DNA of 64,000 bases from an uncultured Pelagibacteraceae bacterium (GTDB lineage: Bacteria > Pseudomonadota > Alphaproteobacteria > Pelagibacterales > Pelagibacteraceae). A model generated the notes under the pieces. That model was not told the DNA's origin. It did no database searches and saw only the letters and a program-made list of their open reading frames with translations. Below are positions 1 to 64,000 of this stretch, piece after piece (the stretch's first letter is position 1; every line of letters begins with the position of its first letter). The stretch is from NCBI GenBank assembly GCA_902595535.1, contig CACJQI010000007.1, forward strand, positions 1 through 64,000, given 5' to 3'. Made by a program: the position numbers and the translations under genes.

Positions 1-62
1 AAATAAACCAAACAATTATCACCGCCGTAGAGTCCAAACTAGACGCTAAGATAAGATCATAG
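1..62 (+). CDS. possible 3' end of an upstream gene (partial, unidentified)
   Basis: Frame 3 is open from the window edge to TAG at 60-62 (...[19 protein letters not shown]), ending 2 nt before lepA; too short to identify. Confidence 0.35.
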
Positions 63-64
63 TA

Positions 65-1873
65 ATGGCAAACATTGATAATATAAGAAATTTTGCAATA
101 ATTGCGCACATTGACCATGGTAAATCTACGATAGCAGATAGAATAATTCATAGTTGTGGCGGACTTACTGAAAGAGAAATGAAGGCACAGGTACTAGACT
201 CAATGGATATCGAGCGTGAGAGAGGAATTACCATCAAAGCACAAACCGTAAAACTTAATTACAAAGCAAAAGATGGCAAAAATTATATTCTAAATATTAT
301 TGATACACCTGGCCATGTCGACTTTAGTTATGAAGTAAGTAGATCTCTGTATGCATGTGAGGGCTCAATTTTAATTGTGGATAGCACTCAAGGTGTAGAG
401 GCTCAAACACTTGCAAATGTTTATCAGGCATTAGATATAAATCATGAGATTGTACCAGTGTTAAATAAGGTTGATTTACCCGCGTCAGATTTAGAAAAAA
501 CAAAAACACAGATTGAAGAAGTAATAGGTATAGATACTGAAGGTGCTGTCCCTTGTTCTGGAAAAACAGGAGAAGGTATCAATAATATTTTAGAACAAAT
601 TATTACTGTTTTACCCGGGCCTAAAGGCGAAAGCTCTGGAGATTTAAAATGTTTACTAGTCGATAGTTGGTATGACACTTATTTGGGAGTTGTTATTTTA
701 GTTAGAGTAATTGATGGAAAGATTTCAAAAAATATGAAAATTAAAATGATGTCTACTAATCGAGAATATATCGTTGAAAAAGTTGGAGTATTTACACCTA
801 AAGCTACAGATATAGATCAATTAAACGCTGGTGAAATAGGATTTATAACAACGGGAATAAAAATTTTATCTGAAACAAAAGTTGGTGATACTATTTGCGA
901 TGCAGCAAAACCTTTAAAGGAGGCTTTGCCTGGTTTTAAACCAAGTAAGCCAGTTGTGTTTTGTGGACTATTTCCAGTTGATAGTTCTGAATATCAAAAA
1001 TTAAAAGATGGCTTAGCAAAATTACAATTGAATGATGCAAGTTTTTCATTTGAGCCTGAGTCATCCTCAGCACTAGGCTTAGGATTTAGATGTGGTTTTT
1101 TAGGGCTACTTCATTTGGAAATTGTAACAGAAAGATTAGAGAGAGAATTTGATGTTAATTTATTGACTACAACACCAGGAGTTGTTTACAAAGTTTATAT
1201 GAATAATGGAAGTATTGTTGATTTACATAATCCATCAAGTTTGCCTGACCCAACATTAATAAAAACAATTGAAGAGCCTTGGATAAAAGCAACAATAATT
1301 ACACCTGATCAATATTTAGGATCAATAATTAAGATGTGCCAAGATAAAAGAGGTGTGCAGATCAATTTAAGCTATTCAGGAAATCGAGCAGTAGTGAACT
1401 ATGAATTACCTCTTAATGAGGTTGTATTTGATTTTAATGATCGGTTAAAGTCAATGACAAGTGGTTACGCTAGTTTTGATTATGAAATTATTGAACATAG
1501 AGAAGGAGATTTGGTCAAACTTGGAATTTTAGTAAATGCTGAACCAGTTGATGCTTTGGCTATGATGATACATAAAGATTTTGCCCAAAGAACAGGAAGA
1601 GAAGTTTGTGAAAAGCTCAAAGATTTAATTCCAAGACATAATTTTATGATACCAGTTCAAGCAGCAATTGGTGGAAAAATCATAGCAAGAGAAACTATAA
1701 AAGGATTCAAAAAAGACGTATTAACAAAAATTCATGGTGGTGGAGCTACCGATAGAAAAAGAAAACTTTTGGAAAAACAAAAAAAAGGTAAAGCTAGATC
1801 GAAGCAATTTGGCAGAGTAGAAATACCTCAAGAAGCATTTATAGGTGTTCTTAAAATAAGCAAAGAAAAATAA
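65..1873 (+). CDS. lepA: Elongation factor 4 (LepA GTPase)
   Basis: [28 protein letters not shown] GTPase motifs and LepA C-terminal region ([40 protein letters not shown]). Confidence 0.98.
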
Positions 1874-1892
1874 AAGTATTAATTTTTTACTC

Positions 1893-2468
1893 TTAAAACT
1901 TAATTTTTTTAAATATTTTAGATTCCAAAAAATTTTTAAATAAAATATTTTTTTTATCCTTAGAAGACACAAAAAATTTTTTTTTCGGCCAATTAATGGC
2001 TAAATCTTTATCTTTCCAATAAATACCAGTCTCTGAATTTTTATCTCTATAATTTGTACACCTATAATGTAAAAGAGTATTATTAGCTAAACTACAAAAT
2101 CCGTGAGCAAATCCCTCTGGGATATATAAAGAAGTATTTTCTTTTTCAGATAATTCTACAGTATAAAATTGTCCAAAAGTTTTTGATTTTGGCCTACAAT
2201 CGAGAGCAACATCGAAAATTTTTCCAGATAATACAGTTATTAGTTTTCCTTGAGGTTTTTTGAGCTGTATGTGTAATCCTCTTAGTACATTTTTTTTTGA
2301 TAAAGAATAATAATCAAATACAAATTTTTTATTTAAATCTTTTTTTAAAAATAATTCTCTAAAATATCCTCGTTTATCAGCGAAAGTTTCTCTTTTATAA
2401 ATTACTAATCCAGGAAATTTAGTTTTTATTATTGACAATTTTTTAGAAAATTTAAAAATATTTGACAA
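1893..2468 (-). CDS. rfbC: dTDP-4-dehydrorhamnose 3,5-epimerase family protein (RmlC-like)
   Basis: RGYFRELF, VLRGLHIQLKKPQGKLITVLSGKIFDVALDCR, PEGFAHGF motifs; N-terminus overlaps the upstream CDS by 40 nt, so the start is uncertain. Confidence 0.9.
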   Translation of the reverse strand: MSNIFKFSKKLSIIKTKFPGLVIYKRETFADKRGYFRELFLKKDLNKKFVFDYYSLSKKNVLRGLHIQLKKPQGKLITVLSGKIFDVALDCRPKSKTFGQFYTVELSEKENTSLYIPEGFAHGFCSLANNTLLHYRCTNYRDKNSETGIYWKDKDLAINWPKKKFFVSSKDKKNILFKNFLESKIFKKIKF

Positions 2469-3631
2469 ATATAATCTAATTCATTTTTCTTCATTCCTTG
2501 ATGACACCCAAGTAAAATTCCATTTTTCATAACATTATTTGCAATTGCATCACATTGAGGATGTTTTTTATATATCCTATTTTTCATAACAGGTTGTTTT
2601 AATATATTACCAGTAAAAATTGTTCTCGTCTGAATGTTGTTTTTTTCAAAAAAAATTTGCATTTCTTTTCTATTAAAATATTTATTTTCTTTTATTACTA
2701 GAGGAAAAGCTAGCCATGGTGTTATAACATTTTTATATTGTTCAGGTAGATTAAATAAATCACTATAATTTCCAAAAAATTTTTTTAAATAATCAAAATT
2801 TTTATTTCTTATATTAATGTTATTTTTAAGCTTTTTAATTTGTTCTATAGCAAATGTAGCTGATATCTCTGAGGGTAAAAAGTTATAACCAAGATCTGAA
2901 AATATATATTTTGCATCATAATCAAATCCAGATATTTTAACATTAAACCTATCTTTAATACTTTCTGACTCGTTAAAATGAGCCGAAGATCTACCCCACC
3001 CTCTAAGAAGTTTAGCTCTTTGGTATAATTTAAAATCGTTGAAGCAAACTATTCCTCCAGTTCCTGCACCATTGATAATATGAGATGCATAAAAACTATT
3101 TGTTGTTATATTTGAATACTTACCAGCATTTTTTTTGTCTATAGTATAACCAATAGTATCGGCTGAATCCTCGATAACTTTAAGTTTATACTTTTTAGCT
3201 ATGGAATGAATTTTTTTCCAGTTAGCTATGTTACCTAGTAAATTTGGAATCATTACTGCAACAGTTTTTTTATTAATGCATTTTTCTATATGAGAAGGGT
3301 CGGCTAAAAACTTATTTTCTTCTACGCCTATAAAATGCGGTATCAAACCTAACTGATAAATGGGAGCCACCGTAGTTGAAAAAGTTAAATTTGGAGTAAT
3401 TATCTCTGAGTTTTTTTTAAAGTTTAAAGATGCAATGGCAAGTAGATTTGCCGAAGATCCTGAATTGACCATTAAACCATATTTCTTTCCAAATAAAGAT
3501 GAAACTTTTCTTTCTAAGATTTTAACATTTTTACCATCTACTAGAGATAAACTGTCATTTTTGAGAACTTTAAGAACTGCATTAATCTCTTTATTATCGT
3601 AGACAGCCTTACCGTAATAAACTTTTTTCAT
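2429..3631 (-). CDS. rfbH: DegT/DnrJ/EryC1 family sugar dehydratase, RfbH/ColD-like (predicted 3-deoxysugar forming)
   Basis: NSGSSANLLA, SDLGYNFLPSEISATFAIEQ, TRTIFTGNILKQPVM; PLP-lysine position appears to be His (SFYASHIINGAGTGG). Confidence 0.8.
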   Translation of the reverse strand: MKKVYYGKAVYDNKEINAVLKVLKNDSLSLVDGKNVKILERKVSSLFGKKYGLMVNSGSSANLLAIASLNFKKNSEIITPNLTFSTTVAPIYQLGLIPHFIGVEENKFLADPSHIEKCINKKTVAVMIPNLLGNIANWKKIHSIAKKYKLKVIEDSADTIGYTIDKKNAGKYSNITTNSFYASHIINGAGTGGIVCFNDFKLYQRAKLLRGWGRSSAHFNESESIKDRFNVKISGFDYDAKYIFSDLGYNFLPSEISATFAIEQIKKLKNNINIRNKNFDYLKKFFGNYSDLFNLPEQYKNVITPWLAFPLVIKENKYFNRKEMQIFFEKNNIQTRTIFTGNILKQPVMKNRIYKKHPQCDAIANNVMKNGILLGCHQGMKKNELDYICQIFLNFLKNCQ

Positions 3632-3649
3632 AAATAATTGTAAGTAAAG

Positions 3650-4504
3650 TTAAATCAAAATTAAATTCTTTATATTCTGTATATTACTTTTTTTAGGATT
3701 CCAATATTTTAATTTTTTATATTTTAATATTTTATCTTTTATTAAAGAGTTTGATAGCCATTGAACTTTTATCTTCTTACTATTACTTTTATTGATATGT
3801 TCAATTAAATTAGAAATATTTAAATAACTTGTATTTTTTAAAATATATTTTCCTGGTTGAATTTTTTTATTTAAGATAATTTTAATAGCAGTCACGATAT
3901 CTTCAACATTGATTAAATTAATATATAGCTTTTTTGATATTATTTTTGTTATTTTGTTTTGATTATAATTTTTTCTTAAAGTATTTATTAATTTTTTTCT
4001 TTTATCATTTTTTCCAAAAGTATCTACTAACATCAGGTCAATGAAATTGACAGCTGGAAATTTTTTTTTGTAGTATTGTATAATACAGTTAAAACCTTTT
4101 TTATATGCTGCATATAAATTTTTTGGATTATTTTCTTTATTGTCAATATCTTCCCATGTTGTTGAAAAATTTATAAATTGTTTTACATTTAAAGTCTTAA
4201 TATTTTCCAATATTATATTTCCCAATATAATATTAGATTTCGCAAACTGAGAAATATCTTTGTGGGAATGTTTTTTTTTATAATGAGTTGCACAATGTAT
4301 AATAGTATCGACTTTAATTTTTTTAAGTTTATTTGATAGAGAATTAAAATCTTTGAATTTTAAAATTTTAATATTTTTAGATTTTTTAATTTTTGTTTTT
4401 GACTTGAGTCTTTGCGTAACAAATACTTTATTATTTAATTCTATTGCGTTTAAAATATTAGATCCAATAAATCCTGTTGATCCTGTTAATAATATATTAG
4501 GCAC
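3650..4504 (-). CDS. NAD-dependent epimerase/dehydratase (SDR) family protein, probable nucleotide-sugar reductase
   Basis: N-terminal GSTGFIGSNI Rossmann motif, YAAYK (YxxxK), location in deoxysugar operon. Confidence 0.75.
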   Translation of the reverse strand: MPNILLTGSTGFIGSNILNAIELNNKVFVTQRLKSKTKIKKSKNIKILKFKDFNSLSNKLKKIKVDTIIHCATHYKKKHSHKDISQFAKSNIILGNIILENIKTLNVKQFINFSTTWEDIDNKENNPKNLYAAYKKGFNCIIQYYKKKFPAVNFIDLMLVDTFGKNDKRKKLINTLRKNYNQNKITKIISKKLYINLINVEDIVTAIKIILNKKIQPGKYILKNTSYLNISNLIEHINKSNSKKIKVQWLSNSLIKDKILKYKKLKYWNPKKSNIQNIKNLILI

Positions 4505-5378
4505 TTTTTTTTATAATTTTTTTTAGGTAATTTGAGTATTCACAATTTCCATAAAATTTTACTTGTTTCATTATCTGAGATTTTGATATCCATTTATTTA
4601 ATAAGGCAATTTCCTCAAGACAAGCTATTTTTAAACCTTGACGATTTTCTATTGCTTGAACAAAAGCTGAAGTTTTATAATAATCTTCAATAGATCCAGT
4701 ATCAAGCCAAGCCCCACCTCTACCTAAAAATTCTGCTGAAAGTTTTTTTTTAATTTTATATTTATTAAGCAAATCAATTATTTCCAACTCTTTTCTTTTT
4801 GAGGGTTTTAAATTCTTTGCATATTTAATTACTTTATTATCAAAAAAATATAATCCAGTTACAGCTTGATTTGAAATAAATTTTTTTGGTTTTTCTTTTA
4901 AAGCTTTAATTTTTTTGCTTTTTCTGTCAATTTTTGCAACTCCAAATAGTTCTGGATTATTAACCTTATATAATAAAACTTTTGCTCCGTTTTTAAGATC
5001 AGCACATCTTTTAAGAGTATCTGATAAACTTTGACCATAAAAAAAATTATCACCCAATATCAAGGAAACGTTATCTGAACCAATAAATTTTTCACCTAGT
5101 ATAAATGCATCTGGTAATCCTCTTGGATGATCTTGTTCTTTATACGTTATTTTAATTCCAAGATTTTCACCATTTGGTAATAATTTTTTATATTGATCTA
5201 GTTGTCCTTTATTTACAATAATCAAAATATCTTTAATTTTAGAAAGCATTAAAATAGATAATGGGTAAAAAATTAAAGGTTTATCATAAATAGGCAATAA
5301 TTGTTTATTTACGGCTTTGGTTAATGGACTCATTCTTGTTCCCTTTCCACCAGCAAGAATTATACCTTTTTTTATCAT
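4497..5378 (-). CDS. rmlA: Glucose-1-phosphate thymidylyltransferase
   Basis: GIILAGGKGTRMSPLTKAVNKQLLPIYDKPLIFYPLS, ILGDNFFYG, GGAWLDTGS motifs. Confidence 0.95.
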   Translation of the reverse strand: MIKKGIILAGGKGTRMSPLTKAVNKQLLPIYDKPLIFYPLSILMLSKIKDILIIVNKGQLDQYKKLLPNGENLGIKITYKEQDHPRGLPDAFILGEKFIGSDNVSLILGDNFFYGQSLSDTLKRCADLKNGAKVLLYKVNNPELFGVAKIDRKSKKIKALKEKPKKFISNQAVTGLYFFDNKVIKYAKNLKPSKRKELEIIDLLNKYKIKKKLSAEFLGRGGAWLDTGSIEDYYKTSAFVQAIENRQGLKIACLEEIALLNKWISKSQIMKQVKFYGNCEYSNYLKKIIKKSA

Positions 5379-6394
5379 ATGTTGCCGAGCCTTTTTATTA
5401 TATGAAATTTTTTTATAGATTTAAAATATTTCTCGTTATTTAGGTACCATAAAAAAGTTTTTTTTAATCCATTATTAATATCTGTTGAAGATTTCCATAA
5501 AAGTTTTTTATTAATTTTATCACTATTCAAAGCATATCTTTTATCATGACCTGGTCGATCTTTGACATACTTAATTTTGACATCATTACCAAGCTTAATA
5601 TGTTGTGACGAAATATTTATAAGTTTTTTTGCAATTTCAAAATTGTTATAATTTTTATTAGAACCTATATTGTAGAACTCTCCTATCTTACCTTTTTTGA
5701 ATACTTGAAATAATGCATCACAGTGGTCTTCAACAAATATCCATTCTCTTGAATTTTTTCCATCACCATAAATTGGTAAAGGTATGTTATTAAGAATGTT
5801 ATAAATTAGTTTTGGAATTAATTTTTCAGGATGTTGTTGGGGCCCATAATTATTTGAACAATTTGTAACAATTGCTGGGATATTAAAGGTTCTTACATAT
5901 GAAGAAACAAGATGATCTGAGGAAGCTTTACTTGCTGCATAAGGGGAACTAGGTCTATAGGGATAATCTTCATTGGACCTTCCTTTTATAATATCACCAA
6001 ATACTTCATCTGTAGAGATATGTATTAATTTTGTTTTTTTAAATTTTTTACAATGTTTCCTGAAAGCCTCTAATAAATTAAATACACCTACTATATTGCT
6101 TTCTATGAATGATTTTGGTGTGTCTATAGATCTATCCACATGTGTTTCAGCCGCAAGATTAAAGATAGCAAGAGGTTTGGATATTTTAAAAATATTAATA
6201 AGTTTTTTTTTATTATTAATGTCACATTTAATAAATTTATAATTTTTTTTTGGAAGATCTTTTAAATTATAAAAATTTGATGAATACGAAACGTTATCAA
6301 TATTAATGACTGAAAAATTTTTTTTTAAAAGTAACTTTATTAAATTACTTCCGATAAAACCTAAACCTCCGGTGACAATTAAATTTTCTTTCAT
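5375..6394 (-). CDS. rmlB: dTDP-glucose 4,6-dehydratase
   Basis: TGGLGFIGSN, AAETHVDRSID, ISTDEVFGD, PSSPYAASKASSDHLV, NCSNNYGPQQHPEKLIP. Confidence 0.96.
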   Translation of the reverse strand: MKENLIVTGGLGFIGSNLIKLLLKKNFSVINIDNVSYSSNFYNLKDLPKKNYKFIKCDINNKKKLINIFKISKPLAIFNLAAETHVDRSIDTPKSFIESNIVGVFNLLEAFRKHCKKFKKTKLIHISTDEVFGDIIKGRSNEDYPYRPSSPYAASKASSDHLVSSYVRTFNIPAIVTNCSNNYGPQQHPEKLIPKLIYNILNNIPLPIYGDGKNSREWIFVEDHCDALFQVFKKGKIGEFYNIGSNKNYNNFEIAKKLINISSQHIKLGNDVKIKYVKDRPGHDKRYALNSDKINKKLLWKSSTDINNGLKKTFLWYLNNEKYFKSIKKFHIIKRLGNI

Positions 6395-6427
6395 TTTTCA
6401 AGTATCACAATATATTAGACATTGTAA

Positions 6428-7264
6428 ATGAATTATAATCAAATTACAGTTGGTATTGTTACTTTTAGAAGTGAAAATGTTATTTTCAACTGTCTTAAAA
6501 GTATTAAAAAAATTGAAAATATAATTATTTTTGACAATTCAAACGATGAAATTTTAAAAAAAAAAATTAAAAAAAAATATCCAAAAATAAAGATTATATT
6601 ATCAAAAAAAAATTTAGGTTATGGGGTTGCAAACAATAAAATTATTAGAAAATCAAAAACTCCTTTTGTATTTATACTAAGTCCAGACGTAGTTTTAAAA
6701 AAACATTGTGAAAAAAATATGTTAAAAAGTATTAATAAACTAAAGAATAATTTTTCAATTATATCACCTATTTCACAATATAAACATTACGGTTATTTAG
6801 GCGGCGATATAAATGAAACTGAGGGTGTTCAAGGTTTTGCAATGTTAGTAAATAAAAAAAAAATAATGCATTTTGGTATGTTTGATGAGAACATTTTTTT
6901 ATATGCCGAGGAATTAGATTTATGCAAAAGGCTCAGATTAAATAATGAAAAAATTTTTATAAATAAAACAGCTAAAGTTTTTCATTTAGGAGCAAAATCA
7001 ACAAATATTGGTTTTGAATTTGATAAATGTCGAAATTGGCATTGGGGTTGGTCAAAAGTCTATTACGAAAAAAAATATTTTAATATTTTTTTAGTTTATT
7101 TAAAATTTTCTTCTTTATTATTCATACAATTATTGAAGATTATTTTCTATATTGCTTTACTTAATAAAAAAGAAGTCATAAATAAATCAATGAGATTCTC
7201 TGGCGCATTGAATTCTTTATTAGGCAGAAGTTCTTGGTATAGACCAAAATTTAATTTTGATTGA
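6428..7264 (+). CDS. Family 2 glycosyltransferase
   Basis: GIVTFRSENVIFNCLKSI, NLGYGVANN, FDENIFLYAEELDLCKR typical GT2/rhamnosyltransferase-like motifs. Confidence 0.85.
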   Translation: MNYNQITVGIVTFRSENVIFNCLKSIKKIENIIIFDNSNDEILKKKIKKKYPKIKIILSKKNLGYGVANNKIIRKSKTPFVFILSPDVVLKKHCEKNMLKSINKLKNNFSIISPISQYKHYGYLGGDINETEGVQGFAMLVNKKKIMHFGMFDENIFLYAEELDLCKRLRLNNEKIFINKTAKVFHLGAKSTNIGFEFDKCRNWHWGWSKVYYEKKYFNIFLVYLKFSSLLFIQLLKIIFYIALLNKKEVINKSMRFSGALNSLLGRSSWYRPKFNFD

Positions 7265-7274
7265 TGAAAAATAA

Positions 7275-8282
7275 ATGAATAAAATTTTAATAATTGATCC
7301 TGGAAAAGGCTGGGGCCAGTTTGTTTCTAAAATGTATTGCTATCAAAAATTAGCTAATCACTTTAACTCAAAAATAATTTTTTTAACAAAAAGATCTACG
7401 CAAGCTGAACATTATTTAAAATCACTCTCTTTTTGCGAAGATGTCTTATATATCGAAGAGCCAAAAAAAGGAATCAGAAATATTTTAAGTAATATTAAAT
7501 CAATATTTATAAATATTAAAAAAATAAATCATTTTCAAATTGAGGAATGTTATGTTTTTCATCCTTCTTTAAGATATTTATTCATAGCATATCTTTCAAA
7601 TATTAATGAAATTTGGGGATTAGGATTTAAATTTCAAAACTTTTTTTTAAAAAAGAATAAAAGATTTTATTCAAGTTTTTTTTCAAAAACTAGAGGTGAT
7701 AATGAGGCTTTAGAAGCAGTAAAAAAAATTACGAATTCTCAGAAAGTTGATTATCAACCACTTTTTAGTGCAGAAAATAGTTTGAGAGATACTGTTGGAA
7801 TAATTATTGCTGCTTCCGGAAATGAAAAAAGATGGGACATAAGTAATTATTTGAAAATTATAAAATTTTTAAAAGAAAAAAATTATAAAAAATTTTTAAT
7901 TATAAGCGGATTAGATCAATCAAAAGATGAGAATTTAATAAAAGAAAGGTTTGCCCAAAATACAGATATAATTTTTACATCAGATAAAAAGATTAGCGAT
8001 GTGATTCCATATTTAAAAAAATGTAAATTTTGCATAGGCAATGATACTGGATTTGCCCATTTATCTGTTAATTTAGATATAGAAACACTAGTTATTCAAG
8101 GTGATTGTCCACCTCAATATTACTCTAAATTACTGAAACACGTAGACATTGAGTCAGATGTTGCTCGTTCACCTACATCAATACACACAATAAAAATTGA
8201 AAAGGTTTTGGATGAATTATCGAAACTTTTAAATAGGAGAGGTGGCCGAGTGGTTGAAGGCGCACGCTTGGAAAGCGTGTAA
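7275..8282 (+). CDS. Glycosyltransferase family 9 (heptosyltransferase-like); 3' end runs into tRNA-Ser
   Basis: C-terminal region FCIGNDTGFAHLSVNLDIETLVIQGDCPPQYY is GT9-like; stop codon TAA at 8280-8282 lies in the tRNA-Ser gene. Confidence 0.72.
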   Translation: MNKILIIDPGKGWGQFVSKMYCYQKLANHFNSKIIFLTKRSTQAEHYLKSLSFCEDVLYIEEPKKGIRNILSNIKSIFINIKKINHFQIEECYVFHPSLRYLFIAYLSNINEIWGLGFKFQNFFLKKNKRFYSSFFSKTRGDNEALEAVKKITNSQKVDYQPLFSAENSLRDTVGIIIAASGNEKRWDISNYLKIIKFLKEKNYKKFLIISGLDQSKDENLIKERFAQNTDIIFTSDKKISDVIPYLKKCKFCIGNDTGFAHLSVNLDIETLVIQGDCPPQYYSKLLKHVDIESDVARSPTSIHTIKIEKVLDELSKLLNRRGGRVVEGARLESV

Positions 8283-8325
8283 AGGAGTAATCCTTTCATG
8301 GGTTCGAATCCCATTCTCTCCGCCA
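8236..8325 (+). tRNA. tRNA-Ser (anticodon GGA)
   Basis: GGAGAGG acceptor, CACGC-TTGGAAA-GCGTG anticodon arm, long variable arm, GGGTTCGAATCCC T-arm, encoded CCA. Confidence 0.97.
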
Positions 8326-8415
8326 TCAAATAAACTTTATTTTTAGAGCTTTATTTAACAATTTTAGCAAACTTTATTGAAGATAATTAAGCATTTTTTT
8401 ATAAAAATGTTATAA

Positions 8416-10500
<2,085 letters not shown>

Positions 10501-10502
10501 CA

Positions 10503-11783
10503 ATGAAGTTTTTTGAAACTTCAAAATATCATTCTTTTAAAAAATCTACATATATAAGTTTAAGGTGGATAGGAATAGCGGGGCAGTTAATTGCAGTTAA
10601 CATTGTATTTTTTATTTTAAATTTTGATTTTAATGTACTTGTTTCAAACTTAACAATATTTCTTGGTATCCTAAGCAATTTATATTTAATCTTTATTTAT
10701 AAAAAAACACAATTATCAGATAGATCGGCATTTATATTTTTAGTTATTGATATTTTTCAATTAGGTATTTTGATTTATCTGACGGGAGGAGTTACTAATC
10801 CTTTTGTAATATTTTTGTTAATTCCAAGTGTTTTTTCATCATCCAACTTAAGTTTTGTAACCAATTCTTTACTTGTATTTTTAACCACTATAGTAATTAT
10901 TTTTCTTACATTTTACTCAGAAAATTTACCCGGTCCAATCAGTGATCATTTTCATGTAAGTCCATATTATTATTATGCTATTCCAGTATCATTAATAATT
11001 GCTCTATTTTTTTTAAATTTCTTTGCGATGACATTTGGAACTCAATCTCGTTTAAGAAAAGAGGCGTTAGCAAAAATGGAAGAAGTAATGGCAACAGAGC
11101 ATGAACTTTTATCTTTAGGGGGTCAAGCTGCTGCTGCAGCTCACTCTTTAGGAACTCCTCTTTCTACAATTAAGATAATCACTCAAGACTTGATAAAGCA
11201 ATTTAAAGGACAAAAAGATATCGAAAAAGATATTGAATTATTATCTAGTCAAGTTGAGAGATGTAATGAAATTTTAAAGCGTTTAACTCTTAATCCTGTT
11301 GAAGAGGATGATTTTATCGATAAGGATCTTACCATGAGAGAATATTTATCAGAAATTATCTCTTCATTTAAAGAAATCAGTAAAAAACAATTTATTTTTA
11401 ATTATGATCAGGACTCAAATGTTAGAAAAATAACTAAATCAATTGAAATAGTTTATGGCCTAAGAAATTTTATTGGAAATGCTAATAAGTTTTCTAGAAG
11501 TACAATTCATATAAATCTGAAAAGTGACAGTGAAATTACAGAAATCACAATTGAAGATGATGGAAATGGATATCCAAGAGATATTTTATCAAAAATAGGC
11601 GAGCCTTATTTAAGCACAAATAATTTTCAAGAAAAATCTAAAACAGGCTTAGGACTTGGATTATTCATAGGAAAAAATCTCTTAGAGAAAAATTTTGCAT
11701 CAATTGTTTGTAGAAATTCAAAAACTAGAAGTGGAGCTGAAGTAATTATTAAATGGAGTAACAAAGATTTATTTAATATTTAG
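10503..11783 (+). CDS. regB: RegB/PrrB/ActS-type redox-sensing sensor histidine kinase
   Basis: Multi-TM N-terminus, GGVTNPF heptad, H-box [35 protein letters not shown] with Cys, [14 protein letters not shown] ATPase box. Confidence 0.9.
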
Positions 11784-13576
11784 TGAAACTTTTTTTTTGT
11801 GTCAAATAAAGAACTTAATTGAGATATCATCACATCACCTAATTCATTAACATCAGTAATTTTAATTGCTCTGTTGTAATATCTCGAAACATCGTGGCCT
11901 ATTCCTATTGCTAAAACTTCTATTTCTGTTTTATTTTCGATAAATTTTACCATTTTTTTTAAGTGCTTTTCTAAAAAATCACCTGAGTTTACAGAAAGAG
12001 TAGAGTCATCAACTGGTGCCCCATCAGATATGACCATTAATATTTTTCTTTCTTCTTTTCTCTTTTTTAACCTGTTGTATGCCCAGGAAATTGCTTCTCC
12101 GTCAATATTTTCTTTAAGTAACCCTTCTTTTAGCATTAAACCTAAATTATTTTTTGCTTGTCGCCAATGTGTATCAGCGCCTTTGTAAATTATATGTCTT
12201 AAATCATTTAATCTTCCAGGTGTTTTAGGTTTTGAGTTTTTATTCCAATACTCTCTACTTTGTCCACCTTTCCAGTTTTTAGTGGTAAAACCTAGTATTT
12301 CTACTTTAACTGAACATCTTTCCAAAGTTCTAGAAAGTATGTCTGCACATATTGCTGCAATCGTTATCGGCCTACCTCTCATTGAACCAGAATTATCAAT
12401 AAGCAAAGTCACAATTGTATCTTTAAAATCTAAATCTTTTTCTTTTTTAAAAGAAAGAGAATTATATGGATCCATTATAATTCTTGGCAATTTTGAACTA
12501 TCAAGTAAACCTTCTTCTAAATCAAATTCCCATGCTCTATTTTGTTTAGCTAATAGTTGTCTTTGAAGTTTATTTGCAAGTTTTGTAATGACATCTTGAA
12601 AGCCAATTAATTGCTGATCTAAAGTTCTACGAAGTTTTATTGCTTCGTCTGCATTTTCTAAATTTTCAGCTTTTATTACTTCATCATATTGTGTTGTAAA
12701 AATTTTATAATCTAAGTTTAAATTTTCAATATTTTTTTGAACTATTTGCTCTGAGCTTTGTTCATCAGACTCAACATCTGAAAGTTGTTCATCAAGATTA
12801 AATTCATCAACATTATAGTCTGCATCCAACGAAGCTTGAGTTTCATTTTCATTATTTTCATCCCTGTTGTCTTCAGTTTCTTTATCTTGATCATCATTTG
12901 AAGGATTATCTTGTCCTTGATCTTGATTTTCCTCTCTTTTTTCATCGTTTTCATCATTTTGAAAAATATCCATTTCATTTAAAATTTGAGAAAATCTGGA
13001 ACTATAGTTATTTTGATCTTCAAGATTATCTTGCAAAAATTTCTTATGTTTACCTACTGATTGGTCAAAATCGTGTTCCCAAAAATTTAGTATTTTTGTT
13101 GTTAAAGGACTTAACTTTATTTCATGAAAATTTTTAAGCATATATAGCTCAAATGCTTCTGTAACTGGCACATCTTCCTTTGTTTTTAATTGATCTTTTC
13201 TTTTGCTATTAATTATGTGCGAGTAATTTTCTTGAAAATTTTTTTCAATTCCTTTGAGCATTTTTCCACCCAAAGCCTCATATCTTATTTTTTCTGCTAT
13301 ATTATACAGTGATCTAGAAGAGTTATTTAATGGAAGATTTTTTCTGTAAATCTGATCGTTTGAAAATTTTTTTTTTAAAGCAGCAGAGTCTGTTTCAGCT
13401 CTTAATTTTATAAAATCACTAGGATTTGTTAAATCATTAATTTCAATTGAATTTAAATCTTTATTTTTTTCTTCTGAAGTCTTATTTATTAATTCAAAAT
13501 CATCAGAAATTACTTTTGCAGTAGAGGTTAATGCTAATCTAAACTTTTCTTTAAGCCTGGTTATTTTATCACTCAT
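11780..13576 (-). CDS. cobT: CobT-like protein (cobaltochelatase-type VWA subunit)
   Basis: Acidic low-complexity linker, C-terminal VWA domain ([30 protein letters not shown]), paired with CobS. Confidence 0.92.
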
Positions 13577-14551
13577 TTAAATTTGAATATTAATCAATGA
13601 CTCTGGTAATTCTTCTCCAAAACATCTTTGATAATACTCTGCGATAGTATTTTTTTCAATCTCATCACATTTATTTAAAAAAGTCACTCTAAAAGCATAA
13701 CCAGTGTCTTTAAAAATCTCAGAATTTTCTGCCCAATGCATAACTGTTCTTGGGCTCATTACAGTTGATATATCTCCTGCAATAAAACCTTTTCTGGTTA
13801 AAGATGCTACCTTTATCATATTGGCAACTTTTTCCTTACCTTTAGCGTTATTAAGATTTTTATTTTTGGCTAAAACAATATCTAGCTCTCTATCAAGATT
13901 AAGATAATTTAGTGTTGTAACAATATTCCATCTATCCATTTGCCCTTGGTTTATCTGCTGTGTTCCATGATAAAGACCTGTTGTATCACCTAAACCAACA
14001 GTATTTGATGTAGCAAATAATCTAAAAAATTTATTCTGTTTTATAACTTTATTTTTATCAAGAAGTGTAAAATTTCCTTCAGCTTCTAAAACTCTTTGAA
14101 TTACAAACATTACATCTGGTCTCCCCGCATCATACTCATCAAAAACAAGTGCTACTGGATTTTGAATAGACCATGGTAAAATACCTTCATTAAATTGAGT
14201 AACTTGTTTACCATCTTTTAATACGATGGCATCTTTTCCTATCAAATCTATCCTACTTACATGGCTATCTAAATTTACCCTAATACAAGGCCAGTTTAAT
14301 CTTGCTGCAATTTGTTCTATATGTGTTGATTTTCCTGTTCCATGGTATCCTTGAACTAAAACTCTTTTGTTAAAAGCAAAACCAGAAATTATTGCTAACG
14401 TAGTGTCTCTGTCAAATTTATAAGTCTTATCAATTTCAGGGACGTATTCACTTTTTTTTGAAAATGCATCTACTTCCATTTCAGAATCGATTCCAAAAGT
14501 TTGTTTTAATGAAACTTTTATGTCCGGTTGCATGTCAAGATTTGGTGTCAA
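13577..14551 (-). CDS. cobS: CobS-like AAA+ ATPase (cobaltochelatase-type)
   Basis: [66 protein letters not shown]. Confidence 0.94.
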
Positions 14552-15068
14552 TTTTTTCTCTATATGTATTTTTAAGTTGTGTGTAAGCTAACGTGATTAG
14601 TTTTAGTTTTTCTTCATATTTTTTATTTCCGGCATTTATATCTGGGTGAAATTTTTTGACAAGTAATTTGAACTTATCCTGAATTTTTTTCCATTTTAAA
14701 CCTACAGAAACACCTAATATTCCAAAGGCTTTAATGTCTTTATGATTAAATTTAAATTGACGCATATGATCATATTCTCCATTAATCTTATCTTTATCTA
14801 ATTCATCTCTTAGAGTGTTGTTCCAAAGAACTTTAAAAAAGTTATCTGAGGAACTGAAGCTTTGAGTAGGTTTATGCCAAATCATATCTGATTTAAGAAA
14901 ATTTAAAACTTGATCATCATTCATACCTGAAAAATAATTCCAATTTTTATTAAATTCTTTTACATGTTCAAGACAAAGCATTCTGTATTTTTTGCTATTA
15001 TCTTTTTCAACTGGTGCTTTATATTCACCAATTTCATTACAATTATTCCAGTCACAAATATTTTTCAT
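14535..15068 (-). CDS. J-domain (DnaJ-like) protein
   Basis: C-terminal J domain with [33 protein letters not shown]. Confidence 0.85.
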
Positions 15069-15085
15069 GATATATAATAATATTT

Positions 15086-15346
15086 ATGGATATAAATGAG
15101 TTAATTGCAATTGTAAAAAAAAAGCTTGAAGAGAAAATTACTATTGAAAGTATAAGAATTGAGGACAAGTCTTTTCTTCATAAAAACCATGCTGGAAACC
15201 AGGAGGGCAAATTTCATTTAAAAATTTATCTTGAGTCAAATGAATTAAAAAAAATGAGTAGAATAGAGAGTAATAAAAAAATTTATAAAATTTTAGATGA
15301 AGAACTAAAGATGCTCATTCATTCAATACAAATTTTAATCACTTAG
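15086..15346 (+). CDS. bolA: BolA family protein
   Basis: 86 aa; FLHKNHAG...GKFHLKIYL...KMSRIESNKKIYKILDEEL...HSIQI typical of BolA. Confidence 0.88.
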   Translation: MDINELIAIVKKKLEEKITIESIRIEDKSFLHKNHAGNQEGKFHLKIYLESNELKKMSRIESNKKIYKILDEELKMLIHSIQILIT

Positions 15347-16441
15347 CTCAGTTTTTAAAAAATTCGCCACTATTTTTTTATTATATTCCTTATTGATTAA
15401 TGGGGAACCAATTTTTTTTAATAAAACTAAACTTATTTTATCAGAATTATTTTTCTTGTCTTTAAGCATAAAGGATAAAATTTTATTTAAATCTTTCAAA
15501 TTAAAAAACTTATTTATTTTTGATGGTAAATTTGAATTGCTTATATGGTTAATAATTAAATTATGCTCTTTTTTCTTAAGCAAATTATTCTTAAAACTAA
15601 AATTTAAAGCAGTTTTCATTCCAAGTATGACTGCCTCACCATGATTTAGTCTTTTTGAGTAGCCTAAGGATGCTTCATATGCATGCGCAAATGTGTGCCC
15701 AAAATTTAGAGTTTTTCTAAGTCCTTTTTCTTTTTCATCTTTTTCAACAACATTTTTTTTAATTTTACAGCTTTCATAAATTGTTTTTTCTATAAAAGGA
15801 GAAATAAGGCTTAAAACTTTTTCACTATTTCTATTTAAATAATTAAAAATTTTTTTATCAGCAATTAATGAATGTTTTAAAATTTCACCGTAGCCACAAA
15901 TAATTTCTCTCTTAGGAAGTGTTTTCAAAAATTGAATATCAGAAATAACCAAATGAGGTTGATAGAAACTTCCAATTAAATTTTTCCCATATTTTGTATT
16001 AACTCCAGTTTTTCCTCCAATTGAAGAGTCTACTTGCGATAAAAGGGTTGTTGGAACATTTATAAATTTTAGTCCTCTTTTGAACAAACTAGCAGCAAAG
16101 CCACTAATATCTCCTGTAATTCCACCACCAATTGAGATTAGGCAATCTTCTCTAGAAAAGTTTTGTTTTAAAAGAATATCTAAAATTTTATTAACACTAT
16201 TTTGATTTTTATTTTTTTCATTCGCATTAAAAAAATGAATGTAGATTTTTTTTTTGTCTAAAGATTTTTTTATTCTAGAAATAATTTTTTTTGATATATT
16301 TTTATCTATAATAAGAAGACATTTTTCAAAATTAACTGAATTATTTTTTGCAATATTTGATAAATTTGAAACTAAATTAGAACCAATGATAATGGGATAT
16401 TTTTGGCTTTTAGTATCAATCTTTAGTTTAATGGGCTTCAT
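15335..16441 (-). CDS. aroB: 3-dehydroquinate synthase
   Basis: ISIGGGITGDISGFAASLFKRGLKFINVPTTLLSQVDSSIGGKTGVN, LNFGHTFAHAYE. Confidence 0.96.
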   Translation of the reverse strand: MKPIKLKIDTKSQKYPIIIGSNLVSNLSNIAKNNSVNFEKCLLIIDKNISKKIISRIKKSLDKKKIYIHFFNANEKNKNQNSVNKILDILLKQNFSREDCLISIGGGITGDISGFAASLFKRGLKFINVPTTLLSQVDSSIGGKTGVNTKYGKNLIGSFYQPHLVISDIQFLKTLPKREIICGYGEILKHSLIADKKIFNYLNRNSEKVLSLISPFIEKTIYESCKIKKNVVEKDEKEKGLRKTLNFGHTFAHAYEASLGYSKRLNHGEAVILGMKTALNFSFKNNLLKKKEHNLIINHISNSNLPSKINKFFNLKDLNKILSFMLKDKKNNSDKISLVLLKKIGSPLINKEYNKKIVANFLKTELSD

Positions 16442-16940
16442 AAATATCTAAAATTTTTTTAACAATTTCTTTCTTAGTTAAGCTATCACATTCAATTTTA
16501 TATAAAGCTTTTGAATAAATGTTAGACCGTTTTTTAATTAAATCAATTATTTCATTTTTAGAAGCATTTGATACTAAAGGTCTTTTTTTACTATTTTTTA
16601 TTCTATTTACCAATATTTCATCACTCCAATTTAACCAAAAAGATAAATGATTTCTTTTTACCTCTTTTCTAATATTTCTATTTGTAAAAGCACCACCCCC
16701 AAGAGATATAACTACAGGCTTTAATTTTAGTTTTTTTAATGTAATTTTTTCTTCAAATTTTCTGAAATAATTCTCGCCTTTTGTTTCAAAAATTTTTTTA
16801 ATCGACAATCCTAGTTCAGTCTCAATTTCATTATCTACATCTATAAAGTTTAATTGTAATTTTTTTGCAACTAAAGAGCCAATAGAACTCTTTCCTGATC
16901 CCATCATTCCTAAAAAAATTAGATTTTCTTTTGATTTCAT
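16428..16940 (-). CDS. aroK: Shikimate kinase
   Basis: FLGMMGSGKSSIGSLVAKKL, FIDVDNEIE, FRKFEE, ISLGGGAF. Confidence 0.95.
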   Translation of the reverse strand: MKSKENLIFLGMMGSGKSSIGSLVAKKLQLNFIDVDNEIETELGLSIKKIFETKGENYFRKFEEKITLKKLKLKPVVISLGGGAFTNRNIRKEVKRNHLSFWLNWSDEILVNRIKNSKKRPLVSNASKNEIIDLIKKRSNIYSKALYKIECDSLTKKEIVKKILDIYEAH

Positions 16941-16997
16941 AAGTTTCTTTATTGAAAAAACACAAATATGTCTTAATTTGAAATTATCTAAAGTTAT

Positions 16998-17180
16998 ATG
17001 GAATTTAGTAAAAATACAAGTTCAGGCAAAACTAATGTAATAGGATTAGTAATTAAATCTATTCTTGGATTAGTAGCAATTTTAGGTTTAGTTTTTTTTC
17101 TAAATACAATTGATTTTCCATCGCCAAAAAAAGAAATAAAGAAAATTATCCCTAATGAGAATTTTAAAGTGGTTAAATAA
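16998..17180 (+). CDS. small single-TM membrane protein, unknown function
   Basis: 60 aa ORF with one strong hydrophobic segment (GLVIKSILGLVAILGLVFFLNTI), overlaps the next CDS by 26 nt. Confidence 0.5.
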   Translation: MEFSKNTSSGKTNVIGLVIKSILGLVAILGLVFFLNTIDFPSPKKEIKKIIPNENFKVVK

Positions 17181-18918
17181 AAAATATTTATCAATAATAA
17201 TCATCTATTCACTTTCCTCACTCTGTGCATTGGCAGAAGATCAGCCTATAGATATTTGGAATATAGAAAAAAAATCAAATGAGACAACATCAGCAACAAT
17301 TTCAACAATTGAAAATATAGAAGTTAAAAATGAGAGTAATATTTATAATTTACAAGCTGATAATAAAAAAGAAACTGTAAAACTAGATAACGAACTCACT
17401 TCCAAAGAAATTAAGATTGTTGGATTATATGATCCTGCAGATTATGGATTAAGTATTGACATGTGGTCAAATTCAGATGGCGTAACTCTAAAAAAACTTT
17501 TTAAAAACATAGATAATTATGATCTTTCAAGTGATGCATCAGAAATTTTAAATATTGCATTACTAACAAATACTTACTATCCAAATAAAAGTATCACAGA
17601 GGATGAATTTTTAAATTTTAAATCTAATTGGTTAATTAAAGATTCAAATCTTGAATTAATAGAAGAATTTCTTATTAAAAATCAAGCTACTAACCTACAT
17701 CCAGAATTAATGAGATATATGGTTGATAACTACCTTTCTAAATCTGATGTAAAAAAATCGTGTGAAATTTTTTCTAAGATAAAAGAACCTCTCGAAAATG
17801 AATACTTATCAAAATTTAATTTATATTGTTTAATAAATTATGGAAAAAATGAAGAAGCTCAACTTATATTAGATTTAAAAAAAGAATTAGGTTTTAATGA
17901 TGAATATTTTGAAAATAAAATTAATTATTTATTTGGATATTTAGAAGAAGCTAACAAGGATATATCTGAGAATTCTATTCTAGATTTTCATTTAGCTCAT
18001 AGAACAAATCCAGAATTTAAATTTGAACCAAAAAAAAATACTCCAAAATTAATTTGGAAATATTTATCAGCTTCAAATTTATTATTTAATATTAAAGATA
18101 TTGAAATTACTGATATTGAAAAAATTTCAACAATTGAAAAAGCAGTTCATGATAAAAATTATTCTGAAGAAGAATTATTTGAATTTTATAAAAAATTTCA
18201 ATTTACTATAAATCAATTACTAAACACTAAACAGTCTTATAAATCTCTTTCATCAATTGAAGCAAAAGCTTTAGTTTATCAAAGAGTACTTTTAACTGAG
18301 GAACCAAAGTTAAAACTAGAGTTAACAAAAATTTTAAAGGATATATTTATATCAGAAGGATTGGACAATGCTTTTGATTTAGAATTAAAGAAATTTTTAA
18401 AAACAATAAAACCTGAAGATGTTCCTTCAAATTTTACAACTTTTTATAGTGAAAATATAGAAGGCAGTGCTTCAAGTAAAAAAAGAATTAAATATAATAA
18501 TAAAATTTTACACCAATCAAAGTTAGTAAATTATTTTAATGGTGATTATGCAAAATCTAAAATTGAAGAGGATTTGAACAAATACCTAAAAAAGATTAAA
18601 AAAAATAAAAAATATGTTTTATCAAAAAAAGATATAATTTTTATTGAGGCATTAAAATCTGATGGAATTGAAATTTCAAAAAAATATGATGATCTGTATA
18701 AAATTAGTGCGACTCAAATGCCAGCAGACATACAGTTAATGATAGATAATAGAGAGGTAGGGGCAGCATTATTAAGGGTTATTGAAGTTATTGGTTCTGA
18801 GAGAATTGAAGATATTGATGACGACAAAGTTTATATCATAATTAATACACTTAACCAATTAAATGTAGATTTAATAAGAAATAAACTTCTACTAAAAGTT
18901 CTTCCTTTAAAAGTTTAA
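17155..18918 (+). CDS. hypothetical exported protein, mostly helical
   Basis: 587 aa with signal-peptide-like N-terminus (YLSIIIIYSLSSLCALAEDQP); no recognisable domain. Confidence 0.75.
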   Translation: MRILKWLNKKYLSIIIIYSLSSLCALAEDQPIDIWNIEKKSNETTSATISTIENIEVKNESNIYNLQADNKKETVKLDNELTSKEIKIVGLYDPADYGLSIDMWSNSDGVTLKKLFKNIDNYDLSSDASEILNIALLTNTYYPNKSITEDEFLNFKSNWLIKDSNLELIEEFLIKNQATNLHPELMRYMVDNYLSKSDVKKSCEIFSKIKEPLENEYLSKFNLYCLINYGKNEEAQLILDLKKELGFNDEYFENKINYLFGYLEEANKDISENSILDFHLAHRTNPEFKFEPKKNTPKLIWKYLSASNLLFNIKDIEITDIEKISTIEKAVHDKNYSEEELFEFYKKFQFTINQLLNTKQSYKSLSSIEAKALVYQRVLLTEEPKLKLELTKILKDIFISEGLDNAFDLELKKFLKTIKPEDVPSNFTTFYSENIEGSASSKKRIKYNNKILHQSKLVNYFNGDYAKSKIEEDLNKYLKKIKKNKKYVLSKKDIIFIEALKSDGIEISKKYDDLYKISATQMPADIQLMIDNREVGAALLRVIEVIGSERIEDIDDDKVYIIINTLNQLNVDLIRNKLLLKVLPLKV

Positions 18919-18943
18919 AATTTATAATAAAATAATATCATCT

Positions 18944-19462
18944 ATGACTATTAGAACTATCATAACTGAGCCTAATCCGTTGTTAAGACAGGTATCTAAA
19001 CTTGTTGATCAAGTAGGCAAAGAGGAACAAACATTAATGGATGATATGTTGGATACAATGTATGACGCCTCAGGTATAGGGCTCGCAGCAATTCAAGTTG
19101 GTGTTCCAAAAAGAATAATAGTGATGGATATTAGTAAAGAAGAAGGAAAAAAAGAACCAAGGTATTTTGTAAATCCTGTTATCAAAAATAAAGATCCAAT
19201 AAAATCAACATATGAAGAAGGATGTTTATCTGTTCCTAACCAGTTTGCAGAAATTGATAGACCAAGTAAATGTGAGGTAGAATATTTAGATTATCACGGA
19301 AAAAAGCAGTTATTAAAAGCAGACGGATTACTAGCAACCTGTATACAACACGAAATGGATCATTTAGAAGGCGTACTTTTTATTGATTATTTATCAAAAT
19401 TAAAAAAATCAATGATAATGAAAAAGTTATCAAAATTGAAATCAAATACAGCTGTACTTTAA
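18944..19462 (+). CDS. def: Peptide deformylase
   Basis: GIGLAAIQVG, EEGCLSVP, QHEMDHLEGVLFIDYLS. Confidence 0.97.
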   Translation: MTIRTIITEPNPLLRQVSKLVDQVGKEEQTLMDDMLDTMYDASGIGLAAIQVGVPKRIIVMDISKEEGKKEPRYFVNPVIKNKDPIKSTYEEGCLSVPNQFAEIDRPSKCEVEYLDYHGKKQLLKADGLLATCIQHEMDHLEGVLFIDYLSKLKKSMIMKKLSKLKSNTAVL

Positions 19463-19465
19463 TTA

Positions 19466-20389
19466 ATGCCTAAAAAGATTGTTTTTATGGGCACCCCAAT
19501 GTTTGCAGTACCAATTTTAAAATCTTTGTATCAAAATGGATACCATATCTCAAATGTATATACACAACCTCCTCAAAAATCTCAAAGAGGACAAAGAATA
19601 AACAAATCACCAATACAAGGAATAGCAGAGACTTTGAATTTAAATTTTAAAACACCAAAATTTTTAAAAGATAATAATGAAGAGTATGAGTCTTTCAAAA
19701 AAATAGAAGCAGATCTTGTTGTAGTTGTTGCTTATGGACAAATTATTCCAAAAGAATTCCTGAACTTATCTAAAAAAGGTTTTATAAATATTCATGCATC
19801 AATACTTCCAAGATGGAGAGGTGCAGCTCCCATACAAAGATCAATTATGAACCTGGATAAAGAAACTGGTGTAAGTATTATGAAAATAGCAGAGAAGCTT
19901 GATACGGGCCCAGTATGTAACACTTATAAAATAAATTTAGAGAATAATATAAATGCTCATGATGTTGGAGAGAAACTTTCTTTATTAGCTGCAGAAAAAA
20001 TTTTAGATAATATTGATGATATATTAGATGATAAAGCTACTTTTATTGAACAAGATCATTCAAAAGCAACTTATGCGTCAAAAATTCAAAAGTCGGAAGG
20101 AGAAATTGATTGGACAGAGTCTGCGCGAAACATTATTGGCAAAATAAATGGTCTGTATCCAACACCCGGTGCTTTTTTTATATATAATGGTGAAAGATAT
20201 AAAATATTAAAAGCAGATATCGGTAATGGAATTGGAAATCCAGGAGAAGTTATTTCTAATTATTTAGAAATTGTTTGTGGAAAAAATCAATCTATCAAAA
20301 TTATTGAAATACAAAGACAAGGAAAAAAGCCTCAAAAAATTAGTGAATTTATGCTCGGTTCTCAAATAAAAAAGGGGTCTAAAATCTAA
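19466..20389 (+). CDS. fmt: Methionyl-tRNA formyltransferase
   Basis: IVFMGTPMFAVPIL, NIHASILPRWRGAAPIQRSI, GERYKILKA. Confidence 0.97.
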   Translation: MPKKIVFMGTPMFAVPILKSLYQNGYHISNVYTQPPQKSQRGQRINKSPIQGIAETLNLNFKTPKFLKDNNEEYESFKKIEADLVVVVAYGQIIPKEFLNLSKKGFINIHASILPRWRGAAPIQRSIMNLDKETGVSIMKIAEKLDTGPVCNTYKINLENNINAHDVGEKLSLLAAEKILDNIDDILDDKATFIEQDHSKATYASKIQKSEGEIDWTESARNIIGKINGLYPTPGAFFIYNGERYKILKADIGNGIGNPGEVISNYLEIVCGKNQSIKIIEIQRQGKKPQKISEFMLGSQIKKGSKI

Positions 20390-21130
20390 ATGATCAGATA
20401 TCAATTGCTTATTGAGTATGTAGGTACAAATTTTAGAGGATGGCAAATTCAAAAAAAAGGCTCAACAATTCAAGGTCTAATTCAAGAAAAACTCACGAAA
20501 CTGTTAAAGCAAAAAATAATTTTAAATGGTTCTGGAAGAACAGATACTGGAGTTCATGCAATTGAACAATCTGCTCATTTTGATTGTAAAAATGAAATTA
20601 AAGATTTAACAAAATTTTTAAAATCTATTAATTTTTTTTTAAATGATAAAGGTATTGCAATTAAAAAAATAAAAAAAAGAAGCAATAAATTTCACTCAAG
20701 ATTTTCTGCAAAACAAAGAATTTATAAATACATAATTTTTAATCAAATTAGTGAACCTGTAATAGAAAAAAAAAGAGGTTGGCATGTTAGAAAAATTTTA
20801 GATTTAAGTTTAATTAAAAAAGGTGCAAAAAAACTAGAGGGAACTAATGATTATTCTACTTTTAGAGCATCTAGCTGTCATGCTAAAAGTCCAATTAAGA
20901 CCATTAAATCTATCAAAATCAAATCGTCTAAAAATAAAATAGAAATAGAATTTAGATCTCAATCATTTTTACAACAACAGGTAAGATCCATGGTTGGTTG
21001 TTTAAAATATTTAGGTGAAAAAAAATGGGATTTGAAAACTTTTGATAAGATATTTAAATCAAAAAAAAGAGTATTATGTGCACCACCAGCACCTCCAGAA
21101 GGACTTTTTTTAGCGAGAGTGATTTATTAA
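20390..21130 (+). CDS. truA: tRNA pseudouridine(38-40) synthase
   Basis: YVGTNFRGWQIQ, SGRTDTGVHAIEQSAHFD, FLQQQVRSMVG. Confidence 0.96.
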   Translation: MIRYQLLIEYVGTNFRGWQIQKKGSTIQGLIQEKLTKLLKQKIILNGSGRTDTGVHAIEQSAHFDCKNEIKDLTKFLKSINFFLNDKGIAIKKIKKRSNKFHSRFSAKQRIYKYIIFNQISEPVIEKKRGWHVRKILDLSLIKKGAKKLEGTNDYSTFRASSCHAKSPIKTIKSIKIKSSKNKIEIEFRSQSFLQQQVRSMVGCLKYLGEKKWDLKTFDKIFKSKKRVLCAPPAPPEGLFLARVIY

Positions 21131-21601
21131 TTTTTTTTTATTACTCATTGCAAATTTTTTATTAATTCGCCATCTAGATTCTGCTCTTACTATATAGCCA
21201 CAACAATTTTTTGATTTACATTTGCATTTAAATTGTTTGTAATTTTCATCATATCCAAAACCATAGTCACATGTAAATTCCTCACCTTTTTTAATATCTT
21301 TAATGGCCTTTACCCATATCTTAAGTCCTTTACCATCATAATCACAATTATTATCACAGGAGTGATTTATTAAACCAGCAGTGTTCCAAGAAAAATCTCC
21401 ATCAAGATCATATCTTTTATTTATTGTGAATAAATAAATAGGTTTATTATTATCATATTTATCTGACTCTTCAGTTTGTTTTTTAGTAATTAGTTTTCCG
21501 ATATAATCAATTATTTTTGTTCCCGCTTTGATATCTTTTGTTGCGTAAAGGCCTCGACCTTTTTTATCAATGTCAGATTTTTTAATTCTATACAATTTCA
21601 T
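21110..21601 (-). CDS. SET-domain protein (putative lysine methyltransferase)
   Basis: GRGLYATKDIKAGTKIIDYIGKLI, AGLINHSCDNNCDY, GEEFTCDYGF, Cys-rich post-SET FKCKCKSKNCCGYI. Confidence 0.88.
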   Translation of the reverse strand: MKLYRIKKSDIDKKGRGLYATKDIKAGTKIIDYIGKLITKKQTEESDKYDNNKPIYLFTINKRYDLDGDFSWNTAGLINHSCDNNCDYDGKGLKIWVKAIKDIKKGEEFTCDYGFGYDENYKQFKCKCKSKNCCGYIVRAESRWRINKKFAMSNKKKLINHSR

Positions 21602-21631
21602 TGTATTTTTTTAGAGAGTTATTAAAAATTA

Positions 21632-22561
21632 TCAATTAAATTCTATTAAAGCATCTACATGTCTTTGAGTACTTTCTTGTAGCGCTCTCAAATCATATCC
21701 ACCCTCAAGAATTGAAACCACATTTCCGTTACAAAATGGTTTTGAAATTTCTAAAGTTCTTTTTGTTAAAGTATAAAAATCCTCTGAACTTAATCTTAAT
21801 TGGGCCAAAGGATCATCGATATGTGCATCAAAACCCGCAGAAAACAACAAGAATTCAGGTTTAAATTCTTTTAGTTTATTTAAAACATGCTCGTACGCAT
21901 TAAGATATTCAACAGCTGTTGTGCCTGCTTCAAGTGGAATATTGAAAATATTATTATATTTACCTTTTTCTTTTTCAGATCCTGATCCGGGGTAATAAGG
22001 ATACTGATGAGTTGATATGTATAAGACTTTTTCATTATCATAAAAAATATCTTGAGTTCCATTTCCGTGGTGTACATCAAAATCAATGATTGCAATTTTA
22101 TTATATTTATATTTTTCGATAAGATAATTTGCACCTACAGCAACATTATTATAAATACAAAATCCCATTGCTTTTTCTTTTTCAGCATGATGCCCAGGTG
22201 GTCTAACAGCACAAAAAGCATTTTTAAAATCTTTATTTTGAACACCTTCTATTGCAGCAAGTATTGAACCAACTGCATCTTTAGTGGCATCTCTACTACC
22301 CGGTGAAATAACTGTATCACCATCAAGAAAATTAAATCCATTTTGTGGAAAAGATTTTTGTACTTGATTTATATAATCCAATGAATGAGTTTTTATTAAA
22401 AGATCTAGATCAAAGTTAGTTGGTTTTTTCCAAATTAAATTTTTATTATCTAACTTTTTAAAGTTATCAATTACTGCAGTAACTCTATCTATTTTTTCAG
22501 GATGACCTTCACCTGTATTATGGTTTTGATAAGTATCTGATGTTACTAAACCAGTTTTCAC
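21632..22561 (-). CDS. Histone deacetylase / acetoin-utilisation (AcuC/HDAC) family hydrolase
   Basis: HPEKIDRV, VRPPGHHAEKEKAMGFCIYNNVAVGA, IDFDVHHGNGTQDIFY, SAGFDAHIDDPLA, ILEGGYDL. Confidence 0.94.
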   Translation of the reverse strand: MKTGLVTSDTYQNHNTGEGHPEKIDRVTAVIDNFKKLDNKNLIWKKPTNFDLDLLIKTHSLDYINQVQKSFPQNGFNFLDGDTVISPGSRDATKDAVGSILAAIEGVQNKDFKNAFCAVRPPGHHAEKEKAMGFCIYNNVAVGANYLIEKYKYNKIAIIDFDVHHGNGTQDIFYDNEKVLYISTHQYPYYPGSGSEKEKGKYNNIFNIPLEAGTTAVEYLNAYEHVLNKLKEFKPEFLLFSAGFDAHIDDPLAQLRLSSEDFYTLTKRTLEISKPFCNGNVVSILEGGYDLRALQESTQRHVDALIEFN

Positions 22562-23715
22562 TTAAAGTAGTTTTTTAAGATATTAGAATAAATTAATGTT
22601 AATTTTTTTAAATCTGACAATGATACTGCTTCATCTACTTTGTGCATAGTTTTTCCAACTAAACCAAACTCTAAACAAGGTGCTATTTTTCTAATGAATC
22701 TCGCATCAGAAGTTCCACCAGTTGTAGATAACTTAGGTTTAATCTTTGTTATTTTTTTAATTTCATCTCTAATCATATAAGTAGTGTCATTTGGTTTAGT
22801 CAGAAAAGCTTCTCCTGAGACACTATAATCAATACTAAACTTTGATTTATTTTTTTTACTTATTATTTTTATAATTTTATCAATTTTCTTTTTAATTGAA
22901 TTTGAAGAATGTTTATTATTAAATCTGACATTAAACTTTGCATTAGCTGATCCTGGTATCACATTATCTGCAAAATTATCTATATTGATTTTGGTAATTT
23001 CAAGATTTGTAGGTTGAAAATCTTTTGTACCATTATCAAATTTAATTTCTTTAAGCTCTTTCAGTATTTGAACTAATGCCGTTGAAGGATTATTTGCTCT
23101 ATCAGGGTAAGCAACATGTCCTTGGATACCAATGATTGTTAATTTTCCAGTCATACTTCCCCTACGACCAATTTTAATCATTTCACCTAATTTATTTGGG
23201 TTAGTTGGCTCTCCAACTAAACAAAAATTTATCTTTTCTTTTTTCTTTCTTAAATATTCGACTACTTTTTTTGTACCATTTATTGCAACACCTTCTTCGT
23301 CACCAGTAATTAAAAGACTAATAGAGCCATTAAATTGTCTTCCTTTTGAGATGAAATTGCTTACCGCTGAAACAAAAGCAGCAACAGAACTTTTCATATC
23401 ATTCGCGCCTCTTCCGATTAAAAAACCTTTTTTTATAGAGGGCTTAAAAGGATTTACGGTCCAATCTTTTAAATTACCTGCTGGAACAACATCAAGATGA
23501 CCAGCATAGCAAAAATTAGGGCCTTTATTTCCCAGTCTTGCGTAGAGATTTTTTACAGGTTTACTGTTTTTTTCTTTAAATTCTAAAATTTTTGTTTTGA
23601 ACCCAAGAGCTTTAAGTTTTTTCTCTAAAAATTTCATTATTCCAGCGTCAATAGGTGTTACAGTTGGAAATTTAATTAGTTCTTTAGCTAATTGAAGTTC
23701 GTTAATAGTGGCCAT
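22558..23715 (-). CDS. dapE: Succinyl-diaminopimelate desuccinylase
   Basis: YAGHLDVVPAG, GRGANDMKSSVAAFV, TGDEEG, STTGGTSDARFI. Confidence 0.95.
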   Translation of the reverse strand: MATINELQLAKELIKFPTVTPIDAGIMKFLEKKLKALGFKTKILEFKEKNSKPVKNLYARLGNKGPNFCYAGHLDVVPAGNLKDWTVNPFKPSIKKGFLIGRGANDMKSSVAAFVSAVSNFISKGRQFNGSISLLITGDEEGVAINGTKKVVEYLRKKKEKINFCLVGEPTNPNKLGEMIKIGRRGSMTGKLTIIGIQGHVAYPDRANNPSTALVQILKELKEIKFDNGTKDFQPTNLEITKINIDNFADNVIPGSANAKFNVRFNNKHSSNSIKKKIDKIIKIISKKNKSKFSIDYSVSGEAFLTKPNDTTYMIRDEIKKITKIKPKLSTTGGTSDARFIRKIAPCLEFGLVGKTMHKVDEAVSLSDLKKLTLIYSNILKNYFK

Positions 23716-23722
23716 TATAAAT

Positions 23723-24553
23723 CTATTCTCTTAATAGATCATTAACAGAAGTTTTAGATCTAGTTTTTTCATCAACTTGTTTGATTATTACCGCACAATA
23801 TAACGATGGTGCGGAAGAATTATTTTTATCAGGCAATGAACCAGGCACAACTACAGAATATGGTGGAATTTTTCCATAAGTAACTTCCCCTGTATTTCTA
23901 TTAACTATTTTAGTTGATTGCCCTATATACATTCCCATACTCAAAACAGATCCTTCTCCAACAATGACACCCTCAACAACCTCTGACATTGCTCCAATAA
24001 AACAATTATCTTCAATTATAGTTGGCAATGCTTGAGCGGGTTCCAAGACACCCCCAATTCCTGATCCAGCAGAGATATGACAATTTTTTCCTATTTGGCA
24101 ACAACTACCAGCACGACTAAAAGTATCCATCATAGTACCTTTATCTATATAAGCTCCAATATTTACATAGCATGGCATAAGCACAGCATTTTTTCCTACA
24201 AAAGAACCTTTTCTTACAGGAGAATTAGGTACCATTCTAAAACCTGCTTTTTCATGATCCTCTTTTGTCCATCCAGCTGTTTTACCTTTTAACAAATGCG
24301 CCTTGTCATACCAACTACTGTATGGTCCATTTAAATTTTCCATTGGATATATTCTAAAGCTTAGCATAATAGCTTTTTTAATATGTTGATGAGTGACCCA
24401 TTCACCATCTATTTTTTCTGCAACCCTAACTTTACCACTATCTAAATCATCAATCATTTGATTGATAGTATCCTTTAAACTTTGGTCAGAATCTTGATTT
24501 ACATTATCTCTATTTTCCCATGCATCATTTATAATTTTTTCTATATCGCTCAT
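23723..24553 (-). CDS. dapD: 2,3,4,5-tetrahydropyridine-2,6-dicarboxylate N-succinyltransferase
   Basis: Left-handed beta-helix hexapeptides, [30 protein letters not shown]; next to dapE. Confidence 0.95.
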
Positions 24554-24575
24554 ATTTTAATTTTAGATAGTTAAT

Positions 24576-25247
24576 TTAATTACTCTTTAATATATTAATT
24601 TCTTGTAAAAAAGAAGGCAAGTCCTTAATCTTATAATCTATGTAAGATTTGTCCGAGTCCTTTTTTGCAAATGCTTCTTCATTCTCTAACCAGCAAGTTT
24701 TCATCCCTAAATTTTTAGCTTGTTCTAAATTATGAGCTATATCTTCAATTAAAATTGATTGATTAGGATTAATATTAAATTTTTTAATTAACTTTTCATA
24801 AGGCTCCAAGTGAGGTTTGGGAGTAAAATTCGCGTCAACTATATCAAAAGCACCATCAAATAAGCCATTAATTCCTAATTGTTTTGTGACATTTTCTACA
24901 TGAGAATGAGAACCATTTGTAAAGATAATTTTTTTTTCTTTAATTTTTATTAGTTCCTCTCGTAACTTTAAATCTTTAGGCAACCAACTAATGTCTATAT
25001 CATGTACAAATTCTAGAAAGTCATGCGGATCTATACCGTCCTGCTTCATTAATCCTGATAATGTTGTGCCATATTCATAAAAATATTTTTTTTGTATTTC
25101 TTTTGCTTTGACTAAATCCACATTCATTTTTTTTGATATAAATGCGCTCATTTTCTTATCTACTTCAGAGAAAACCTGTGTTTGACCGCTATAAAGAGTG
25201 TTATCTAGATCAAATATCCAGTATTTTATGTCTATTAACTCTTTCAT
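24576..25247 (-). CDS. HAD-family hydrolase (pyrimidine 5'-nucleotidase-like)
   Basis: WIFDLDNTLYSG, IIFTNGSHSHV, PKPHLEPYEKL, LIEDIAHNLEQAKNLGMKT. Confidence 0.9.
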   Translation of the reverse strand: MKELIDIKYWIFDLDNTLYSGQTQVFSEVDKKMSAFISKKMNVDLVKAKEIQKKYFYEYGTTLSGLMKQDGIDPHDFLEFVHDIDISWLPKDLKLREELIKIKEKKIIFTNGSHSHVENVTKQLGINGLFDGAFDIVDANFTPKPHLEPYEKLIKKFNINPNQSILIEDIAHNLEQAKNLGMKTCWLENEEAFAKKDSDKSYIDYKIKDLPSFLQEINILKSN

Positions 25248-26110
25248 TGTCTAATTAAAGTTCCTGAACCTTTGTCGGATAATAATTCAAAAAGAATAGA
25301 GTGATTCTTTCGACCGTCAATAATAACAACACCTTTAACACCATTACAAACAACATCTAAACAATTATTAATTTTAGGAATCATTCCTCCAGTAACAACC
25401 TCATCATTTATTAAATCTTTAATTGATTGAGAATTAATTTCAGGGATTAATTTTTTATTACTATCAAGAACACCTTCAACATCACTCATTATTATTAAAC
25501 GTCTAGCTTCAATTTTTTTTGCAATTGATCCAGCAGCTGTATCAGCATTTATATTATAAGCTTGATTATTTTCGTCTAGACCTAAGGGAGCTATAACAGG
25601 AACTTTTTTTTCATCTACAATTTTATCAATAATCGACTTATTTATTTCTGTTGGTGTTCCAACAAATCCTAGCTCAGTATTTTCTTGCACAACTGTCATA
25701 ATATTATTTTTTCTAGAGTTTATAGTTTGACTATTACATTGTTGTTCTTTTAAGGCCTCTATAATTTCAGAGTTAAACTCTATTAACACTTGTTCTACTA
25801 CTTCAATAGTTTCTTTTTCTGTAACTCTCAATCCTTTTATAAAATTACTCTTAATTCCTAATTCATTTAGTTTATTGCTAATTCTTTTTCCACCTCCATG
25901 GACAATAATTGGAATAAATCCAAGCTTATTCAATACGGATATATCTTTAATGAAAATATCAAATAATTTATTATCTACCAAAACACTACCACCACATTTA
26001 ATAACAATGTATTCATCATTATATTTTTCTAAATATTTTTTAACCTCATCAATCGAGGGACCGTCTGATGGAAGTACTTTTTTTAATTCTTCTTCTTTGA
26101 TTTCCAACAT
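25244..26110 (-). CDS. argB: Acetylglutamate kinase
   Basis: VIKCGGSVL, IIVHGGGKRIS, MSDVEGVLD, VTGGMIPKINNCLDVV. Confidence 0.96.
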   Translation of the reverse strand: MLEIKEEELKKVLPSDGPSIDEVKKYLEKYNDEYIVIKCGGSVLVDNKLFDIFIKDISVLNKLGFIPIIVHGGGKRISNKLNELGIKSNFIKGLRVTEKETIEVVEQVLIEFNSEIIEALKEQQCNSQTINSRKNNIMTVVQENTELGFVGTPTEINKSIIDKIVDEKKVPVIAPLGLDENNQAYNINADTAAGSIAKKIEARRLIIMSDVEGVLDSNKKLIPEINSQSIKDLINDEVVTGGMIPKINNCLDVVCNGVKGVVIIDGRKNHSILFELLSDKGSGTLIRQ

Positions 26111-27786
26111 TAAGTTGTTGTTTTGACTGTAGTTCGTTTCATTATGAAAACTTGTTGAGCCATAGTTAAAATATTATTAACCGTCCAATAAATTACTAAT
26201 CCAGCAGGGAAAGGTGCTAAAATTATCGTTAAGAATAAAGGAAAGAACATAAATATTTTTGCTTGCATCGGATCTGTCGGAGCTGGATTTAATTTTTGCT
26301 GAATAAACATAGAAACACCCATTGCAATTGGCCACGCTCCAATCATTAAAAAAGATGGAACGTCATAAGGCAGCAGACCAAACAAGTTAAATAATGATGT
26401 TGGATCTCTTTCAGACAAATCTTGTATCCAGCCGAAAAAAGGCATTTGTCTCATTTCAATTGTTACAAATAAAACTTTATATAAAGCAAAAAACACTGGT
26501 ATCTGCACTAATATAGGCAAACACCCTGACATTGGATTTACTTTTTCCTTTTTATAAAGTGCCATCATTTCTTGCTGGAGCTTCATTTTATCTTCTTTGT
26601 GCAAATCTTTTAGTCTCACCATCTCTGGTTGAAGTGCTTTCATTTTAGCCATGCTTCTAAATGAGAAATTAGCAAGAGGAAAGAATGCCAGTCTTATACA
26701 AATTGTTATTGCAATAATTGCCAGACCATAATTTCCTAGTAATTTAAAGAAATAGTCGATACCGTAAAAGAGAGGTTTTGTGATAAAATATAAAAAACCC
26801 CAATCAATTGCTAAATCAAATTTATCTATATTTAATGACTCCGCATATCCATCAATAACGTCTACCCTTTTAGCAGCTACTATTACTTGAAATTCATCTT
26901 CTATACTTGAGTTTCCTTTTAGCTCCAAAGGCTCTTTGCCTACAAAATTAGCGAGAAATTTATCTTTATAGTCAAAAGTTGTTATAAATTCTTTACCACT
27001 TGGTGGAATTAACGATGTTATCCAAAATTTGTCCGAAATTCCAAGCCATCCTTTTTTTGAGATTCTAGAAAACTTTTCCTCTTGAATATCGTCGTAATCT
27101 TCCTCAATTAATTCTTCATCTAAAGTTGCAATAAGACCTTCATGGAGGATATAGAAATTAGAAATCTCGGGTATCTCTTTTCTGATAATTTGACCGTAAG
27201 GATGGAAATCAAATTCTTTATTTGTTGAATTAATTACTTTTTGTTTAATGGTGAATAAAAACTTATCATCTAAAGATATCTCTTTTTCAAAAGTAATTCC
27301 TTGATCATTCGTCCATATTAATTTTACAGAAGATTGATCGGTGAGTGTATCATTTCCTGATATAGACCATACTGAATTTGAATTTGGAATATCAATATTT
27401 TTATCATTAGTTAGAAATCCACTTTCTATTAAGTATCCATCTTTAGTACTTCTAGGTGATAATAATTTAACTTTTTCATCACTTTCTAAAGTTATATTAT
27501 ATTCTTTAAAGGTTAAGTCATCAATTGCTGCGCCCTTAAGAGATATAGAACCAATTATACTCTGATTTTCAAATTTAATTCTTTTACTTTGGCTTAAAGC
27601 TTCTTCTCTTGAAACTTCAGTTATAGTCTCTTTTTGATCCAAACTAGGAGCATCAGTAGTTTGTTCAGTTTTATTTTTTTCCGCAAGTTGTTCTTTAGTA
27701 ATTGGAGGCGGAGCAAAGTAAAGCGAATAAAGAATGATTACAGCTGCTGATAAAGAAATTGCCGCAATAACATTCCGTGTATCCAT
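26110..27786 (-). CDS. yidC: Membrane protein insertase YidC
   Basis: C-terminal Oxa1/YidC region (NYGLAIIAITICIRLAFFPLANFSFRSMAKMKALQPEM), YidC periplasmic domain, yidD-rnpA-rpmH context. Confidence 0.97.
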   Translation of the reverse strand: MDTRNVIAAISLSAAVIILYSLYFAPPPITKEQLAEKNKTEQTTDAPSLDQKETITEVSREEALSQSKRIKFENQSIIGSISLKGAAIDDLTFKEYNITLESDEKVKLLSPRSTKDGYLIESGFLTNDKNIDIPNSNSVWSISGNDTLTDQSSVKLIWTNDQGITFEKEISLDDKFLFTIKQKVINSTNKEFDFHPYGQIIRKEIPEISNFYILHEGLIATLDEELIEEDYDDIQEEKFSRISKKGWLGISDKFWITSLIPPSGKEFITTFDYKDKFLANFVGKEPLELKGNSSIEDEFQVIVAAKRVDVIDGYAESLNIDKFDLAIDWGFLYFITKPLFYGIDYFFKLLGNYGLAIIAITICIRLAFFPLANFSFRSMAKMKALQPEMVRLKDLHKEDKMKLQQEMMALYKKEKVNPMSGCLPILVQIPVFFALYKVLFVTIEMRQMPFFGWIQDLSERDPTSLFNLFGLLPYDVPSFLMIGAWPIAMGVSMFIQQKLNPAPTDPMQAKIFMFFPLFLTIILAPFPAGLVIYWTVNNILTMAQQVFIMKRTTVKTTT

Positions 27787-27792
27787 TATTTT

Positions 27793-28038
27793 TTAACCTT
27801 TATATTTTTTTTTTACAGGATCAAAACCATCACCACCGCCTAAAAATTTTATTGGGTGACATGATAAAATTCTTTTTAAACTTAAAAAAGTTCCCTTAGC
27901 TAATCCAAATTCTTTCAAAGCTTCAATACTGTATTCTGAGCATGTAGGCAAATATCTGCATGAATGACCAAATAAAGGACTAATCAAAAATTTATATCCT
28001 TTTATAACTTTAATTAAAATATTGGTGAAAATGTTCAT
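27793..28038 (-). CDS. yidD: Membrane protein insertion efficiency factor YidD
   Basis: ISPLFGHSCRYLPTCSEYSIEALKEFG, RILSCHPIKFLGGGDGFDPV. Confidence 0.95.
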   Translation of the reverse strand: MNIFTNILIKVIKGYKFLISPLFGHSCRYLPTCSEYSIEALKEFGLAKGTFLSLKRILSCHPIKFLGGGDGFDPVKKKYKG

Positions 28039-28379
28039 TATTTAATCTTTTCTAAATCCTGAAATATGGTTTCTTTTATATTTTTGTACTCATTGTTTAA
28101 CATAGTTGACTTAGCAATAACAAGATATGAATAGTTAAATTTAACTGATATTTTTTTAACAGCATCATTAACCATATTTCTTAATCTTCTTTTAATTTTA
28201 TTTCTTATTACAGCATTGCCTATTTTTTTCTTAGTCACAAAACTTATATTAAGTTTTTTATTATCTTTATTTTTTAAACTCCCAAAAAAAATTGTAACAA
28301 ATTTATTAGAAATTTTTTTTTGCTTAAGTAGATTTTTGAATTCTTCGTTTTTTGAAAGAGCAAGTATTTTGCTTTTCAT
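28038..28379 (-). CDS. rnpA: Ribonuclease P protein component
   Basis: KKIGNAVIRNKIKRRLRNMV signature; between yidD and rpmH. Confidence 0.92.
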   Translation of the reverse strand: MKSKILALSKNEEFKNLLKQKKISNKFVTIFFGSLKNKDNKKLNISFVTKKKIGNAVIRNKIKRRLRNMVNDAVKKISVKFNYSYLVIAKSTMLNNEYKNIKETIFQDLEKIK

Positions 28380-28383
28380 TTAT

Positions 28384-28524
28384 TTAAACTGATACAGTTA
28401 ACGATTTTCTTCCTCTTGCTCTTCTTCTAGCTAAAAGTTTTTGTCCACCTTTAGTTTTCATTTTAGACCTAAAACCATGTTTTCGGGCTCTTTTAACGTT
28501 AGATGGTTGATATGTTCGTTTCAT
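28384..28524 (-). CDS. rpmH: 50S ribosomal protein L34
   Basis: Manual translation [46 protein letters not shown]; absent from the ORF track because of its length. Confidence 0.97.
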
Positions 28525-28615
28525 AAATATGGTTAATTTTTATTAAATTTCGCCCTTTATAGTAATTAAATATATAAATAGCAAACATAAGATTTTATAA
28601 ATTGTATTAGATTTG

Positions 28616-29338
28616 ATGGAAAAAACAAAAAAAATTAAAACAATTATAGGACTATCCTATCTAATTTTAGTTTGTTTATTTTTATACTTTTTCTTTTCAA
28701 AATTTAGCCTTCAAGATTTCACATCATATGACTTCATCAAACAAAACAGATCTTATTTCTTTGAACTTAAAAACTCTAATTTGTTTTTAATATCAATAAT
28801 CTTTTTATTATTAACAATATTATGGGTATTTCCATTTTTAGGCTTTGGATCTCCAGTAGCCTTGTTTGGTGGATTTATTTTTGGAAAATGGATTGGAACT
28901 CTAATTGTTGTTTTGGGATTAAGTATTGGCGCAACTTTTTTGTATATATTTGGAAATTATTTTTTAAAAAATATTATTAGAGAAAAATTTTTAAAAAAAT
29001 ACCAAAGCCTTAAAATAAAATTTAAAAAATCTGAATTTATTTATTTATTGATATATAGATTTATTGGAGGAGTACCTTGGCAATTAAGCTGTCTATTGCC
29101 GACACTTTTTAATGTGAATGTAAAAAATTTTTTCTTTGCAACGATCATAGGAATTATACCTCAAACTTTTTTAGCTGTTTCTATTGGTAGCGGGATAGAA
29201 AAAATAATTGATCAAAATTCAAAGACTCCTAAAATTTCAGATGTAATTTTTTCTCACGATATATATATTCCAATCTTAGCTTTCTTTGGATTAATTTTAG
29301 TTGCAACTTTTTTGAGAAAAATTTTTTATAAAAACTAA
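28616..29338 (+). CDS. TVP38/TMEM64 family membrane protein
   Basis: Multi-TM; FGSPVALFGGFIFGKWIGTLIVVLGLSIGATFLYIFGNYF, YRFIGGVPWQLSCLLPTLFNV; ATG at 28616 preferred over TTG at 28613. Confidence 0.85.
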   Translation: MEKTKKIKTIIGLSYLILVCLFLYFFFSKFSLQDFTSYDFIKQNRSYFFELKNSNLFLISIIFLLLTILWVFPFLGFGSPVALFGGFIFGKWIGTLIVVLGLSIGATFLYIFGNYFLKNIIREKFLKKYQSLKIKFKKSEFIYLLIYRFIGGVPWQLSCLLPTLFNVNVKNFFFATIIGIIPQTFLAVSIGSGIEKIIDQNSKTPKISDVIFSHDIYIPILAFFGLILVATFLRKIFYKN

Positions 29339-29342
29339 TTAT

Positions 29343-29460
29343 GGTGCTCCCACCCTGTACTGACCAGGGAATTAGTCATTACCAATGACTTGATATACCA
29401 TTTATCTATAGGAGCTAATAAACAATTTATATTTTATTGATAATAAAGCATTTTTTTCAA
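29343..29460 (+). ncRNA. candidate structured RNA (unidentified): cloverleaf-like fold plus U-tract hairpin
   Basis: GCTCC(29346-50)/GGAGC(29411-15) encloses CCCTG/CAGGG, AGTCATT/AATGACT and GATA/TATC hairpins; followed by TTTATT-GAT-AATAAA and a T-run. Confidence 0.45.
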
Positions 29461-29514
29461 AATATTGCCTTAATTTTTTAGGTAATATGATTTATATCTA
29501 CGTGAGGAAATTTT

Positions 29515-29715
29515 ATGGGAATTCATTACGATTATAAATCTACTAAAGGTAATAAGCTTATGGAGAAACAAGCTAAAAGAGAAAAGAAGCTTGCAGAAAA
29601 AAAAGCTAAACGTTTAGCAAAGGAAGGCCCAAAGGAAGTAGAGGCTAAACCCAAAACATTAGACACTTCTAAGCCAATAACTTTAGACTTCCTCACAAAT
29701 CCAGATAAAGAATGA
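29515..29715 (+). CDS. small Lys-rich conserved hypothetical protein
   Basis: 66 aa; GTGAGGAAATTTTATG Shine-Dalgarno; Lys/Ala-rich helix. Confidence 0.65.
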   Translation: MGIHYDYKSTKGNKLMEKQAKREKKLAEKKAKRLAKEGPKEVEAKPKTLDTSKPITLDFLTNPDKE

Positions 29716-29813
29716 ATTCAAAAGATAAAAATGAGCGTTTAAGCTTAGCGTTAAGAAAGAATTTAAAAAAAAGAAAACTTTTTCAAAAAAAAACAAAAAA
29801 GAAAAATAAATAA
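29712..29813 (+). CDS. 33-aa basic small protein (unannotated)
   Basis: [33 protein letters not shown]; start overlaps the preceding stop (ATGA), stop overlaps the dcd start (TAATG). Confidence 0.6.
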
Positions 29814-30367
29814 TGTCAGTTCTTTCAGATAAGTGGATAAGAAAAATGTCTAAAGAAGAAGACATGATTAGTCCGTTTGAAGAAAAACAAGTTAGGGGAA
29901 ATAGTATTTCTTATGGTTTATCTTCTTTCGGTTATGATGCTAGAGTATCTGAAGAATTTAAGATATTTACAAATGTGAATTCTGAAATAGTTGATCCTAA
30001 AAATTTTAAACCAACAAATTTTGTAACTAAAAATGTTTCAGAGTGTATTATTCCACCTAATTCTTTTGTATTAGCCAGAACAGTCGAAAAGTTCAAAATA
30101 CCAGATGATGTCCTAGTTATTTGTCTTGGTAAATCTACCTATGCACGATGCGGAATTATAGTAAACGTAACACCTTTAGAGCCTGGATGGGAAGGGTATG
30201 TAACACTTGAGTTTTCAAACACCACACCACTGCCTGCTAAAATCTATGCAAATGAAGGTGTAGCACAATTCATTTTTTTAAAAGGAAATGAAAAACCAGA
30301 AGTGACTTATGCAGATAGAAACGGAAAATATATGGGTCAAACTGGAGTAACTTTACCTAAAGTTTAA
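29813..30367 (+). CDS. dcd: dCTP deaminase
   Basis: [66 protein letters not shown]. Confidence 0.96.
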
Positions 30368-30369
30368 CC

Positions 30370-31623
30370 ATGCAAAAACTAGAAGTCCTAGGAGCAAATA
30401 AGCTCAAAGGACAAATAAATATATCTGGTTCAAAGAACGCTTCTTTACCAATTTTAGCGGCAACCTTGTTATCTAGTAAAAAAATTTATTTAAATAATTT
30501 ACCAAAGGTAAAAGATATTGAGACAATGATTAATTTATTACAATCATTAGGATCAAAAGTAAAATTTGATAATAAAAAATTAATTATTGATAATTCTAAA
30601 CAACAAAAAAAAATTGCGTCCTATAATTTAATGAAAACTATGCGTGCAGGTATTTTGGTTCTTGGCCCACTACTTGCAAAGTTTGGTAGTGCAAAAGTTT
30701 CACTACCAGGAGGATGTGCAATTGGTACAAGGCCAGTAGACATTCATTTAAAAGCTTTATCAAAACTTGGTGTAAAATATAAAATTATTGAAGGTTATGT
30801 ACATGCAACTGTACCTAAAGGTTTAAAAGGATCTAAAATTCGATTTCCAAAAATTTCAGTTGGAGCTACCGAAAATTTAATTATTGCTGCAAGTTTAGCA
30901 AAAGGCACTACTATTTTAAGTAATTGTGCAATAGAGCCTGAGATAAAAGATTTAGTTAATTTTTTAAATAAAACTGGATGTAAAATTAAATGGATTTCAA
31001 AACGCTCAATTAAAATTGAAGGTGTAAGCAAAATTAATGAAACAAACTATAAAATTATGTTCGATAGAATTGAGGCTGGCACTTATTTAGTTGCAGCAGC
31101 TGTTACAGAAGGAAATTTAATAATTAAAAATGTCATACCAAGTATTATTCAAACTGAAATTGATACCCTTAAAAAGATAGGTGCAAAAATTAGTGTAAAA
31201 AAAGGTGATATTCATATTATTGGAAATAAAAAGATCAATAACATAGATATTAAAACAGCGCCTTACCCAGGTTTTCCAACAGATCTGCAGGCGCAGATCA
31301 TGGTATTATTATGTAAAGCAAATAAAAAATCTTTAATAAAAGAAGATATTTTTGAAAATAGATTTATGCACGTTGCAGAGTTAAATCGAATGGGTGCCAA
31401 TATCTCAACTAATGGCAATAAAGCTGTAGTTGAGGGAAATATAAGTTTTGCACCAGCAGAATTGATGGCAACTGACTTAAGAGCTTCAGTTTCATTAATT
31501 CTTGCTGCATTAACTGCAAAAGGTAAATCCGTTATAAATAGAATATATCACCTAGATCGTGGATATGAGAGTTTAGAGAAGAAATTAAAAAAAGTTGGTG
31601 CAAAAATTAGAAGAGTTAATTAA
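30370..31623 (+). CDS. murA: UDP-N-acetylglucosamine 1-carboxyvinyltransferase
   Basis: ISGSKNASLPILAATLL, LPGGCAIGTRPVDIHL (catalytic Cys), APYPGFPTDLQAQ. Confidence 0.97.
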   Translation: MQKLEVLGANKLKGQINISGSKNASLPILAATLLSSKKIYLNNLPKVKDIETMINLLQSLGSKVKFDNKKLIIDNSKQQKKIASYNLMKTMRAGILVLGPLLAKFGSAKVSLPGGCAIGTRPVDIHLKALSKLGVKYKIIEGYVHATVPKGLKGSKIRFPKISVGATENLIIAASLAKGTTILSNCAIEPEIKDLVNFLNKTGCKIKWISKRSIKIEGVSKINETNYKIMFDRIEAGTYLVAAAVTEGNLIIKNVIPSIIQTEIDTLKKIGAKISVKKGDIHIIGNKKINNIDIKTAPYPGFPTDLQAQIMVLLCKANKKSLIKEDIFENRFMHVAELNRMGANISTNGNKAVVEGNISFAPAELMATDLRASVSLILAALTAKGKSVINRIYHLDRGYESLEKKLKKVGAKIRRVN

Positions 31624-32036
31624 TGGATAAAAAATATCTAGCTCAAATAATTGCTACAGATAATGAGGGTTTACAAATGATTTCTGCATGTACTGCTGGT
31701 GCAAAAGTTAAAGTGGCAGATATTAAATATCTTGCTTCAAATAAAGTTTTTTTATTATCTCTTGAACGAACCAAAATTGAAACAGATCAAGCAGATAAAA
31801 AAATTAACAGTATTTGTAGGTTTGATTTTGTTGATAAAGTAAAGTCAAAAAATATTGATCAAAAAAATGAAGAATTAGTTTTAGACTTAATAGCTATAGA
31901 TTATTTAAAAAATAAAGATGATTATGAAATTAACTTAATTTTTGATAAAAATGCTCACATTGCTTTGACTACAGAAACAATTGAGGTAAATCTAGAGGAT
32001 CAAAACGAAATTAACAGTAATGAAAATATTAAATAG
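31623..32036 (+). CDS. DUF2948-like protein
   Basis: 137 aa between murA and hisD, an alphaproteobacterial DUF2948 context; RFDFVDKVK. Confidence 0.65.
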   Translation: MDKKYLAQIIATDNEGLQMISACTAGAKVKVADIKYLASNKVFLLSLERTKIETDQADKKINSICRFDFVDKVKSKNIDQKNEELVLDLIAIDYLKNKDDYEINLIFDKNAHIALTTETIEVNLEDQNEINSNENIK

Positions 32037-33303
32037 TAATAGTAAAAATTTTGATAAAGTTTTGGACGCTTTGCTTTTGCAAAGAAAAAATAAAGTCCAA
32101 TCCAATTCAGTTTCAGTTGTAGGTATTATAAAAGATGTTAAAAAAAATGGCGATAAAGCTCTTTTAAAATATGAAAAAAGATTTAATAAAAATAATATAA
32201 TTGTACCAAGCGCTAATCAAATTTCTAAATTAATAAAGTCTTTAGATAAAAAAGTTAAAAATGCAATTGATCTTGCGTATACTAGAATTCATAAATTTCA
32301 CTCTCTTCAAAAATTTAAGAATATTTCATACACAGATAGACTAAAAAATAAATTGGAGTACAAATATGTTCCAATAGAATCAGTTGCAATATATGTACCT
32401 GGATCAACTGCTTCATACCCTTCAAGTGTTTTAATGAACGCTATTCCAGCAATTGTTGCTGGCGTTAAAAGGGTAATAATGATCAATCCTGGATATAAAG
32501 GAAAGCAAAATCCAGCAGTATTATACGCAGCGCGTAAATGTAAAATTAAAGAGATTTATTCAATAGGAGGACCATCAGCAATTGCTGCCGCAGCTTATGG
32601 AACTAAAAGAATAAAAAAAGTTAATAAAATTGTAGGTCCTGGTAATGCATTTGTTGCAGCTGCTAAAAAAGAAGTTTTTGGCGATGTTGGAATTGAGGGA
32701 ATGACTGCAGGACCATCTGAGGTTACGATAATTTGTGATAAATTTTCAAATCCAGAATGGGTTGCAAGTGATCTAATAGGTCAAGCAGAGCATGATAATC
32801 TTTCTCAATGTATTTTAATTTCTAAAGATAAAAATATTGTAGAAAAAGTTAAAATTGAAATATTTAAACAGTTAAAAGAAATTCCAAGACAATCTGTTGC
32901 CAAAAAAAGTTTAATTAGTAATGGAATATTAATGAATATTAGCTCTGATAAAAAAATTATTGATGTAGTAAATAAAATTGCGCCCGAACACTTGGAACTG
33001 AATGTTAAAAATTATAAATCATTTATTCCGAAAATCAAAAATTCAGGTTCTATTTGTTGTGGAAAATATGCAGTTATGGCAATGACAGATTATAATGTAG
33101 GATCAAATCATATACTTCCAACAAACGGTTCTGCAAAATACTCAAGTGGAGTAAGTGTAAACGAATTTTATAAACGGATTTCCTACATAAACTTATCTAA
33201 AAAGGGTATTGAAAGTCTTGGGCCATCCGTTATAACACTTGCAAATTACGAAGGCTTAGCAGGACATGCTGAATCTGTAAAAAAAAGAATTAGGAGAAAA
33301 TAA
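32020..33303 (+). CDS. hisD: Histidinol dehydrogenase
   Basis: [69 protein letters not shown]. Confidence 0.97.
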
Positions 33304-33305
33304 AA

Positions 33306-33521
33306 TTGACTAAACAAGATTTGTTGGAGTTTAAAGGAAAAATTATAGATCTCCTTCCAAACGCAATGTTTAGGGTACAGCTTGAGAACGGGCACACAAT
33401 TACGGCCCATACAGCTGGTAAGTTAAGAAAAAATCGTATCAGAGTTTTGCAAGGTGATAGCGTTACTGTAGAAATTACTCCTTACGATTTAACTAAAGGC
33501 AGAATAATCTTTAGAGGTTAA
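33306..33521 (+). CDS. infA: Translation initiation factor IF-1 (TTG start)
   Basis: [67 protein letters not shown]. Confidence 0.97.
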
Positions 33522-33527
33522 TTTTTT

Positions 33528-33602
33528 GCCTCGGTAGCTCAGGAGTAGAGCAGAGCCCTGAAAAGGCTTGTGTCGGAGGTGCGAATCCTTCCCGAGGCAC
33601 CA
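33528..33602 (+). tRNA. tRNA-Phe (anticodon GAA)
   Basis: GCCTCGG/CCGAGGC acceptor, A73, encoded CCA, GAGCC-CTGAAAA-GGCTT anticodon arm; T-loop TGCGAAT. Confidence 0.93.
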
Positions 33603-33682
33603 CCATCATTTTTCATCTTGAAATTCTAAAAAAATCAAATTAGCTTTACAGAATAATAAACAACATAAGGACTAAGAATAAG

Positions 33683-33895
33683 ATGAGTACATTAACGGGT
33701 AAAATTAAATGGTATAATGGTAAAAAAGGGTATGGTTTCATTGAAAGAGATGACAAAGAAAAAGATGCCTTTGTGCATGCATCAGCTGTTAAAGCAGCTG
33801 GCATGAGATATCTAAATGAGGGTGATAAACTTGAATTTACATTAGAAGATGGTCCTAAAGGTCCTTCAGCAGTTAACTTAAAAAAAGTAGACTAA
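33683..33895 (+). CDS. cspA: Cold-shock domain protein
   Basis: GKIKWYNGKKGYGFIERDD..DAFVHASAV...LEFTLEDGPKGPSAVNL. Confidence 0.96.
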   Translation: MSTLTGKIKWYNGKKGYGFIERDDKEKDAFVHASAVKAAGMRYLNEGDKLEFTLEDGPKGPSAVNLKKVD

Positions 33896-33913
33896 TTTTT
33901 ATTAAAATATTTT

Positions 33914-33957
33914 AAAGGGCGTTTTATCTATTGAAAAATAGATAACGTCCTTTTTTA
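33914..33957 (+). terminator. Rho-independent terminator downstream of cspA
   Basis: AAAGGGCGTTTTATCTATT-GAAA-AATAGATAACGTCC-TTTTTT stem-loop plus U-tract. Confidence 0.85.
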
Positions 33958-34128
33958 TTTTTTGTCTTGAATAATCGGAATTATTGTCTAAAAGACTGCT
34001 CATGATTATAAATATTACATATAGAGAGACTTCAAGAAGTACTCATAGAGTTTGTTTCCATAGCCTGTAGGCTATTTATTTATAATATAATTTTAAATCC
34101 ACACAAAAATAATATAAAAACAAGGAAT

Positions 34129-34203
34129 GCCTGGGTGGTGTAACGGTTAGCACGAAAGTTTGTGGAACTTTAAGTTTGAGTTCGATTCTCAGCCCGGGTA
34201 CCA
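34129..34203 (+). tRNA. tRNA-His (anticodon GTG)
   Basis: GCCTGGG/CCCGGGT acceptor, AAAGT-TTGTGGA-ACTTT anticodon arm, A73, encoded CCA; base at -1 is T. Confidence 0.95.
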
Positions 34204-34207
34204 AAAA

Positions 34208-35602
34208 ATGAATAAAGAAAATAAATTAGTACCTGGATTACCTTCAGGTTTTGAAGATCGTTGGGATAAAAAACTTCTTCTCAAAAAAAAGCTATTAAAA
34301 GCGATTGAGAATAATTTTATCAAGTTTGGAGCAGAAGCTCTTGAAACACCTTCGTTTGAAATTAGTGAAAATATAGGATCTTTTCTTGCAGAAGATGATA
34401 ATAATCCTATGTCTGATGTATTCTCATTTCAGGATGGGGAAAAAAGTATTACACTTCGATATGATTTATCAAGTCCACTAGCCAGATTTGTTGCACAAAA
34501 TAATCAAGAACTACCCTCAATTTATAAACGATATGCAATTCAAAATGTATTTCGAAATGAAAAAGCTGGAAACGGCCGTTACAGAGAATTTATGCAAGCT
34601 GATTTTGATATTGTTGGAAACGTTAATCCTGCTCAAGCTAATGCTGAACTTTGTAATTTAATATCAAGCACATTATCAGATTGTGGATTAAACAAAGATC
34701 AATTCACAATAAATGTAAGTAATAGAAAAATAGTTCAAGGACTAATTGATGAATTAAAAATTTCTGAAGAAAAACAAATTAAAGTTATTCGAGCAATTGA
34801 TAAATTGGATAAGCCTGGATTTGGCTTAAAGGGAGTTGAAGATTTACTCAAAAAAGAAAGAAAAGACCAAAGTGGTGCAATTACTAAAGGAGCAGATTTA
34901 TCAGATGACCAAGCTCAACAAATTTTAAATTTCTTAAAAATAAAAGATTTAAAACAATTAAAAGAAACTTTAAAAAACCCACTTTCTCAAGAAGGAATAA
35001 AAGAATTAGAGGATGTATTTGAAGTACTTGGATATGGATCAAATTTAAATCAAGTTAAGACAAATTTAACAATTGTAAGAGGGCTAGCTTATTACTCAGA
35101 TTTTATTGTCGAGACTAATCTAAACTTTAAGGTGACAAACAATAAAGGAAAAGAAGTAGATATTGGAAGCATATGTTCTGGCGGAGCCTATGCCAAACTT
35201 ATCTCAAGATTTAGAGGAGTTGATATACCAGGAACAGGAATAAGCTTTGGTGTAGACAGATTGTTATTTGCTTTGATGCAATTAGATCAAATTAAAATAG
35301 AAGATCAAAAACCTGTTTTAGTTTGTGTCATGGATCAAAAGTATCTAAAAAATTATTATGAATTGGTGGATATCTTAAGAGACAATAATATTAATGCTGA
35401 AGTTTTTTTGAACACTAAAAAAAACCTAGGTAAACAACTTGATTTAGCAAATAAACGTCAATTAACTGTTGCTGTTATTTGTGGAGAAAATGAATTTAAT
35501 GATAATACAGTCACTATTAAAAACCTTAAAGGGGTTAAGGGTGAAAACAATCAAACAATTCCAAAAGCTGATTTAATTAATGAAATCAAAAAACTTATCT
35601 GA
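34208..35602 (+). CDS. hisS: Histidine--tRNA ligase (alphaproteobacterial-type)
   Basis: LPSGFEDR, LRYDLSSPLARFVAQN, FRNEKAGNGRYREFMQADFDIVG, GTGISFGVDRLL; start corrected from the track's 34160, which lies inside tRNA-His. Confidence 0.94.
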   Translation: MNKENKLVPGLPSGFEDRWDKKLLLKKKLLKAIENNFIKFGAEALETPSFEISENIGSFLAEDDNNPMSDVFSFQDGEKSITLRYDLSSPLARFVAQNNQELPSIYKRYAIQNVFRNEKAGNGRYREFMQADFDIVGNVNPAQANAELCNLISSTLSDCGLNKDQFTINVSNRKIVQGLIDELKISEEKQIKVIRAIDKLDKPGFGLKGVEDLLKKERKDQSGAITKGADLSDDQAQQILNFLKIKDLKQLKETLKNPLSQEGIKELEDVFEVLGYGSNLNQVKTNLTIVRGLAYYSDFIVETNLNFKVTNNKGKEVDIGSICSGGAYAKLISRFRGVDIPGTGISFGVDRLLFALMQLDQIKIEDQKPVLVCVMDQKYLKNYYELVDILRDNNINAEVFLNTKKNLGKQLDLANKRQLTVAVICGENEFNDNTVTIKNLKGVKGENNQTIPKADLINEIKKLI

Positions 35603-36632
35603 AAATATCCTTAGATCGGTCAAATCTAAAGGATTTAAGCATATTGATTTACCTTCAGTAATTGAGGCCAATCATATTGTCCAAAGATCAGGTGAAAACT
35701 TTAGAAAATTTATATTTTCGTTTATTGATCAAAACGGAAGTGAGCTTTGCCTGAGACCTGACTTAACTATTGCTTCATGTCTTAGGTATTTAGAGAACAA
35801 TTTAAAAGGAAAAGAAAAGATTTTTTATAGTGGTCAGGCTTATCGTAAGTCACAAAATAAAAAAGATTCTATAATTAGAGACCAAGTTGGATTTGAAATC
35901 ATTGGATCAAAAGATGAAAAGAATGATGACAAAGAAATTATCAATACTTCATTAAAATCTCTTCAAAATATCAAATATACATCAGGAACATTAACGATTG
36001 GTAATGTTGAAATCTTTAATTTATTAATTTCAAAACTTGATATTCCAAAAAGATGGAAACTAAGATTATCAAGACATTTTTGGAGAGAGAAGTATTTTAA
36101 TGATCTTTTAAAAAGATTAGAAACCAACTCAGATGTAGATCCAACTATCGTTGAGATTGATAAAAAGCGATATTTTAAAATGTTAAAAGAGGATCTATCC
36201 AAAGTTATTGCCGGAAGGTCAATTAATGAAATTTTAAAAAGATTTGATAATAAAATTAGAGATCCGAGGGGAACAAGAAAAGGAGAAAATGTATCAAAAA
36301 TAATCAAAGATTTTTTAAAAATTAAATGCCCAATCAATAAAGCTGCAAGTGAATTAAACAAGTTTTTTAAAAAGAATAAGATTAATTTAATAGTTGATCA
36401 AAAATATTTTCCACTCTCAAATAATAAAATTTCAAAATTAAATGTTGTGTTCTCTGCTTCATTTGGAAGACAATTAGAATATTACACAGGAATGGTATTT
36501 AAAATTGATATCAAATCTAAATCAAAAAGCAGAAATATAATTAACGGTGGAAGATATGACAAATTGATTTCAGATCTTGGCGCTAAAAATCAAGTAGCTG
36601 CAGTTGGAGCTGCTTTAAATTTAAATTACTAA
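35580..36632 (+). CDS. hisZ: ATP phosphoribosyltransferase regulatory subunit
   Basis: HisRS-like paralogue (LRPDLTIASCLRYL, GRQLEYYTGMVFKI, GGRYDKLISDLG) immediately upstream of short-form hisG. Confidence 0.9.
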   Translation: MKSKNLSENILRSVKSKGFKHIDLPSVIEANHIVQRSGENFRKFIFSFIDQNGSELCLRPDLTIASCLRYLENNLKGKEKIFYSGQAYRKSQNKKDSIIRDQVGFEIIGSKDEKNDDKEIINTSLKSLQNIKYTSGTLTIGNVEIFNLLISKLDIPKRWKLRLSRHFWREKYFNDLLKRLETNSDVDPTIVEIDKKRYFKMLKEDLSKVIAGRSINEILKRFDNKIRDPRGTRKGENVSKIIKDFLKIKCPINKAASELNKFFKKNKINLIVDQKYFPLSNNKISKLNVVFSASFGRQLEYYTGMVFKIDIKSKSKSRNIINGGRYDKLISDLGAKNQVAAVGAALNLNY

Positions 36633-37324
36633 TGAGCAAAAATATAATTAACATTGGTATTCCAAGTAAAGGTAGACTTAGAAAAGATATTCTAAAGATA
36701 TTTAAAAAGAATAAATTAAATCTAGTTTCTGAGCGTGGTGAAAGAGATTTATTAGGATCCATAAAACAATTAAAAAATGTTAAAGTTTTATATCTTCATG
36801 CACGAGAGATAGTTGAAAGGCTTGGAGATGGTTCGTTAGATTTTGGTTTTTCGGGGTATGATTTACTAAAAGAAAGTGAAGTTAATATTCAAAATAAGAT
36901 AAGTGTATCTAAAAAATATGATTTTGGAAAAGCAGCTTTAGTTGTTGCAATACCAGACCCATGGATAGATGTTCAAACTGTTGCAGATTTAGAGGAAATT
37001 GCATTTGAATTTAGAGATAAAAAGAAAAAAAGACTAAGAGTTGCAACTAAATACCCAAATTTAACCAGAGAATTTTTATTTTCAAAAGGAGTTACACAAT
37101 TTAAGTTAGTCGGTAGTTTAGGGGCAACAGAGGCTTATCCTTTTACTGGATCAAGTGAAATTATCACCGATATAACATCAACAGGTGAGACCTTAAAAGC
37201 TAACAATCTTCGTATTTTAAAGGATGGAGAAATATTAAAATCTGAAGCATGTATGATGATATCAAAATCATCTACAAAAAAACTAGATGTTAAGAAATTG
37301 ATTAAATTACTTTCTAAAGATTAG
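36632..37324 (+). CDS. hisG: ATP phosphoribosyltransferase (short form)
   Basis: IGIPSKGRL, LDFGFSGYDLL, RVATKYPNLTREFL, GATEAYPFTGSSEIITDITSTGETLKANNL. Confidence 0.96.
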   Translation: MSKNIINIGIPSKGRLRKDILKIFKKNKLNLVSERGERDLLGSIKQLKNVKVLYLHAREIVERLGDGSLDFGFSGYDLLKESEVNIQNKISVSKKYDFGKAALVVAIPDPWIDVQTVADLEEIAFEFRDKKKKRLRVATKYPNLTREFLFSKGVTQFKLVGSLGATEAYPFTGSSEIITDITSTGETLKANNLRILKDGEILKSEACMMISKSSTKKLDVKKLIKLLSKD

Positions 37325-37438
37325 GTCTTTCCAATAAATTAAAATAATCTTAATAATATCAAGGTTTCTAGCAACTGCATAAAGCGCAACTACTAACCCT
37401 ATTATAAATATGATTTTTAGTATTAAGAATAATTCCAT
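37307..37438 (-). CDS. possible 43-aa membrane miniprotein
   Basis: Manual translation MELFLILKIIFIIGLVVALYAVARNLDIIKIILIYWKDLIFRK*; hydrophobic, convergent with hisG. Confidence 0.35.
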   Translation of the reverse strand: MELFLILKIIFIIGLVVALYAVARNLDIIKIILIYWKDLIFRK

Positions 37439-37477
37439 AATTTAATTTAACTTATCAGAAAAAGATCACAAAAAAAG

Positions 37478-37927
37478 TTAATGTTTATTTACTATATATT
37501 CGTAAGACTCTTTATTAATTTTACAAATACCACCTTGAAAATAAAGTCCATACTTGTCCTTATTTTTAATAAAATTTAAATTATCTATATGATCTTTAAT
37601 ATTAATCTCTTGATCAAATATTTTCATATTTTCAAATTCTACATAAAAAAGTACTTTCTTAAACTCTTGATTATCATCAATCACGGTTGTTTTATTTTCA
37701 ATCACATTTTTAATTCTACCGTTTGCAACAAAGCTTTGTCTTTTGTCGCCAGAACCAGCTATATAAAAAACAACATGTTTTCCTTGACTTACATTTAGTA
37801 ATTGAGGAGTTCTATTATAAATTGGCCATTTGTTTTTTTCTATTCGTTCATGAAAAATATCAAGCCCAGTTTTTTTCCCATCCGAGGAAACAAATATTAA
37901 ATAGTTAGTTTCAATATTATCTCTCAT
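37478..37927 (-). CDS. EVE/PUA-like domain protein (putative modified-base reader)
   Basis: 149 aa; NYLIFVSSDGKKTGL...WPIYNRTPQLLNVSQGKHVVFYIAGSG..RQSFVANGRIKN pattern; divergent from a C5-MTase. Confidence 0.6.
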   Translation of the reverse strand: MRDNIETNYLIFVSSDGKKTGLDIFHERIEKNKWPIYNRTPQLLNVSQGKHVVFYIAGSGDKRQSFVANGRIKNVIENKTTVIDDNQEFKKVLFYVEFENMKIFDQEINIKDHIDNLNFIKNKDKYGLYFQGGICKINKESYEYIVNKH

Positions 37928-37973
37928 TTAATAGAATCATATATAAGGTTAATATTAAATATAAATAAAAAAA

Positions 37974-38957
37974 ATGAAAACACTAGGTGGCTTATTTTCT
38001 GGCATTGGAGGTATTGAAAGTGGCTTTGAAAAAGCTGATTTTAAGACCTTGTGGTCTAATGAGAATGACCCTTACAGTATTCGAAGCTTTAAACATAATT
38101 ATAAACATCAATTATATTCTGAAGATATTCGAAAAGTTAATTTTAAAAAACTAAAACCAGTTGATGTTTTGGTGGGTGGGTTTCCTTGCCAAGCCTTCTC
38201 TGTTGCTGGTTATCAAAAAGGTTTTAAAGATCCAAGAGGAAATCTTTTTTTTGAAATTTGTAGAGCTATTACAGAATTACCTAAAATGCCCAAAGCAATT
38301 ATGCTTGAGAATGTTAAAAACATTAGAGGTCATGATGGAGGAAAAACTGCAAAAGTAATTACTAAATCTTTGAGAGATTTAGGTTACTCAGTTTTTTGGA
38401 ATGTATTTAATACATCCGTTCATACAGATATTCCTCAGAATAGAGAAAGAACATTTATTATAGGCTTTAAAGATGAAGCTAATTGGGATTTTGAGCCTAA
38501 TAAAAAAACATCAAGTTCAATATTTAATTCTTATTTACCTCTAGTAAAAAGCAAAACCAAAAAGAAGTTTAGAGAGATGTTGGAAAGTGATGAGGTTGAG
38601 GAAAGATATTATTATAAACAGGACTCTTACATGTACAAAGATCTTAAAAAATCAATTACATCTAAAGATACAGCCTATCAATGGCGTAGAATTTATGTGA
38701 GAGAAAACAAAAGTAATGAGTGTCCGACGCTTACAGCTAACATGGGAACAGGAGGACATAATGTTCCTTTAATTAAGGACGATCTTGGTATTAGAAAACT
38801 TACTCCAAGAGAGTGTTTAAATTTTCAAGGCTTTCCTAAAAGTTTTAAGTTCCCAGATGATATGCCTGTCTCTCAAAGATATAAGCAAGTAGGGAATGCT
38901 GTTACTGTTACTTTAATAGCAAAAATTGCTAAAATAATAGGTAAATCAATCCTTTAA
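37974..38957 (+). CDS. DNA (cytosine-5-)-methyltransferase, type II RM-like
   Basis: LFSGIGGIESGF (I), DVLVGGFPCQAFSVAG (IV), IMLENVKNI (VI), QNRERTFIIGF (VIII), RKLTPRECLNFQGFP (IX), YKQVGNAVTVTLI (X). Confidence 0.97.
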   Translation: MKTLGGLFSGIGGIESGFEKADFKTLWSNENDPYSIRSFKHNYKHQLYSEDIRKVNFKKLKPVDVLVGGFPCQAFSVAGYQKGFKDPRGNLFFEICRAITELPKMPKAIMLENVKNIRGHDGGKTAKVITKSLRDLGYSVFWNVFNTSVHTDIPQNRERTFIIGFKDEANWDFEPNKKTSSSIFNSYLPLVKSKTKKKFREMLESDEVEERYYYKQDSYMYKDLKKSITSKDTAYQWRRIYVRENKSNECPTLTANMGTGGHNVPLIKDDLGIRKLTPRECLNFQGFPKSFKFPDDMPVSQRYKQVGNAVTVTLIAKIAKIIGKSIL

Positions 38958-39788
38958 TTTGCTAAAGAATTTTTTATTTTTTTTAGTCTCTTTTAGAAGA
39001 TATTTATTTTTTTTATTTTTATTTTTAAAGATTTCTCTTAAATTTTTAGTATTGATTTTGTTGTCTATATTAAAATTTAGAAAAGAATTATTTTTTATAA
39101 ATTCTTGAGGATGAATACGTAACTCAACTCTTTTTTTTGACTTGTATACTTTTACATTTCCAAATTTAGGGTTAATAAAATCATTAAACCAAACTGATGT
39201 CTTTTTGCTGGATATATTACCCTTAGAAACTTCATCTAATTTATCAGGATTAATTTTAAGCAAAAATATCATTAATCTATTTTCAGGTTTGTATAGAATT
39301 AAATTAACCAAATATAGATTATCTAAATTTTGATCTGTAATAGTTCCTTGCCATTTCTTTTTTAGTATATTTTTCCAAGCTTTAATAATTTCATCATATT
39401 TTTCAGAATTGAATAAGCTATCTAAATTGTCATTTTCATTTCCAAAATTTTCATCTTCAAATTTTTGACTAAGGGATTTTTCACCTGTTTGTTTTTTCAT
39501 TTTACCAGTTGGTGCTTGTCCTAGTGCAAGAGATGAAACATCGTAACCATTTTTTTCACTTATACCATCTATAGGATAGCTACCTTCACCAACAGGCTTC
39601 AAACCTAATGCTTGTATTATCCATTGTTCACATTGTTTTTTTTCTAAGTAAAGAGCTGTATCGTTTTGACCAGGTAAAAACTCAGGATAAGAATTTACTG
39701 TTCTTTGGAGAAGGTAATCAAAAACCTTTTTTGAATTCTCATCAAAAATTTGATTAAGTTCATCTATTCTAACCTCTTCTAAAACCAT
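38946..39788 (-). CDS. putative type II restriction endonuclease (inferred from context)
   Basis: 280 aa, tail-to-tail with the C5-MTase (12-nt overlap); YPIDGISEKNGYDVSSLALGQAPTGKMKKQTGEKSL resembles a nuclease core but no certain family. Confidence 0.6.
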   Translation of the reverse strand: MVLEEVRIDELNQIFDENSKKVFDYLLQRTVNSYPEFLPGQNDTALYLEKKQCEQWIIQALGLKPVGEGSYPIDGISEKNGYDVSSLALGQAPTGKMKKQTGEKSLSQKFEDENFGNENDNLDSLFNSEKYDEIIKAWKNILKKKWQGTITDQNLDNLYLVNLILYKPENRLMIFLLKINPDKLDEVSKGNISSKKTSVWFNDFINPKFGNVKVYKSKKRVELRIHPQEFIKNNSFLNFNIDNKINTKNLREIFKNKNKKNKYLLKETKKNKKFFSKLKD

Positions 39789-39859
39789 AATTAATAAGAT
39801 TATTATGACAGCTTATTAATTAGATTTAAATAATAAATAAGCTTCTTATTTATTTAGTA

Positions 39860-40198
39860 TTAAAGATCGTCATTGTTCCAAGTAAACAAATCTGTCTCAA
39901 AGGGAATATTTCTAAACTTTAATAATGCCTTATATTTTTCTAGTCGGTCTTCTTTTTTAGCATTTTTTAAGTAAGTGAATATTTGATCATAGGTCAGTCC
40001 TTTCAACCTATTTTTTTTAACATCAATATATTCTTCATATTCCATACCAGCTATTGCATAACCTTTTTTAGGATCGATATGTTCAGCATAGCTAATAGTA
40101 TCCTCAGTTTCTTTTAGGATATCGTAATAATGAGCAATCTTATTATTAGAATCAAAAAGATAATCTTTTCTGTAATCAAACAGTTCTAGTTGTTTCAT
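39860..40198 (-). CDS. hypothetical protein
   Basis: 112 aa ORF MKQLELFDYRKDYLFDSNNKIAHYYD...; no domain recognised. Confidence 0.6.
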   Translation of the reverse strand: MKQLELFDYRKDYLFDSNNKIAHYYDILKETEDTISYAEHIDPKKGYAIAGMEYEEYIDVKKNRLKGLTYDQIFTYLKNAKKEDRLEKYKALLKFRNIPFETDLFTWNNDDL

Positions 40199-40346
40199 AT
40201 ATTGGGGGTTGTTTAAAATTTAAGAAATAAATTTTAACAATTATTAAATTAAACCGTGATTGTGTCTTTTGTATGTTAAAAAATCAAATATGAACAAATA
40301 GTTTTTTAATGATTTATAGTTCTTTTAAGATAAAAAGATTTTAATT

Positions 40347-41039
40347 ATGCAGTGGAATAGAAAATACAATTATCCTAGCTCTATTCGAGCTATTTTAAAT
40401 GGAAAACGTCATTACGATTTAGGTTCTGAAAAACTTCCAAGTGTAACAACTATTTTAAATGCTACTCAAAGTGAAGAAAAAAAGGCATCATTACAAGCGT
40501 GGAAAGATAGAGTCGGACATAAACAAGCTGAATTTATCAAAAGAGAGGCAAGTACTCGTGGGTCCTCAATGCATGATTTTTTAGAAAAATTTTTATTAGG
40601 AAAACTAAATCTAGATCTATTAGGAGACAATACAAGAGAAAGAATGATGGCTGATCAAATCATAGAAAATGGACTTAGAAATAAGTTAAGTGAGATATGG
40701 GCTACGGAATGCGTTTTGTATTACCCGGGTAAATATGCAGGAGCGGCTGATTGTATAGGTATATATGAAAATCACGAGACTATTATTGATTTTAAACAGA
40801 CTAATAAGCCCAAGAAAGAGGAATGGATTGAGGATTATTATTTGCAGTGTGCAGCTTATGCATTAGCACATAATACAGTTTATGGATCTAATATTAATAA
40901 AGCAGTTATTTTAATGTGTTCAAAAGATAATATGTTTCAAAGATTTATAGTTGAAGGAACACGCTTTAAAGAATTTCAAAATAAATTTTTAGAAAAGGTT
41001 GAGCAATATTATTTTCAAATAAAAAATCAACCTAGTTGA
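40347..41039 (+). CDS. PD-(D/E)XK (RecB-family) nuclease, MGME1-like
   Basis: LPSVTTIL, LQAWKDRVG, ASTRGSSMHDFLE, GAADCIGIYENHETIIDFKQTNK, YYLQCAAYALAHN catalytic and QxxxY motifs. Confidence 0.82.
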   Translation: MQWNRKYNYPSSIRAILNGKRHYDLGSEKLPSVTTILNATQSEEKKASLQAWKDRVGHKQAEFIKREASTRGSSMHDFLEKFLLGKLNLDLLGDNTRERMMADQIIENGLRNKLSEIWATECVLYYPGKYAGAADCIGIYENHETIIDFKQTNKPKKEEWIEDYYLQCAAYALAHNTVYGSNINKAVILMCSKDNMFQRFIVEGTRFKEFQNKFLEKVEQYYFQIKNQPS

Positions 41040-41077
41040 CAATATTCAATAAATACTTAATATAAACTTACTAAATT

Positions 41078-41169
41078 AAGCTACTTATTTAGATGCGAAC
41101 TGTTTAGTTTTCTTATCAATTCCTCTAAAAATTTATCTTAAATTTAAACGAAGCTACTAATTTAGATGC
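41078..41169. repeat. 19-bp degenerate direct repeat pair (41078-41096 and 41151-41169)
   Basis: AAGCTACTTATTTAGATGC vs AAGCTACTAATTTAGATGC, 18/19 identical, 73-nt spacing. Confidence 0.8.
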
Positions 41170-41234
41170 AGAGTTAGTTTGAGTAAACTTTTTAACATTT
41201 AATTATTTCTTCGATAACTTTAAAGGAGCAAACA

Positions 41235-42680
41235 TTGAATTACGTTGTATGGGATATTGAGACAGATTCAGCTCAGACGGATTGGGCTACTATTATTGAA
41301 ATTGGTGGGATTTTACTAGATGAAAATTTTAAAGAAAAAGAGCGTTTCTCCGCTAGATGCCGACTTCCTCAGGATAGGGTTCCATCTGCTACAGCACTTT
41401 GTATTAATAAATCAAATGTAGATTTGTTAACAAAAGGAAATCTAAGTCACTATGAAATGCTTTCTCAAGTTGAACAAAAATTTAGACAGTGGTCTCCTGC
41501 AACATTTTTAGGTTATTCAAGTATTAACTTTGATGATGAGGTAATTAGAAAAGAGTTTTTCAAATCTCTCAGAAAACCTTATTTAACTAATACAGAGGGA
41601 AATGCAAGACATGATGCATTAAATATAGTTAGAGCAGCATTTGCAATTGAGGAAGATGTTCTAAAAACAGAATTAAATGCAAAGGGAAACAAATCTATGA
41701 AACTCGAGTCTTTAGCAAGATTAAATGGATTTGAGTCTTCTGGAGCTCACTCTGCATTATTTGACACCGAACTTACAGTAAAGGTTCTTGATTTAATTAA
41801 ACAGAAACAGCCAACTTTATGGCAGGAGTATTTTAAAACTAGTAGCAAAATCATAGTTGAAAACATGATTAAGCAAGAAAAAATTATAACGTTAAATGAA
41901 TATTTTTATGGCAATAGTCGTCTTTATCTTTGTGCTCCACTTCATCCAAATGCATGTATGCATCCAGTTTACAAATGGGGGCAGGCTGTCGACTTGCGGG
42001 TAGATGTGGAAGCTATTCAAAAACTAAACTATGAAGACCTTAAAAAGGAAATGAAAAAATCTCCTAAATTTTTAAGAACTATTAGATCAAACAAAGCTCC
42101 AATAATATTAGATAAAAGTTATGCATTAAAAGTTGAGCCCTATAACAAAATTGATCCTAATTTGATCAATAAGAGAGCAGATTTGGTTAAAAATAATGAA
42201 AAGTTTTCAATAGATGTTTGTAATATTTTAAGGGAGGCAGCTGAAGAAAAAATGGAAACTTCGTCTCAAGAAGATATTGAGCCAGAAGAGTCTATTTATT
42301 CAGGTGGCTTTACATCGCCTAAAGATCAATCTTTATTTACTAAATTTCATGCAGGAGATTGGAAAGAAAAATTTGCATTAATAGACAAATTTGAAGATGA
42401 AAGGTTAGTTACATTTGGTCATAGTTTAATATTTAATGAAGCACCTGAAATTTTACCAAAAGAGATTCATAAAAAAATAAAGAGAAGAATAGCTTCAAGA
42501 ATTTTAAGTACAAATAAAGAAAAATGGTGGACAGTTTCTGCGTTTTATTCTGAGTGTGATGAAATTAGAGAAAATGAAGATAAAATGTTTTCGTTTAAAA
42601 ATAATGATGAAAAGCTTAAGTTTTTAGACGGTATAAATGATTATGTTATGAATTTAGAACAAAAATACTCAGATGCTTAA
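41235..42680 (+). CDS. sbcB: Exodeoxyribonuclease I (TTG start)
   Basis: VVWDIETDS, FLGYSSINFDDEVIRKEFFKSL, LARLNGFESSGAHSALFDTELTVKVLDLI; AAAGGAG SD upstream of TTG. Confidence 0.93.
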   Translation: MNYVVWDIETDSAQTDWATIIEIGGILLDENFKEKERFSARCRLPQDRVPSATALCINKSNVDLLTKGNLSHYEMLSQVEQKFRQWSPATFLGYSSINFDDEVIRKEFFKSLRKPYLTNTEGNARHDALNIVRAAFAIEEDVLKTELNAKGNKSMKLESLARLNGFESSGAHSALFDTELTVKVLDLIKQKQPTLWQEYFKTSSKIIVENMIKQEKIITLNEYFYGNSRLYLCAPLHPNACMHPVYKWGQAVDLRVDVEAIQKLNYEDLKKEMKKSPKFLRTIRSNKAPIILDKSYALKVEPYNKIDPNLINKRADLVKNNEKFSIDVCNILREAAEEKMETSSQEDIEPEESIYSGGFTSPKDQSLFTKFHAGDWKEKFALIDKFEDERLVTFGHSLIFNEAPEILPKEIHKKIKRRIASRILSTNKEKWWTVSAFYSECDEIRENEDKMFSFKNNDEKLKFLDGINDYVMNLEQKYSDA

Positions 42681-42728
42681 TTTGATAAAATCATTTGAAA
42701 GTCGTAAAATTCTAAAAGAGAATCGATA

Positions 42729-43901
42729 ATGATAGAGCAAATTTCTTACATATCACTAGGTGCACTATTAACCTTGTTAGTTGTTGCGTTTTATTATTTT
42801 AAAGTCCTAAAACCATCTCTTAATACAGATGATAAAGAAAAAGAACTATTAGAAAAAGATAAAGAATTAGTTAATGTTCAACATCAATACGAGTTGTTAG
42901 AAAAAGAATTAGAAAGCGTTAAGTCAAATTACCTAACTATAAAGGATAGTTTAGAAAATGAAAAAGATAGAAGTAAAGAACAACTTTCAACATTAAAACA
43001 AGTTGATCAATTTAAAACAGCAGTCACTGGTGATGTAGGTGAATACAAAAAATTCTTAAAAGATCAGCAAGAGTTTATAGATAAGTTAACAGGTAACTCA
43101 AAGTTTCAAGGTAATTTTGGTGAAAAATTTCTTGAACAACTTCTTCAAATGCATGGATTTAAATTAGACATAAATTATTCAAAACAAAAAAAAGAAGAAG
43201 TTTATGATTTAGATAATGATGGCTCATCCTCAACAAACCCAGATATTATGATTAACCTAACTGATAATAGTTATTTAATCTGTGACTCAAAAGTTTCTTT
43301 AGATAATTGGAAAAAATTTGTTACTGAAAAAAACGATCCACTTGAAAGAGATAGGCAATTAAAAAAACATGCTGACTCAGTTAAATCTCACATCGATAAA
43401 TTGTCTAAAAAAGATTATATCAAAAATCTTAAAAAAAATGTTTTTCCTAAAGTTGTGATGTTTATGTGTCACGAGGCAGCTTACTTATCTGCACTTGAAT
43501 GTTACCCGGATCTTTATGAATACGCATATACAAAAAATGTTTTATTAGTTGGTCCAGGAAACATTTTAGCTGTGATAAGCATTATTGAAACTATTAAAGC
43601 TAAAGAAAAGCAAATAGAGGGTGTCAGGGAAATTACCGAAACAGCTAAAAATTTGTATGATAAATTCGCAGTATTAAAAGGTCATTTAAAGAAGACTATA
43701 ACTACTTACAACTCACATGGAGCAAACCTTCAACAGGTTATAAACAACGCGTGGGCAGGTAAATCTAGTTTAGAAAAAAGAATTGAAAAATTAAAACAGG
43801 ATCATGGTTTAAATGCTACAAAAACACTTGAAAAGACTAGCCCAGTTGATGACCGGATTAGTGAAGTGGTGGATAGCGAGGAATCAAAAATTGTTAATTA
43901 A
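42729..43901 (+). CDS. rmuC: DNA recombination protein RmuC
   Basis: N-terminal TM, coiled coil, GNFGEKFLEQLLQMHGF, NPDIMINLTDNSYLICDSKVSLDNW, ALVGPGN-like LLVGPGNILAVISII. Confidence 0.93.
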   Translation: MIEQISYISLGALLTLLVVAFYYFKVLKPSLNTDDKEKELLEKDKELVNVQHQYELLEKELESVKSNYLTIKDSLENEKDRSKEQLSTLKQVDQFKTAVTGDVGEYKKFLKDQQEFIDKLTGNSKFQGNFGEKFLEQLLQMHGFKLDINYSKQKKEEVYDLDNDGSSSTNPDIMINLTDNSYLICDSKVSLDNWKKFVTEKNDPLERDRQLKKHADSVKSHIDKLSKKDYIKNLKKNVFPKVVMFMCHEAAYLSALECYPDLYEYAYTKNVLLVGPGNILAVISIIETIKAKEKQIEGVREITETAKNLYDKFAVLKGHLKKTITTYNSHGANLQQVINNAWAGKSSLEKRIEKLKQDHGLNATKTLEKTSPVDDRISEVVDSEESKIVN

Positions 43902-43948
43902 TCAATTTTGTCCATTGAATAATCAACTGAATCAATTATATCAATATT

Positions 43949-44266
43949 ATGCTTAATGATTTTAAAGACGATGATTTTGATAGTAAAATAAAAAACGAAG
44001 ATATTTCAGTTATTCAGTTCTCAGCTGCTTGGTGTGGACCATGTAAGGCTCTTGTACCGATAATGACTAAGCTTTCAGAAGAATATAAAGATAAAGCTGG
44101 CTTCTATTACGCAGACATTGAAGATGGTGGAATTAATACTGGAAGTGCTGCAGGGATTAGAGGTGTGCCGACAGTTATTATCTACAAAAAAGGTGTTGAA
44201 GTAGATAGAAAAGTTGGTGGAGTTCCTGAAAGCCATATGAAAGAGTTTTTAGATAAAAATATCTAA
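43949..44266 (+). CDS. trxA: Thioredoxin
   Basis: FSAAWCGPCKALVPI, RGVPTVIIYKKG. Confidence 0.92.
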   Translation: MLNDFKDDDFDSKIKNEDISVIQFSAAWCGPCKALVPIMTKLSEEYKDKAGFYYADIEDGGINTGSAAGIRGVPTVIIYKKGVEVDRKVGGVPESHMKEFLDKNI

Positions 44267-45531
44267 TTTAAATTCAATACTTCCCCAGCAAGATAAAGAG
44301 ATCCAGTAATTAAGATAATATCGTTCTCCTTGACCGGAATTGACCTAATAGCCTCCTCTATACTTTCTTTGTAATTGATATTTTTGAAGCTATTTAGTTT
44401 ATCTTTAAGATCTTTTCCTTTAATTGATTTTGGTTGATTTGGGATATCTATAGTGGTCAAGGTTTTAACACCCTTAAAGTAACTCATATATTCATTATGA
44501 TCTTTATTAGCCATCATTCCTAAGATGATATGTTTGTCACAATTTAAACTTTCTAAATATTCATTTAATACTTTTGCCCCTAAAGGATTATGTGAGCCAT
44601 CAACAAAAAGTTTATGATCTTTTATAAGTTCTTTAAGTTTACCTGATTTTATTTCTTGTAATCTCGCAATACTATGTATTTTTGTAATACCTTTCTGGAT
44701 ATGTTCATCTTTAATATCAAAATCTTTTATAGTTCTTATCGCTGCAATAGCTGTTGAGATATTTTCTAATTGAAATTGGCCTTTAACATTTGGCATTGGT
44801 AATTTTATTCCACCCAATTGATCTTCATAATAAAAGAAATCATTTTCTTTCAATGTAAAACTATAATTTTCATTATGAAAAAGCTTATTTGAACTGTTAT
44901 TCAAGATTGTCTTTTTTATACTATCAGTAATTTTTTTAGAACTTTGTTTTGCAACTATAATATTTGAATTTAAAAGAGTTGAAGTTTTCTCATAAATAAT
45001 TTTTTCAACAGTTTGTTCATCTTTAGGTAGCCAGTCTAAATGATCAAGACCAATTGAAGTTACAATGCTAGCGAGATTAGTTTTAAGGATATTTGTTGCG
45101 TCAAATCTATGAAATAAGCCAGTTTCTATTAGATTGATATTATCTGGATATTGAGAAGCTTTTAAAAAATAAGCTGCAGTTAATATCTCAAAAAAAGTAA
45201 TGGGTTCATTATTATTAGCATTTTCAATTTCTTCAAACAAACTTGCTAATTCTTCATCATTAAGTTCTAGGTTATTAAAGACAAATCTTTCATTGATACT
45301 TTTGATGTGGGGACTAGTGTAAATATTACATTTAATATTTGCTTCTTTAAGAATAGCAAATATCGCTTGGATGGTTGAATATTTTCCATTTGTGCCAACA
45401 ATTGAAATTGTATGAAGTTTATCTTGAGGATTTCCTAATCTTTGACAGAGATTTTGAATACGATCTAAACTAAGATCTATTTCTTTAGGATGCAGCTCTT
45501 GTAAGCGACTGACTATCTTCCGAAGTTTCAT
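44263..45531 (-). CDS. folC: Folylpolyglutamate / dihydrofolate synthase
   Basis: SIVGTNGKYSTIQAI, TSPHIKSINERF, SIGLDHLDWL, FVDGSHNPLGAKVL; 47-nt overlap with accD. Confidence 0.94.
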   Translation of the reverse strand: MKLRKIVSRLQELHPKEIDLSLDRIQNLCQRLGNPQDKLHTISIVGTNGKYSTIQAIFAILKEANIKCNIYTSPHIKSINERFVFNNLELNDEELASLFEEIENANNNEPITFFEILTAAYFLKASQYPDNINLIETGLFHRFDATNILKTNLASIVTSIGLDHLDWLPKDEQTVEKIIYEKTSTLLNSNIIVAKQSSKKITDSIKKTILNNSSNKLFHNENYSFTLKENDFFYYEDQLGGIKLPMPNVKGQFQLENISTAIAAIRTIKDFDIKDEHIQKGITKIHSIARLQEIKSGKLKELIKDHKLFVDGSHNPLGAKVLNEYLESLNCDKHIILGMMANKDHNEYMSYFKGVKTLTTIDIPNQPKSIKGKDLKDKLNSFKNINYKESIEEAIRSIPVKENDIILITGSLYLAGEVLNLN

Positions 45532-46414
45532 TTTGCTCAGAACTTATAACAGAATTTTGCTTTAACAATATTGATAATAAAGTTCCTATTTTTGATGCAA
45601 GATCTTTACGCTCGACAATTAAATCAACAAAACCTGTTTTTTCAACATATTCACTTTTCTGAAATCCTTCAGGTAATTCCTCTTTAACTGTTCCTTGAAT
45701 AACTCTAGCACCTGCAAAAGCAATTAATGCACCTGGTTCAGCGATGTGAATATCACCAAGCATTGCATATGATGCTGTAATACCACCAGCTGTTGGATCC
45801 GTAATGCATACTAAATAAGGTAAACCATTTTTCTTTAATTCATTGATAGCAAGTGTTGTTCTAGTCATTTGAGATAAAGATATTAAACTTTCCATCATTC
45901 TCATTCCTCCACCAGCGCTGATACACAAAAAAGGAGTTTGGTTTTCAATTGCATGTTGAATTCCATATAAAAAAGCTTCTCCTTCAGCTGCAGCCATTGA
46001 AGCTCCTAGAAAATCAAAATCAGAAGCAACTGCTGTAATTTTAATATTGTTAATAGTTCCACAAGCAACCATCATTCCACATTCCATACCAGTTTTTTTA
46101 CGAGCAGCTTTTAATCTATCTTTGTAAGATTTTGAATCTGTCCAATTTAAAGGATCATCTTTTGGAATAGGTGTTTTAAAAATTTCATAATTATTTTTAC
46201 CAAATAAGATATCAAATCTTTGACTTGGTTTAATTCGATGATGTCTGTTACAGTCTGGACATACCCATAAATTATTAGCTAAATCTTTTTTTAGTATTGG
46301 TCCTTTACAACATGAAGTCCAATCACTTTTAGCTATATCCTCTTTAGAAGCTCTTTCATGAAAAGCAGTTTTAATTTTTTCACCTGCTTTAATTATTTTT
46401 GTAATCCAGTTCAT
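45485..46414 (-). CDS. accD: Acetyl-CoA carboxylase carboxyltransferase subunit beta
   Basis: Zn finger CCKGPILKKDLANNLWVCPDCNRHHRI, DFDFLGASMAAAEGEAFLYGIQHA, SAGGGMRMMESLISLSQM. Confidence 0.96.
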   Translation of the reverse strand: MNWITKIIKAGEKIKTAFHERASKEDIAKSDWTSCCKGPILKKDLANNLWVCPDCNRHHRIKPSQRFDILFGKNNYEIFKTPIPKDDPLNWTDSKSYKDRLKAARKKTGMECGMMVACGTINNIKITAVASDFDFLGASMAAAEGEAFLYGIQHAIENQTPFLCISAGGGMRMMESLISLSQMTRTTLAINELKKNGLPYLVCITDPTAGGITASYAMLGDIHIAEPGALIAFAGARVIQGTVKEELPEGFQKSEYVEKTGFVDLIVERKDLASKIGTLLSILLKQNSVISSEQNETSEDSQSLTRAAS

Positions 46415-47211
46415 TTAATTTTATTTTTTAGTCTCTTGACGATATTAGTAACATTTGTGACGGTATTTTGTCTTTTATTAATTGAATTAGAAATTTCCTT
46501 ACAAATTGCACTTCCAACAACTAATCCATCAGCTTTTTTAAGTGATTTTATTGTTTTTTCAGTAATTCCGAATCCAATTACAACATTTTTAGACTTATTT
46601 TGGTTTTTAATTTTACTATATTTTTCTAGTATTTTTTTTGGTGAAACTTTTAATATACCTCCAGTTGTTGAAAGCATACTTATATAATAAATCATATCAT
46701 GAGAATCTTTGATTATTTTTTTTAATCTTATCTCAGATGTAGTAGGGGATACTAATTGAATAAAATTAATTCCTTTTTTTTTACATTTAGCAGCAAAACT
46801 TTTATTTTCTGGATAAGGTAAATCTACTACAATTAATCCATCAACTTTTGATTTTTTGCATTTTTCTAAAAATTTATTTTCATTGAATTGAAAAATCATG
46901 TTGTAGTAGCCCATTAGAATAATAGGTTTATTTTTTTTCTTACTTTTAAAATCTTTAGCAATTGAAAATACATCATTAATTTTAATTCCATTTTTAATAG
47001 CACGATAAGCACTGGTTTGTATTTGGCCACCGTCTGCAATAGGTGTGTTATGTGGAAAGCCTAATTCACAAATATCTGCATAATTAGAAATTGATTTTAA
47101 TATCTCTAAGGATCTTTTTTTATTATTATCTCCAGCTACTGTATAAGTAAGCAAAGCTGGTCTGTTTTCATTTTTAGCATTTTGAAAAGCCTTATTAATT
47201 AAAGAACTCAT
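46411..47211 (-). CDS. trpA: Tryptophan synthase alpha chain
   Basis: ICELGFPHNTPIADGGQIQTSAYRA, ILMGYYNMIF, DLPYPE, adjacency to trpB. Confidence 0.95.
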   Translation of the reverse strand: MSSLINKAFQNAKNENRPALLTYTVAGDNNKKRSLEILKSISNYADICELGFPHNTPIADGGQIQTSAYRAIKNGIKINDVFSIAKDFKSKKKNKPIILMGYYNMIFQFNENKFLEKCKKSKVDGLIVVDLPYPENKSFAAKCKKKGINFIQLVSPTTSEIRLKKIIKDSHDMIYYISMLSTTGGILKVSPKKILEKYSKIKNQNKSKNVVIGFGITEKTIKSLKKADGLVVGSAICKEISNSINKRQNTVTNVTNIVKRLKNKIK

Positions 47212-48440
47212 TATTTTTTACCTAATCTTTCTCTTAAAATATCTCTATCTTTTTTTGCATCACCACATGAATTTACAATTATAATTATATCTTTACTTAA
47301 TTTAGGAGCTATTTTAATTGCTTCTGCAAATGCGTGACTTGGTTCAAGACTAGGATTTAAATTTTCAAATTTAGTTACCATTTGATGTGCATTCAATGCT
47401 TCTTCATCTGTTGCATATGTATATCTCGCCCTTTTAGTGTCCTTTAAAAAACAGTGCATAGGACTTACACCAGGATAGTCTAGTCCAGCACTAATAGACT
47501 CAGTTTCATTTATTTGGCCCTCTTTATTTTGACATACGTAAGAGGCTGCTCCATGCAATATTCCAATTTTTGTTTTACGGCTTAATGGGGCTGCGTGCAG
47601 TTTTGAATTTTTAGGTCCACCTGCCTCAACACCAATTAATTCAATCTGTTTTTTATCATAGTCAATAAACTCGCTCCAAAATCCGTATGCTGAACTTCCA
47701 CCTCCAACACAATTAATTAATTTTATTTTATTTGGTATTTTTTTAAATTCTGATTTTAATTGTACTTTTAATTCTCTAGAAATTTGTGCTGTGCTCCAGC
47801 CACAGATTTTAACAAATATATTTGGACCAACGGTGCTTCCAACACACATATGAGTGTTATCACAATTTGATACCCAGTATCTCATACATTCACTTACAGC
47901 ATCAACTAACGTTTGGCTTCCAGAGTAAACAGGAACTATCTCAGCTCCATTCTTTCTCATTGCATCACAATTAGGTTTTTGTCTTTTAATATCTTTCGCA
48001 CCCATGAATATTTTGCACTTAAGGCCAAATTTTTTAGCTGCCATACTTAACATTTTTCCCGCATAACCTGCTCCGGTGTCTCCAACTATGTATTTTTTAC
48101 CCATCGCCTTGCAAATAAGAGCATGAACAGTTGCATTATATATCTTATGCGCGCCTCCGTTTGCTTCAGATACAACTTTCGCCCAAATTTGAGCACCACC
48201 TAGTTGATTTGTTAAATTATCAAGTTTTACAAATGAGGTAGGAGCTCCAATATAGTTTTTGAAATAATGATCTCTTTTTTTAATAAATCTTTTATCTTTT
48301 CTTAGTTTTTTAAATTCGTTTGTTAAATCTTCGACCGGTTTTTTTAAAGTCTCAGGAATAAAACTACCTCCAAATTTACCACCCCAAAAACCGTGTTGAT
48401 CATGCTGATCAATTAGTGGAATTCCTCTTTTAAGTTTCAT
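47211..48440 (-). CDS. trpB: Tryptophan synthase beta chain
   Basis: GGAHKIYNATVHALICKAMGKKYIVGDTGAGYAG, NCVGGGSSAYGFW, SAGLDYPGVSP. Confidence 0.97.
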   Translation of the reverse strand: MKLKRGIPLIDQHDQHGFWGGKFGGSFIPETLKKPVEDLTNEFKKLRKDKRFIKKRDHYFKNYIGAPTSFVKLDNLTNQLGGAQIWAKVVSEANGGAHKIYNATVHALICKAMGKKYIVGDTGAGYAGKMLSMAAKKFGLKCKIFMGAKDIKRQKPNCDAMRKNGAEIVPVYSGSQTLVDAVSECMRYWVSNCDNTHMCVGSTVGPNIFVKICGWSTAQISRELKVQLKSEFKKIPNKIKLINCVGGGSSAYGFWSEFIDYDKKQIELIGVEAGGPKNSKLHAAPLSRKTKIGILHGAASYVCQNKEGQINETESISAGLDYPGVSPMHCFLKDTKRARYTYATDEEALNAHQMVTKFENLNPSLEPSHAFAEAIKIAPKLSKDIIIIVNSCGDAKKDRDILRERLGKK

Positions 48441-49056
48441 TATGCACCTGTTTTATCTTATTTAAAAATATATCTATTTTGGATTTATCTTTTACCCCAG
48501 AAGTTTCTAGACCCCCAGATATATCTATAATATCTGCTATTTTTTTATAATTTTCAAGATTATCATTTATTTGTATGTTGCCAGCTAACATTAATGGTTT
48601 GTTAATCTTTATTTTTTGAATAAGTTCATGGTCAAAAGCCATACTTTTTTCGTAGCCTTTGCTGTCAAATAAATAAATATCAGTTACTTCAGAAAATAAA
48701 TTATGTTTTTGAACATCATTTTTATCTTTTACAGTTAAAGCTGTAATAATTTTTTTATCATACTTTTTTTTAATTTCTTTAATCTCTTCAGGTGTACAGT
48801 CATATAATTGATAATAATCAAATGGGAGATGTTTAATTTTCTCTAAAATATCTTCATCAGGCTTAACAAGCACAGCTACAAAATTAGAATTCTTTTTATC
48901 TAATTTTAATAATTCATTAAGCTTTTCAATCTCAACATATCTTGAGCTTTTTTTATAATTACAAATAAAACCAATAAATTGAGGTGGATATTGATGATTA
49001 ATTATAAAATTAAGAGTATTAAGATCTGAGATCCCACAAATCTTAGAACCTTTCAT
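48430..49056 (-). CDS. trpF: Phosphoribosylanthranilate isomerase (divergent)
   Basis: KICGISD N-terminus, LMLAGNIQ, IDISGGLETSGVKD; position next to trpB. Confidence 0.88.
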   Translation of the reverse strand: MKGSKICGISDLNTLNFIINHQYPPQFIGFICNYKKSSRYVEIEKLNELLKLDKKNSNFVAVLVKPDEDILEKIKHLPFDYYQLYDCTPEEIKEIKKKYDKKIITALTVKDKNDVQKHNLFSEVTDIYLFDSKGYEKSMAFDHELIQKIKINKPLMLAGNIQINDNLENYKKIADIIDISGGLETSGVKDKSKIDIFLNKIKQVHNET

Positions 49057-49727
49057 TAGTTTAAATGATTGATTAATGTTTGAATGTTATTTTTAATGTT
49101 GCCTTTAGTAATTGGTCTTCCAATCACAAGCCAATCACTTCCATTTTTATATGCTTGTTTAGGGGTTAAAACTCTTTTTTGATCATTTAATTTTGAATCA
49201 AATCTTATTCCAGGTGTAATAATTTCTTTTTTAAATATTTTTCTAACTATTTTAACTTCTTGTGCACTACAAACAATAGCGTCTAATTTTGCTTTTTTAG
49301 CTAACTTAGCTTGTTGGTAGACTAATTTTTCAACATTTTTATTAAAACCAATTTCATTAAGAGCTTTATTGTCTAATGATGTTAGAATCGTAACTCCTAC
49401 TAATTTAGTTTTACCAGAAACCCTCTTAGCTGCTTTTAATGCTTCTAGTCCTGAACTAATGTGTATAGTGCAATAATTAAATTTAAGATCTTTAATTGCT
49501 TTTATAGCTGAAGCACAAGTATTTGGTATATCTGAAAATTTGTAATCTCCAAAAGTTATTTGATTATTTAATTGTGAAACAAATTTTCTTCCATTTTTAG
49601 AATTTAAAAATTCTAATCCAAATTTATAACCTATCTTTAATTTTGATGTTTTTGATTTTTTTATTATTTCTTTAATTCTTGGAATATTTGTGCTGTCACA
49701 AGCTATGAATATTTTATTCTTCTTCAT
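49056..49727 (-). CDS. pyrF: Orotidine 5'-phosphate decarboxylase
   Basis: FGDYKFSDIPNTC catalytic motif, VTILTSLD, ITPGIRF. Confidence 0.95.
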   Translation of the reverse strand: MKKNKIFIACDSTNIPRIKEIIKKSKTSKLKIGYKFGLEFLNSKNGRKFVSQLNNQITFGDYKFSDIPNTCASAIKAIKDLKFNYCTIHISSGLEALKAAKRVSGKTKLVGVTILTSLDNKALNEIGFNKNVEKLVYQQAKLAKKAKLDAIVCSAQEVKIVRKIFKKEIITPGIRFDSKLNDQKRVLTPKQAYKNGSDWLVIGRPITKGNIKNNIQTLINHLN

Positions 49728-50007
49728 TGTTTAATTTTTTAAACAAGTCTTTTGACATTTTAAAGTGAATTGTTTTTTTTTGAGGTGTATTGACTTTCTC
49801 TCCTGTTTTTGGATTCCTTGAAATTCTTGCTTTTTGGATATTCGTTGAAAATACACCAAAACCCCTTAATTCAACTCGATCTCCTCTTTTAAGGGCATTT
49901 TTAATTTCACCAAGAATAATGTTGGTAAATTTTTCTAGATCTTTTTTTAGAAAATTTGGATAATTATCTGAGAGTTGTTTTAGAAGCTTTGATTTTACAA
50001 TAGCCAA
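49714..50007 (-). CDS. ihfB: HU/IHF family DNA-binding protein, IHF beta-like
   Basis: RGDRVELRGFGVFSTNIQKARISRNPKTGEKVNTPQKKTIHFK; adjacent to rpsA. Confidence 0.93.
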   Translation of the reverse strand: MAIVKSKLLKQLSDNYPNFLKKDLEKFTNIILGEIKNALKRGDRVELRGFGVFSTNIQKARISRNPKTGEKVNTPQKKTIHFKMSKDLFKKLNNEEE

Positions 50008-50020
50008 TTTTAATCTTCTT

Positions 50021-51748
50021 TTACTCTTTATCTTCTTCTTTTTTCTTTAAATCTTCAGAAAGTGATGAGAATGGCAAGTTTTTACCTGATCCTTCAGATC
50101 CATATTTATCTAAAGCTTCTTTTTTCTCAATTTCTTCTAGTAATTTTATGCTCAATGTAACTTTTCTTTTATCTAGATCAAGATCTGCAATTGCACAGTC
50201 AAGCTTTTCACCACCTGTCCATCTACTTGGTCTAGCATCAGCTGCATTAATTGCTATAGCTGACTTCTTAATTTGGAAATCCATTTCACAACCTTCAGGT
50301 CTGACCATCAATCCTTTATTATCAGTTGAGATTACTTTTACTGTTATTGTTTGGTTTTTAGCTTTGTCGTTAAAAAATTCAAAAGGATCTGCTTGTGTCT
50401 GACGTAGTCCAACCCTAATTTTTTGTTCAGATACTCTAATTTCAAGCACTTTAACTTTTATCTTGTCACCTTTTTTATATTTTTCTAATTCTTGTTCAGC
50501 ATTATTTAAGTACGTTAAATCATTACAATGTAAAAAAGCATCCACATCTAAGTCTTCTACTTTTACAAATAATGAATACTCATTTTTATTAACCACTTCT
50601 CCTTCAACATTAGTTCCTACAGGATATCTTTTCTCAAAAGTTTCAAATGGATTTTCTTGAGTTAGTCTATGTGAAATTGCAACACGTCTTTTATCTTTAT
50701 CAATCTCTGTAATAACACAATCTATTTCATCACCAACTTTGAACATTTTTTTTGCAGAAATATTTTTTTTAGTCCAACTAAGTTCACTTGAGTGAAGTAA
50801 AGTTGTAAGACCTGGTTCTAATTCACAAAAAGCTCCAAAATCCATTAATTTAGAAACTTTAACTTTATAAATTTTATTTAATTCATAGTTTTCGATGTGT
50901 TCAAAAGGATCTGGTGATAATTGTTTAACTGAACATCCAACTTGTAATTTATCTTTATCTACTGTGATTACTTTAAGATCATGTTTTTCACCAATATTAA
51001 AAATTTCATCAGGATGATTAACTCTTGAATAAGAAATTTCTTGTAGATGGACTAACACATCTAATTCACCGTTTACATTAAAGAAGCATCCAAATGTACT
51101 ATAACCTTTAACCTCAGCACCTTTAATAATATCTCCAACTTTATATTTTTCTATTATTTTTGCTTTATCTTCTTTTTTAAAAGATGAAATAATTTCTCTT
51201 CTTGAAACACATGCGTTTCCTCTAATTTTATCTAATTTAATTAATGCAAATTTTTGTGGTTCATTCATTAAATGACTTATATCTTTTAATGGTTTATCGC
51301 TTATTTGGGATCCTGGTAAAAACATTAAAGAGCCAGTATCTATATGTTCAACAATGCATCCACCCTTACATTTTGATGTAATTTTACCCATGATTGGTTC
51401 ATTTTTTTCATAAGCTTCTACAAGTTTGTCCCAACCTTTGATTTTTTGAGCTTTACTAGCAGAAACTAAAACTTCACCGTGTTTATCTTCAATTTTTTCT
51501 AACAATACTGATATTGTTTCACCTACTTTTATTTTATCAGCAAGACCCATGCTTTTTAGTTCGTTTATATCTAAAACAGGTTCACTTTTTAAACCCTCAA
51601 CAAATAGGAAAACAAACTTTTCAGTAATTTTGTTAATCTTGCCATCAATAATTTTTCCTTCTTCTATTTGGACTTTTGAAAGTTGGCTGTTTAATAGTTT
51701 TTCGAATTCTTGAGATGCTGTACTTGATAGGTCTTTATAAATTTCCAT
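50021..51748 (-). CDS. rpsA: 30S ribosomal protein S1
   Basis: Multiple S1 domains, VGDIIKGAEVKGYSTFGCFFNVNGELDVLVHLQEISYSRVNHPDEIF. Confidence 0.97.
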   Translation of the reverse strand: MEIYKDLSSTASQEFEKLLNSQLSKVQIEEGKIIDGKINKITEKFVFLFVEGLKSEPVLDINELKSMGLADKIKVGETISVLLEKIEDKHGEVLVSASKAQKIKGWDKLVEAYEKNEPIMGKITSKCKGGCIVEHIDTGSLMFLPGSQISDKPLKDISHLMNEPQKFALIKLDKIRGNACVSRREIISSFKKEDKAKIIEKYKVGDIIKGAEVKGYSTFGCFFNVNGELDVLVHLQEISYSRVNHPDEIFNIGEKHDLKVITVDKDKLQVGCSVKQLSPDPFEHIENYELNKIYKVKVSKLMDFGAFCELEPGLTTLLHSSELSWTKKNISAKKMFKVGDEIDCVITEIDKDKRRVAISHRLTQENPFETFEKRYPVGTNVEGEVVNKNEYSLFVKVEDLDVDAFLHCNDLTYLNNAEQELEKYKKGDKIKVKVLEIRVSEQKIRVGLRQTQADPFEFFNDKAKNQTITVKVISTDNKGLMVRPEGCEMDFQIKKSAIAINAADARPSRWTGGEKLDCAIADLDLDKRKVTLSIKLLEEIEKKEALDKYGSEGSGKNLPFSSLSEDLKKKEEDKE

Positions 51749-52404
51749 TAAATATTAATTTTCCTGTCTATAATTTTTTTTATTTTTAAAAAACACGCTC
51801 TTTTAGATAAATTTGTAGTGTTAATCAATACCGAATCTTTTGTTTTCTTAAGGGGTGAAATTCTTCTATTGTAGTCACTTTTATCCCGTTTTTTGATACT
51901 TTTAAGCACCTCTTCATAAGAAATTATTTTTTTTAAACTTTTTAGCTCTTTATATCGTCGTAAGGCTCTTGTTTTTATACTGGCGGTAATAAAAAACTTA
52001 AATTCAGCATCTGGCACAATATTGTAAGTAATATCTCTTCCATCCAAACATGACCCATTATATTTTTTTGGTGGATTGTATGCAAAATTTAATTGAAAAG
52101 AATGTACAAGCTTCCTTATTAATTTAACTTTTGATATAATTGAAGCTTCTGTACCTACCTCATCAGATAATAATGCTTTTTTAGCCAAGTCTTTAACTTT
52201 TAAAGAATTTATTTTTGATTTAATAAATTTTTGATTAAATTTTTTTGGATATCTCAATTTTAAGTATGCAATCATTCTATATATTTTTCCTGTATCGAGA
52301 TAAAATAGATTGTAATGTTTTGATATGGCTTTTGCCAAAGTTCCAGCTCCAGCTGCTGCTGGAGAGTCAATTGCTATTTTTAAAATGCCTTTTCTTTTGA
52401 TCAT
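51748..52404 (-). CDS. cmk: Cytidylate kinase (divergent P-loop)
   Basis: AIDSPAAAGAGTLAKAISKHYNLFYLDTGKIYRMIAY, LDGRDITYNIVPDAEFKFFITASIKTRALRRY; between rpsA and aroA. Confidence 0.9.
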   Translation of the reverse strand: MIKRKGILKIAIDSPAAAGAGTLAKAISKHYNLFYLDTGKIYRMIAYLKLRYPKKFNQKFIKSKINSLKVKDLAKKALLSDEVGTEASIISKVKLIRKLVHSFQLNFAYNPPKKYNGSCLDGRDITYNIVPDAEFKFFITASIKTRALRRYKELKSLKKIISYEEVLKSIKKRDKSDYNRRISPLKKTKDSVLINTTNLSKRACFLKIKKIIDRKINI

Positions 52405-53723
52405 TAATTTTTTAATTGACTTATAATTTTAAGAAAACTAGGAAACGATGTTTTAATCGACTCTTTATCATGTATATGCCACTCACCACCAAATGAAAGA
52501 GCTGCAATAACACAGGTCATAAACACTCTATGATCTTTTAAGTAATCTTTAATTACTATCTTTTTTTTTATTTCAAAATCAGGGTTACCAAAAATTTTTA
52601 GAGAATTATTGGTTACAATATTTTTTACACCCATTAAACTAAGAATTTTTGCACCCCATTGTAGTCTTGGGCTTTCTTTTTGATCTAATTCAGCTAAATC
52701 TTTAAAATATGAAACACCTTTAGCTTTAGCAGCTAATATAAAAATTATTAAAAATTCATCAATTGCACCGCTATTAAATTTTGTAGGACAATTAATGGCT
52801 TTAATTTCTTTTCCACCCTCAACAATGATATCAGCAATTTTTTCACCTTTATAAATCTTTTGATTTTCAAAAGTAATTTTTGCACCCATTTTTTTTAAAA
52901 TAGAGATGATAGCTACCCTTGAAGGATTAATATTTACATTCTTAATAAGTAATTTTGAATTTTTTGACAATAATGTCAGAATGATAAAAAAAGCACTAGA
53001 GCTAATATCTGAAGGAATAATATAATCAAATGGTTTAATTTCTTTTACTTTTTTTACTTTTATTAAGTCGTAATTTTTTTTATTCTTTACTGTGATTGGT
53101 AATTTCAGATATTTACACATCAATTCAGTATGATTTCTTGATTTTTTTGCTTTAATAAAAGTATTTCCTTTAGTTCTCATGCCTGCAAAAATCACAGCAC
53201 TTTTGCATTGTGCCGAACCTTTATTTTCTAAGTAAGATATGGGTCTTAAATTTTTGGGACTATAAATAGTTAAAGGTAAGTTTTTTTTATTTTTTAATTT
53301 AAAAATACCTCCAAATTTACTTAGAGGATCTGATATTCTTTTAAAATCTCTTGATGATAAACTTTTATCACCAATAAGATTTATTGTTTTTGTAGTATTT
53401 ATTAATAATCCGAGTATTAATCTTCCAAGCGTTCCTGAATTTTCAGCATTAAGAGTAAGATTTTTTCTATATTTGTATCCATCAATTCCTTTTCCATAAA
53501 TTTTACAAAAATTATTTTTTAAATCGACTTTAATGCCCAATTTTCTTATCGTTTTGATTGCCGCTTTTACATCTTCTGAAATTAATAAATTTTTTGCTTT
53601 AGAATTTCCATTAGCTAGTGAAGCAAATAAAACCCATCTTATACTTATACTTTTATCTCCACTTACAAATATTTCTTTATTAAAATTTTTTAATTTTTTT
53701 TTTATTATTACTGGGCTGGACAT
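52404..53723 (-). CDS. aroA: 3-phosphoshikimate 1-carboxyvinyltransferase
   Basis: SGDKSISIRWVLFASLANG, NAENSGTLGRLILGLL, SAQCKSAVIFAG, PSDISSSAFF, KDHRVFMTCVIAAL. Confidence 0.96.
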   Translation of the reverse strand: MSSPVIIKKKLKNFNKEIFVSGDKSISIRWVLFASLANGNSKAKNLLISEDVKAAIKTIRKLGIKVDLKNNFCKIYGKGIDGYKYRKNLTLNAENSGTLGRLILGLLINTTKTINLIGDKSLSSRDFKRISDPLSKFGGIFKLKNKKNLPLTIYSPKNLRPISYLENKGSAQCKSAVIFAGMRTKGNTFIKAKKSRNHTELMCKYLKLPITVKNKKNYDLIKVKKVKEIKPFDYIIPSDISSSAFFIILTLLSKNSKLLIKNVNINPSRVAIISILKKMGAKITFENQKIYKGEKIADIIVEGGKEIKAINCPTKFNSGAIDEFLIIFILAAKAKGVSYFKDLAELDQKESPRLQWGAKILSLMGVKNIVTNNSLKIFGNPDFEIKKKIVIKDYLKDHRVFMTCVIAALSFGGEWHIHDKESIKTSFPSFLKIISQLKN

Positions 53724-53729
53724 TAATAC

Positions 53730-54506
53730 CTATTTAAAACTGAAGCTCTCACCAAAATAAGCATTTTTAGCGTTAATATTATTAACTAATTCTGAAGGGG
53801 TGTCTTGAGCTATAACTTTTCCATTATTCAAAATCATTGCAACATCAACACACACAAGTAAATCTCTTGCTTGGTGATCACATATACAAATTGTAATTGT
53901 ATTTTCTTGTTGTAAATTAACTATTGTTTCTTGCAACATTTTAATAGTTAAAACATCTAATGCTGCGAAACATTCATCTAAGAGAAGTACTTTTGGATCA
54001 CTTATGAGCGATAAAGCAATCACTAATTTTTTTTTTTGCCCTCCAGATAAAAATTTGGCTTTAATATCTTTTAAGTTGTCAAGTTCAAATTTTGAAATTA
54101 AATAATTAATTTTATCGTTTCTAAAATTTTTATCTTCTATTACAATTTCACTTATAGCTCTAAGATTATCTTGGAGAGTAAGTTCATTAAAAAAGCCTCC
54201 ATACTGAGGAACATAACCAACCTTAAATTTTTTACTTCTTAGATATATTGGATATTTAGTAACATCTTCTCCATTAATCCTAATTATTCCACTTTTAGGG
54301 CTAATTAATCCCGTAATAAGATTAAATATTGTAGATTTTCCAACACCATTTGGTCCAAGCATTCCAAAAATTTGACCCTCGTTTATTTTAAAATTTATGT
54401 TGTCTAAAATTAGTCTATTTCCATAAGCTAATGAAACATTATCAAATTCGATTACTGAATTTGTTTTTTTAAATGATTTAATTCTAAATTTTTTAATAAC
54501 AGCCAT
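53730..54506 (-). CDS. lptB: LPS export ABC transporter ATP-binding protein
   Basis: GMLGPNGVGKSTIFNLITGLI, FLSGGQKKKLVIALSLISDPKVLLLDECFAALD. Confidence 0.92.
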   Translation of the reverse strand: MAVIKKFRIKSFKKTNSVIEFDNVSLAYGNRLILDNINFKINEGQIFGMLGPNGVGKSTIFNLITGLISPKSGIIRINGEDVTKYPIYLRSKKFKVGYVPQYGGFFNELTLQDNLRAISEIVIEDKNFRNDKINYLISKFELDNLKDIKAKFLSGGQKKKLVIALSLISDPKVLLLDECFAALDVLTIKMLQETIVNLQQENTITICICDHQARDLLVCVDVAMILNNGKVIAQDTPSELVNNINAKNAYFGESFSFK

Positions 54507-54507
54507 T

Positions 54508-55074
54508 TTAATCTATGCTTTTTATATTAACTTTTTTATTATCTTTATACATAAATATTTTTGTGTCCTTAGTGGTAATATTAATTTCAACAACATCCGC
54601 TTTTAGAATATTTTCAAGATTTGAATAGATTACTTTTCTTGAAATAATCATTGAATTCCTTTCTATTGAAAAGTCAAGATATTCACCAGTAATTTTATTT
54701 TCTAAGTAGTTGATTATTACGTTTTTTGAAAAAATAGTGTCAAAATTATTAGTATTATATTTCCCGAAATTTGAAGTTATTGTGACATCATTTGAATTTG
54801 TTAACTTAATAAAAGCTCTTACATTTGTAAGATATATTATGTTTGGTCTGTCATAATCTATCTCACCTTTAGATGCATTAACTATGTATTCATTTCCTTT
54901 AGCATCTTTAGATGAATAGCTAACATCTTCCATTATATTTGATTTATAGGGTTCTTCTAAAACCTCTTCTTCTATCTTAGAAACACCCTGTTCTTTTGAG
55001 TGCTTAAGATATAAAATTAACGAAAAAACTAGTAAAAATATAATTAAAAAAAATATAATATTTTTCTTTTTCAT
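54508..55074 (-). CDS. lptC: LPS export protein LptC-like (single TM, periplasmic)
   Basis: N-terminal TM; VSYSSKDAKGNEYIVNASKGEIDYDRPNIIYLTNVRA; between lptB and kdsD. Confidence 0.78.
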   Translation of the reverse strand: MKKKNIIFFLIIFLLVFSLILYLKHSKEQGVSKIEEEVLEEPYKSNIMEDVSYSSKDAKGNEYIVNASKGEIDYDRPNIIYLTNVRAFIKLTNSNDVTITSNFGKYNTNNFDTIFSKNVIINYLENKITGEYLDFSIERNSMIISRKVIYSNLENILKADVVEINITTKDTKIFMYKDNKKVNIKSID

Positions 55075-56055
55075 TTACACAATATTAGAAGCAAGAATAT
55101 TATGTATGTGAATTACTCCTATTGTCTTAGACTTATTTTTTTTATTGAAAACACTCAAAGAAGTAATCTTTTTATGATTCATTAGAGCCAATGCTTTAAC
55201 AGCCAACATATCTTTTTCAACACTTATTGGATTTTTTGTCATTACATTTTTTACTTTTAATGAATGAAAATTATTTTTTTTTGCATTAAATCTTCTAATT
55301 TGACCGTCAGTGATAATTCCAATTGTTTTTTTATTCTTATTTTGAATAATTAAAAAACCTAACTTCTTTTTAGTTAATATCTCTAAAGCTTTATTCATGC
55401 TAGTATTCTCTTGAACAAATGGAATTTGAGTACCAGTAACCATTAGATCTTCAACTGTTTTAAGTTTTAAGCCTAAATTACCAGCAGGATGAATTTTTTT
55501 AAAATCTAATTTTCCAAAATTTTTATATTGCATTGCTGATATAGCAAGAGCGTCACCAAGGGCAAGCTGAACGGTTGTGCTAGATGTTGGAACTATACCC
55601 CCAGACTCAATTACCTGTGGTATTAATAATTTAATGTCTGCAGCTTTATATAAAATAGAGTCTTTTTTTGACATTATTCCAATCAACAATACCTTATTTC
55701 TATTTGCATATTGGATAATGTTTTTAAGTTCATTAGTTTGCCCAGAATAGCTTAATAATATTAAAACATCTTTTTTTTGAATAGATCCCAAATCACCATG
55801 TGATGAGTCGCTTGCTGATAAGTTAAATGCAGGAGTTCCCACAGAAGAAAGTGTTGCTGCTATCTTAGATGCTATTAAGCCACTTTTCCCAACCCCACAT
55901 ACAATTACTTTGGATTGACATTTTACTATTTCGATTACAGCTTTATTAAATGAATTATCAATTTTTTTTTTTAATTTTTGCAAACTTTTAATTTCTAATT
56001 CAATTACGTTTTTAGCAATCTTTGTAAAATTTTTTTTGTTCATTAATGTGACCAA
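55075..56055 (-). CDS. kdsD: Arabinose-5-phosphate isomerase (KdsD/KpsF family)
   Basis: SIS domain VCGVGKSGLIASKIAATLSSVGTPAFNLSASDSSHGDLGSI, two CBS domains. Confidence 0.95.
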   Translation of the reverse strand: MVTLMNKKNFTKIAKNVIELEIKSLQKLKKKIDNSFNKAVIEIVKCQSKVIVCGVGKSGLIASKIAATLSSVGTPAFNLSASDSSHGDLGSIQKKDVLILLSYSGQTNELKNIIQYANRNKVLLIGIMSKKDSILYKAADIKLLIPQVIESGGIVPTSSTTVQLALGDALAISAMQYKNFGKLDFKKIHPAGNLGLKLKTVEDLMVTGTQIPFVQENTSMNKALEILTKKKLGFLIIQNKNKKTIGIITDGQIRRFNAKKNNFHSLKVKNVMTKNPISVEKDMLAVKALALMNHKKITSLSVFNKKNKSKTIGVIHIHNILASNIV

Positions 56056-56654
56056 ATATCATCTTTGAATAAGGCTAAATCAAGATCAACTCTAGTTTTC
56101 AAAAACTTTAAACAATCTTTGTAAAGTTTTATCCTGTTTTCTCTCTCAAGTATCTTGAATAACTCAACATGAATTTGATGTAAATAAATAACATCATTTG
56201 CGCAATATTTTAGTTGTGCTGATGTGAGCGTACCCCCAAAATCAGAACTTTGAAATTGTTTACTTACATCAACATTTGCAAACTCTTTAATTAATGTTTT
56301 TAAAGAATGATTATCAGAATAAGATCTAGCTAGTTTAGAGGCAATTTTAGTGTCTAGAATATTATTTGTGTCAGTTTTTAAATAATATTTAATATGAGCC
56401 ATATCTGCTCTACCATAATGAAATATTTTTGTAATAGTCTCATCTTTAAGTATTTTTATTAAATTTGGGGCTTCATAGTTCTCTCTATCAAGTTGAACAA
56501 TATGAGCATCTGAATTTCCTGATGATAATTGTATTAAGCAAAGAGGGTCTCTTCTCACATTAAGACCCATGAACTCACCATCAACTGCTAACACATTGCC
56601 TAAATCTAAATCTTCTGGTAAATCTTTTTGGTGCAATTTAATATTATTACTCAT
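56043..56654 (-). CDS. Ribonuclease D-like 3'-5' exonuclease
   Basis: AVDGEFMGLNVRRDPLCLIQLSSG, FHYGRADMAHI, YCANDVIYLHQIH DEDD motifs; internal ATG at 56654 preferred (track start 56681). Confidence 0.92.
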   Translation of the reverse strand: MSNNIKLHQKDLPEDLDLGNVLAVDGEFMGLNVRRDPLCLIQLSSGNSDAHIVQLDRENYEAPNLIKILKDETITKIFHYGRADMAHIKYYLKTDTNNILDTKIASKLARSYSDNHSLKTLIKEFANVDVSKQFQSSDFGGTLTSAQLKYCANDVIYLHQIHVELFKILERENRIKLYKDCLKFLKTRVDLDLALFKDDIWSH

Positions 56655-56668
56655 TTTTAAATATATAT

Positions 56669-57655
56669 ATGACGAATTCAAAGCATTGTCTAATTTTTGG
56701 AGGTAGCGGCCAGATTGGTCGAAACTTGATCAGAAAATTAACTAAGAACAATTATAGAGTAACTGTTGTAACAAGAAATATACATCAAAAAAGCTACATT
56801 ATCAAAACCCAAGCAAATGCAGGTTATATTGATATTGTAGAAGCCAATATATTTGATGAAAAAAAAATAAGAGCGCTTTTTAAAAAAACAGATATTTGTA
56901 TTAATTTAATAGGAATATTATTTGAAAAAAAAAAAGGAAACACATTCAAAAACATTCATTCTATTTTTCCATCTTTGTTAGCAAAGCTTTGTAAAGAATA
57001 TAATTTAAAGCATTTTATTCATTTATCAGCACTTGGAATAAATGATGCTGTCGATTCTGAATATGCTAAAAGTAAATTAGAGGGTGAAAACAATGTTTTA
57101 AAAAACTTTCCTTTGGCAACAATCCTAAGACCATCAATAGTTTATTCAGTAGATGATAATTTTACAACCAATTTCATGACACTTTTAAATAGATTACCAA
57201 TATTTCCACTTTACTATGAGGGAAAGACTAAATTTGCTCCGATTCATTGTTCAGATTTAACTGATACAATTCATCATATTATTTCTAAAAATATTTATTC
57301 AAAAATAATTGAATGTACAGGACCCGAAATAATATCTTTTAAAGAATTATTGCAAAAGTTATTAAATTTAATTGGAAAAAAAAGGATTTTGGTGCCTTTC
57401 CCTTTAACGTTAGCAAAATTTTCAGCCCAGTTTTTTGAGTTATTACCCAACCCTCTTCTCACAAGCGATCAACTAAGATTGTTAAAATATGACAATATAT
57501 CATCTGGGAAATATAAAACTAACTTTGAAATTGGAATCCCTAGTGTTAGATATTTTGAAGAAGAGGTAAAAAAATATTGTTATATGTGGAGAGAAGGTGG
57601 ACAGTTTTCAACTGAAAAATATACTTCAGAAAATTTAGAAAATAAAGTGAACTAA
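56669..57655 (+). CDS. NDUFA9-like NAD(P)-binding SDR protein
   Basis: CLIFGGSGQIGRNLIRKL, FIHLSALGINDAVDSEYAKSKLEGE, LRPSIVYSVDDNFTTNFMTLLNRLP. Confidence 0.88.
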   Translation: MTNSKHCLIFGGSGQIGRNLIRKLTKNNYRVTVVTRNIHQKSYIIKTQANAGYIDIVEANIFDEKKIRALFKKTDICINLIGILFEKKKGNTFKNIHSIFPSLLAKLCKEYNLKHFIHLSALGINDAVDSEYAKSKLEGENNVLKNFPLATILRPSIVYSVDDNFTTNFMTLLNRLPIFPLYYEGKTKFAPIHCSDLTDTIHHIISKNIYSKIIECTGPEIISFKELLQKLLNLIGKKRILVPFPLTLAKFSAQFFELLPNPLLTSDQLRLLKYDNISSGKYKTNFEIGIPSVRYFEEEVKKYCYMWREGGQFSTEKYTSENLENKVN

Positions 57656-57661
57656 ATTATT

Positions 57662-58156
57662 TTAAGCTGACTGGATCTTTTTCTCAATAAAATCAGGAAC
57701 GTCTTCTTTATCTGAAACTTCCTCTTTTTTACCTTTAGGCTGATAAGCGTATAAAAGATGAAGCTTACAATAAGAAAAATCTTTTAAAGAGGATCTTCCA
57801 CAAAAATAAAAATCTTTCTCATCTGGATGACCTATGGGCCATTTGCATAAGCTTTCATCAAGTTCCTCTAATTGTTTTGGATTTTCAGGTTCAAAATCTT
57901 TTTCAATAATCAAAGATTTAAATTTACTTTTTCTTCCCCTTCTAGATTTGATATCTTTCTGTTCTTTTGAATTTTCGAAATTTTGATTTGAAGTAGCTGC
58001 TCTGGTTTTAATTTTAGCAGACAAATTCAATCTATGAGCTTTTCCAATAACTGCATTTCTACTAATACCACCAATAATTTCAGCAATTTGACTTGCAGTA
58101 TTTCCTTTGCCCCACAGCTCTTTTAATTTATTAACTTTTTCCTCGTTCCAGCTCAT
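57662..58156 (-). CDS. gcrA: GcrA cell-cycle regulator
   Basis: MSWNEEKVNKLKELWGKGNTASQIAEIIGGISRNAVIGKAHRLNL; C-terminal CKWPIGHPDEKDFYFCGRSSLKDFSYCKLHLLYAYQP. Confidence 0.95.
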   Translation of the reverse strand: MSWNEEKVNKLKELWGKGNTASQIAEIIGGISRNAVIGKAHRLNLSAKIKTRAATSNQNFENSKEQKDIKSRRGRKSKFKSLIIEKDFEPENPKQLEELDESLCKWPIGHPDEKDFYFCGRSSLKDFSYCKLHLLYAYQPKGKKEEVSDKEDVPDFIEKKIQSA

Positions 58157-58327
58157 TGTCTATATGTTGTATTAATGTTTATAATAACATCAATATACTG
58201 ATATATTGAAAAATGAAACAAGCAAAATCTTATAGTTATCAACAAAAATAACTTAAAATTGGATTATATGTATTTTCAATCATAACTTGTATCTAATAAT
58301 TAAAATTTATAAAAACTGATTTAAATT

Positions 58328-59494
58328 ATGAGCTATTTAGCAAAAAATTATAATAGAAAAAAAATTTCATTTAAATATGGCAAGGGAAGTTTCCTCTATT
58401 CAACCAACGGAAAAAAATATTTAGATTTTGTTCAAGGCATAGCCGTAAATTCCTTAGGCCATGCACATCCAAAGCTGATAAGCTCTGTTAACAAACAATC
58501 AAAAAAACTTTGGCATGTTTCAAATGCATTTCAAATCCCAGAAGGGGAATTATTAGCAAAAAAATTAGCTAAAAAAACTTTTGCTGATTATGTAATGTTT
58601 CAAAACAGTGGTGCAGAAGCAACAGAGGCAGCAATTAAAGTTGCTAGAAGATTTTTTTATTCAATTGGCAAACCAAAAAAAAATAGAATTTTATGTGTCA
58701 AAAATAGTTTTCATGGAAGAACAATTGCAGCAATTTATGCAAGTGGTTCAAAAAAAATGACTGAAGGTTTTGGACCAAAGGTAAGTGGATTTGATCATTT
58801 TGAATTTGGTAATCATAACTCTTTAAAAAAAAAGATTTCAAAAAATACTGCAGCCATAATGATAGAGACAATAATGGGTGAGGGAGGCATAAAAGTAGTG
58901 CCTGACTGGTGTTTAATAGAGTTAAGAAAAATTTGTGACAAAAAAAATATATTGTTAATTTTAGATGAAGTTCAATGTGGAATAGGAAGATCGGGTGATT
59001 TTTTTGCTTTTGAAAAATCCAAAGTAAAACCAGACATTGTACCAATAGCAAAAGGAATTGGAGGTGGATTTCCAATTGGTGCAGTTTTAATGAATAAAAA
59101 AGTTGCTTCAGGAATGATAGCAGGAACTCATGGTTCTACTTTTGGAGGAAACCCACTTGCAATGTCTGTTGGTAATACGGTATTAGATATCATTCATAAT
59201 AAAAAGTTTTTAGATAATGTAAAAAGAATTTCAAAATATTTTTTGTTTAATCTTAATCTTATTAAGAAAAAGTATCCTAACGTTATAAATGAAATCAGAG
59301 GCAAAGGTTTATTAATTGGAATACAACTTAAGGCAGATCAAACAAAATTTATAAAAAAACTGATGGACAATAAATTATTGACTATAAGAGCTGCTGAGAA
59401 TGTAGTTAGAGTTTTGCCGCCATTAAATGTAAAAAAAAGTGAAATAAATCAAGCTTTAAAGATAATTAAAAAAGTTTGCTGGGAAATGAATTAA
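58328..59494 (+). CDS. argD: Acetylornithine aminotransferase
   Basis: FVQGIAVNSLGHAHPKL, NSGAEATEAAIKVARR, LILDEVQCGIGRSGDFFAFE, GTHGSTFGGNPLA. Confidence 0.95.
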   Translation: MSYLAKNYNRKKISFKYGKGSFLYSTNGKKYLDFVQGIAVNSLGHAHPKLISSVNKQSKKLWHVSNAFQIPEGELLAKKLAKKTFADYVMFQNSGAEATEAAIKVARRFFYSIGKPKKNRILCVKNSFHGRTIAAIYASGSKKMTEGFGPKVSGFDHFEFGNHNSLKKKISKNTAAIMIETIMGEGGIKVVPDWCLIELRKICDKKNILLILDEVQCGIGRSGDFFAFEKSKVKPDIVPIAKGIGGGFPIGAVLMNKKVASGMIAGTHGSTFGGNPLAMSVGNTVLDIIHNKKFLDNVKRISKYFLFNLNLIKKKYPNVINEIRGKGLLIGIQLKADQTKFIKKLMDNKLLTIRAAENVVRVLPPLNVKKSEINQALKIIKKVCWEMN

Positions 59495-59495
59495 A

Positions 59496-60425
59496 ATGAA
59501 ACATTTTATTAATTTAAAAGATATTCCAGCTAAAGATCTTAAAAAAATTATAATTGATGCGAAAAAAAGAAAAAATTTAAGAAAAAAACTAAGCACACTA
59601 GAAGTAGACAAAGCAGCTCCATTAAAAGGAAAATTACTTATACAAATGTTTGAAAAATCAAGCTTAAGAACACGACTAAGCTTCTATTTAGCTATTAAAC
59701 AACTTGGGGGAGGAACTTTAACACTTAGATCTAATGAGCTTCACCTTGGTCAAGGTGGAGAAAGTATAGCGGATACAGCAAAAATACTATCAACATATGG
59801 CGATGGTTTTATGTTAAGAACTGATAGTGATAAAAAAGTTGAAAGTTTTAGAAATCATTTAACTATACCAGTAATTAATGGCTTAAGTCCATCCTCACAT
59901 CCAACTCAAGTATTATCCGATGTGTTTACTGTTGAAGAAATAAAAAAAAAACCAATTTCAAAATTAAATATTTGTTGGATAGGAGACTCTAATAATGTGT
60001 TAGATAGTTTAATAGCAGCTTCGGTTAAATTTTCATTTAAACTAAGTATAGGATGTCCAAAAAAATTTGAACCGAGCAAAGAAATTAGGTTATGGGTTAA
60101 AAAAAATAATAAAAAGATAGATATTTATAATGATCCTAAAAAAGCAGCTGTAGGTGCTGATGTTATATTTTCAGACAAGGTTATATCTTTGAATGATAAA
60201 GTTAATAAAAAGAAAAAAATTGCACAATTTAAAAAATTTAAAATAGATAAAAAATTAATGAGTTTTGCAAAAAGAGATTGTATTTTTCTACACTGTTTAC
60301 CTCGTGGATCTGAAGTGAGTGATGAAATTTTTTTAGGAAATAAATCACATATTTGGCGACAAGCTCTTAATAGAGTTCATGTTCAAAAAAGTATTTTATT
60401 ATATTGTTTTGGAAAATTAAGGTAG
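59496..60425 (+). CDS. argF: Ornithine carbamoyltransferase
   Basis: FEKSSLRTRLSF, GESIADTAKILSTYGDGFMLR, HPTQVLSD, FLHCLPR. Confidence 0.95.
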   Translation: MKHFINLKDIPAKDLKKIIIDAKKRKNLRKKLSTLEVDKAAPLKGKLLIQMFEKSSLRTRLSFYLAIKQLGGGTLTLRSNELHLGQGGESIADTAKILSTYGDGFMLRTDSDKKVESFRNHLTIPVINGLSPSSHPTQVLSDVFTVEEIKKKPISKLNICWIGDSNNVLDSLIAASVKFSFKLSIGCPKKFEPSKEIRLWVKKNNKKIDIYNDPKKAAVGADVIFSDKVISLNDKVNKKKKIAQFKKFKIDKKLMSFAKRDCIFLHCLPRGSEVSDEIFLGNKSHIWRQALNRVHVQKSILLYCFGKLR

Positions 60426-60956
60426 TGGTAAAGGACTATCAGAGTTTTGATTTAAATATTTTATAACTGAGGCTCTATCTTTTTCTTTTCTTAATCCGGC
60501 AAATGCCATTTTTGTTCCCTTAATCCATTTGGCAGGTTTAATTAAATACCCGTTTAATTCTTCAAAAGTCCATTTTTTTTCATACGATGCTAAAGCCTTA
60601 GAATATTTATAATCTGTAACAGCACCAGTTTTTCTTCCAACTACATTATATAAAGCAGGACCAATATTATTTTTTCCACCTTTGACTATTGAGTGACATG
60701 CAGCACACTTTTTAAAAACTTTTTCACCTAAAGCAATATCTCCTATCGCCATTAATGCAGCAATATCAATTTTCTCTTCAACAGTAGCTTTAGTTGATGA
60801 TGACACAGTAGAAGCTTGTTCCACTTCAATTGCATAACCTGGAGTTTTAGGTTTTTCTACATGAAATATTACGTTAGATAGTTTTCCAATACCAATTACC
60901 AAAAGAGCAACCATTAGAACAGCTGCTACTATTTTATTAATTTCAAAAGGATCCAT
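60417..60956 (-). CDS. Membrane-anchored c-type cytochrome (CycM-like)
   Basis: N-terminal TM, CAACHSIVKGGKNNIGPALYNVVGRKTG heme-binding CXXCH, distal KGTKMAFAGL. Confidence 0.93.
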   Translation of the reverse strand: MDPFEINKIVAAVLMVALLVIGIGKLSNVIFHVEKPKTPGYAIEVEQASTVSSSTKATVEEKIDIAALMAIGDIALGEKVFKKCAACHSIVKGGKNNIGPALYNVVGRKTGAVTDYKYSKALASYEKKWTFEELNGYLIKPAKWIKGTKMAFAGLRKEKDRASVIKYLNQNSDSPLPLP

Positions 60957-61069
60957 TTTTGTAATTTTATTTTTGAACGTATATCACGATAAATTGAAAA
61001 AATTACTTAAATTTAATGTATAAATTTGCCTCTATTGCTATTTAAAATGTATAATAATTTGTAAATATA

Positions 61070-61801
61070 ATGAAAACATTGACGATTATTCCATCGAGAT
61101 TATCAGCAACTAGACTACCAGGCAAACCTTTACTTAAAATAAAGGGCTTATCAATTATCTCACATGTATTTAGAAAAGCTCAGGAAGCCAATATTGGGGA
61201 GGTTGTTGTTGCAACTGAAGACCAGGAAATAGTTGACGATGTTATTAAAAATGGAGGTAAAGCTATAATTACAAGCAATAATCATAAAACTGGTACTGAC
61301 AGAATTTATGAAGCATGGAAGAAATTATATATCAGAGACGTAGACTTAATAATGAACTTACAAGGTGACGAACCAGCAATTAATATTGAAGATATTATAA
61401 ACTTAAATGAGAAAATGACTGTTTATTCAAGTCAAATAGGAACTCTTGCTGCTGATATAAAAAATGACAATGATTTACAAAATGAAAATATAGTTAAGGT
61501 TATTACTAAAAAGAAACTTAAAGATGATGATTTTTCTAAGGCTGAAAATTTTTTAAGAAACTCAACAAATATGGATAATATTTATCATCATATAGGAGTT
61601 TACTGTTATTCAACTGAAACATTAGAAAAATTTGTAAAATTAAAACAATCTCAAAATGAAATTAAAAATAGATTAGAACAATTAAGAGCGTTAGATAACA
61701 ATATTGAAATAAATGTAGCTTTAGCAAAATCCTCACCAATAGGAGTTGATACTGAAGAAGATTATCTGGCCTTAAAAAAAATTATGGAATATAAAGCCTA
61801 A
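61070..61801 (+). CDS. kdsB: 3-deoxy-manno-octulosonate cytidylyltransferase
   Basis: IIPSRLSATRLPGKPL, VVATEDQEI, NLQGDEPAI, HIGVYCYSTETLEKF. Confidence 0.95.
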   Translation: MKTLTIIPSRLSATRLPGKPLLKIKGLSIISHVFRKAQEANIGEVVVATEDQEIVDDVIKNGGKAIITSNNHKTGTDRIYEAWKKLYIRDVDLIMNLQGDEPAINIEDIINLNEKMTVYSSQIGTLAADIKNDNDLQNENIVKVITKKKLKDDDFSKAENFLRNSTNMDNIYHHIGVYCYSTETLEKFVKLKQSQNEIKNRLEQLRALDNNIEINVALAKSSPIGVDTEEDYLALKKIMEYKA

Positions 61802-62637
61802 TGTCAAAAATATATTTTCAAGGTGCTTTTGGAGCATATTCCCATTTAGCTGCTTTATCAGTCGATCCTGATGCAGAAATTTTACCATGTAAAACCTTTG
61901 ATGACTGTTTTAATAAAGCAGGTCTAGAAGCTGAGTGTAAAATAATTATCCCAGAGACGAATAGAATTACAGGTAATATCGGTATTGAATATTTAATTTT
62001 TAAACATAGACTTAATATTTACGAAGAGCATTTTCAAAAAATTGAACATAATTTGTTAGGACAACCTGGTGCAAAGCTAAGTGATATAAAAGAGGTATAT
62101 TCTCATGCTCAAGGGTTATCTCAATGTTCAAAATTTATAAAAGATAATAATTTAACGGAGCATATTAGAGCTGATACTGCAGGGTCCGCAGAAATGATTT
62201 CTAAAACTAAAGATATTAAGCAAGCAGCAATAGCCTCCTCTTTAAGTGCTGAAATTTATGGTTTGAGTGTAATTAAAAAAAATATTGAAAACGAAAATGG
62301 CAACTTAACAAGATTTTTAATTATGGGTAAAAATATTTTGCAACCAGAATTTACAGACAGAAAATACATCACTTCTTTTTTATTTAAATTAAAAAGTAAA
62401 CCAGCTGCACTTTACCAATCACTTGGAGGCTTTGCTATTAATGGAGTTAATTTAACAAAATTACAGAGCTATCCAGAAAAGAATACTTTTGACTCATTCT
62501 TTTTCTTATGTGAGTTAGATGGACATATCGAAGATCCAAAAGTTCAAAAATCTTTAGAAGAGCTTGGACTTCATTGTGAAGATTTTCACGTTCTAGGTGT
62601 TTTTGAGGCAGATAAGTTAAGGGAAAAAAATAATTAA
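61801..62637 (+). CDS. pheA: Prephenate dehydratase
   Basis: YFQGAFGAYSHLAAL, YSHAQGLSQC, DTAGSAEMI, ACT domain with FLFKLKSKPAALYQSLGGFAINGVNLTKLQSYP. Confidence 0.95.
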   Translation: MSKIYFQGAFGAYSHLAALSVDPDAEILPCKTFDDCFNKAGLEAECKIIIPETNRITGNIGIEYLIFKHRLNIYEEHFQKIEHNLLGQPGAKLSDIKEVYSHAQGLSQCSKFIKDNNLTEHIRADTAGSAEMISKTKDIKQAAIASSLSAEIYGLSVIKKNIENENGNLTRFLIMGKNILQPEFTDRKYITSFLFKLKSKPAALYQSLGGFAINGVNLTKLQSYPEKNTFDSFFFLCELDGHIEDPKVQKSLEELGLHCEDFHVLGVFEADKLREKNN

Positions 62638-62644
62638 TCTTTTC

Positions 62645-62674
62645 TTGTGGAATAGAAATTATAACTGCTATAAT
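62645..62674 (+). promoter_or_regulatory. predicted sigma70-type promoter of the SRP RNA
   Basis: TTGTGG (62645-50), 18-nt spacer, TATAAT (62669-74), about 6 nt before the predicted RNA 5' end. Confidence 0.65.
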
Positions 62675-62680
62675 AGTTTT

Positions 62681-62766
62681 GGAGGCTAGAGGTGGATGCT
62701 GCTTGAACCCGACCAGATCTTAACAGAAGCAGTCGTAGAGACAGTTATTCAGGTTCTAGTCTCCTT
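62681..62766 (+). ncRNA. ffs: Signal recognition particle RNA (small 4.5S-type)
   Basis: GGAGGCTAGA/TCTAGTCTCC closing helix, helix-8-like GACCAGATCT-TAAC-AGAAGCAGTC, located upstream of dnaX. Confidence 0.85.
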
Positions 62767-62778
62767 AAAATAAATAAA

Positions 62779-64000
62779 ATGAATAATAATTCTAAAGTAT
62801 TAGCATTAAAGTATAGGCCACAAACCTTCGACAGCCTTATAGGTCAGGAAGTAATGTCTGAAACTATAATTAATTCAATTAAAGCAGACAAAGTGCCCAA
62901 TGCTTATTTATTTACAGGTATACGAGGCATAGGCAAGACCACGACTGCAAGAATTGTTGCAAAAACACTTAATTGTCTAAATGGAATCGAGAAACTATGT
63001 GAAAAAAATTTTTGTGAAAATTGTGAAGCAATAATAAACTCAAGTCATATAGATGTAATGGAGATAGACGCTGCTTCCAACACAGGCGTTGATAATGTAC
63101 GTGAGTTAATTGAATTTTCTAGATATGGGCCAACTTCATCTAAATATAAGATTTTTATAATTGATGAGGTTCATATGCTTAGCAAACAAGCTTTTAATGC
63201 TTTGTTAAAAACACTTGAAGAACCACCGAAATATTTAAAATTTATTTTTGCAACAACTGAAATTAAAAAAATTCCAATTACAGTAGTGTCAAGGTGTCAA
63301 AGATTTGATCTTTCAAGGATTAAATCTTCAGAATTATTTGAATTTATAAAAAAAATTAAAGATAAAGAGAATGGCAAAGTATCGAATGAAGCTTTAAAGT
63401 TAATTGTTAAAATATCCGAAGGATCTGTAAGAGATGCGTTATCTTTATTAGATAGAGGTTTATTAAGTTTAGATGAAAATACAGAACTAGATCTTACCGG
63501 GGCACAAAAAATTTTTGGATATTTTGATAAATCTCAATTAATTAACTTATTTGAATTAATATTAAAAGGTGAAGAAGAAAAAGTTATTAATATTTATAGA
63601 AAAATTTATGATCAGGGAGTTGAGCCAAAAGCATTTATTAATGATTTTTTAGAAATACTTTATTATTTTAAAAATATAAATTCATTATCTTTGGAAAGCA
63701 CTAATTTTTCACTTAATGATGAAGAGTTTACAAAAATTAAAAATATTTCTGACCAGATAGATTCTGAGGTTTTAATTTTATTTTGGCAGTTTGCAATATC
63801 TTCACTTGAAGAATTAGATTTTGTCTCTAATCAACATCTTTCCATTGAAATGTTTTTAATAAGATTGATGCATTTATACTCAATTAAGTTAAAAAAAAAT
63901 TTAGATCAAGAGGAACGCAATGGCAATTTAGTTTATCAAACAGTTAATGAAGAAAAAGAACAAATATTTGAGGATAGTTCAAAAATTGTTAATCAAATAA
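62779..64000 (+). CDS. dnaX: DNA polymerase III subunit gamma/tau (partial, runs off window)
   Basis: Manual translation MNNNSKVLALKYRPQTFDSLIGQEV...FTGIRGIGKTTTARIVAKTLNC...; open to the window end. Confidence 0.95.
   Translation, partial: MNNNSKVLALKYRPQTFDSLIGQEVMSETIINSIKADKVPNAYLFTGIRGIGKTTTARIVAKTLNCLNGIEKLCEKNFCENCEAIINSSHIDVMEIDAASNTGVDNVRELIEFSRYGPTSSKYKIFIIDEVHMLSKQAFNALLKTLEEPPKYLKFIFATTEIKKIPITVVSRCQRFDLSRIKSSELFEFIKKIKDKENGKVSNEALKLIVKISEGSVRDALSLLDRGLLSLDENTELDLTGAQKIFGYFDKSQLINLFELILKGEEEKVINIYRKIYDQGVEPKAFINDFLEILYYFKNINSLSLESTNFSLNDEEFTKIKNISDQIDSEVLILFWQFAISSLEELDFVSNQHLSIEMFLIRLMHLYSIKLKKNLDQEERNGNLVYQTVNEEKEQIFEDSSKIVNQI

Follow-up and report, generated by a model that had tools for sequence, protein, structure and literature searches.

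An MGME1-type exonuclease of a phage family in a conserved ExoI–RmuC cluster of Pelagibacter

Nuclease genes at the locus

The window, by which we mean the whole 64,000-nucleotide stretch of DNA analysed, carries between hisG and a thioredoxin gene (trx) a run of genes for an MGME1-like exonuclease (MGME1L), exonuclease I (ExoI, SbcB) and RmuC (Table 1). A first-pass annotation made from the sequence alone had named this run and had quoted MGME1-like motifs in its 230-aa product. Both readings hold: all three genes are intact on the plus strand, ExoI and RmuC have domain matches, and the catalytic residues of the 230-aa protein are in place.

Table 1 Features of the hisG–trx interval in the window.
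Feature	Position	Strand	Remarks
hisG	36632..37324	+	Conserved left anchor
Block exchanged between hisG and trx relative to sister genome G095	37439..43905	
Probable restriction-modification cassette	37478..40198		Next four features
EVE-domain protein	37478..37927	-	Accessory in the window version of the cassette
C5 cytosine DNA methyltransferase	37974..38957	+	Accessory in the window version of the cassette; E 4e-84
280-aa protein	38946..39788	-	No family match; convergent with the methyltransferase
112-aa protein	39860..40198	-	Without clear family
MGME1-like PD-(D/E)XK exonuclease (phrog_298 family)	40347..41039	+	230 aa; intact; ORF reading, profile, alignment, model
Exonuclease I (SbcB)	41235..42680	+	481 aa; TTG start; intact; RNase_T and Exonuc_X-T_C domains
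RmuC	42729..43901	+	390 aa; N-terminal hydrophobic helix; intact; PF02646 E 1.2e-50
Thioredoxin (trx)	43949..44266	+	Conserved right anchor; folC, accD, trpA and trpB follow

MGME1 (mitochondrial genome maintenance exonuclease 1) trims human mitochondrial DNA. A phmmer comparison of the human protein with the window protein gave E 4.8e-11 over residues 28–228, human MGME1 was the sole sequence match in the PDB (E 5e-11), and the top family by profile match was the phrog_298 exonuclease (E 2.6e-51). Across 39 aligned rows of SAR11 and viral relatives, H76, D135, D148, K150, Q167, Y171 and W52 are invariant, and these correspond to His180, Asp238, Asp251, Lys253, the QhXXY motif and the pin residue Trp152 in MGME1 numbering (PMC6237815). 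Judged from these comparisons, the motifs quoted earlier are not a chance resemblance. The other MGME1 pin, Phe173, has no clear counterpart, with a gap or Ser opposite it in the window protein depending on the alignment. No cysteine is found among the invariant columns of the 39-row alignment, hence no cysteine (Fe–S) cluster of the Cas4/AddB type. Membership of the Cas4 or AddA families was rejected, all such matches being weak and below cut-off.

An AF2 model, for which the window protein and retrieved relatives served as input, reached a pLDDT of 92.5. Among solved structures, human MGME1 comes nearest to it (Z 22.1, rmsd 2.0 Å, 188 aa), MGME1 structures hold the top ranks (Z 19.7–22.1 over 188–195 residues), and Foldseek concurs. 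The next fold is RecE at Z 13.6; like Cas4, lambda exonuclease and the nuclease domains of AddAB and RecB it shares the PD-(D/E)XK RecB-like core, but all of these are well below MGME1 as structural matches, and the window protein lacks the fused helicase of the AddAB–RecB type. The likeness to MGME1 (PDB 5zyv, 8xa9) extends over the fold and motifs I, Ia (His), II, III and IV (QhXXY), at about 25% identity. Unlike MGME1, the window protein is bacterial, has no targeting sequence, bears an extra N-terminal beta hairpin, and is encoded together with ExoI and RmuC. Given a predicted fold that matches at this level, the window nuclease most likely shares the mode of action of MGME1, an ssDNA-specific, bidirectional enzyme whose degradation is about threefold faster from the 5′ end (PMC11551736).

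The window ExoI scores over cut-off for PF00929 and PF08411, i.e. a DEDDh domain plus the ExoI C-terminal domain, and its DEDDh motifs can be read as WDIETD, INFDDE and GAHSALFDTE. RmuC keeps the canonical PD...DSK motif (NPDI...CDSK) and belongs to a subfamily that differs from the usual Pelagibacter RmuC. In the usual subfamily DSH replaces DSK in 94 of 95 sequences (e.g., L060:7929-9026), so the RmuC of most genomes may be catalytically altered and may not be a nuclease. Both window proteins share domain matches with Escherichia coli ExoI (SbcB) and RmuC; they differ in scoring under the NCBIfam equivalog cut-offs and in clustering with an MGME1-like nuclease.

A conserved cluster with exchangeable alleles

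MGME1L is a single-copy gene in 71 of the 76 sampled Pelagibacter genomes (at least 90% complete). The usual order, based on 34 longer stretches and 80 GTDB loci, is hisG-RmuC-MGME1L-ExoI-trx-folC-accD-trpA-trpB. MGME1L and ExoI co-occur in all 80 GTDB loci, which are best matches and hence not an even sample. RmuC also adjoins them in 77 of these best-match SAR11 loci, bearing out the three-gene run as a conserved unit; two of the remaining three begin <300 bases from MGME1L and one is without RmuC there. The RmuC slot is occupied by several subfamilies and lies upstream of, between, or downstream of the MGME1L–ExoI pair. The MGME1L and ExoI reading frames of several genomes share 4 bp, both genes are under strong purifying selection (dN/dS 0.02–0.10), and their protein distances are correlated (r 0.82) more highly than those of other tested pairs. 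Other SAR11 genera have RmuC-ExoI-trx at the same site without MGME1L, which therefore looks like a later addition to an older SAR11 RmuC–ExoI pair.

Comparison with the sister genome G095 indicates how alleles at this site can change. The flanks of the exchanged block are 93.8% identical on both sides; inside it just MGME1L and ExoI align, at 79–81%, with the rest unalignable, and the RmuC and methyltransferase/EVE genes of the window are new relative to G095. From this disparity between flanks and module genes, we conclude on sequence grounds that the nuclease module swaps as a cassette between the fixed hisG and trx anchors. A similar cassette exchange was proposed for SAR11 HVR2 (PMC2217521). 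The EVE and C5 methyltransferase genes and the two accompanying ORFs, all absent from G095, probably form a restriction-modification cassette carried in with the swap, in which the 280-aa protein is a possible cognate restriction enzyme of the methyltransferase. The first-pass annotation had placed the nuclease run next to such a cassette. The methyltransferase agrees with that description, but the cassette is confined to the swapped version in the window and lies outside the conserved run.

Possible roles in end processing and defence

RecBCD is absent from SAR11 (PMC12374537). No full AddA/RecB was found in 16 genomes, where helicase-like frames measured only 676–753 aa and fell below cut-off. 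ExoVII was absent in 12 of 12 Pelagibacter genomes and present in three of four from other genera, and RecJ was missing in four of 10 genomes with MGME1L (G063, G103, G123 and G129, about 99% complete) and in none of six without it, tallies that come from small samples in which related genomes are not independent. A role for MGME1L as a stand-in for missing 5′ or bidirectional ssDNA exonucleases fits this pattern.

Alternatively, the trio might serve chiefly in defence against phages, degrading their DNA on entry or during replication, with its allele swaps reflecting an arms race with phage inhibitors. The methyltransferase/EVE cassette at the window locus and the exchange of divergent alleles would suit such a role, as would the PADLOC-identified defence homologues PbeA and PbeC beside the trio in a complete genome (L059:9979-14217). 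ExoI and RmuC also match PADLOC models for reverse-transcriptase-associated SbcB and RmuC, although these models probably catch SbcB/RmuC homologues generally and no reverse transcriptase was seen at the locus. We consider a primarily defensive function unlikely, because the nuclease of the trio is near-universal and single-copy with housekeeping-level dN/dS, unlike sporadic defence systems.

Origin of the nuclease

A profile search of Alphaproteobacteria (385 genomes of 276 genera) found the protein in the genus Pelagibacter only, and a phylum-wide sample found it in one of 299 genomes, namely the window's own; human MGME1 is picked up by the same profile at E 3e-22. Elsewhere in the family, MGME1L occurs in a few genomes from other SAR11 genera, some of the copies on phage-like contigs (L082). 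Phage records with a match totalled 941. The phrog_298 tailed-phage exonucleases include those of Pelagibacter phages HTVC027P and HTVC023P, phage 023Pt_psg01, cyanophages and jumbo phages. Full-length identity to the window protein is 43–45% for the isolated pelagiphages HTVC023P and HTVC027P and 50% for the marine phage 023Pt_psg01, and identity reaches 59% in marine viral contigs. The phage copies sit amid phage replication and terminase genes, whereas the window-type gene is fixed in the chromosome within the RmuC–ExoI cluster.

In the protein tree, SAR11 sequences group in a single clade (99/96) nested within the marine viral sequences, which themselves form a clade (99/99), and the SAR11 clade is kept after removal of the longest branches (SH-aLRT 96). 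Apart from human MGME1 and a single MAG contig of phage-like character, the deeper branches, jumbo phages and cyanophages included, are all phage. A topology that unites the marine viruses and leaves SAR11 outside them was not rejected (AU p 0.257), so the nesting of SAR11 within marine viruses is not proven. Because the deeper branches are phage under either topology, capture from phage is fairly favoured by the tree, in line with the phage-derived option raised in the first-pass annotation.

The other option raised there, a link to mitochondrial ancestry, fares poorly. It would make the gene ancestral in the alphaproteobacterial line behind mitochondria, with MGME1 descending from it. MGME1 is indeed the closest solved structure, and a clade of SAR11 and MGME1 excluding phages, while not recovered in the tree, was not rejected (AU p 0.134). 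Yet the gene is absent from all sampled Alphaproteobacteria other than Pelagibacter, a distribution over the 385 alphaproteobacterial and 299 phylum genomes on which an ancestral alphaproteobacterial gene was rejected, and the window protein is 50–59% identical to marine viral proteins as against about 25% to MGME1. Moreover, the human MGME1 segment in PDB 8xa9 matches phrog_298 at 1.7e-23, far ahead of other phage families, and human MGME1 matches 504 phage records, which suggests from sequence similarity that human MGME1 may itself be of phage type. On its very long branch (>5 changes per site), its placement in the tree is only tentative. We regard such an ancestral origin as highly improbable. 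We give as little credence to a transient phage or prophage gene that sits in an unstable island and does nothing for the cell. The family is indeed a phage one and the window copy lies within a swapped segment, but in many genomes the gene keeps its place on the chromosome and among its neighbours, it is single-copy and under strong purifying selection, and a prophage remnant was rejected on fixed position and selection; anabolic genes stand on both sides, with no phage structural genes recognised alongside.

Proposed role in Pelagibacter

The reading we prefer, at a probability of roughly 0.6, is that a Pelagibacter ancestor captured an MGME1-type ssDNA exonuclease of the phrog_298 family, which was set beside the older RmuC–ExoI pair and has a role in end processing. 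Within it, the identity and conservation of the phage-type nuclease are well supported, and we infer the direction of capture, the 5′ polarity, the joint action of the trio and its physiological role. The locus brings known families into a new conserved combination, in which a phage-captured MGME1-type exonuclease is core in Pelagibacter. Our survey of open-licence literature found nothing on point for SAR11 RmuC, a domesticated Pelagibacter exonuclease, or MGME1 together with cyanophage.

We envisage that a tailed-phage exonuclease gene was captured once from marine phages and inserted next to the RmuC–ExoI pair. By analogy with MGME1, an ssDNA end would thread through a helical arch to a two-metal site formed by D135, D148 and K150, and MGME1L would trim ssDNA with preference for the 5′ end. 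ExoI would degrade in the 3′ to 5′ direction, and RmuC, with its N-terminal helix as an anchor, would handle branched or inverted-repeat structures. In cells that lack AddA/RecB and ExoVII, the three proteins would jointly trim back or degrade ssDNA ends, flaps and linear DNA.

Pelagibacter cells rank with the ocean's most abundant and recombine very often. In the genus, which is without RecBCD and ExoVII, a phage-captured core exonuclease acting with ExoI and RmuC is a testable candidate for DNA-end processing. It is tempting to speculate, although we hold this larger picture to be somewhat doubtful, that eukaryotes (through MGME1) and Pelagibacter independently recruited the same phage exonuclease family, and that the Pelagibacter copy, with ExoI and an exchangeable RmuC, is the main stand-in for RecBCD/AddAB and ExoVII and underlies the high recombination of SAR11. 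With human MGME1 placed in a tailed-phage exonuclease family, the machinery that replicates mitochondrial DNA would gain a further phage-like component.

Pelagibacter genomes without the nuclease

Six Pelagibacter genomes were without MGME1L (G214, G229, G134, G231, G022 and G164). Two of them, G214 and G229, were dropped: hisG and accD are missing from them as well, and the assemblies probably do not contain the locus. G134, G231 and G022 have no PF08411 ExoI and have one alternative module in common, so that their losses may represent one event, and G164 retains RmuC–ExoI. Strict co-loss of MGME1L with ExoI was rejected on account of G164 and of the possibly single event behind the other losses. 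As G134 and G164 lack ExoVII in addition to MGME1L, MGME1L is not a strict replacement for ExoVII.

A nuclease–helicase module of this alternative kind lies near the locus in L282 (G134), L283 (G231), L284 (G022), L079 and L080. Its members are RmuC, a large RNase_H_2/AAA helicase and, on the other strand, a diverged ExoI-like gene; in L282 a Cas4/PDDEXK_1-like nuclease is present as well.
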